From Gammaproteobacteria bacterium (lineage in GTDB: Bacteria > Pseudomonadota > Gammaproteobacteria > Acidiferrobacterales > Sulfurifustaceae): a stretch of DNA of 33,103 nucleotides. The notes under the pieces are model-generated. The model was given only the letters and a program-made list of their open reading frames with translations. It had not been told where the DNA came from and did no database searches. Where the stretch lies: assembly GCA_016199745.1 (NCBI GenBank), contig JACQFZ010000037.1:1-33103 (forward strand). Reading direction: 5' to 3'. A program made the position numbers and the translations under genes. Shown here piece after piece: positions 1 to 33,103 of the stretch. Position 1 is the first letter of the stretch, and the number at the start of each line of letters is the position of its first letter.

Positions 1-7
1 TGGCGCT

Positions 8-76
8 TGCATGCATGGCACACCTCGCTCTTTCGTCTCGACAACGAGAAGCGTGGCAGCACGTGCCATGCATGCA
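8..76. repeat. Inverted repeat, 14-bp perfect arms
   Basis: TGCATGCATGGCAC at 8-21 is the exact reverse complement of GTGCCATGCATGCA at 63-76, with a 41-nt spacer that itself has partial self-complementarity. A short T run follows at about 80-84. It could be a terminator of a gene lying left of the window or a palindromic repeat element. The arms are certain; the role is not. Confidence 0.6.
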
Positions 77-141
77 CGGTTTTTCCGGAAGAATAGATCA
101 GAATGCCGGGGAAGCTAGGAGGGAATGCGGGGAAACCTCAG

Positions 142-157
142 AGTCTGACCCCGATTT
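142..157. repeat. 16-nt repeat motif, copy 1
   Basis: AGTCTGACCCCGATTT occurs here and again, identically, at 13734-13749. Motifs of the form GGGGTCAGAnnnnAATTT are common next to REP-type repeats and REP-associated transposase genes in proteobacteria. No such transposase is seen in this window. Confidence 0.45.
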
Positions 158-452
158 TTTTGGGCGCTGTTTCCTCGTCCGCTGGGCGCAGCGCAAATAC
201 AAACGACTTCGGAGACACCATTTGCAGGCATGGGAATGGTTGCGTCGTGTCAAAGCGAAACAACCCACCTTGTTCGCGCACTGGCATCCGGCGTCAGCGG
301 TTGGACGATAGGAGCCGGATGAATCGAGAGGTTCCCGTCTGGTTCTGGGAGGGCGTGGGGGTGAGATTCCCCTGCGCTACTCAACTATTTCCCGCATCGA
401 ACTCTCTCGGAAAATAAATCAGTCAGCTTTTTTTTGCGAGCTTTCTTGCCTA

Positions 453-1505
453 TCAATTCGCTCGAGCATAAAGCTCTTCCCAGGCGCGTGGATGAGCTTG
501 CTCGAGGAAGCGCTGCGCCGAGACAACGGCTGTCTTGAAATACTTTTTGGCGCGCGGCGGAATTCCAGCTACGGCGGATTCGATCGCGCCCGGATGGCTC
601 TCGGCAAGCGCGGCACACAAGACGCATGCCTGGAATACATCTTTGTCCGATTTCGATTGGCGGCCGGTACGCAGGCGGGAGACGATGAGCTTGTGAATAG
701 CGAAACGCTCCGGCAACGGCACCCGTACCACGCAGCACCCTTCGCGGGCCAGCAGTGTGGCTGACTGGGATTCGGTCAGCAGGTAGCTAAGGTAAGGCAG
801 GCCGGTCGCGTGCGCCTTGAGCTCAGGCACCGACACAACTGGAAAATCGTCGTTGGTCGACGGCACCAAAAGGTCAACGTGAAACTGCGAACGACCGCGC
901 TGCTTGAAAGATGTCGACGGCTTTTTGCGATCAAGCGATGGCACTTCGACGAATGGAATACCGGAATCCTTTAGCATGTCGAGAAAGCTGTGCTCGGGAA
1001 GTTTTTCAAACGCGAGCGCTTCGCGCCGGGCGATGTCGATGTCTTCGGTGGCAAAAGCTGTTGCGCGAATACCAAGCCGGTTGAGCAATACGCCGTAAGC
1101 ATGCGAGCCGACAAGCATGCCGCCGGCCGCGAAGACACCGTGATTATGCAGACTTGCGAGCGTGGCGTAAGTTTTGGAATCGGCCAGACAGAAACCCTCC
1201 CGTCCTAACATACGCAGCGACCGCGCGATCTCCTTTAGCTCTTTAATCCGAGTGCGAATCTCGTCGGCGGCGGCATCGGCATCCATGCTTCCCGTCGGAC
1301 CGGCGAGATACCGTTCGCGCTTCTTACCTTCGGCGTCATAGAACTGATGAGTATAGAAGCGAAAACCGGAGGCATTCTCTCTCTGGATCACGGATCCGCC
1401 CGTTCCCACAAAAACCTCGCGCTGATTAAGCGCATAGCTTTCCAGATCGGCGTACAGCACGGTCAGCGAGCGATGATGCAGTGTATAAAGTGGCGACATC
1501 GGCAT
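453..1505 (-). CDS. Nucleotidyltransferase-fold protein, NTP_transf_8 / GSU2403 type
   Basis: This 350-residue soluble protein resembles the GSU2403-type nucleotidyltransferase-fold family (NTP_transf_8). The family is predicted to have a DNA polymerase beta-like fold; its substrate is unknown to me. Visible traits are an N-terminal helical part with a basic stretch (KKRERYLAGP, about 60-70), a central GTGG/GSHAYGVLL segment that fits the family's nucleotide-binding core (about 130-140), an acidic EDIDIARRE stretch about 15 residues later that suits metal binding, and a FHVDLLVP strand after it. Candidate starts are ATG at 1505 and 1499; neither has a strong ribosome binding site. It stands alone, with no partner in an operon. 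A nested inverted repeat lies directly upstream and may be its operator. The family assignment is from pattern memory. Confidence 0.72.
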   Translation of the reverse strand: MPMSPLYTLHHRSLTVLYADLESYALNQREVFVGTGGSVIQRENASGFRFYTHQFYDAEGKKRERYLAGPTGSMDADAAADEIRTRIKELKEIARSLRMLGREGFCLADSKTYATLASLHNHGVFAAGGMLVGSHAYGVLLNRLGIRATAFATEDIDIARREALAFEKLPEHSFLDMLKDSGIPFVEVPSLDRKKPSTSFKQRGRSQFHVDLLVPSTNDDFPVVSVPELKAHATGLPYLSYLLTESQSATLLAREGCCVVRVPLPERFAIHKLIVSRLRTGRQSKSDKDVFQACVLCAALAESHPGAIESAVAGIPPRAKKYFKTAVVSAQRFLEQAHPRAWEELYARAN

Positions 1506-1517
1506 TGGACGATTTCT

Positions 1518-1555
1518 AGTATCCGTCAGTGTTAAAATCTAGTGGATACTGACGG
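1518..1555. promoter_or_regulatory. Two overlapping inverted repeats upstream of the nucleotidyltransferase-fold gene
   Basis: AGTATCC (1518-1524) pairs with GGATACT (1544-1550), and CCGTCAGT (1523-1530) pairs with ACTGACGG (1548-1555). The two dyads interlock, so the same pair of words is present in inverted order. The site lies 13-50 bp upstream of the leftward start at 1505, where the promoter of that gene should be, and the spacer is AT-rich. It may be an operator, possibly for autoregulation. This is inference from position and symmetry. Confidence 0.5.
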
Positions 1556-1667
1556 CGTCTGTCAACCAATGATGATAACGGACATGTCGCCAACGCCTGA
1601 CGGGGCGATCGTTGCGCCAAACCGATAAACGCCCAATCCGTAATCAGCCGCTCGATGCAGGAAAAAA

Positions 1668-1811
1668 ATGACAAAACATATACGTGCCGCTCTGGATATT
1701 CGTAATTTATTCAACAGCGACATACAGGAAGCGCGCCTAGGCCCGACCTTGCCGGTAAATATGCCATTGCCTGGGCGCAACTTTTTACTAACGTTAGGTG
1801 TCGACTTATAA
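1668..1811 (+). pseudogene. C-terminal remnant of a TonB-dependent receptor
   Basis: The 47-codon open frame reads like the last two beta-strands of a TonB-dependent outer-membrane receptor: ALDIRNLFNSDIQEARLGP, then PLPGRNFLLTLGVDL and a stop. The NLF...EA...GP...PLPGR...L pattern is typical of the C-terminus of iron/siderophore receptors, which normally exceed 600 residues. An in-frame TAA lies at 1641-1643, and no continuation is visible upstream in another frame, so the body of the gene is gone. The ATG at 1668 is an internal Met rather than a true start. Short 84-codon open frames on the opposite strand here are shadows. Confidence 0.6.
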
Positions 1812-1846
1812 CGCAATTCACCACACGAGCATTGTGCCGGTCTTAG

Positions 1847-2617
1847 TTATTTCGAGGGTACGCCATCTATTAGTGCTGGCACGTACGCCGGACTGTCCCA
1901 TATTTTGTTATGACTAACACCGGTGATGCCGGTAAGTACAGCGATACCTTTGGGAAAACGAGAAAGAAGGCGCATCGTGCTTTCGCGAGGCACAATTTCA
2001 TCGTCTTCAACAGACAAAATCACAGTGGGGGCGCTTACTTTGGGCGCATAGCACCAAGATTCAAACTTGTCCCTGAGTAGCCACCGTATAGGAAAGTAAG
2101 GAAACTTCTTCGCAGCGATATCCACTAGGCTGTCGAAGGGCGACACAAGAACGAGGCGTGCTACCGGGCGCACGCTAGCGAGGTGGATGGCAACTCCACT
2201 GCCTAAGCTGCGACCAATGACAACGACGTTTTTGTGATCTGAGTGTACTTTATCAAAAAGCGCAAGCGCATCTGCGATCAAGAACTCTTCCGATGGTGTT
2301 CCGGTGCTACCGCTGTATCCTCGGTAGTGAAGCAAATAAAGCGAGTGATTGGGAAACGCACCGGAAAGGATCGGCAATTTGGCGGAGGCATCTTCCGCGT
2401 TGCCACCGAAATACAACAAGGCGTTGTCGCTGTCGAGCATTCTTGTTGAAACTTTGAGTTCGGCACCAGGGACATGCAGTGTGGTCGTTCTCTTGTCCGC
2501 ACCCGCATCTGTCTGTGTAGGGAAGTAAATTAGCGATCGTTGGAAGAAGAAGATTGCAATACACACACCTACGTATAGGACAACGAGTGTAATGGCGACG
2601 CCAAGTAGAATTTGCAT
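1847..2617 (-). CDS. Membrane-anchored alpha/beta hydrolase
   Basis: This 256-residue protein has one N-terminal membrane helix (about 5-25) followed by an alpha/beta-hydrolase domain. FGGNAED (about 70-76) fits the oxyanion-hole loop, and LHYRGYSGSTGTPSE (about 96-110) is typical of the ABHD13/ABHD17 (BEM46-like) subgroup. The nucleophile elbow GRSLGSG puts the catalytic Ser at about 137. The acid is in SVEDDEIVP (Asp 205 or 206) and the His in GVSHNKIW (about 236), so the triad is complete. These enzymes are serine hydrolases of lipid or thioester substrates; the substrate here is unknown. The ATG at 2617 has no clear ribosome binding site, but no better start keeps the membrane helix. Confidence 0.82.
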   Translation of the reverse strand: MQILLGVAITLVVLYVGVCIAIFFFQRSLIYFPTQTDAGADKRTTTLHVPGAELKVSTRMLDSDNALLYFGGNAEDASAKLPILSGAFPNHSLYLLHYRGYSGSTGTPSEEFLIADALALFDKVHSDHKNVVVIGRSLGSGVAIHLASVRPVARLVLVSPFDSLVDIAAKKFPYFPIRWLLRDKFESWCYAPKVSAPTVILSVEDDEIVPRESTMRLLSRFPKGIAVLTGITGVSHNKIWDSPAYVPALIDGVPSK

Positions 2618-2693
2618 AGTGGTTATGCGCGTATATTTTGTGGTACGCCATTTTTAGTGAACTGCAAAATCAAATGCATTGACTTCGGTAGTA

Positions 2694-2828
2694 TCAGCGA
2701 CAATGGCGCCGGTCCGCGGCGAAATCGATCGGGTTGCCGAGCGTATCGACGATCGTGAGAATCTTAGTGCCGAATCCGTCGCGCGAACGGCCCAGTGCTT
2801 GTGCGCCAGCTTTTTTGGTACCGGACAC
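2694..2828 (-). pseudogene. IS5-type transposase fragment
   Basis: On the minus strand this 45-codon stretch reads KKAGAQALGRSRDGFGTKI followed by LTIVDTLGNPIDF. That is the well-known segment of IS5-family DDE transposases (consensus ALGRSRGGFGTKIH..VDA.GNP..F), which carries one of the catalytic Asp residues. After DF the frame shifts: another frame continues TGAIVADTTE, which fits the following transposase consensus TGGQ..D.TQ. Only a small internal piece of the usual gene remains. Its upstream side is cut by the MITE-like element starting at 2829. Confidence 0.75.
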
Positions 2829-3031
2829 GAATGGCACTTAACTTAAAGCAAAAACCGAGATGTGTCAGCCGCCACTCCCTCCCCCTCAGGCGGAGGACCG
2901 GGTGGGTGTGGATTTTTTTTTAGCCATTGCAACCCATCCCCATCCTGTCCTTCCCCTTGAAGGGGAAGGGACCTGCTAATAACTTCAGGTGGACGATTTA
3001 GTAACATAGTTTAGTTAAGTAAGTACCATTC
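2829..3031. mobile_element. MITE-like element, copy A
   Basis: This 203-bp element has no coding capacity. The left end is GAATGGCACTTAACTTAA and the right end, reverse complemented, is GAATGGTACTTACTTAAC. The interior has short C/G-rich palindromic blocks (CTTCCCCTTGAAGGGGAAG near 2949) and a module ACCTGCTAATAACTT that recurs at 9.57 and 13.54 kb. It abuts the IS5-type fragment. The flanks are only loosely similar (GGTACCGGACAC left, GGTAGCGTCCGC right), so no clean target-site duplication is visible, unlike copies B and C. It is probably the oldest copy. Confidence 0.75.
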
Positions 3032-3146
3032 GGTAGCGTCCGCTTTATTTCCCTTATTTTATTCTTTGACTTGGATCAGCTTTTTGCGGCTCCGGCTCTC
3101 TCTTGGACGAGGAGAGGGAGTATTGGCGGATACGCTTGAGCTTTTG

Positions 3147-3165
3147 CTTAAGTTATGTGTCATCC
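3147..3165. repeat. Degenerate MITE end
   Basis: CTTAAGTTATGTGTCATCC resembles the right MITE end CTTAAGTAAGTGCCATTC with a few changes, and like copy C it is preceded by a T-rich GCTTTTG-type sequence. No matching left end is seen nearby except those of copy A. Confidence 0.35.
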
Positions 3166-3192
3166 ACCCTGGCACCTTTAATTCTGTTTTAA

Positions 3193-3477
3193 GTCGTTTC
3201 TAGCTTCTTTAACTTCCCGCGCGGCCACGAAGAAAATGTCATCAACGGTCAACGATATTGGCAGCTAGAGTCATCGCGCCGGTATCGTCAGCTCGCGTAT
3301 TTTTATAGCGCCGTACAGAGTGTTGAACGTGATCTCTGTTTCATCGACCCGATCCGCGCTCATGCGCGTTGTCGGCTAGCTGTTTGTGCCTTATCGACCG
3401 GTGAAAAATCGGTTTACTCGCAGGTGGGCGAGGAGATTGAACTGTTATACAAAACCTTCGAAAGGAGATTTGAGTGA
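3193..3477 (+). pseudogene. ORF fragment coupled to the secreted nuclease gene
   Basis: A 94-codon open frame without an ATG runs from just after a stop at 3190-3192 to a TGA at 3475-3477. It reads RGHEENVINGQRYWQLESSR, later YFYSAVQSVERDLCFIDPIR, and ends YKTFERRFE. The composition is that of a helical soluble protein, not random shadow coding. Its stop overlaps the GTG start of the next gene (GTGA), the usual sign of translational coupling. I do not recognise the family. The 5' part seems lost, perhaps through the MITE insertion or a frameshift just upstream. It could also be a chance open frame. Confidence 0.35.
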
Positions 3478-4415
3478 GCTGCCTTATAAAAAAACTCATG
3501 CGCCATCGACGACACACTAACTTAGATCAACCGAGCCGGCCCGCGACGGCGGCAAGTGCACGTTTAGCCTGGTTGCGCCTGATTTCTGGGCTCGCCTTAG
3601 GATGGTTAGCCATGGTCGCCACACCGGCGCAGGCGATTCAAATAACTGTTTTACAGTTCAATATGTGCGGCTGGGACGATAACCCCGAATGCGCTAATGA
3701 AGGCCGCGCACGATATATCTCGGTCGACATCTACCGGAGCCTTAAAGACAAAGGTTGGCCGCTCGTCGTTTCGCTGAACGAAGCTTGTAAGAATCAGGTC
3801 GACGCCGTTGCCGGCCTGACGAAGACCCATGACGGTATTTACTACGACGTGGTATTTCAAAAGAACAAACAGCCAGGCGCCACTTGTCAGTTCGGCAATG
3901 CGCTCATGATTAGAAGAGGGAGAACGGAATCACGGATTATTAGTCACGTCGCGGTACCTTATATCGCTACGCCGAGTGGGTTCGAGCCTCGAGGATTCGT
4001 TTGCGCCAGCATTAGAACTCCCGGGATGCACGTGTGCTCGACTCACTTGACGCCAGATAAGGAAGGGAGAGATTACAGCGGTGTCCGAAGTGCTCAAGTC
4101 GGAGAGCTCGTCCGGTACCTGACGAGACAGGGTTGGGCGCAATCCGGTGTTCGCACCTTAATCGCCGGCGACTTCAACGCCAAACCCGGTGCGGATGAGC
4201 TCGATCGAATTTACAAATCAAGCTATGGCGGCGGCGCCTGGGGCGTTTTCAACGAAGTCGATGGCTGTTGTTCAACTCGCGGTGGTGAATCCACTCACGG
4301 CAGCAGCAAGATCGATTACATTTTCTATTTCGGGAATTTTGTCTCGATGAGGGGGGACGCAACGTTAGCCCCGCATTCGGATCACGATCCGTTATGGGGT
4401 TGGATAACGTTGTAG
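3474..4415 (+). CDS. Secreted endonuclease/exonuclease/phosphatase-family enzyme
   Basis: This 313-residue protein belongs to the EEP fold shared by DNase I, sphingomyelinase and inositol phosphatases. It begins at a GTG with a strong AAAGGAG site 7 nt upstream. A basic N-region and a hydrophobic helix (about 33-50) ending TPAQA indicate export with cleavage near residue 54. Conserved EEP positions are visible in order: QFNMCG (Asn 63), LNEAC (Glu 103), CSTHLTP (His), AGDFNAKP (Asp, Asn) and the closing SDHDP. The catalytic set is therefore complete. Several Cys residues suit periplasmic or extracellular disulfides. The substrate, nucleic acid or phospho/sphingolipid, cannot be read from the sequence. 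Its start overlaps the stop of an upstream ORF fragment. Confidence 0.85.
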   Translation: MSCLIKKLMRHRRHTNLDQPSRPATAASARLAWLRLISGLALGWLAMVATPAQAIQITVLQFNMCGWDDNPECANEGRARYISVDIYRSLKDKGWPLVVSLNEACKNQVDAVAGLTKTHDGIYYDVVFQKNKQPGATCQFGNALMIRRGRTESRIISHVAVPYIATPSGFEPRGFVCASIRTPGMHVCSTHLTPDKEGRDYSGVRSAQVGELVRYLTRQGWAQSGVRTLIAGDFNAKPGADELDRIYKSSYGGGAWGVFNEVDGCCSTRGGESTHGSSKIDYIFYFGNFVSMRGDATLAPHSDHDPLWGWITL

Positions 4416-4445
4416 AAAGAACCAGGTGATCCCTCACACCGACCC

Positions 4446-4643
4446 GAATGGCACTTACTTAAGCCGCGGCACGCTCTAGCTCCCTCCCCCTCAGGGGGAG
4501 GGTTGGGGTGGGGGTGGGTTTTTTAGAAACAGGGATCTCGGTTATTGCTGCCATAAAACCCACCCCCACCCCAACCTCCCCCCTGAAGGGGGAGGAGTCA
4601 ATCGTGGCATCTGTTGTCGATGGCGCTTAAGTAAGTGCCATTC
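4446..4643. mobile_element. MITE-like element, copy B, with 11-bp target-site duplication
   Basis: This 198-bp non-coding element has perfect 19-bp terminal inverted repeats, GAATGGCACTTACTTAAGC. It is flanked by identical direct repeats CACACCGACCC at 4435-4445 and 4644-4654. The interior is itself a long imperfect palindrome of C/G tracts (4482-4520 against about 4557-4594), so almost the whole element can fold back. Eleven-bp duplications are typical of IS4-family transposition, which suggests an IS4-type transposase mobilised it; none is present in the window. Confidence 0.88.
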
Positions 4644-4650
4644 CACACCG

Positions 4651-4675
4651 ACCCCTCTCTCGATGGGAGAGGGGT
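4651..4675 (+). terminator. Hairpin, possible terminator
   Basis: ACCCCTCTC (4651-4659) pairs perfectly with GAGAGGGGT (4667-4675) over a 7-nt loop. It follows the nuclease gene and copy B, and precedes the HEAT-like gene. There is no U-tract, so it may instead be a palindromic repeat. Confidence 0.4.
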
Positions 4676-4706
4676 GATTAATCTATTCTAAGAAAGGGAC
4701 GCGCCC

Positions 4707-5774
4707 ATGAACCATTTTTCGTTGCGCAAATTGACGATCGGCATCGCCTTCAGTTTTTTTTCGGGGTTCGGGTTGGCACTGCTGATTCTTCACCATCCCG
4801 CGCATGAATGTAGCGTCACCACCGATAGCAACCGCGGCGATGTGACTGACGATCGTGCGGCCGGCGCAGCGTCGAACGATACGTCCGTTTTGGGCAAAAT
4901 CTCCCAGATATTGCCGTTTGACAGCACTGCCGCCGGATCAGTTTCGTCGGCGGAAGTACCAGCGTCTCTGGATCAACTGTGGGCGACGCTGATGGCGTCG
5001 TCAGCTGACGGGCAGACACTCGATAGGGAGGTGGTCGACCGGTTGCGCGAGTTGGTGCGGACGGATTCTGCGCTCTTGCACGAATTGCTTGGTCGTTACG
5101 ATCAATCGGATGAACAAGCTAAGCGCGCCCTGCAACTGGTGTTGTCAGATATCCAGCTGCCGGAAGTCGTCGCCTTCTCCGCGCGGCTCGCGACCCAGGG
5201 TGACGCTTCACAACGCCTGCGCGGATGGGAGTTGCTGGGCAGTCTTGGTGCCGACACGACGCAGGTACGCGAGTTGGTGAAGCAGACGTTGGCCACTGAG
5301 ACGAACCCGGATGTCTTGAGCCGTGCCATTGCCGTCCTTCGGCCTACCGTCGTCGAACAGACCGAGGCGCAGTCGATGGCAGCAAAGTTCACCGATTTGG
5401 CGCGGCATAACGATCCCGTGGTCAGAAGCGAAAGCTTGCGCGCCCTGGCGATATGGGACAAAACCGGTAACGCGGCGGAGGCCGGGCTTTATCAAGGTCT
5501 GTTGGATCAGTCATTAGAGGTACGCCGCGTGGCATTGTCCGTTGTCGGTGATACCCCATTGCGTTCGGAGCGGTTGAAAACGGCGTTAATGGACATGATT
5601 CAGAACGCGCATGAAACGCCGGACATCCAAGCCGCTGCTCTGGAGGCGCTGCAGCATTTCGCGCTAAACAGCAACGAGTATGCGCGTTACAACGAGGCGA
5701 GCGTGGAGGTCGAGCGGTATATGAAGGCGATAGCGCAGAACGTGGATGGCAATGGCGACGAAGAGAACCTCTGA
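4707..5774 (+). CDS. Membrane-anchored HEAT-like repeat protein, paralogue 1
   Basis: This 355-residue protein has one N-terminal hydrophobic helix (about 8-28), then a low-complexity linker, then an all-helical region from about 90 onward with HEAT/armadillo-like repeats. Repeat signatures include DPVVRSESLRALAIW and SLEVRRVALSVVGD. It has no catalytic motif. The topology predicts a periplasmic or outer-face scaffold held by the N-terminal anchor. It is a clear paralogue of the gene at 7953: shared words are LGRY / IGRY, VLSRAIAVL / VLSQAIAAL and RSERLKTAL / RSERLKATL in the same order. The next gene follows by about 45 bp on the same strand. Function unknown. Confidence 0.72.
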   Translation: MNHFSLRKLTIGIAFSFFSGFGLALLILHHPAHECSVTTDSNRGDVTDDRAAGAASNDTSVLGKISQILPFDSTAAGSVSSAEVPASLDQLWATLMASSADGQTLDREVVDRLRELVRTDSALLHELLGRYDQSDEQAKRALQLVLSDIQLPEVVAFSARLATQGDASQRLRGWELLGSLGADTTQVRELVKQTLATETNPDVLSRAIAVLRPTVVEQTEAQSMAAKFTDLARHNDPVVRSESLRALAIWDKTGNAAEAGLYQGLLDQSLEVRRVALSVVGDTPLRSERLKTALMDMIQNAHETPDIQAAALEALQHFALNSNEYARYNEASVEVERYMKAIAQNVDGNGDEENL

Positions 5775-5818
5775 GTCGTGTTTCAAATTTAACAATGCAT
5801 TTATTTGAGGAAAATTCT

Positions 5819-6805
5819 GTGACCGAATCACAATCCGTCAAAACGCCGTCACCGGCACATTCGACAACAAGTGCGATCAGGAACCGCCTGGTGGCGTTGA
5901 GTTTTATCAGTATCGGTTTATCAGCAACCGGTCCCGCATACGCCGCCTGGGGAGATGACACGATCTCGGCGATGGCCGGACCATGGCCGATTACGATAAA
6001 AACCTGTGCCCACGACGCCGGTGCGATCTGCTCGCTGACCTGGAGAGACAAACAATTTATCAACGATTTTGATCATGGTAGACAACTTCAATCCGCCTCG
6101 CATTTCGACGGCCGTGGCGAGGCGTTCAACCCGACCGAGGCCGGGGGATCGTATGACGGCCACAATTATGATGACCAAGGTCGCTTCCGGCCCCGCCCCA
6201 GCAGCAGCGTGCTCCAGGGAAAATGGACCAAGCGTAATGTGCTGGCGACGCAGACCCGCATGGCGTTTTGGGTTCCGGTCAACGACGTCAAGCTTTCGAA
6301 TCACATTCTGAACAAGCAGGTAACGATTGGTGCGCTCGGTTTGGCCCACGTCATCGAATACAGAACCCAGTTTACGATCCCTGCCAACGAAACTCATACC
6401 GCTGCCACGTTCGAAGCCGTCACCGGCTACATGCCGCCGGAATTCAGTAAATTCTGGACCTTGGACGTAAAGCATGGCGCATCACAAGTCCGCCCCTTAA
6501 CCGACGGCCCGGGCGAACAAAACTTGCCTATCATTTTTTCGACGCCGGACGGTAAGTGGGCGATGGGAATCTATTCGCCGGATTCCCCGCAAGCCACGTA
6601 TCCTGGAGCGGGTTACGGTCGCTGGAAATTTCGCGGAGTGGTGAAGTGGAACAACGTCTATCGCGTCAATGACCCGTCGAATCTCTCGGGAGCTTACCAC
6701 TTCCGTTCCTATGTGATTGTGGGATCGCTTGACAACGTTATTGTGTCGATGCGTCAGTTGCACGATGCCGTTGCGTCATCGACGAGTCAAAATAGCGGTT
6801 CATGA
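5819..6805 (+). CDS. Secreted protein of unknown function
   Basis: I choose the GTG at 5819 because GAGGA lies 7-8 nt upstream; the ATG at 5795 has no ribosome binding site. The 328-residue product has a long basic N-region, a hydrophobic core (about 25-42) and a likely cleavage after AYA, so it is exported. The mature part is rich in aromatic residues and beta-strand patterns, with a motif DFDHGRQLQSASHFDGRGEA followed by NPTEAGGSYDG. That motif recalls uncharacterised extracellular carbohydrate-related proteins, but I cannot place it in a named family. It probably shares a transcript with the HEAT-like gene upstream and ends before a strong hairpin pair. Confidence 0.68.
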   Translation: MTESQSVKTPSPAHSTTSAIRNRLVALSFISIGLSATGPAYAAWGDDTISAMAGPWPITIKTCAHDAGAICSLTWRDKQFINDFDHGRQLQSASHFDGRGEAFNPTEAGGSYDGHNYDDQGRFRPRPSSSVLQGKWTKRNVLATQTRMAFWVPVNDVKLSNHILNKQVTIGALGLAHVIEYRTQFTIPANETHTAATFEAVTGYMPPEFSKFWTLDVKHGASQVRPLTDGPGEQNLPIIFSTPDGKWAMGIYSPDSPQATYPGAGYGRWKFRGVVKWNNVYRVNDPSNLSGAYHFRSYVIVGSLDNVIVSMRQLHDAVASSTSQNSGS

Positions 6806-6809
6806 GTGA

Positions 6810-6880
6810 ATGCCGGTGCTGTCCGGCATCGCGGCGGTAGTGCTCAACGACGAGCATCCCGCCGCGACTCTCGCCTTTTT
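6810..6880 (+). terminator. Double hairpin with T-run between convergent genes
   Basis: ATGCCGG (6810-6816) pairs with CCGGCAT (6823-6829). A second, nested stem pairs CGCGGCG (6830-6836) with CGCCGCG (6860-6866), with an inner GCTC/GAGC, and is followed by TTTTT at 6876-6880. It lies 5 bp after the stop of the rightward gene, which fits a factor-independent terminator for it. A further GCATGC repeat sits at about 6904-6915. Confidence 0.6.
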
Positions 6881-6986
6881 GTTGACGACTAGTTTTGCAA
6901 ATGCATGCAAGCATGCTCGCCGGGGCGGCGGCACCGCTAGCGGGGGAGGGGCTTTACCTGTGCGCCGAGTTAATTGTCAACCCGCT

Positions 6987-7715
6987 CTAATCTCCTGCTC
7001 GATGCCAACCGCTCCAGTTGCCGCCCGACGCGTGATGGTTATTCCATACGTAGGCGTCACTCCCCAGTACAAAAAGATTTGTCTCTGCATTGGGCCAGAT
7101 CAGAACATCAAGGTCGGTTTTGGCGCGCCCACCGATGAGTCCGATCTTTGTCCATGCGCTCCATTCTCCGCAAGGAGTCTTCTGCCATAGCGAATAAACC
7201 TCACCATCTTCGCCGATCACAAAAATCTGTATCCGCTTATACTCATCGCGGATGGCGTCTATTGTTCGTGCCACGTTGCGGTTGGTATAACTCCCATCGC
7301 TGAATACCTCGCCGCCGCCCATAGGAGTCCAATCGGTTTTCCAGTCGCTGCCGGCCACTGTTTGCCACGCGGCATAGACTTTAGCGTTCTTAGCGACCGC
7401 AAAAAGATGCATTCTTCCTTTGCAGTCGAGCGCCGCTGCCGGACGTTGAGCTATAAACTGACCTCCCATTGAGGACCACGGTGTCCACTCGCCGTTTGCT
7501 CCTTCTTTCCATTGATGCAACATCGTATAGATATAGCCATACGCCGGATCCCATACTGGAATGCCACCGGTGCGGAACTGTTCGTATCTGCCGGTCACAT
7601 TTAGGTCCCATTCGTAGGGCCCGGACTCTTCACCGGCGGCGCTCGCCACCTGCGTCGCCATAACACCCAACAGCCCCATCGTTATCTTGCACATCACTGC
7701 ACCTGTAGATCTCAT
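6987..7715 (-). CDS. Secreted PLL-type beta-propeller lectin-like protein
   Basis: This 242-residue exported protein has a signal peptide (hydrophobic about 9-25, ending ASA). Repeated blade motifs are spaced about 45-50 residues apart: W..W...G (EWTPWSSMGGQF, DWTPMGGGEVF, EWSAWTKIGLIGG, NWSGWHRAGD), each followed by a strand of the type DGRMHLFAVAKNAKVYAAWQ or IQIFVIGEDGEVYSLWQK. This is the pattern of PLL-like lectins (Photorhabdus lectin family) and related propellers, which bind fucose or other sugars at sites between blades. About four blades are visible, fewer than the usual seven, so the protein may oligomerise or be divergent. Start ATG 7715 has AGGAGA 6 nt upstream. It converges with the secreted gene ending at 6805. 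Confidence 0.75.
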   Translation of the reverse strand: MRSTGAVMCKITMGLLGVMATQVASAAGEESGPYEWDLNVTGRYEQFRTGGIPVWDPAYGYIYTMLHQWKEGANGEWTPWSSMGGQFIAQRPAAALDCKGRMHLFAVAKNAKVYAAWQTVAGSDWKTDWTPMGGGEVFSDGSYTNRNVARTIDAIRDEYKRIQIFVIGEDGEVYSLWQKTPCGEWSAWTKIGLIGGRAKTDLDVLIWPNAETNLFVLGSDAYVWNNHHASGGNWSGWHRAGD

Positions 7716-7853
7716 GGCGTTCTCCTATTTTTCGGTATCGTTGTGTGTAACATTTTTCGAGTCGGCCGGTGGGTGTTGTTGTGCCACCGTTTCGCATCGC
7801 GTTCCCGCTGTTAGAAAGGAAGACAAGCTAAGCGGAATGAATGTCGGACAGCG

Positions 7854-7891
7854 ATGACATTGCGTGCCAAAAGAGTGGCCGACAATGTCAT
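7854..7891. promoter_or_regulatory. Inverted repeat in a divergent promoter region
   Basis: ATGACATTG (7854-7862) pairs with CAATGTCAT (7883-7891) across 20 nt. Partial outer repeats (TGTCGG near 7842 and CCGACA near 7879) extend the symmetry. It lies between the divergent lectin gene (start 7715) and HEAT-like gene (start 7953), and could be an operator or an old element end. Confidence 0.45.
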
Positions 7892-7952
7892 TGCTTACGG
7901 TTCATAGGTTTGTTTAGTTAAGACATCGTTTTTTGGTTTTGTAGAGGCACGC

Positions 7953-8846
7953 ATGCGTCGATATTTTGGATTGCTGGCCGGTGTTGTGGGTGGAGTGTTA
8001 TTGATCGCGTTGTTCGTAGGTCGGGGCAGCGATACCGACCGAGCTGTCGACGAGCCGCGTGCCAACGGCCCAGCAGTACTCCGCGTGGTAACAGCGCCGA
8101 TCAATTCGGACGCTCGGAAACGGCGCTCGGCGCCGACCCGTTTGCCGATAGATACGCTTCTGGAAAAAGTGATGGCAGCGGATGATTCAGCGCAAGCGCT
8201 GAAAGAGCTACAGCGACTAGCGGCGGAAAATCCTGATGTGCTCGGCCAGCTGATCGGACGTTATCGATTGCCGCCAGGAATGGAAATCCTGAATCAAGAA
8301 GTAAGATGCGCGATCATGGATACATTGCGTGGCATTGCCATGACGCCCGAAGTGCTCGTCTTTGCCAAAGATCTTGCGCGTAGTCACGAGTCTTTCCAGC
8401 GCCGGCACGGCTTCGAATTGTTGCAGAAAATGTCAGTCACCACTGCCGATACTCGCGAGCTCATCACCCAGGCGCTAACCACAGAAAAAGACGCGCCGGT
8501 GTTGAGCCAAGCCATAGCCGCGTTGGGCAAGCAGGCTGTGCCGTACGAAAGCGAGGCGGTCGTGACGCAATTGCGTAAGTTGGCGCAGCATGAGGATTCG
8601 GAGGTGCGGCGTCAAAGCGTGCAAGCACTGTCATATTGGGACTCGACAGGAGGCGCGGAGACTCAACTTTATCGAGCACTCGGTGATAGTTCGTACGATG
8701 TTCGTTTTGCCGCGGTGGAGAGTATTAGCGAAAGCGGTGTACGTTCCGAACGTTTAAAAGCAACACTGACAGCCATACTTAACGACGCTAACGAGCATCT
8801 TGCCGTCAGAGGAGGCGCTCGTGTTGCATTGGAAAGTTTCCCCTAA
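7953..8846 (+). CDS. Membrane-anchored HEAT-like repeat protein, paralogue 2
   Basis: This 297-residue protein has an N-terminal membrane helix (about 6-23: LLAGVVGGVLLIALFVG) and a helical-repeat body with HEAT-like units such as DSEVRRQSVQALSYW and SYDVRFAAVESI. It aligns along its length with the protein at 4707, is shorter in the linker, and has no enzymatic motif. AGAGG lies about 6 nt before the ATG. It is probably a scaffold facing the periplasm. The CsbD-like gene follows after about 240 bp and need not be co-transcribed. Confidence 0.72.
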   Translation: MRRYFGLLAGVVGGVLLIALFVGRGSDTDRAVDEPRANGPAVLRVVTAPINSDARKRRSAPTRLPIDTLLEKVMAADDSAQALKELQRLAAENPDVLGQLIGRYRLPPGMEILNQEVRCAIMDTLRGIAMTPEVLVFAKDLARSHESFQRRHGFELLQKMSVTTADTRELITQALTTEKDAPVLSQAIAALGKQAVPYESEAVVTQLRKLAQHEDSEVRRQSVQALSYWDSTGGAETQLYRALGDSSYDVRFAAVESISESGVRSERLKATLTAILNDANEHLAVRGGARVALESFP

Positions 8847-9083
8847 CGGATGAGGCGAAGGACCTCAGTAATAAATGGTACGAATCCGCCCCCTTTGAGC
8901 AGTTTTCGCGCCTCTACGCCTCTGAAGTTCCCACTTATCTTTATGCCCGTACGAATTGCGCTATGCGCGCTAGCGCACCGACGCGGCAAGATCGTGTCGG
9001 CAACCTATGGCAACCGGGATTTCAGATATTACGGAATCTTTGTCGCGCCATGTCGCGTGTCGATTTAACCCTAGGAGAACAAA

Positions 9084-9308
9084 ATGAACTGGAACGCCGT
9101 GCAAACTGATTGGAAGCAATTCAGAACTGTCATTCAAAAACGATGGGACAAGCTCACCGACGCCCAGCTCGACAGTATCGCCGGTAAGCGCGAACAGTTA
9201 GCCGGAACCCTCGAATCAACCTACAGCATCGGCAAGGATGAAACCGAGAAGCAAATCAAGGAATTTGAAGAACGCAACAAAGACTATCGTCCGGCGCAAG
9301 CCAGCTAG
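9084..9308 (+). CDS. CsbD-family stress protein
   Basis: This 74-residue, highly charged protein matches the CsbD-like family: N-terminal MNWNAVQTDWKQFRTVIQKR followed by WDKLTDAQLDSIAGKREQLA, the characteristic W..f.g..k..Wg.Lt...l..i.G....L.G pattern. Members are small general-stress proteins of unknown mechanism, usually under stationary-phase or stress sigma control. The start has a strong AGGAGAAC site 4-5 nt upstream. It is monocistronic, with repeats following. Confidence 0.9.
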   Translation: MNWNAVQTDWKQFRTVIQKRWDKLTDAQLDSIAGKREQLAGTLESTYSIGKDETEKQIKEFEERNKDYRPAQAS

Positions 9309-9447
9309 GCGAAGGTCGGCCCACCTTGCGCCGCAATGAGTCGCGCAAGGTGGTTAGCTGATGGAGTAAGCGCGGCGATCGCGGCAGTAGCGACGAAAAC
9401 GCCAAACGGATAAAAGAGCGGATAACAAGAATAAAGGGGACGCTACC

Positions 9448-9467
9448 CAATGGCACTGCTTTAAGCC
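9448..9467. repeat. Partial MITE end
   Basis: CAATGGCACTGCTTTAAGCC resembles the left MITE end GAATGGCACTTACTTAAGC. The shared internal module appears about 105 bp further on, but no right end is found, so this looks like a broken copy interrupted by the palindrome at 9488-9570. Confidence 0.45.
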
Positions 9468-9487
9468 GTGCGTACCAAGAAACAGCT

Positions 9488-9570
9488 GTCATTCCCGCGC
9501 CGGCGGGAATCCATACGGCATATCCGACGTTGTTTAGCCCGGCATGGATCCCCGCTTTCGCGGGAATGAC
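9488..9570. repeat. GTCATTCCCGCG-type palindromic repeat
   Basis: The 27-bp arms 9488-9514 (starting GTCATTCCCGCG) and 9544-9570 (ending CGCGGGAATGAC) are near-perfect inverted repeats, each holding a smaller CCCGC...GCGGG hairpin. This is the widespread extragenic palindrome type of beta- and gammaproteobacteria. Confidence 0.8.
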
Positions 9571-9642
9571 GAACTTATTAGCAGGTCCCTTCCCCTTTAT
9601 TCTTTTTATTCTTCCCGTGAGTATAAGCTGATAAGGACCCCG

Positions 9643-11490
9643 TTAGTTGTCGCCGGCCTGGCCGCCGAGCAAGTTGAAGTGAAGCAGCGCGCGTAGTTTC
9701 GCCGGACTGACCGGTTTGGCAAAAATATACGTTCGCGGCATCTGCGTGAGGCGCTCGGGCACGAGCGCGACATTGCCGGTCATGATAGCGGCCGGGATCG
9801 TGGTCTGGAAGCGGGCGCGCACGCGTTGAATAATTCCCTCGCCGTCGAGCATCGGCTCGAACTGAAAGTCGGCGATGACGAAATCGGGTGCGCTGGTCAT
9901 TGTTCGGTGAATCTGATCGAGCGCCGCCGGCGAGGTGGCGCTGACCACCTCGGCGCGCCAATCGCGCAGCAACGTCGTCAGGGCCTGTACGACGGTCTCA
10001 TCGTCATCGACGACCAGAATCGAGCGACCCGCCAGTGAAAACGGCAACACCGTATCCACGGTCGTGACGACGGTGGTGCGCGGCTCGTCACCTAAATAAG
10101 GAATGCGCAATTCGAACCGGCTGCCGCGACCGGGCGAGGAGCGCACAGTGACCGGATGATCGAGCCGCTTGGCGAGGCGCGCCACGATGCCGAGCCCGAG
10201 TCCGACGCCCTTGCGGGGTTTGCGAGCGGTGCTAGTCGGTAACGGCACCTGGTAGAAATCTTCGAAGATATAGTTGAGCTCGGCGTCGACGATGCCGATG
10301 CCGGTATCGAAAACTTGTATCGTCGCCATCCCGGTCGCGCGCGACCGGCGACAGCCGAGCAGGATGCCGCCGCGATCGGTGTACTTGATCGCGTTCGCCA
10401 GCAGGTTGCGCAATATTCGTTCGATCGACAAGCGATCGGTCTGCACTAGCGCATGCGACGGGCGAACTTGGAACGTCAGGTCTTTGGCGTCCGTCAACGG
10501 TTTGAATTCGTGCGCGAGCTTTTCGAACAGCGCCGCCACCGATACCGGCTCGATGTTGACTTCGACTTTCCCGCTCTCGAGCTGCGTGACATCGAGCACG
10601 TTGTCGAACAGCGACTCTAAAGATTCGAGCGCTGTCTCCATCTGCTGCAACGTCGGCGATACTTTTTTTTGCGTTACGTTCAGCCGCAGCGAGCCGAGTA
10701 GCAACGCCAAGGCGTGTAGCGGTTGCCGCAGATCGTGACTGGCGGCGGCGAAGAACCGTGATTTCGCCACGCTCGCCATCTCCACCGCTTGCTTGGCGCG
10801 CGTGACCTCGACGTTTTTTTCGCGAAGCTCCTGCGCCAGCTTTTCAACCACGAAGCGCGTGGCCAATGCCTCAAATACTTGCCCGCCTTGTTGCAGGATC
10901 AGCGACAACGCCGTGCCACACGCCAGTACTACCATGCCGACCAACGCGAAATCGTTAGGCGTACTGCGGCTGAGATGTGTCGCCGCGAGCGTTAGATAGA
11001 TCGGCAGAGAAACGAGGCAGGAGTCGAGGATGTCCAACCCGGAGATGGAATACTGTGTCAGCAGAACGACGTAGCCGAACGTCAGCACGAAAAACAGCGT
11101 CTCGTGCGGACCACCGAAACCAAACGCCCAATAGGCGTAACTCCAAAACAGCGCGGTGCCGAAACCGGTGATGCGCAGGACATAGATCCATTTCCGGCTC
11201 ACTGCCCGCTGACCCTCGCGCCGGCGCGCGCTCAACAGCAACCAGAGCTCCAGCGGGTGATGCAGCAGCACGTAGGTGCCGTACCACAGAAGTAAATGAC
11301 GCCGATCGGCGTAGTCCCACGCCAGCCATACCAACAGCAGCTCGCTCAGCAATTGCGGCACGATCACAAGCCACAGCTGTTGAGTATTCTGGCGAACGAT
11401 CTCCACTTGCACCGCGTCGGTGATTTCTTGGCGCGCGGCCGGCGACGCTAGATTTTGCAGTAACGACTCGAGCGACGCGCTGTAGCGCAT
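9643..11490 (-). CDS. Hybrid sensor histidine kinase with C-terminal receiver
   Basis: This 615-residue inner-membrane kinase has about six hydrophobic helices (about 40-60, 66-86, 103-123, 131-150, 158-172, 182-200) forming a membrane sensor without a large periplasmic domain, then a coiled coil (about 212-240). The HisKA box SHDLRQPLHAL has phospho-accepting His 252. The ATPase domain shows NLLANAIKYTD (Asn 366), DTGIGI (395-400) and GVGLGLGI (428-435). A receiver follows, with VVDDDE (494-498), phospho-acceptor Asp 541 and a conserved Lys in FAKPVSP. The SHDLRQPLHAL box and domain order match a proteobacterial subgroup usually paired with LuxR-type regulators, as here. The partner gene ends 15 bp upstream, so the two form an operon. 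The signal is unknown. Confidence 0.93.
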   Translation of the reverse strand: MRYSASLESLLQNLASPAARQEITDAVQVEIVRQNTQQLWLVIVPQLLSELLLVWLAWDYADRRHLLLWYGTYVLLHHPLELWLLLSARRREGQRAVSRKWIYVLRITGFGTALFWSYAYWAFGFGGPHETLFFVLTFGYVVLLTQYSISGLDILDSCLVSLPIYLTLAATHLSRSTPNDFALVGMVVLACGTALSLILQQGGQVFEALATRFVVEKLAQELREKNVEVTRAKQAVEMASVAKSRFFAAASHDLRQPLHALALLLGSLRLNVTQKKVSPTLQQMETALESLESLFDNVLDVTQLESGKVEVNIEPVSVAALFEKLAHEFKPLTDAKDLTFQVRPSHALVQTDRLSIERILRNLLANAIKYTDRGGILLGCRRSRATGMATIQVFDTGIGIVDAELNYIFEDFYQVPLPTSTARKPRKGVGLGLGIVARLAKRLDHPVTVRSSPGRGSRFELRIPYLGDEPRTTVVTTVDTVLPFSLAGRSILVVDDDETVVQALTTLLRDWRAEVVSATSPAALDQIHRTMTSAPDFVIADFQFEPMLDGEGIIQRVRARFQTTIPAAIMTGNVALVPERLTQMPRTYIFAKPVSPAKLRALLHFNLLGGQAGDN

Positions 11491-11505
11491 ATCGACGGTG
11501 TCCGA

Positions 11506-12126
11506 CTAGGTAGGAGGCAACAGCAGTTTCGCCGCGGCCTGTGTGCGATTGGCCACGCCCATTTTTTTTAGAATGTGCGCGACGTGAACCCGGACGGTGT
11601 TTCCGGAAAGAGCGAGACGGGCGGCAATCTCTTTGTTGGAAAGCCCAAGCACGATCAGCGGCAGTATTTCCGTCTCCCGCGGCGTGAGCTTGTCGCCGAG
11701 GTTGCCGTGGGCGCGCGCCGGTTCGGTTGTGCGGCGATCAAGCCGTACGATTTCCGTCGGCCAGTAAGTTCCGCCCGCCAAGACCAGTTGAATCGCGTGC
11801 CGCAGCACCGAGATGGCGGTGGTCTTCGGCACGAAGCCGCAGGCACCAAGGTCCAACACTTGCCGGATCTCCTCACGATCGTTGCTCGCGGAAAGAACCA
11901 ATATCGGCACGGTAGGCGCCGCGCCGCGTAATCGCAGCAGCGCCTCAGTGCCGTGACTGTCGGGAAGATCCAAGTCCAAGATGATCAAGTCGATATCGCG
12001 ATGGCGCTCGATCAGCTTCATGCTCACGCCCAACGAATTAGCCAACAGACATTCGTTGCCGGCGCCCAATTCTGTCTGTAGCGCATTGAGCACGATCGGA
12101 TGGTCGTCGACGATTAAGTATTTCAT
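11506..12126 (-). CDS. NarL/LuxR-type response regulator
   Basis: This 206-residue two-domain regulator has a receiver with acidic pocket VDDHP (Asp 7, 8), phospho-acceptor Asp 51 in LIILDLDLPD, and a Lys in VPKTT, followed by a GerE/LuxR helix-turn-helix (about 145-198: LTPRETEILPLIVLGLSNKE and VRVHVAHILKKMGV). It is the first gene of the two-component operon and precedes the kinase by 15 bp. The kinase His, its own receiver and this receiver would form a branched phosphotransfer pair. Its targets are unknown; the adjacent DoxX region is one possibility. Length is normal for the family. Confidence 0.93.
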   Translation of the reverse strand: MKYLIVDDHPIVLNALQTELGAGNECLLANSLGVSMKLIERHRDIDLIILDLDLPDSHGTEALLRLRGAAPTVPILVLSASNDREEIRQVLDLGACGFVPKTTAISVLRHAIQLVLAGGTYWPTEIVRLDRRTTEPARAHGNLGDKLTPRETEILPLIVLGLSNKEIAARLALSGNTVRVHVAHILKKMGVANRTQAAAKLLLPPT

Positions 12127-12752
12127 GGTCCGTCAATATCGCGTTGCCGATCGAGCTAGTCCGACAGGATTAGCCCTATATAAGCGTCATGATTATTTTA
12201 TACAATATCCACGCGGAAGTTTGTCGTTTACGTTGCCCCCGACAAAACGTTAGGCGCCTTGGGAGCGGAGTATGGCAATCGATGTCGCGCGGTCCAGTTG
12301 TGAGCCGCTTCGTAGGGGATGCCGGTGTCATTGATGCGCGTCGCCGGCCTCGTGCCGTCTCACCGATCTCTGCGACCGATCTCGCGATCGTTACGAAATG
12401 CCGCGGACGTGTCGGGATTCATCAGGCATTGGAATCGTTCTCCTGCTGCAGGTAGCGGGGCGGCGCCTATTGTCCTGCGGCTCGACGCGCCAGGTATCGT
12501 CAGTATCGAGCGCCCTCGAGCATCTGGCCTGTCAGCGCTACATGGCGCCTGTTCTTCCGGCATAGTCGCCGGTCTGTTTGCCTATCTCGGTTGCGTCGTC
12601 GGGTTTCGCGGCTTGCGTTTCGGGCCGGCGCACGACGGCGTGCGCTCGTCGCCCATGGTGTCCTGGCCCGAAGGCGGAAGCGATCCGTACCGGATGTTCT
12701 TGTTGAACATCGTCGACGCGCACACCGTTGCCGTAGTGCTGGGACCTCGTTC
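12127..12752. other. Region between the response regulator and the AraC remnant
   Basis: No intact gene is seen. The first 100 bp should hold the promoter of the leftward two-component operon. The rest has several short overlapping open frames with no recognisable domain. Given the AraC remnant at 12753, part of this region may be the decayed N-terminal half of that regulator. Confidence 0.5.
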
Positions 12753-12917
12753 ATGCAACTACTAGCAGGCGTGCGGCTACCGCGAGTCGCGGTCGAGATT
12801 TTGTGTAGCCGCCGAACCATCACTTGGATTGCTCACGAGTACGGGTTCACCGACGCCGCGCATCTCTCGCATGTGTTTGCCGCAGCGATTGGGCGACTAT
12901 CAAACCGACAACTGCAA
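12753..12917 (+). pseudogene. AraC-family regulator, C-terminal helix-turn-helix remnant
   Basis: A 55-codon stretch reads TITWIAHEYGFTDAAHLSHV followed by FAAAIGRLS, the second helix-turn-helix of AraC-family activators (consensus IA...GF.D.aHlsr.Fr...G..P). A preceding MQLLAGVRLPRVAVEIL fits the linker helix. A full AraC regulator has about 250-300 residues; no first helix-turn-helix or ligand domain is visible upstream in any frame. The frame stays open into the DoxX gene, but that gene has its own start. I call it a decayed regulator that may once have controlled the DoxX gene. Confidence 0.6.
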
Positions 12918-12995
12918 AAAACAGAAACGTCCCGACTGGCACGTTTAAACCAACCATTCAATTTTGCCATACCCACAAACCTAAGAGGAATCGAT

Positions 12996-13400
12996 ATGCA
13001 CAACACCGACGACCTAGGAAAATTAACTCTACGCATCACGTTGGCGGTTCTGATTTTATTTTATGGAGTAGCGAAATTAATTAGCGGTCCCAGTTTTATC
13101 GCATCGGCGCTGGCCCATGTCGGTGTGCCGCAAATTTTCGCGTATTTGGTCTATGTCGGCGAAGTGATCGCTCCGATTCTAGTATTGCTAGGTGTATGGT
13201 CGCGAGCGGCGGCGGCGCTTGTCGCTACCAATATGATCGTTGCAATTTTGCTGGAACATACCGGCGATTTGCTGAAGCTTAACCAATACGGCGGATGGGC
13301 ATTGGATCTTGAAGGATTTTTTCTGAGTAGCGCGATCGCCATTATATTGCTGGGAGCGGGCCGCTATAGCTTAGGCGGCAGTTCCGGCAAATATAATTAA
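12996..13400 (+). CDS. DoxX-family membrane protein
   Basis: This 134-residue protein has four hydrophobic helices and matches the DoxX family: LRITLAVLILFYGVAKLISG, FIASALAHVGVPQIFAYLVY, GEVIAPILVLLGVWSRAAA and a final FFLSSAIAIILLGAGRYS. DoxX proteins are small inner-membrane proteins linked to thiosulfate or quinone chemistry and to oxidative stress; the precise role here is unknown. The ATG at 12996 has AGAGGAA 5 nt upstream. The longer open frame starting at 12591 only reflects the AraC remnant in the same frame. Confidence 0.88.
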   Translation: MHNTDDLGKLTLRITLAVLILFYGVAKLISGPSFIASALAHVGVPQIFAYLVYVGEVIAPILVLLGVWSRAAAALVATNMIVAILLEHTGDLLKLNQYGGWALDLEGFFLSSAIAIILLGAGRYSLGGSSGKYN

Positions 13401-13489
13401 TGCGCAAACGGGGCTTTTCAGTATCGGCTTGTATGCGCCCCCAGTTGTGGGCGCAATGGAGAGACTAAGAGATTAAAGGGGTCTCATGG

Positions 13490-13662
13490 GAATGGCACTT
13501 ACTTAACTCGACTATGTTACTAAACTGACCTGCCCCGAACTTATTAGCAGGTTCCTTCCCCTTCAGGGGGAAGGACAGGATGGGGGTGGGTTGTGGTCGC
13601 TACTGCAAAAAACCCACCCCCACCCCGGCCTGCTTCGGCTCTTGCTTAAGTAAGTGCCATTC
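13490..13662. mobile_element. MITE-like element, copy C, with 11-bp target-site duplication
   Basis: This 173-bp non-coding element has ends GAATGGCACTTACTTAA and CTTAAGTAAGTGCCATTC. Identical direct repeats GGGTCTCATGG flank it at 13479-13489 and 13663-13673. The interior has the shared module GAACTTATTAGCAGGTTCC and a G-rich tract opposed by a C-rich tract (GATGGGGGTGGGTT / AACCCACCCCCACCCC). It is the same family as copies A and B, with a different target-site sequence, so it inserted independently. Confidence 0.88.
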
Positions 13663-13733
13663 GGGTCTCATGGGACTCCCTCTAGTTGTTGACGTGTACC
13701 TTAACAAGGTGTCCAGTAAGAGGGGGGAAGTCC

Positions 13734-13749
13734 AGTCTGACCCCGATTT
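13734..13749. repeat. 16-nt repeat motif, copy 2
   Basis: AGTCTGACCCCGATTT is identical to 142-157. It lies just outside the right flank of MITE copy C. Confidence 0.45.
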
Positions 13750-13767
13750 ACCTGCGGTCGTGCTGCT

Positions 13768-14163
13768 CTACTTCGGCGCTGGCGCGCTCATAACCGGGCG
13801 ATGATTTATGTTGATGACACGCAGATAGGCAATAACGTCGTGGATCTGCTCGTCCGTCAACTCTTGACCCCAGGGCGGCATGAACGGTGAGCGTTCCACA
13901 GCCGCACCACCGTTGCGAATGATTCTCTCTTTATATTCGTCAGAGGCGGCACTGACGGTCAGATTGGCGGGTGGTGGCATGAGATTTTTCGCGGCCCGAC
14001 CTTCGCCATCTGCATGCGGACCGTGACACAACACACAGTACGTGCGAAATACAATCGAGCCGCGCACGTCGGCCAACTCTTCTTGGCGACTCTCTCCGGC
14101 GCCGCTTGCGGCGATCGCGGCAGTAGCGACAAAAACGCCAAGGCATATTCGCGCCAGAATCAT
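13768..14163 (-). CDS. Exported mono-haem c-type cytochrome
   Basis: I take the ATG at 14163, which overlaps the TGA of the cupredoxin gene as ATGA (translational coupling); the longer frame from 14208 lies inside that gene. The 131-residue product has a signal peptide (about 1-20), the haem motif CVLCH, and a likely axial Met in SPFMPPWGQELTDEQIHDVI, the usual end of class I cytochrome c. LMPPPANLT between them is common in small electron-transfer cytochromes. It would carry electrons in the periplasm, probably to or from the MauG-like di-haem enzyme encoded two genes upstream in the same operon. Confidence 0.88.
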   Translation of the reverse strand: MILARICLGVFVATAAIAASGAGESRQEELADVRGSIVFRTYCVLCHGPHADGEGRAAKNLMPPPANLTVSAASDEYKERIIRNGGAAVERSPFMPPWGQELTDEQIHDVIAYLRVININHRPVMSAPAPK

Positions 14164-14477
14164 TTGTCGACTTGAACCGTCAACTTCATATAAGGATGGA
14201 TCGCGCATTCGATCTCGACCGTGCCCGGTTGATCGAAAACCACTTTCTTGGATTGCCCTTGTGAGTACGATCCGAGGTCGAAGGTTTTGGTATCGGAGAG
14301 CGAATACACGTTATGGAAATAAGGATCGTCGTTTTTAAAACTGACGGTGTCGCCGACCTTGATCTGAAGACGCACCACGCTAAACGTTCGGTCTTTTTGC
14401 GTGATCTCGTATTCGGCCGCCAGTGCATTGGTTATCAGCAACGCCCCAAACACTCCGACTAAATAGTTAGCGCGCAT
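14160..14477 (-). CDS. Exported small cupredoxin (plastocyanin-like)
   Basis: The ATG at 14477 has AGGAGAG 5 nt upstream and gives a signal peptide (about 1-20). The 105-residue product has one blue-copper domain. Type I copper ligands are all present: His 55 (DPYFHNVYS), Cys 91 and His 94 (ECAIHP) and Met 97 (YMKL). IKVGDTVSFKNDD is the usual plastocyanin-like strand. It resembles the small cupredoxins found beside MauG-like genes. It starts 10 bp after the peroxidase-like gene and overlaps the cytochrome gene by 4 bp, so the three genes are one operon. Its role is probably periplasmic electron transfer. Confidence 0.9.
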   Translation of the reverse strand: MRANYLVGVFGALLITNALAAEYEITQKDRTFSVVRLQIKVGDTVSFKNDDPYFHNVYSLSDTKTFDLGSYSQGQSKKVVFDQPGTVEIECAIHPYMKLTVQVDK

Positions 14478-14487
14478 TGGCTCTCTC

Positions 14488-15507
14488 CTATTGCGGCAAG
14501 CGCGGAATCGCGACATCGCCGGAGCCGCTGGATAGGCTCTTCATGAATTCGATCAAGTCGGCTTTTTCCGGCGCGGTCAAGTTCAACGGGAATATGGTGG
14601 GATCGAGATTGTCCTTCACATCGCCGCCACGATTGTAGTGATCGACGACCTGTTCCAGCGTCCGGTAGATCCCGTTGTGCATGTACGGCGCGGTCCACGC
14701 CACCTCGCGGAGCGTTGGTGTCTTGAAGGCGCCTTGCATGCTCTTTACTTTGCGTTGCGCATAGCGGCCCTCGTCCGGTGACATGCCGGAGGGTGTCTGC
14801 AGGCCGATGTTGTGAAATCCGTCGTCGGTGAAGTTGTAACCCTGATGACAAGCGCTGCACTTGCCCTTACCGCGGAACAACTCGAAGCCGCGCTTGGCCG
14901 CTTCGCTCACTGCGCGTTTATCGCCACTGCGCCAACGATCAAACGGTGTGTTTGTGGAAACAATCGTGCGCTCGAAGCTGGCGATGGCCTTGGCGATGGT
15001 CTTCGGGGTAATGCCCTCGCCGGGATAAGCGCTGTCGAACATTTCGCGATAACCTGGAATCGCCGACACGCGTTGCAGTAATTGTCCCACGTCCATGTTC
15101 ATCTCATGCTGGTTCGTGATCGGTCCCAGTGCCTGATCTTCTAGCGACACATTACGCCCATCCCACATGAACGTTCTGCTATAGGCGACGTTAAACAGCG
15201 TCGGCGTTGCCCGCCGTAGTTTGTTCATGCCCTGACCAAGCCCGGTCTCCAACCCGTCGGACCACCCAAGCGCCGGATTATGACAAGTCGCGCAACTGAT
15301 CCAGCGCGAGCCCGATAGACGCGGATCGAAAAATAACGCTTTGCCTAGCGCCGTCCTCGCGGTATTTATTCCGTTGTCGGGCGGCAGAACCAGCGTCGGC
15401 GGGTCACACGGCGGTGCCATCATGAATGCGCAGTCCGCCAGCGTTTTTGCAGCAGGCATCAATATCGCAAGCGCCAACGCCGCCTTAACGGTAAATGCAT
15501 GAGACAT
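14488..15507 (-). CDS. MauG-like di-haem cytochrome c peroxidase family enzyme
   Basis: The ATG at 15507 is preferred because TTAGGAG lies 6 nt upstream, whereas it abuts the alternative ATG at 15513. The 339-residue exported protein (signal about 1-25) has two haem c motifs, CATCH (72-76) and CSACH (217-221), and the MauG/CcpA signatures LGKALFFDPRLSGSRWISC, TPTLFNVAYSRTFMWDGR and TPTLREVAWTAPYMHNG. MauG-type enzymes use a high-valent di-haem state for peroxide reduction or for protein oxidation; which applies here is unknown. It is the first gene of an operon with a cupredoxin and a cytochrome c, its likely electron partners. Confidence 0.93.
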   Translation of the reverse strand: MSHAFTVKAALALAILMPAAKTLADCAFMMAPPCDPPTLVLPPDNGINTARTALGKALFFDPRLSGSRWISCATCHNPALGWSDGLETGLGQGMNKLRRATPTLFNVAYSRTFMWDGRNVSLEDQALGPITNQHEMNMDVGQLLQRVSAIPGYREMFDSAYPGEGITPKTIAKAIASFERTIVSTNTPFDRWRSGDKRAVSEAAKRGFELFRGKGKCSACHQGYNFTDDGFHNIGLQTPSGMSPDEGRYAQRKVKSMQGAFKTPTLREVAWTAPYMHNGIYRTLEQVVDHYNRGGDVKDNLDPTIFPLNLTAPEKADLIEFMKSLSSGSGDVAIPRLPQ

Positions 15508-15864
15508 AGCCATCTCCTAACCCCATACATGGAAACATCTACTGGACTCGTGGACCGGCCTGAGCGGATATACCGGCCAATTTTCGTAGAAGCACACCGT
15601 GAAACACCGATAGCGGCAGAAATAGCGGTGCCTAGCAATCAGCTTGGATTTAAGTGTTTTAAGTGTAGACGACGGGGGAAAGCGTCGTATATGAAGAACA
15701 GCGAGTTGGCCTTAACTGGGTGTTTGTGGGGCTGGGGCTAGTTCAGCCTGGCGCCGTTAATCGTAGTTATTTCGTTAGCTTCGGACTAGCAAAAAATAAA
15801 CCTGCTAACCTTTCGCCTTTCTGGGCTTTGCCCATTTTTCGGTCCTTCCAAGAAGAGAAAAGCG
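15508..15864. other. Divergent intergenic region
   Basis: This lies between the starts of the leftward peroxidase operon and the rightward LamG-like gene and should hold both promoters. I see no clear -10/-35 pair, operator or repeat that I would defend. Short open frames here have no ribosome binding site or motif. Confidence 0.5.
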
Positions 15865-16698
15865 ATGAAGCAGGGAATTCACTATTCAGTACTAATGTTG
15901 TTGGCGGTCGGGTTCATCGTCGGGATTCGTTCCGCTGTTGCATCGAGCTACGACAACGCGGTGCTCGCTAACCATCCGGTTTTGTTTCTGACGATGGCGG
16001 CGCCCTGTTCCGGCGGTGAGGGCGACGTCTCGGGACACGGCAGGACCGGCACATATTTTCCCGTCGGGAGTCGTCCGACGGCGACGACTTTACCGAATGG
16101 CGATTTTGCCGCCGACTTCGATGGTTCGACCCAATATCTAGAAGTTGCCGATGCGGACGCGTTGTCGGTGCCGACGACGGGTGTCCTGACAATCGAGGCA
16201 TGGATGCGTGCCGATGCGTTGCCGTTCACGGTGCTAGAGGGGTCGGGCTACGTTCATTGGTTGGGTAAAGGAACCAGTAGCCAGCAGGAATACGCATTGC
16301 GTATGTACTCCGACTCGAACGGCGAGCGTGCCAATCGTATTTCCGGTTATGCCTTCAATTTGAACGGCGGCCTCGGTTCAGGTTCGTATTTCGAGGACCC
16401 CATCAAAGTTGGCCAATGGATCCATGTGACGATGGTCATCAATATGACGAATACCTCGCCGACTTATCCCACCGGTTACGTAAAGATTTATAAGAATGGC
16501 GTGCTGCGGGATACCACCGCGCTTAACCAATACGATGTGGTCCCGGGCAACGGCACCGAACCTCTGCGTATTGGCACGCGCGATAGACATTCGTTTTTTT
16601 TGGGCGCCATCGGCAAAGTGGCGATCTACAAAAGCGAGCTTACGCAGCCACAGATCGCGACTCACTATGTCGCCATGTGCGGTGTCGGCTGTTTGTGA
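15865..16698 (+). CDS. Secreted LamG / concanavalin A-like lectin-fold protein
   Basis: This 277-residue protein has a signal peptide (about 1-26) and one LamG-type jelly-roll domain. Family hallmarks are AADFDGSTQYLEVADADALS, TGVLTIEAWMRADALP, GQWIHVTMVINMT, VKIYKNGVLRD, PLRIGTRDRHSFFLGAIGKV and AIYKSELTQPQIATHY at the end. LamG-like domains of this kind bind carbohydrate or act as adhesion modules in bacterial surface proteins. Nothing else is fused to it. It has a weak GAAGAGAAAAG ribosome binding site. It converges with the beta-helix lipoprotein gene, and both may act on or at the surface. Confidence 0.87.
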   Translation: MKQGIHYSVLMLLAVGFIVGIRSAVASSYDNAVLANHPVLFLTMAAPCSGGEGDVSGHGRTGTYFPVGSRPTATTLPNGDFAADFDGSTQYLEVADADALSVPTTGVLTIEAWMRADALPFTVLEGSGYVHWLGKGTSSQQEYALRMYSDSNGERANRISGYAFNLNGGLGSGSYFEDPIKVGQWIHVTMVINMTNTSPTYPTGYVKIYKNGVLRDTTALNQYDVVPGNGTEPLRIGTRDRHSFFLGAIGKVAIYKSELTQPQIATHYVAMCGVGCL

Positions 16699-16782
16699 AT
16701 TAAAGATTAAAGGGCCAAGCTCGATCGCCAGGTCTTAAATAAGAAGATGGCGGTAGAGTAAGGAAGTCCTGAATAAGCCATG

Positions 16783-16805
16783 TAGGATGGGCTACGCCCA
16801 TCCTA
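16783..16805. repeat. Palindromic repeat TAGGATGGGC-TAC-GCCCATCCTA
   Basis: This is a perfect 10-bp stem with a 3-nt loop between two convergent genes. GTAGGATGGGC...GCCCATCCTAC is a common intergenic palindrome in proteobacteria. It may double as a terminator for the LamG-like gene. Confidence 0.75.
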
Positions 16806-16819
16806 ACAATCGCGGCCTC

Positions 16820-16838
16820 CTTAAGCTAAGCGCCATTC
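16820..16838. repeat. Partial MITE end
   Basis: CTTAAGCTAAGCGCCATTC differs from the right MITE end CTTAAGTAAGTGCCATTC by one inserted base and one substitution. No matching left end is found within the gap. Confidence 0.5.
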
Positions 16839-16899
16839 GGGCCGGAGTAATTTAAAAATTGGCAGCGGTATGACTGCTCAAATTTAAATCACTCGGCCC
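16839..16899. repeat. Inverted repeat between convergent genes
   Basis: GGGCCGGAGTAATTTAAA (16839-16856) pairs with TTTAAATCACTCGGCCC (16883-16899) with one bulge and one mismatch. The AT-rich middle and its place between two converging genes suggest a bidirectional terminator, though it could be an element end since it abuts a MITE-like end. Confidence 0.5.
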
Positions 16900-16944
16900 T
16901 TTGTTCTACATCCTAACTATGGGCGATATCTTGATAGTGCCCGA

Positions 16945-19143
16945 TTAAGGAGTCGCGCCACCGCCGGCAGAGCGATCGCCATAACGAGGCGCCGAACGTC
17001 CGGCGATGATTGCTCCGCGGTCAGGTGCATTGCCGCTGTAACCGTCGGTGATGTTGGCGATCGGCGCACCCGTATTCTTGATGCTGGTCCCAGCTGCCGG
17101 TGTCGGTGTATAGGTCGCCGTGATTTCCGTTAGGTAATCCGCGCCGAGCGTAACGGTATCGGTCCACGGGTTGCTCACGGTGATGTTGTCCTGTTCGTGA
17201 CGCTTCGTGGCGGTGCCGAAAACCGGCGAGGTCGCCGGCAGACCGCTGTAGGTCTGCGCCAGCGTCGCGAAACTTCCGCCGGACGAGGTCCACCAAATCG
17301 CCCCATCGGGGAACCATGAGTTGTGCGTGAAATCGATCGGATCGTTGCCGCCCGGTTCGAACCCGAACAGTTTTCCGCTACCGCGATAGACGAAAACGTT
17401 ATTGCGGAATCCCCAGGACTTCTGGCTGCCGTTGTTGAACTGCACCCAGCCCCATCCAACATGCGCGCCGGAGCCGTTGGTTCTGACGATCGTGTTGTTG
17501 TAGAGAAAATGGCCGGAGTCCGTGCTGTTGAATTTACCCGGACTGCGTTGCGTGTTGATTGCGATGTTGCGCGCGGCCAGGAGCGGACCGCCGTACAGCG
17601 GATCGAGTGACAGGAACGTCGCCGAATTGTGGCTACGGTTGTCGTATAACGTCAGATTGCGCATCGCGTAGTCGGCCTCGAGTAAATCATCGCCCGAGTT
17701 GCGCACTTCATTGCGGTAGAAGTGAACGCCGATCGTCTGCGCGCCGGACACGGTATACGCGAACGTATCGCCGAACCCCTTGAGCGTATTGTTGAACGCG
17801 ACATTGCCGAAGCCGGGAATGCAGATACCGTCATCGTTCCATGTGGCATTCGTCGTAATGAGCGGCGCCGTCCAGGTGTTGTTTCCGTTGAACGTATTGT
17901 CGTAGGCCATGAATTGGCTAAGTGGAGCGTACGACTTGATCGCGATATCGACGCCGTTCATGGTGAGGTTGCGCACGGTCACCTGCGTCTGCGACGGCGC
18001 GCCATCCCAGAACTGGATCCCGGTCGAGCTGGCGGCGGTGCCCGAATCGACGCCCGACCCCTGGAACGTCATGTTTTCGATAATGACGTAATTCGCGGCT
18101 AACACTTGCAGAACGCGACCGGAATTGGCGGAAAGGATGACACCGTTTCGCGATTCGCCACGAAGGTAGATCGGATTAGTCGCCGTCCCACTGCGGTTGA
18201 GCTGTAGACCGCTGACGGTGTAGGTACCGTTCTTGATCTCGAGCACATCGCCGGGATTAAGATTGTTGAAGGCGGTTTGCAGGTTCGCGCTCGACGCCCC
18301 AGCGGCGATCGTTTTGTTGGGCGTTCCAGCGGCAGCCGGCAACGTGCGTGTCATGAAGGTGCCAGTGCGCACATCGCTCACACCGTCGCTCGTTACGGTC
18401 ACTTCGACGTCATAGGACGTGCTTGGCTGAAGATCGATGATCGGCCAGGCGAATGCGTCTGGAACGGTCCCCGACGGTGGCGTTTCCGAAAGATCGGGGC
18501 GGATACGGTAGAGCGGATGCCCGCTGATCCACGCCGAAGCGCTGGTCGGTTTGTAGCGAACGTTGGCAACCGCTGTTTTCGGAAGACTCCCGGTGACCGG
18601 CAGGAAAAGCGAAACTTGTTCCGGTGTTGCCGGGCCATCGTGGATCAACGTTCCGATCGCGAGCGATCCCGCCGCCGACGTCGTCGCCGACGCCACTGCT
18701 GAATATTCCGACAGATTCCCCGCCGCATCTGCCGCGCGCAGGCGATAGCGATACATCGTCGATGCCGACAGCCCGGTGTCGCTGTGATTCGCTCCAGAAG
18801 GAGTAGCGACTTGCGTAAAGTTCGTGCAGCTAGCTCCTTGGCAGCGCTCCAGCCGATAGCCGCTGACACCGATGTCATCGGTCGATCCGGTCCAGGAGAG
18901 ATTGATTTGGTTCGCCGAGCCGGCGCTCGCCGCGAGATTGCTCGGTGTCGACGGCGACGCGGTGTCGGCGATTGGCGGCGTGTTCGGATCTGGCGACGAC
19001 TCGTTGCTGTCTCCACCGCCACCGCCGCAACCGACGACCATCAGCGTGACCGCCGCCACCGCAAGCAATGACCTAAAGCTACCATAACGCAACGCGCGGT
19101 AGTCTCCGCTCGTGTTGCGCAACCCAATGTTGGGGCAAGTCAT
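16945..19143 (-). CDS. Lipoprotein with fibronectin III and right-handed beta-helix domains
   Basis: The ATG at 19143 has GGGAGA 6 nt upstream; the frame could begin at 19185 but without such a site. The 732-residue product has a hydrophobic segment ending VVGCGGGGG, a lipobox giving a lipidated Cys, then a Gly/Ser/Pro linker. A fibronectin III domain follows (SNLAASAGSANQINLSWTGS, YRYRLRAADAAGNLSEYSAV), then a second beta-sandwich-like part, and from about 285 a parallel beta-helix (LQTAFNNLNPGDVLEIKNGT, NYVIIENMTFQGSG, many short N-rich rungs). This layout is typical of polysaccharide lyase-like or chondroitinase B-like surface proteins. I cannot identify a catalytic site, so enzyme activity is possible but unproven. 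Confidence 0.85.
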   Translation of the reverse strand: MTCPNIGLRNTSGDYRALRYGSFRSLLAVAAVTLMVVGCGGGGGDSNESSPDPNTPPIADTASPSTPSNLAASAGSANQINLSWTGSTDDIGVSGYRLERCQGASCTNFTQVATPSGANHSDTGLSASTMYRYRLRAADAAGNLSEYSAVASATTSAAGSLAIGTLIHDGPATPEQVSLFLPVTGSLPKTAVANVRYKPTSASAWISGHPLYRIRPDLSETPPSGTVPDAFAWPIIDLQPSTSYDVEVTVTSDGVSDVRTGTFMTRTLPAAAGTPNKTIAAGASSANLQTAFNNLNPGDVLEIKNGTYTVSGLQLNRSGTATNPIYLRGESRNGVILSANSGRVLQVLAANYVIIENMTFQGSGVDSGTAASSTGIQFWDGAPSQTQVTVRNLTMNGVDIAIKSYAPLSQFMAYDNTFNGNNTWTAPLITTNATWNDDGICIPGFGNVAFNNTLKGFGDTFAYTVSGAQTIGVHFYRNEVRNSGDDLLEADYAMRNLTLYDNRSHNSATFLSLDPLYGGPLLAARNIAINTQRSPGKFNSTDSGHFLYNNTIVRTNGSGAHVGWGWVQFNNGSQKSWGFRNNVFVYRGSGKLFGFEPGGNDPIDFTHNSWFPDGAIWWTSSGGSFATLAQTYSGLPATSPVFGTATKRHEQDNITVSNPWTDTVTLGADYLTEITATYTPTPAAGTSIKNTGAPIANITDGYSGNAPDRGAIIAGRSAPRYGDRSAGGGATP

Positions 19144-19590
19144 GGTTATTCTCCCGTTGAATGTTTTCTTGGTATCGAAGCGCATTCGCTTGGCGCTTCT
19201 TGGATATTTTTAGAAGTAGTCACCGTAACTTACCTCCACAGCAAACGATGCCCGACGCCCGATGAGCGATAGATAGAGTCTGATGGAAGGGTATTTAGCG
19301 GACAGCGAGCTTTACCGCCTGAACGCGAATTTCTGGTGCGGCGGTTGGTTTCCACTGCTGCAGTCACAACTGTTGGCTACGTAACGGTTGTAGAGGAGAG
19401 AGACACGATCTAACAAGATTCGTGCGCTAAGTGGGCCAATGGAAAATATATCTGTCACCGAGGTTTCTAATGCCGAGGGGTTGTCTGCTTGGCGACGACT
19501 GACTAAATCAATTTCTATGAACATTGCGATGACCGCAATCGGCAAGAAGCGGATGTCCGCACATTGTTCCAAAATAATGCATGCCCATCA
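19144..19590. other. Intergenic region, nothing certain
   Basis: This lies upstream of the beta-helix lipoprotein and downstream of the nuclease/TPR gene. An 86-codon open frame on the minus strand (19312-19572) and a 79-codon one on the plus strand overlap each other; neither has a recognisable domain or good ribosome binding site. I see no repeat. Confidence 0.5.
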
Positions 19591-21705
19591 CTATTGCGTG
19601 ATATTTGTTCTTATGTTTTCTAAGGCACCGTCAATCGAGCGCAGTCTTCTATCGAAATCCTCTAAGTACTGCGTATAGCCAGCATCCGCGACGTAAACTT
19701 GCCTTGCGTTTTGTACAGCTACACGCGCATTCTCCAGCGCACCACGGTTTGCAGTGCGAACTCCAAGCGCATATAGCGCATTTCCCAAATTGTTTTGGGT
19801 CCTTGCCCACTCAAGTGGGGCCTGCTCGCGGGTAAGTTCCTCCAATGCCTGTTGACAGGCCGTCACTGCTGCATGGAGGTTGGTAGTGCCGCGTTCGTGT
19901 TGACCGAGCACCAAAAGAGCGTTGCCTAGGTTGCTCTGGGTCGTTGCCCACCGGCGCGGCACCCGCTCACGGGTACACACCTCCAATGCCAATCGATAGG
20001 CCGATACTGCTGCTTCGGGGTTGGCAATGTCATTTTCGCGTTCGCCGAGGGCGCAAAGAACATTCCCCAGATTGTTCTGTGTCTCCGCCCATTGGAGCGG
20101 TACCATCTCCCGAGTGTATTCCTGCAGTGCCAGTTGATAGGCAGCCATTGCTGCTCTGAGGTTGGCAGTGCCGCGTTCGCGTTGACCGAGTGCCATAAGA
20201 GCGTTGCCTAGGTTGTTCTGGGTCATCGCCCAAGCGAGCGGCACGCGCTCACGAGTACGCTCCTCCAATGCCAATCGATAGGCCGCCACTGCTGCTTCGA
20301 GGTTAGCAGTGTCACGTTCACGTTGACCGAGTGTTTTAAGAGCGTTGCCTAAATTGTTCTGGGTCATCGCCCAATCAAGCGGGACGTGCTCGCGGGTATA
20401 CACTTGCAATGCCAATCGATAGACCGTCACTGCTGCTTCGAGGTTAGCAGTGTCACGTTCGCGTTCACCGAGAGTACAAAGAACGTTTCCTAAGTCGTTC
20501 TGTATCATCGCCCACTGAACCGGTACTCGCTCACGGCTGAGGAGTTCAAGTGCTTGCTGAAACACGCTGATTGCTTGTGTCAGTGCATCGTTGCCAACTT
20601 GCCGGTCACCATAAAGCACTAAAGAGTAGGCCTGCTGCAGCAGGTACTCGCCCAATCTGTCCGGAAATCCGTCAGGTACCAATGCGCTAGCGCTCCTGAA
20701 GTGGTCGACGGCATCCCGATAATGTAATTGCGTCAAGCTCGCAATGCCCCGCAATGCGCGCGCAGCAGCGCGGTTGAGACGGCGCTGTGCGAGGGTTTGC
20801 GCTGCGCGTGCTTCAGCCTCGGCCTCAGTCCTGTCATAGTCAGCGAGCATGGTTTCTGCCTGCTCGTAACGTCCTTGATGAATTGTTTCGCGAACTGATT
20901 CGAGATGTGCCTGGCTATCTGCATCGTCGCCCTCGAGAGCGGCAACCCGGGAAAGCAGCCCGTTATGCCGCTTAGCGATCTGCGTCAAGGTTTCGGGTAA
21001 CTTTTCTCGCGAGACATGCTCACGCTGAAGGATAGCGAAGAAAGCTGCCAACGCCTGATCAGTAACGCCCAGTTGCTCGCGAAGTTCTCTTGCTTCGACG
21101 CCACCCTGTTGCATCGCCGCCAGAATGGTGTCGGGGTCATTGAAAATGACAATGTTGTCTCGCGCACCATCGCCAAATGCAACACCAGCCTCAGCTCGAT
21201 TCGTTGTACTGCCTAGCATCTCCAGAGTTTGTTTCAGACGTTCCTCGAGTTGAGACACGTGATAATCGGGGAACTCCTGTGTCAGCTCGGGGTGTCGGAG
21301 GAAGAGCACGCTCAAATGTGTGGATTCGATATGATTTGCTTCAATACGCAGCTTTTCTCCGCGAGCTCGAATCGCGGATATCACATCGTTGGATAATTTC
21401 CGTGGCGTGACGAACGTCCAGCGCTCTACAGGGAAACGGCCGTTAGTGCGAAGAAGCGCCGCCTTTTTGAGATCAGCATATGCCTTGTTGAGGTAGTCGG
21501 TGTCCTTTTTTCGCTCAGGCTTCAGTGGACAAAAAATCGCAAAAATCCTTCGCTCCGAATTCAACCATCCGTCGTTTCCCCCATCTCCTCGTGTACCATC
21601 GATCGGTTGGTAGTCATGGCCGTACTCGGCTGCGAATACGGTATTACAGAGTCGGGTAAACAGGGTGGGGACTACAGTTTGAGCGATTTGATCTTCCAAT
21701 GACAT
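19591..21705 (-). CDS. Restriction endonuclease-fold / TPR protein, candidate defence or stress effector
   Basis: I take ATG 21705 (GGAAGAGAG upstream) rather than the GTG at 21756, which has no ribosome binding site. The 704-residue protein has an N-terminal domain (1-140) with FTRLCNTVFAAEYGHDYQPI, then GDGGNDG (41-46 with Asp 41 and 45), strand IFAIFCPLK (Lys 62) and RWTFVTPRKLS. This fits a divergent PD-(D/E)XK (Mrr-like) nuclease fold; the usual Glu of E-x-K is not clear, so activity is uncertain. A helical middle follows, with an acidic, Ala-rich coiled region (about 280-330). Then come TPR units, of which six are near-identical 47-residue repeats (W..TQNNLGNAL..LG.RE). Such nuclease-plus-TPR proteins are seen among bacterial conflict systems. 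It stands alone. Confidence 0.72.
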   Translation of the reverse strand: MSLEDQIAQTVVPTLFTRLCNTVFAAEYGHDYQPIDGTRGDGGNDGWLNSERRIFAIFCPLKPERKKDTDYLNKAYADLKKAALLRTNGRFPVERWTFVTPRKLSNDVISAIRARGEKLRIEANHIESTHLSVLFLRHPELTQEFPDYHVSQLEERLKQTLEMLGSTTNRAEAGVAFGDGARDNIVIFNDPDTILAAMQQGGVEARELREQLGVTDQALAAFFAILQREHVSREKLPETLTQIAKRHNGLLSRVAALEGDDADSQAHLESVRETIHQGRYEQAETMLADYDRTEAEAEARAAQTLAQRRLNRAAARALRGIASLTQLHYRDAVDHFRSASALVPDGFPDRLGEYLLQQAYSLVLYGDRQVGNDALTQAISVFQQALELLSRERVPVQWAMIQNDLGNVLCTLGERERDTANLEAAVTVYRLALQVYTREHVPLDWAMTQNNLGNALKTLGQRERDTANLEAAVAAYRLALEERTRERVPLAWAMTQNNLGNALMALGQRERGTANLRAAMAAYQLALQEYTREMVPLQWAETQNNLGNVLCALGERENDIANPEAAVSAYRLALEVCTRERVPRRWATTQSNLGNALLVLGQHERGTTNLHAAVTACQQALEELTREQAPLEWARTQNNLGNALYALGVRTANRGALENARVAVQNARQVYVADAGYTQYLEDFDRRLRSIDGALENIRTNITQ
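19678..20523 (-). repeat. Six tandem 141-bp coding repeats (TPR units)
   Basis: The conserved Trp codon of each TPR unit lies exactly 141 bp from the next (at 20514, 20373, 20232, 20091, 19950 and 19809), so six 47-residue units are kept in register without indels. The middle units are most alike at DNA level, suggesting recent duplication or gene conversion. The last unit diverges at its C-terminal end. Confidence 0.85.
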
Positions 21706-22230
21706 GGTGGTCAGCTCTCTTCCGCCATCAGTAAGTCGCTGCCGATGTGATTGCACGCCGATAGTGGGACATCAGAATATTACCGGACTCGCATAGATTA
21801 CGCCCACTCTACAATTACCACTACTGCACGGAGTGTCTGAATTGGGTCGAATTCAGACGCTTACAAAGAACGTCGAACCGAGAGTAATGTCTCGAGAGTC
21901 GAAAGGCACTGACGTTGCTCATAGACACCGCTGTCGGCGCGTCTGATATTCCGTGCCGCATATGCGTGGTGCGCAAAAAGCGCGCACCGCGCACCACGCA
22001 CGATGATGTTTATTTATTGCGACGGCGCGTGCGGCATCTAGCGCTTAGCGCTACTAGGGATCGCCGGGAAAGTTACTGCGTATAGTGAGGGGAGCCAGAT
22101 TATGCGACTACGAATCATGCCGCCGGAATAAATGAAACGGCACTTTCGTTCATAAAAACCGCTACCAAAAAAGGCGCAGAACCAGGCAGAATACCGCGCT
22201 ACACCATAACGACAAAAAGGGATTTTTGCG
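21706..22230. other. Divergent intergenic region
   Basis: This lies between the starts of the nuclease/TPR gene (leftward) and the DUF6402 gene (rightward). Minus-strand open frames in 22038-22499 are shadows of the DUF6402 frame or unsupported. It holds a strong stem-loop (21963-22000) and a small TAGCGC-TTA-GCGCTA dyad near 22039. AAAGGGA precedes the ATG at 22231. Confidence 0.5.
21963..22000. repeat. Stem-loop, 12-bp perfect arms
   Basis: TGCGTGGTGCGC (21963-21974) pairs with GCGCACCACGCA (21989-22000) over a 14-nt loop. It is GC-rich and lies midway between two divergent genes, about 230 bp before the DUF6402 start, so it is not an obvious terminator of either. It could be an extragenic palindrome. 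Confidence 0.6.
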
Positions 22231-22899
22231 ATGTCTACCAGTTCGTCGACCGCCGTCAAAGAAGAAAAACCCGAGAAGGTTAGACTTTTCCGCATCACCG
22301 ATATTCCCGACGTAATGGATAGGCGGCTCGGTTGGACAGTTGCCGCAAGAGTGATGCGGCGATGGTTCGCCCATCCGGCATATACGATGACGGATCGAGT
22401 GAAGCTGGGAAGAGAGGATTCGCGCAATCTCTCGTCCTTCCAATTAGACGAGCGCCTTGTCACGATGCGGTGGGCGCTGCGCTTTTCTCGTGTACGCACC
22501 GCCTATTAAAATCTTCTGTCCGATTGGCGAACGCCGGCCGGTCTAGGAGAACTGAAAAGCTACCTCATCAACGCCACCCCTCGATTTGACCCCTCAAAGC
22601 CGGCGCGACGCTTCGGTGATCTCTCGCAGCCAGGCAAGATTCTCGACAGCGATCTAATGTCACAACCGCTCGGCTTCTGGGGATTCCAAGGCGCCCAGCG
22701 TGGCGTGCAATTACGTTGGGACGTCGAGATCGATGAATTGTATGCCGACAAAGACGAGGTCCCAGCGGATCGTGTGTACGCCGTGCAGAATGACGACTTC
22801 CGTCGCTATCGAGAGAAGTATGGCCGCGGCGGGGATTTTGTTATTTATTCAGACGTGCTGCGCGAGCGTCTACCGACACCGTTGGTGCTGGAAGTCTAG
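22231..22899 (+). pseudogene. DUF6402-family gene interrupted by one in-frame TAA
   Basis: Codons 1-92 read RLFRITDIPDVMDRRLGWTV, RRWFAHPAYTM and LVTMRWALRFSRVRTAY, then a TAA (22507-22509). The same frame then continues NLLSDWRTPAGLGELKSYLI, RFGDLSQPGKILDSDLM, SQPLGFWGFQGAQRG and GGDFVIYSDVLRERLPTPLV to a stop at 22899. The order matches the DUF6402 family, found in type VI secretion accessory clusters. The segment between FGDLS and QPLGFWG is much shorter than I expect for the family (the DDLYGALG-type region is absent), so a deletion is also likely. A good ribosome binding site (AAAGGGA) remains at the start. The second part might be expressed from ATG 22657. Most likely a recent pseudogene. 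Confidence 0.75.
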
Positions 22900-22901
22900 T
22901 T

Positions 22902-23309
22902 ATGGACGATCTACGGACAATGCTTACCATCGTGGCCAAGCATAAGGCCAAGTTGTTGGTCATATGTTTTCTCGCCATCGCTGCACTACTTTTCTATCCG
23001 CGAGCGCACATCGACTCGGTCGAGGTTAGCCCCGATTTGACTTATCGTCTGGAGTTCTACCGGCCCAGCTTGCTGCAGTACCTGCGCCATGTCGGTATGC
23101 GGTCGCCCGGCTTCGTGCGTCTCTATCGGAACTTCGATAACCACTACGTTGGTGAAAGTGATGTGGTCGACTTCGTGGGGGGTGCTGGAATCCGCTGGAA
23201 CATGACGACGAGCGGCCAAATCGACGTGGGACGAGATGTTGAGTTCACGAACGTGCCGCCAGTTGGCCCGGGGAGTATTGTGCTGAAAATCCCAAAGCCG
23301 AATGAGTAA
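22902..23309 (+). CDS. DUF6201-family membrane protein
   Basis: This 135-residue protein has one N-terminal membrane helix (about 17-33: LLVICFLAIAALLFYP) and a small beta-rich domain outside. Its motifs SPDLTYRLEFYRPS, PGFVRLYRNFDNHYVGESDV and VGRDVEFTNVPP match the DUF6201 family, whose genes often sit beside DUF6402 in type VI secretion accessory loci. The start lies 2 bp after the DUF6402 stop, so the two are co-transcribed and probably coupled. Role unknown; an immunity or envelope-accessory role is only a guess. This gene is intact although its partner is broken. Confidence 0.75.
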   Translation: MDDLRTMLTIVAKHKAKLLVICFLAIAALLFYPRAHIDSVEVSPDLTYRLEFYRPSLLQYLRHVGMRSPGFVRLYRNFDNHYVGESDVVDFVGGAGIRWNMTTSGQIDVGRDVEFTNVPPVGPGSIVLKIPKPNE

Positions 23310-23384
23310 TGCCGGTACATCGTTGATCACATGACGCCGGCAATGAAACCGGCTTTATAGGATTGATGTTGTTGTTTTTGGGTT

Positions 23385-23432
23385 GATGTTCGTCGGATGC
23401 GTTTGCCGAAGCCGCTGGTAGTGGAAGTCTAA
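23385..23432 (+). pseudogene. Detached copy of the DUF6402 C-terminal tail
   Basis: The codons read DVRRMRLPKPLVVEV then TAA, matching the end of the DUF6402 protein DVLRERLPTPLVLEV then TAG. The homology covers about 15 codons and stops abruptly at its 5' side. It lies just past the DUF6201 gene, so a second DUF6402 gene once followed and was deleted, or the tail was duplicated. Confidence 0.6.
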
Positions 23433-23441
23433 CGAGGAAAC

Positions 23442-23463
23442 GGCCGACCTGAAGCGGTCGGCC
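23442..23463. terminator. Hairpin between convergent genes
   Basis: GGCCGACC (23442-23449) pairs perfectly with GGTCGGCC (23456-23463) over a 6-nt loop. It lies between the converging DUF6201 and LysR genes and could stop transcription both ways, although neither side has a strong U-tract. Confidence 0.5.
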
Positions 23464-23524
23464 ATTAGGGTAAGCACGGCATCATATTAAGTCAGCGCAC
23501 GGAACCGTACCCCTAATCTTACAT

Positions 23525-24463
23525 TTACCGCCGCCCCGACTTTCGTTGAGCCGGGCGTGTTGCTTCCTGGACGATCCAATCTGTCACCTTGCGCAGCAAC
23601 TTCTCCGTCGTTCGATCTTCATGCACGCATAAGAAGTAACCGTGTTGTTCCCGGCGCAAGCTCGGCAATAGCTGAACCAGACTGCCGCTTTCCAACATCG
23701 GGTCGACTAAGCCGCGCCAACCGAGCGCGATGCCTTCGCCGGCAAGCGCCGATTGCAACAGCAACGGATAACTGGAGTAGAAAACGCGCGGCTTCGGCGG
23801 CGGCGTCGTCACCTGATGCGCTTGCAGCCAGCTATGCCAGGTCAACCAGCGATCGCTTACCTCATCAAGATGCAGCAAGTGTTCCGCCAACAAATCGCGC
23901 GGACGCAGCTGCGCGCGGCGTAGCGACGGATGTTCCGTCAGATAGCCGTTGCTACATACCGGAAACACTTCCTCGGCGAAGAGTTGTCGGGCATGCAATC
24001 CCGGCCAGTGGCCGGTGCCGAAACGAATGACGATATCGCTCTCGGCGATATCGCGATCGTCGTCGCACTCGTTGGTGATCAAGCGAAAAAATAATTTTGG
24101 ATAGGCGCTGCGCAGCCGACTCAGGCGTGGCATCAACCACTGCTGCGCGAAGCCGGTGCAACTCGAGATGTTGAGCGATTGGTCATTGGCGTGCGCGCGC
24201 AGCGCTGCGGTCGCGCGCGCGATGTGATCCAGCCCCAGGCGCACCGCGTCGCGGTAATCGCGCCCGGCCGCCGTCAATGACAGCCCGCGGCTGCTGCGCT
24301 CGAACAGCGTTTGGCCGAGATCGGCTTCGAGCTGGCGCAAGTGGCGACTGATCGCCGGCTGACTGATGCCGAGCTCGCGCGCGGCTGCCGACATGCTGCC
24401 AAGGCGGGCGGCGACATCGAAGGGCACGAGGCTGCTGACGGGCGGAAGGCGGCGTTTGGTCAT
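23525..24463 (-). CDS. LysR-family transcriptional regulator (GcvA-like)
   Basis: This 312-residue protein has a winged helix-turn-helix at the N-terminus (about 17-60: SMSAAARELGISQPAISRHL then RQLEADLGQTLFERS) and a periplasmic-binding-protein-like effector domain. The sequence style (LVPFDVAARLGSMSAAAREL, FERSSRGLSLTAAG) is of the GcvA/AmpR subgroup. It is divergent from an EamA transporter gene 130 bp away, a very common LysR arrangement in which the regulator controls the transporter. A dyad overlapping its start region may be its operator. Effector unknown. Confidence 0.92.
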   Translation of the reverse strand: MTKRRLPPVSSLVPFDVAARLGSMSAAARELGISQPAISRHLRQLEADLGQTLFERSSRGLSLTAAGRDYRDAVRLGLDHIARATAALRAHANDQSLNISSCTGFAQQWLMPRLSRLRSAYPKLFFRLITNECDDDRDIAESDIVIRFGTGHWPGLHARQLFAEEVFPVCSNGYLTEHPSLRRAQLRPRDLLAEHLLHLDEVSDRWLTWHSWLQAHQVTTPPPKPRVFYSSYPLLLQSALAGEGIALGWRGLVDPMLESGSLVQLLPSLRREQHGYFLCVHEDRTTEKLLRKVTDWIVQEATRPAQRKSGRR

Positions 24464-24469
24464 AACGAA

Positions 24470-24487
24470 TTGTTATAGGCAATACAA
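24470..24487. promoter_or_regulatory. Candidate LysR operator dyad
   Basis: TTGTTATAGGCAATACAA contains an interrupted dyad TTGT-N10-ACAA, with the T-N11-A form of LysR binding sites. It sits 7 bp upstream of the LysR start, between it and the divergent transporter gene. Inferred from form and place only. Confidence 0.4.
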
Positions 24488-24594
24488 CATTTTTGCTGGC
24501 TTTTCCAGGTTTAGCAATACGAGTAGCTTGCGCATTAACGAATAGTTGCCCGGTCGGGCATGCGCCGCGTACGACCGGCCGGTGCCCACTCTTA

Positions 24595-25542
24595 ATGAAG
24601 AACAACGCGAACGACATCGCCATGACATCGTCCTCGAAAATAGCCAAACCGGCGGCGTTCTCGGCGCCGGCGGCACACCTGCCGTATCCGGCGCTGAGCA
24701 TGCTCCTCGGCGTGATTATGTGGGGTATCGCTTGGTACCCGATGCGCCTGCTTGAAGCCCGCGGCCTGCATGGACTGTGGTTGGCGATGACGTTGTATCT
24801 GAGCGCTCTTATCATCAGCCTGCCGTATACGTTGCCGGCATGGCGCGCGTTTATGCGCCACCCGCTGTTACTGATACTGCTGACGTTGTCGATCGGATGG
24901 ACCAACGTCGCCTACATCCAGGCGATGCTCGATGGAAATATTCTGCGCGTGTCGCTGCTGGTTTATTTGTCGCCGCTCTGGGCCAGCGTGCTCGCCTGGT
25001 TATTGTTGAAGGAACGGCTGGGTCGCGTCGCCATTGCAAGTTTGGGGCTCGCCATGCTGGGTGCGCTGGTGATGCTGTGGAATCCGGCGCTTGGCGCGCC
25101 TTGGCCACGATCGCATGCGGAGTGGATGGCGCTCAGCTCGGGGCTGACGTATGCGGTGGCGACGGTAGTGATGCGCAAGGGTCAAGACGTTCCTCAAAGC
25201 ACCAAGCTGCTGTGCACCTGCATCGGCGTGCCACTGATCGCGTCGGCAATGATTGTTTATTCCGCTCTCCCTTGGTCGACGGTAGCACTGCCGGTGTTGG
25301 CCGGTGCCGCCGCACTTGGCATCGGCGGTATCTTGGTGATGACGTTGTTGGTGCAGTACGGCATCACTCACCTGCCGGTGCATCGCTCGCAAGTATTGGC
25401 GCTGATGGAGCTAGTCACGGGCGCGATCACACAGCGATTGCTCACCGACGAGGTCATGACGACACAAGATTGGATCGGCGGTACGTTGATCGTGTTCGGC
25501 GCGTACGTTGCCAGCCGTAAGGTGGCGACACGATCGACTTAA
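24595..25542 (+). CDS. EamA/DMT-family transporter
   Basis: About ten hydrophobic helices in two EamA repeats make this a drug/metabolite transporter of about 315 residues. The first repeat includes LGVIMWGIAWYPMRLLEARG and ends YLSPLWASVLAWLLLKERLG, the family signature for helix 4-5. The second ends HRSQVLALMELVTGAITQRL and WIGGTLIVFGAYVASRK. Substrates in the family are amino acids, nucleobases or other small metabolites and cannot be told here. The open frame extends back to 24493; ATG 24595 or 24622 is more likely, but neither has a clear ribosome binding site. It is divergent from the LysR gene. Confidence 0.88.
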   Translation: MKNNANDIAMTSSSKIAKPAAFSAPAAHLPYPALSMLLGVIMWGIAWYPMRLLEARGLHGLWLAMTLYLSALIISLPYTLPAWRAFMRHPLLLILLTLSIGWTNVAYIQAMLDGNILRVSLLVYLSPLWASVLAWLLLKERLGRVAIASLGLAMLGALVMLWNPALGAPWPRSHAEWMALSSGLTYAVATVVMRKGQDVPQSTKLLCTCIGVPLIASAMIVYSALPWSTVALPVLAGAAALGIGGILVMTLLVQYGITHLPVHRSQVLALMELVTGAITQRLLTDEVMTTQDWIGGTLIVFGAYVASRKVATRST

Positions 25543-25555
25543 AAAACAACGGACA

Positions 25556-25586
25556 ATTCGGCAGCCTGGTTCCGAATCTGCCGAAT
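25556..25586 (+). terminator. Hairpin after the transporter gene
   Basis: ATTCGGCAG (25556-25564) pairs perfectly with CTGCCGAAT (25578-25586) over a 13-nt loop, 14 bp after the stop at 25542. The following sequence GCTTTCCCCTTGTT is only weakly T-rich. Confidence 0.5.
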
Positions 25587-25750
25587 GCTTTCCCCTTGTT
25601 CACTAGCAGACTTTCTAAAAATTCTCCCCACACTCGTGTAGATGTCTATCGTCTTGCGCTTACTGGAGACTTTCCAACATTCGCCGATGATCACATAAGT
25701 CTGTCACCTTCGTGTGCGCAAAATAGTTGTTGATCCTCTTTTGAGTGAAC

Positions 25751-25766
25751 CATACGTATACGTATG
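25751..25766. promoter_or_regulatory. Perfect 16-bp palindrome upstream of the UbiA operon
   Basis: CATACGTATACGTATG is its own reverse complement. It lies in the promoter-proximal gap 120 bp before the start of the HAD-UbiA gene, a good place for a dimeric repressor or activator site. No cognate regulator is next to it. Confidence 0.5.
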
Positions 25767-25886
25767 TCGGGAATAATTTGTTAGGCTGGATCGACCGACG
25801 AGATTTAACAGCAAACGGCGTCGGCATGATCATCATCCTCGCAGGAAAGTGAGGAAACGATAACAGTTTAGAAATTAGGGGGAAGT

Positions 25887-27377
25887 ATGAAAATGTCCTA
25901 TGCCACAAGTTCAGGAGAGAATCGCGTCCCGCAGCACCAACCGACACACCACCCTAGCGCGCCACTTTGTGTCGACTTGGATGGCACTCTTGTCCGATCT
26001 GACATTTTAGTCGAATCCTTTTTCGGTGCTCTCAAGAAAAACATATGGGTGTTCTGGTTGGTCCCCATTTGGCTGCTGCGAGGTAAGGCCTACTTAAAAC
26101 ATCGGCTGGCGCAGTTGGCGGAGATTGATTGTCGACTCCTTCCTTACAATAAGGTATTCGTCGATTTCTTGCGGGTGGAGCGCACGCGTGGGCGACGTCT
26201 GGTTCTGGCAACCGCGACTCACGAACATTATGCCCATCAGATCGCCGAGCACCTTGATCTGTTCGACGAAGTGATTGCCAGTAATTCGCAATGCAATCTA
26301 TCGGGCAGCGAGAAACGCGATGCCCTAGTAGCGCGTTTTGGTACGGGTGGATTCGATTACGCGGGCAACGGAAAGGCCGATCTGAAAGTCCTGAGCACGG
26401 CGCGACGCGGGATATTGGTCGACCCGGAGCGCGGCGTCAAAAAAAGCGCGTGCACGATAATCGATCTGGAAAAAACTTTTATCTCGCGTCGTCGACCTAT
26501 CCGGACGTGGGCGCGTGCCATGCGGGTTCATCAATGGTTGAAAAACGTATTGATATTCGTGCCGCTGTTGGTGGCGCACAAGTATATGGATCTGCGCATG
26601 TTGGCGTTAAGCGTCGGGGCGTTCATCGCCTTTGGACTCTGTGCCTCAGCCACGTACTTGCTCAATGATTTGTTCGATCTATCGTCGGATCGCGTTCATC
26701 CGCGCAAGCGTTTGCGGCCCTTGCCTGCCGGAGATATCTCCGTGAAGACTGGGGCGGTGCTGGTCTCGGTATTGTTGGGCGTCGCCTTCGCATTGGCATT
26801 TTGGTTGTCGTTTGACTTTGCGTTGATACTGCTCGGGTATGTCGCGATAACTCTCAACTATTCGCTGTGGTTGAAGCGAAAAATTCTCGTGGATGTGCTG
26901 GTCCTCGCTGGGCTGTATACCGTGCGAATTTTTGCGGGGTCGGCGGTCACGGGAATTGTTCCATCGGTCTGGTTGTTGGCGTTTTCGATATTTCTTTTTC
27001 TCAGCCTGGCATTGGTCAAGCGCTACACGGAGTTGTTGGCGTTGAAGGAAGCCAACCGCATGCAAGTGGCCGGAAGAGGGTATGAAGTCACGGACATTTC
27101 AGTGCTTCAGAGTCTCGGTATCGCCAGCGGTTACCTGTCCGTGCTCGTGCTGGCGTTATATATCAACAGTAGCGACGTTCACCTTCTTTATAAAACGCCC
27201 GAGGCGATTTGGTTGCTTTGTCCGCTGTTGCTGTACTGGGTAAGCCGTCTGTGGCTGCGGGCCGGCAGGAGCGAAATGCATGACGATCCGTTGGTGTACG
27301 CGCTCAAGGACCGTATAAGTCGCTGGATTGTCCTCAGCGGCTGCGTGCTGTTGATGATTGCTTCATTAGATTTATAG
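25887..27377 (+). CDS. HAD phosphatase fused to UbiA-family prenyltransferase
   Basis: This 496-residue protein has two parts. Residues 26-190 are a HAD hydrolase: VDLDGTLV (Asp 30, 32), LATATHEH (motif II), SEKRDAL (Lys 143) and GNGKADL (about 160-166). Residues 205-496 are a UbiA membrane prenyltransferase with eight or nine helices, the metal-binding motif NDLFDLSSD (260-268) and HPRKRLRPLPAG. The style matches decaprenyl-phosphate phosphoribosyltransferase-like UbiA proteins (mycobacterial Rv3806c type), which join phosphoribosyl pyrophosphate to a polyprenyl phosphate; the HAD part could then remove the 5'-phosphate. The start has AGGGGGAA close upstream. It is the first gene of an operon with a GT-C protein and an SMR flippase-like protein. 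Confidence 0.9.
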   Translation: MKMSYATSSGENRVPQHQPTHHPSAPLCVDLDGTLVRSDILVESFFGALKKNIWVFWLVPIWLLRGKAYLKHRLAQLAEIDCRLLPYNKVFVDFLRVERTRGRRLVLATATHEHYAHQIAEHLDLFDEVIASNSQCNLSGSEKRDALVARFGTGGFDYAGNGKADLKVLSTARRGILVDPERGVKKSACTIIDLEKTFISRRRPIRTWARAMRVHQWLKNVLIFVPLLVAHKYMDLRMLALSVGAFIAFGLCASATYLLNDLFDLSSDRVHPRKRLRPLPAGDISVKTGAVLVSVLLGVAFALAFWLSFDFALILLGYVAITLNYSLWLKRKILVDVLVLAGLYTVRIFAGSAVTGIVPSVWLLAFSIFLFLSLALVKRYTELLALKEANRMQVAGRGYEVTDISVLQSLGIASGYLSVLVLALYINSSDVHLLYKTPEAIWLLCPLLLYWVSRLWLRAGRSEMHDDPLVYALKDRISRWIVLSGCVLLMIASLDL

Positions 27378-27406
27378 CAACCAAATATCGGGCGGAGAAA
27401 TTTTTA

Positions 27407-29542
27407 ATGAGTGGGCAGTTATTTTTTTTTATAGCAACCGTAGTACTTGGCTTAGCCGCCACTGTGGTGGGTTATACCTGCATGGCGGGCCGAGAACCGG
27501 AGCGACGGTTGCTGGCCGCCGTTTCGGTTGTCCCTATCGTCGTCGTGCTGTCGATGCTCGCCCTAGGGGCAACGGGTCACCTTACTGGCGTTTCCGGAAT
27601 AATTTTCGTCACCGGGTTTTCCATGTTGTTGGCGGCGGTCAGCGGGTTTTTTGGCAACAACAGTTCGCTCGTCAAAAAGCTCGGCGCGGAGGCGGTGTTT
27701 CTCGGTGCAAGGGGGACGGGGTGGTACGTAGGAGCAGCGGTGCTGCTCAGCGTATGGGGGCGATTCACGATCGATACGCTCTTTGAAGGAACCCGATTTT
27801 CGACAGATGATTTGATTTACCACGCGCCCGCGGTGGCACACTGGCTGCAAGACGGGCGTTTGTCGCTCGCCGCCAAAGGCTTCGCGACGTACTACCCGAT
27901 GAACGCCGAGCTGTTGTCGTTGTGGTCTGTTTTGCCGTTCCACGGCGATGGCATGGCAAACATGGCGGGTTGGTTCTGGATCACGATGGGCACGGTTTCC
28001 GTGGTTGCGCTGTGCCGGATTCTTGGGTGTAGCGGAGCGACAGCGATGCTGGGCGGTGCGTTTTTTGTCGCATCGCCGGTGGTCGCGAGTTTGGGAACAA
28101 CGTTTTCCGCGGTCGATGCCGCCGGCACGGCAGCGATGATGGCGGCACTGACGTTGTCGATGTCTTCAGCCAGCGGCAATACAGTCAGAACAAGATGGGT
28201 CGACGCGTGGTATGCCGGTCTGCTCATGGGCTTGGCCGTCGGCATTAAGGTTTCATTTGCGCCAGCGGTATTGGTGGTGGGGTGGTTGTGCCTATCAGGC
28301 TATGAGATCAACGACAGTCGCAAGGTAAAATGGCAGGCGCTACTCATATTTGCCGCGGCCGTCGCCCTTACCGGTTCGTATTGGTACCTGCGCAATCTGA
28401 TGCTGTCGGGCAATCCCATTTTCCCGGCTGACTTTGGTCCGTTTCCCGGTCCCTTTGGGCGCGACGACCAGTTTCGTACCACGCTGGCCTATTGGATGCG
28501 TGCTGCCGGGACGAATGTTGCGCTATGGAAAGAGATTATCCGTACCTACCTGGGATGGGGATTCTGCTTGGGATTGTTGGCGTTCCTGGGCTATTTCGTT
28601 TCGGCATATCGCTCGCTGCGCCTGCGCGCCATTTCCTCGGACGAAATGCGCTGGAAAACGTTGGCGGTGTTTATGCTTGGCGTAATCCTGTTGCTGGCGC
28701 ATCCATTTATGCCGTTCTCCGGCACGATTGATAGCCCAGACGCCGGTTTTGTCCCCATGCAGCGATACATCATCGGACCATTTGCGATTGGCTTGGTGTT
28801 GCTCGCGGTCGTAAGCGATACCTGGAAGCTGTCACGTTGGTTGGTGTTGCCAGTGGCGATAGCGGCTATCGTTCAGAGTTGGGTTAACGTAATTCCGCAA
28901 AGTCCCGTGGAGTTCGTCGGTGGCGTCGCGTTTGGTGTCGTGTTCGCGGCAGGTTTGTGGCTTGCTGATAAATCGCCCAAACAATTTCGGGGATGGCGAA
29001 CACCGGCTTGCGGAATGTTCCTCGTTGTCGTTGCCGTCCTGGCCGCGTGGGTGCCGTACAAACAAGCGCTAACCGACAAGCTAATCGAGACGTATGCCGG
29101 AGGTAAAGATTCCGCTGCTGGCGATGCATGGGCGCTGATGCGCTTAGTGCCCAACGATGCACGAGTGACGGCGTTTGGCCCTGATATGTGGATGTACTAT
29201 CCACTCTTCGGGCGTCGGTTGCGTGTTTCGCCGCAACCCGGCGATGAAAACGGCGCCGCCTATGTTCACTATCATCTGCGGCAACCGCGTTCTACCCGGT
29301 GGTGGTGGCACGATAGCCCAGCAACATTTAGTGCGGCAGAATTTCTGGAAAATCTGCGGAATCGGAATATCGATTTTGTTCTGACGACGAAGGGAGACTC
29401 GCAGGAGTGGCCGCCGCAATACGCCGCCTTGATGCGATCTAATACGGCAGATCTCATTCGTGTAAGTGAACATTCTGCGCTGTGGAAGATTCGCCGAACC
29501 TATATAGATAAGACTGAAGCGTCGCTTAAGGGGTCACTGTGA
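27407..29542 (+). CDS. GT-C-type membrane glycosyltransferase-like protein
   Basis: This 711-residue protein has about 12-13 membrane helices and a soluble C-terminal part (about 570-711). An acidic motif after the second-third helix, FSTDDLIYHAPAVAHWLQDG followed by YYPMNAELLSLW, fits the Asp-containing first periplasmic loop of GT-C enzymes that use polyprenyl-phosphate sugars. SYWYLRNLMLSGNPIFP is also common in this group. GT-C enzymes work on the periplasmic side and move a sugar from a lipid carrier onto an acceptor such as lipid A, polysaccharide or protein; the acceptor is unknown. GGAGAA lies upstream of ATG 27407. The gene starts 30 bp after the UbiA gene and overlaps the SMR gene by 4 bp (GTGA). 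Confidence 0.82.
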   Translation: MSGQLFFFIATVVLGLAATVVGYTCMAGREPERRLLAAVSVVPIVVVLSMLALGATGHLTGVSGIIFVTGFSMLLAAVSGFFGNNSSLVKKLGAEAVFLGARGTGWYVGAAVLLSVWGRFTIDTLFEGTRFSTDDLIYHAPAVAHWLQDGRLSLAAKGFATYYPMNAELLSLWSVLPFHGDGMANMAGWFWITMGTVSVVALCRILGCSGATAMLGGAFFVASPVVASLGTTFSAVDAAGTAAMMAALTLSMSSASGNTVRTRWVDAWYAGLLMGLAVGIKVSFAPAVLVVGWLCLSGYEINDSRKVKWQALLIFAAAVALTGSYWYLRNLMLSGNPIFPADFGPFPGPFGRDDQFRTTLAYWMRAAGTNVALWKEIIRTYLGWGFCLGLLAFLGYFVSAYRSLRLRAISSDEMRWKTLAVFMLGVILLLAHPFMPFSGTIDSPDAGFVPMQRYIIGPFAIGLVLLAVVSDTWKLSRWLVLPVAIAAIVQSWVNVIPQSPVEFVGGVAFGVVFAAGLWLADKSPKQFRGWRTPACGMFLVVVAVLAAWVPYKQALTDKLIETYAGGKDSAAGDAWALMRLVPNDARVTAFGPDMWMYYPLFGRRLRVSPQPGDENGAAYVHYHLRQPRSTRWWWHDSPATFSAAEFLENLRNRNIDFVLTTKGDSQEWPPQYAALMRSNTADLIRVSEHSALWKIRRTYIDKTEASLKGSL

Positions 29543-29913
29543 ATATCACTCTATTCGTTCTTATCTTGGGCAGCGTGGCGTTATCGGCATTGGCGCAAAT
29601 TTTACTTAAATTGGGAATGTCGAGCGCGCTCGTGCAGCATTCGCTGTCGTCGGGAAATTGGTACGCCGGGCTCGTTGCTGTTGCCACGAACTTTTACGTA
29701 ATCGGCGGATTGGCGCTCTACGCGCTCGGAGCGGCCGTGTGGTTGTTAGTGTTGGCCAAAGTGGATGTCAGTTTCGCCTATCCGTTCGTGGGATTAGGTT
29801 TTATTTTGACGATGCTCCTGGGATGGTCTTTGTTAGGGGAAGGAGTGGATAGCTCGCGTTTAGTCGGCACGTTGTTGGTTTCTGTTGGCGTCTTTTTTAT
29901 CGCCAAGTCCTAA
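29539..29913 (+). CDS. Small SMR/EamA-like transporter, probable lipid-sugar flippase subunit
   Basis: This 124-residue protein has four membrane helices and begins at a GTG that overlaps the previous stop as GTGA, with AAGGGG upstream. The signatures ALSALAQILLKLGMSSALVQ, ALYALGAAVWLLVLAKVDVS and FAYPFVGLGFILTMLLGWSL are those of EmrE/ArnE-type small multidrug resistance proteins. In this operon it most likely moves the polyprenyl-phosphate sugar made by the UbiA protein to the periplasmic side for the GT-C enzyme, as ArnEF does for aminoarabinose. That role is inferred from context. Confidence 0.87.
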   Translation: MNITLFVLILGSVALSALAQILLKLGMSSALVQHSLSSGNWYAGLVAVATNFYVIGGLALYALGAAVWLLVLAKVDVSFAYPFVGLGFILTMLLGWSLLGEGVDSSRLVGTLLVSVGVFFIAKS

Positions 29914-30239
29914 CTGAATAGCAGAAGAGTTACCTGCTAAAAAGCACGTCGCACACGGCGCGACTCCCGATCCGCCGTTGAAGTTTGTAGTGGCATCCGT
30001 CCGAGTAGCGGGCGGATGCCGATCTTCGTAGTCCTCATAAATGTGTTGCCGGCGCCGATCTGCCATCCGATTCGGAACCGATAAAAAATTTCGGGCGCTG
30101 AATTTTTTCCGATGCCCGACGGCGACCGGCGATTTGTTGAGGCAACCACAATTGACATGCTATGGTCGCTCGCGCAACGCGATCGGTGCCCGTTCGACCC
30201 AAGGCGCCACTCCCTGAAACGGAAATTGAAGGAGAACGC
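29914..30239. other. Intergenic region before the sulfite-dehydrogenase-like operon
   Basis: It holds a strong hairpin (29992-30020). A TTGACA lies at 30151-30156, but I see no matching -10 at the usual distance. The open frame of the next gene extends back to 30162, but its proper start is 30240. Confidence 0.5.
29992..30020. repeat. Stem-loop, 12-bp arms
   Basis: GGCATCCGTCCG (29992-30003) pairs with CGGGCGGATGCC (30009-30020) over a 5-nt loop, with one G-T wobble. It lies 78 bp after the SMR gene. There is no T-run, so it may be an mRNA 3'-end stabiliser, a terminator with help, or an extragenic palindrome. Confidence 0.6.
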
Positions 30240-31472
30240 ATGCACTCGCGACGTCAGTTCCTTCGTACCTCGGCCGGCGGCCTGCTGATTGCCGGCGCCG
30301 CTTGGACGAACACACCGGCCTTTGCCGCTGCCGCTAAACGCGGGCTTAGCACCTTACCCGCCGGCACGCTGGAAACCGCGACGCTCGACGCGCTCACCGG
30401 CAAGGTTCCGCTCATTAAACGCAGCTACCGCCCGCCGAACTTCGAAACGCCGCTGCGTTATTTCAACAACGTCATCACGCCGAACAATGCCTTCTTCGTG
30501 CGCTATCACCTATCGCAGATTCCCGATGTCGACGCGTCAACGTGGCGTCTCGGTATCGGCGGCGACGCCGTCGATAATCCGTATGAGCTCACGCTCGATC
30601 AACTGATGCATGAGTTCGAGCAGGTAGAGCTCGTAGCGGTATGCCAGTGCGCCGGCAACCGCCGCGGATTATCGCAGCCACACGTTGCCGGCGTGCAATG
30701 GGGCTACGGCGCCATGGGCAACGCCAAATGGAAGGGCGTGCGCCTGCGCGATATCTTGAACCGCGCCGGTGTAACGAAGACCGCGCTCGAAGTGGTCGCA
30801 GACGGTGCCGATACCGGTCCGCTCGAACAAACACCGGATTTCAGTAAGAGCCTGCCGATCTGGAAAGCGCTCGACGAAAACGCGTTGATTGCTTACGCCA
30901 TGAACGATGCGCCACTACCGCATTGGAACGGCTTCCCCGCGCGGCTGGTGGTGCCCGGCTGGACCGGAACGTATTGGCTAAAACACCTCACCTCGCTCAA
31001 TGTGGTGACGCAACCGTATAAAAATTTCTGGATGAGCACGGCGTATCGAATTCCCAAAGACAAGTTCGCCCTAGTCGATCGCTTCGTATCGCAAGAAACC
31101 GAAACTAATACACCGGTCACTGAGGTTGTCGTCAACTCGCTCATTACGAACGTCCGCGATGGCCAACGTGTACGACTCGGTCAACCGGTCACGTTTAACG
31201 GCATCGCTTGGGACGCCGGTTACGGTATTAGTGGTGTCGAGGTATCGGTCGACGACGGCAAAACGTGGCGTACCGCGGAACTCGGCGAATTTCACGGCCG
31301 TTTTTCGTTCCGCCCGTTTCGCTACGTCTTCAAGCCGCCGCGCAAAGGCGAGTACACGATCCTGGCCAAGGCAATCAACCGTATCGGTGCCTCGCAGACC
31401 TTCGAAGCCATTTTCAATCCCGCCGGTTATCACCACAACGTGGTGCATCGCCTCGGCCTACGCGTGGTATGA
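30240..31472 (+). CDS. Tat-exported sulfite oxidase-family molybdoenzyme
   Basis: The ATG at 30240 follows AAGGAGA by 5 nt and gives a twin-arginine signal, MHSRRQFLRTSAGGLLIAGA. The 410-residue enzyme has the sulfite oxidase molybdopterin domain: RYHLSQIPDVDASTWRLGIG, YELTLDQLM, then CQCAGNRRG with the molybdenum-ligand Cys at about 137, and FPARLVVPGWTGTYWLKHLT. A dimerisation (Mo-co_dimer) domain follows, with GIAWDAGYGISGVEVSVDDG. It lacks a b5 haem domain, as in bacterial SorA and SoxC. With the cytochrome c gene 14 bp downstream, it resembles the periplasmic sulfite dehydrogenase SorAB of Starkeya. Sulfite is the likely but unproven substrate. Confidence 0.92.
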   Translation: MHSRRQFLRTSAGGLLIAGAAWTNTPAFAAAAKRGLSTLPAGTLETATLDALTGKVPLIKRSYRPPNFETPLRYFNNVITPNNAFFVRYHLSQIPDVDASTWRLGIGGDAVDNPYELTLDQLMHEFEQVELVAVCQCAGNRRGLSQPHVAGVQWGYGAMGNAKWKGVRLRDILNRAGVTKTALEVVADGADTGPLEQTPDFSKSLPIWKALDENALIAYAMNDAPLPHWNGFPARLVVPGWTGTYWLKHLTSLNVVTQPYKNFWMSTAYRIPKDKFALVDRFVSQETETNTPVTEVVVNSLITNVRDGQRVRLGQPVTFNGIAWDAGYGISGVEVSVDDGKTWRTAELGEFHGRFSFRPFRYVFKPPRKGEYTILAKAINRIGASQTFEAIFNPAGYHHNVVHRLGLRVV

Positions 31473-31486
31473 CGATGGAGGCGAAC

Positions 31487-31762
31487 ATGAGAACACTATT
31501 GCTCGGTGGTCTGTTGCTAAGCGCGCCCGCACTCGCCGGCGAAAACACCGTCTCACTCAAAGACGCCCCCGGCCGCGATTTGGTCGTGCGTCGTTGCATC
31601 GCTTGCCATAGCCTCGACTACATCCCGATGAACTCGGTATTCCTCGATCGCAAAGCTTGGCAAGCGGAGGTCAACAAAATGACTAACGTGATGGGAGCGC
31701 CGATTGCTGAAGAGGATGCAGTGAAGATCGTGGATTATTTGGTGAGTGAGTATGGAAAGTAA
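31487..31762 (+). CDS. Small exported cytochrome c, SorB-like
   Basis: The ATG at 31487 has GGAG 6-7 nt upstream. The 91-residue product has a signal peptide (about 1-17, ALA) and one haem site CIACH (37-41). The downstream KMTNVMGAPIAEEDAVKIVD and YLVSEYGK are the usual C-terminal cytochrome c helix, with an axial Met probably in this stretch. It follows the molybdoenzyme gene by 14 bp and is likely its electron acceptor, passing electrons to the respiratory chain. Confidence 0.9.
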   Translation: MRTLLLGGLLLSAPALAGENTVSLKDAPGRDLVVRRCIACHSLDYIPMNSVFLDRKAWQAEVNKMTNVMGAPIAEEDAVKIVDYLVSEYGK

Positions 31763-32049
31763 GCTCGCGATCTCGTCTGCGTTTTGTTGATGGGAGCGTG
31801 TGCCGGACTAAAGTCTATTGAGCACCCGCAAAAACTGTTTTAGAGTGCCTCGCGTTTCGTGATAAATGCTTGGCGATCCACTATTTAACGTCAGGGTCGC
31901 CCAGCAATAATTTTAAGGAAGGGAGCCTAACAACAATGCACGGGAGCGGGAGCCACCGTTCGGTGGCGTTATTCGTCATCTCGTTTCTGTCGCATCGCCT
32001 TCCCGCCTCGAATGGATATCCCCGCCCATTAATTACAAGGAGATTCTTT
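31763..32049. other. Intergenic region before the muramidase gene
   Basis: No gene is seen. The open frame of the next gene runs back to 31870 but has no ribosome binding site there. A hairpin lies at 31952-31967. Confidence 0.5.
31952..31967. terminator. Hairpin GCCACC-GTTC-GGTGGC
   Basis: This is a perfect 6-bp stem with a 4-nt loop, followed by GTTATTCGTC. It may end the cytochrome transcript or lie in the leader of the muramidase gene, whose start is 83 bp on. Weak evidence. Confidence 0.4.
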
Positions 32050-33006
32050 GTGTCCAACCCGTTTGTGAATCTTTTTGGACTATCGCCCTCTCTCTCCGGT
32101 TCGGTCGGCAAAGGCGGCGCCAATAGCGCGCCCGACGTGATCCTCGTCAAAGCGTTGCTCAACGCCTATCAACGCCACAATAGTCTACCGGCCGGTAACG
32201 CGTTCCCGCTCGACGCGGCCCTGTTCGGGCAAATCGAGATTTTCCTAAAGCGCGAAGAAAAATTGGAATGCCCAACCGGGCAGATCGAGCGCAACGGCAC
32301 CATCTTTAAGATGTTGCTTCACCGCTTGTGGAGCTGTTACGGCACCGAGTCGCCTGGTCGGCCTGATAAAGGCTGGCTGACGTGGGAGGCCGAAGGCCAT
32401 GAAGGCGGGCGCGACTATCTGCACAGCCGGCGGTTGCACGTGCCGAGCGCTTCCTCCGGCCTCACCATCGGCCGCGGCTACGACATTAGCCAGCAAACCC
32501 GTTCCGATGCGATGAAAGATCTCGTTTCGTCCGGCGTGCCGGCTGATACCGCATTTACCATCAGCGGTGCCGGTCCACGCACCGGGATCCGGGCGAGCCA
32601 GTATGTCGTCGATCACGATCTGCTCGACTTCGAGATATCGACGAGGACGCAGCTTAAATTGTTTGAGAAGACGTATCAGTTCATATGGGTGGACGTTGTG
32701 CGGATTTCGGATTTACCAGGAACGATTCATAAATATGGAAAAGTTAACTGGAAAAAGCTCGACCAACGTATCCAGGACGTATTGGTCGATCTCCGATACC
32801 GCGGAGATTACACGGACCACTCAAGAACGTTTTTACAAAAGCACATCGTTAACAATGATCTTAAGAAATTCGCAAAAGAAATTGCTAATAAAGGCAATTG
32901 GAAATATGTTCCCGAAGATCGATTCTATCGACGAAAAGAATACGCGTTGGCCGGCAGTTGTAGAGAAGTGGCCCCGTTCGTTAAGACACTTTTCCACCAA
33001 CGATAA
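32050..33006 (+). CDS. Pesticin/T4 lysozyme-like muramidase with peptidoglycan-binding-like N-terminus
   Basis: The GTG at 32050 has AAGGAG 7 nt upstream, far better than the upstream ATG at 31870. The 318-residue product has no signal peptide. Residues about 18-90 (GSVGKGGANSAPDVILVKAL, LNAYQ, FPLDAALFGQIEIFLK) look like a peptidoglycan-binding domain of the kind placed at the N-terminus of type VI secretion effectors. Residues 108-318 resemble pesticin: WEAEGHEGG (Glu 115 or 118), SGLTIGRGYD (Thr 139, Asp 145), matching the Glu-Thr-Asp layout of T4 lysozyme/pesticin. It would cleave the glycan strands of peptidoglycan. Lack of a signal and the domain order suggest delivery by a secretion machine. 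No immunity gene is complete in the window; 97 bp remain downstream. Confidence 0.78.
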   Translation: MSNPFVNLFGLSPSLSGSVGKGGANSAPDVILVKALLNAYQRHNSLPAGNAFPLDAALFGQIEIFLKREEKLECPTGQIERNGTIFKMLLHRLWSCYGTESPGRPDKGWLTWEAEGHEGGRDYLHSRRLHVPSASSGLTIGRGYDISQQTRSDAMKDLVSSGVPADTAFTISGAGPRTGIRASQYVVDHDLLDFEISTRTQLKLFEKTYQFIWVDVVRISDLPGTIHKYGKVNWKKLDQRIQDVLVDLRYRGDYTDHSRTFLQKHIVNNDLKKFAKEIANKGNWKYVPEDRFYRRKEYALAGSCREVAPFVKTLFHQR

Positions 33007-33103
33007 AGTGATAGCTCTGTCGACTATGCTGCCTGGGACGACGGCAACCAATTCAAGTACACGGTATCCGGCGTCTGCCCGTCAAGCGACGAGTGCGGCC
33101 GGC

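Follow-up and report, generated by a model that had tools for sequence, protein, structure and literature searches.

A 198-bp MITE of a gammaproteobacterial draft genome and its putative IS4-subgroup partner

The MIC231 cassettes are non-autonomous, carry passenger genes, and rely on an IS4-family transposase acting on the ends that they share with an insertion sequence (IS). They belong to IS231, an IS4-family element of the Bacillus cereus group that falls in a different subgroup (De Palmenaer et al. 2008, PMC2266710) from the one discussed here, and they differ further from the MITE described below, which is a 198-bp non-coding foldback. The IS4 subgroup itself is characterised in the same paper (PMC2266710) by ends of the form -AATR--------WTW----, a typical length of 1400–1650 bp, repeats of 10–13 bp, and the DDE motif D(60-110)D(100-150)E together with the YREK motif Y(2)R(3)E(6)K; for some of its elements the paper describes insertion as strongly specific for the arms that surround the target.

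Other bacterial MITEs, as presented in a MITE review (PMC10969869), are alike in short size, terminal inverted repeats and target duplications; their ends and partner differ, the core in the present case being a dispersed G-rich palindrome. The term IS4 has no occurrence in the main text of that review, and among the matches listed from the open-licence literature no IS4-family MITE with 11-bp duplications was recognised. Three candidate reports were set aside on their matching passages: in PMC6133989 the 11 bp refer to a gene deletion and a possible 332-bp MITE is not tied to IS4, in PMC4596501 IS4 appears in a reference title only, and in PMC9330008 the MITE and the IS4 family are mentioned in separate passages. 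The string GGCACTTACTTAAG, which appears in an extract of a P. aeruginosa genome note (PMC7378034), was taken as chance. Among the open-licence matches listed for Muproteobacteria with a MITE or insertion sequence, none mentions Muproteobacteria.

The window analysed here, 33,103 nucleotides in length, is the entire contig C37 of the draft genome (4.26 Mb, 72 contigs) of a member of the Sulfurifustaceae, hereafter the host. By every sequence feature tested, positions 4446–4643 of this window are a MITE, and its mobilisation in trans is putative. The contig itself begins close to a match to the Rfam group II catalytic intron (RF00029, 50.9 bits, window 310–385, + strand), and a repeated intron of this type may explain where the contig starts. 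Further along, a 721-aa TPR protein is encoded at 19591–21756 (− strand), with in-register tandem repeats at 141-bp spacing.

The element and its copies in the host genome

The left terminal inverted repeat, GAATGGCACTTACTTAAGC (4446–4464, + strand), is the exact reverse complement of the right one (4625–4643, − strand); read directly, the two agree at 19/19 positions, just as the initial annotation had it, and the twentieth base breaks the match. That annotation was equally accurate in placing an 11-bp target-site duplication exactly around the element, with CACACCGACCC at 4435–4445 repeated at 4644–4654 (11/11). Between the ends lies an inner palindrome, formed from a left arm at 4480–4531 (+ strand), which is a G-rich repeat on the hairpin CCCTCCCCCTCAGGGGGAGGG, and a right arm at 4546–4597 (− strand), the arms being 52 nt each and 83% complementary; the centre of the element is made up of a G-rich unit with this hairpin, present twice in inverted orientation. 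The whole is nearly self-complementary, and the predicted RNA fold (−130.9 kcal/mol, z −11.8) is a foldback running nearly end to end. No ORF of at least 100 aa overlaps 4446–4643, nothing in Rfam matched inside it at the gathering threshold, and a plasmid search with window positions 4380–4720 gave no match.

Repeats aside, nothing in the DNA of 20 relatives matches the genes on either side (window 3474–5774), and the downstream protein (4707–5774) has no homologue in these 20; a relative that has the flanking genes, and so might show the unoccupied site, was not found among them. This protein matches Pfam HEAT_2 and is related, at ~35% identity, to the one encoded at 7953–8846 (both + strand), with paralogues on host contigs C22 and C5.

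Across the window the 19-mer end occurs five times at ≤3 mismatches, where 100 dinucleotide shuffles average 0.01 matches. A decayed copy of the family lies at 2829–3031, with three and one end mismatches and no clean duplication, and a third copy of 173 bp at 13490–13662 has both 17-bp ends exact, a fold z of −7.7, and the 11-bp duplication GGGTCTCATGG at 13479–13489 and 13663–13673. A whole-genome search for the end, as had been recommended, found 96 copies of its 17-bp form at ≤2 mismatches, including 42 exact ones, and a reversed-pattern control gave none. Elements were then defined as the nearest inward pairs of ends less than 400 bp apart, with ≤4 mismatches per end, sought in the window and in 46 stretches taken around the end matches of the host genome. 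The resulting host family comprises 43 nearest-pair elements, or roughly forty copies, of 109–372 bp. Host contig C38 (loci L093–L095, 46.6 kb) is especially rich in the ends, with 27 matches at ≤4 mismatches, and some of its insertions lie next to each other or in tandem.

The abutting duplication is perfect at 11 bp in 11/43 pairs and at 10 bp in 3/43, and at least 10 of the 11 bases agree in 17/43. Two of the 11 perfect pairs neighbour each other at one common target (C38:15370 and C38:15566). When the left flank of each element was compared with the right flanks of the others, perfect agreement was found in only 5/1806 cross-pairs at 11 bp and 0/1806 at 10 bp; two of the five come from C38:15370/15566, two from the adjacent C35:7015/7222, and one from the look-alike sites C7:7224 and C38:20042. 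With one-base boundary shifts allowed, a duplication score of at least 5 is reached by 28/43 pairs, as against 16/1806 cross-pairs. The ends thus recur genome-wide, many of them with 10–11-bp duplications, which supports the initial proposal that the non-coding element had transposed. The initial annotation also took copies lacking flanking 11-bp repeats as a sign against transposition: the duplication is kept in some copies only, the other 15/43 pairs scoring below 5, without a convincing duplication. Among these 15 are the closest copy to 4446–4643 (C16:29286–29483, 98% identical) and two copies with both 17-bp ends exact (C5:5716–5902 and C35:7015–7210). Copies of this type may be old, nested or recombined. 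Across both pieces of C35:7015–7330 the outer 11-bp repeat is perfect, and at C38:15370–15855 three copies of GGTTCCGTTCC bracket two elements, as if one target had been used twice.

The probable partner insertion sequence and its target sites

The length of the duplication, 11 bp, had led the initial annotation to an IS4-family transposase, with none encoded in the window; no transposase match was found on this contig. The search for the ends was extended to 96 genomes, host included, of which 21 had a match, and in relatives it revealed inward pairs of ends ~1.5 kb apart. ISs of 1504–1529 bp with the same 17-bp ends are present in four relative genomes (G002, G015, G036 and G038), and one further G036 copy measures 1673 bp, with its reading frame in pieces. 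Those of 1504–1529 bp contain a long ORF, of 456 aa in G036, 462 in G002, 463 in G038 (with X residues where the DNA has N) and 478 in G015, all counted from the first start. The two proteins tested, from G036 and G002, match the NCBIfam IS4 family transposase model NF033592 with E-values of 6.4e-63 and 6.9e-67 (212.9 and 225.9 bits against a cut-off of 115), and both also match Pfam DDE_Tnp_1 (PF01609). In relatives, an IS4-family transposase gene lies between these same ends, which supports the family assignment.

When GTDB genomes were scanned with a seven-sequence transposase alignment, 371 relatives were identified, 80 of which were kept. At 71/80 of these transposase loci from named genomes, ends are found on both sides with ≤5 mismatches each. 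Duplications of 11 bp accompany 24 of the 71, with a mismatch in one case and perfect in the other 23, and duplications of 10 bp another 16; the remaining 31 lack a clean repeat or do not have both flanks. Complete ISs with the same ends and 11-bp duplications, which had been suggested as a search target, are thus present in relatives. Around one partner IS (L138, G036:C1:289600-292100) there are two nested pairs of family ends, with a 10-bp repeat, judged by eye, at the outer pair only. In plasmids, 539 records match the partner transposase. A Pseudomonas veronii plasmid carries the best match (~69%), with both 17-bp ends exact and 1498 bp apart; an Acidovorax plasmid relative (58%) shows a 10-bp repeat, one of its ends being exact and the other having 2 mismatches; and in an Aeromonas caviae copy the left end alone is visible in the stretch read.

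A target profile was built on 22 distinct 11-bp IS duplications (symmetrised consensus GGGTCNGACCC) and used to score 23 distinct MITE duplications, each with at least 9 of 11 bases matching. The MITE duplications have a mean of 2.43, a value that 0/10000 random sets reach; random 11-mers drawn from the host stretches average −8.44. The site of 4446–4643, CACACCGACCC, scores 2.63, which is reached by 1.12% of random 11-mers, and the lowest-scoring MITE site is C38:26530, at −10.87. Positions just outside the duplications are A/T-rich.

A tree of the IS transposases was made from 65/81 rows, with 16 omitted for a stop in the translation or a length of ≤400 aa, and labelled by duplication length (22 rows 11 bp, 16 rows 10 bp, 27 unlabelled). 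The label changes three times on this tree against a shuffled mean of 12.4, and 0/500 shuffles are as low, near-copies inflating the clustering. In a 36-row clade (support 100/99), 19 rows are labelled 11 bp and one 10 bp; in a 22-row clade (support 100/100), 14 are labelled 10 bp and the 11-bp label is absent. The other labelled rows, three of 11 bp and one of 10 bp, lie near the tree base. If, as is likely, the clades do differ in this way, the transposase would fix the stagger whatever the ends, and the mostly 11-bp sites of the MITE family would record which IS clade moved the MITEs. Such clades, with the same ends and different duplication lengths, offer a natural comparison for what sets the transposase stagger.

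In the host, traces of the partner are confined to contig ends. Contig C13 terminates in the 3′ 121 bp of a partner-type IS (76.9% to L192), with the coding frame stopping within the right inverted repeat, and C56 terminates in the 5′ 141 bp of a partner-type IS, start codon included (80.3%). The best matches of these fragments, L192 (from Candidatus Muproteobacteria RBG_16_65_34, corresponding to G002:C76) and L194 (which, with L193, is from Sulfuricaulis sp. S40-5 and corresponds to G015), both belong to the 36-row, mostly 11-bp clade. The flanks of C13 and C56 do not match as the two sides of a single insertion, so the fragments probably derive from different IS copies. As one 5′ and one 3′ end are found at contig ends, a full IS has probably been lost in assembly gaps, and it is likely that repeated IS copies broke the host assembly. 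In tblastn of the G002 transposase against the host, no more than the C-terminal residues 425–462 were matched at the ends of C13, C38, C25 and C12, and the two further, distant matches fall on other IS4-type genes of C57 and C35. A second IS4-type element, whose 3′ end is CAATGGCACTGCTTTAAGC, accounts for the ends of C38, C25 and C12.

The expectation of a partner IS elsewhere in the host genome thus holds as far as the end fragments go; a complete copy was not found in the assembled host by searches with PF01609, PF13006 or a relative's transposase. PF01609 gave five host matches, none of them flanked by an inward pair of family ends (≤5 mismatches), and PF13006 gave 0. A transposase gene on host contig C6 (L060) was rejected as the partner, as it lies in an IS4-type IS (L060 1111–2451) that by eye has different ends, CTGAGGTTTCCCCACA, perfect over 16 bp, and the 9-bp repeat GGTCGGAGT. 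Adjoining this IS is an end of the AATGGCACT type in degraded form. At the end of host contig C24 (L084), an end copy is followed, by eye, by an apparent transposase start that we take to be IS110-type.

From the shared ends, the duplications, the partner in relatives, the end fragments in the host and the matching target preference, it appears very probable that 4446–4643 is a MITE moved in trans by an IS4-subgroup IS of ~1.5 kb with the same ends. The IS transposase would bind the ends of ~17–19 bp and move the MITE in trans, and insertion would proceed through an 11-bp staggered cut at a roughly palindromic site, GGGTCNGACCC, A/T-rich just outside, giving rise to the duplication. An intact partner copy would be present in the host now, or would have been formerly.

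Origin of the core and alternative readings

Similarity in the core links 40/43 elements (E 1e-3, single linkage, low complexity favouring such links). In a subset of 11 host matches to the palindrome that were tested for end-like sequence (≤5 mismatches, within 180 bp), six had none, three had it on one side and two on both, and the relative G012 has 10 palindrome matches but no family end at ≤1 mismatch. As palindromes without ends occur in both the host and G012, the core appears to be an independent dispersed repeat. Outside the ends, MITE and IS share weak homology or none. Together, these comparisons suggest that the MITE looks like a pair of ends flanking a pre-existing G-rich palindrome, not a trimmed IS, the ends having come to flank a repeat that would already have existed. 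A simple internal-deletion derivative of the IS, with its two ends kept, would account for the identical ends and for a 39-nt right-end stretch that is 84.6% identical to the IS right end (~19 of these being the terminal repeat itself); it is nonetheless unlikely, as tblastn of the partner transposase against the host found no match inside any MITE, and core-like palindromes are found without ends at the six host loci and in G012.

Retention of 4446–4643 for host use, with a role in transcription termination or as an mRNA hairpin between the same-strand genes 3474–4415 and 4707–5774, would draw on its strong foldback (z −11.8) and its position between two like-oriented ORFs. This seems quite improbable, since a simple terminator scan (loops of 3–8 only) found none within the element, no promoter-like sites were found in 2700–5000, and the copies are dispersed with target duplications, as would be expected of a selfish element. 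Cross-mobilisation of the MITEs by the second IS4-type element is very doubtful: its end and C-terminal coding sequence (~53% identical to that of the first partner) do lie on three contig ends, and CAATGGCAC-type ends occur on some genome copies, but the 17-bp end of 4446–4643 is GAATGGCACTTACTTAA, the end of many ISs of the 11-bp clade and not that of the second IS.

Comparison with known systems

Three lines of evidence, namely the ends, the duplication length and the target preference, tie the MITE family to the first partner as its likely driver. The case also illustrates how a draft assembly can hide a driver, the host IS surviving only as contig-end fragments.

The assignment of that partner to the IS4 subgroup draws on its transposases, ends and duplications. 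D140, D219 and E327 are conserved in 7/7 of the partner transposases; the second catalytic D was picked by eye, with D214 also present in 7/7, and the spacing fits with either. For the YREK motif, Y320 is found in 6/7 (F in the P. veronii plasmid copy) and R323, E327 and K334 in 7/7. The Nterm_IS4 domain (PF13006) is matched weakly by 2/7 partner transposases (best E 0.0052) and, at E 0.001, in 0/96 genomes, with an E. coli control detected. On these sequence features the partner fits the published description of the IS4 subgroup, with Nterm_IS4 not convincingly present. Set against PMC2266710, the partner ends, GAATGGCACTTACTTA, fit the -AATR--------WTW---- pattern of Table 1, the partner size of 1425–1566 bp (71/80 loci) lies in or at the typical range, and the duplications of 10–11 bp lie inside the range of 10–13 bp; the MITE itself differs from the subgroup in having no coding content. 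The element 4446–4643, together with its likely driver, is a clean instance of an already known kind.
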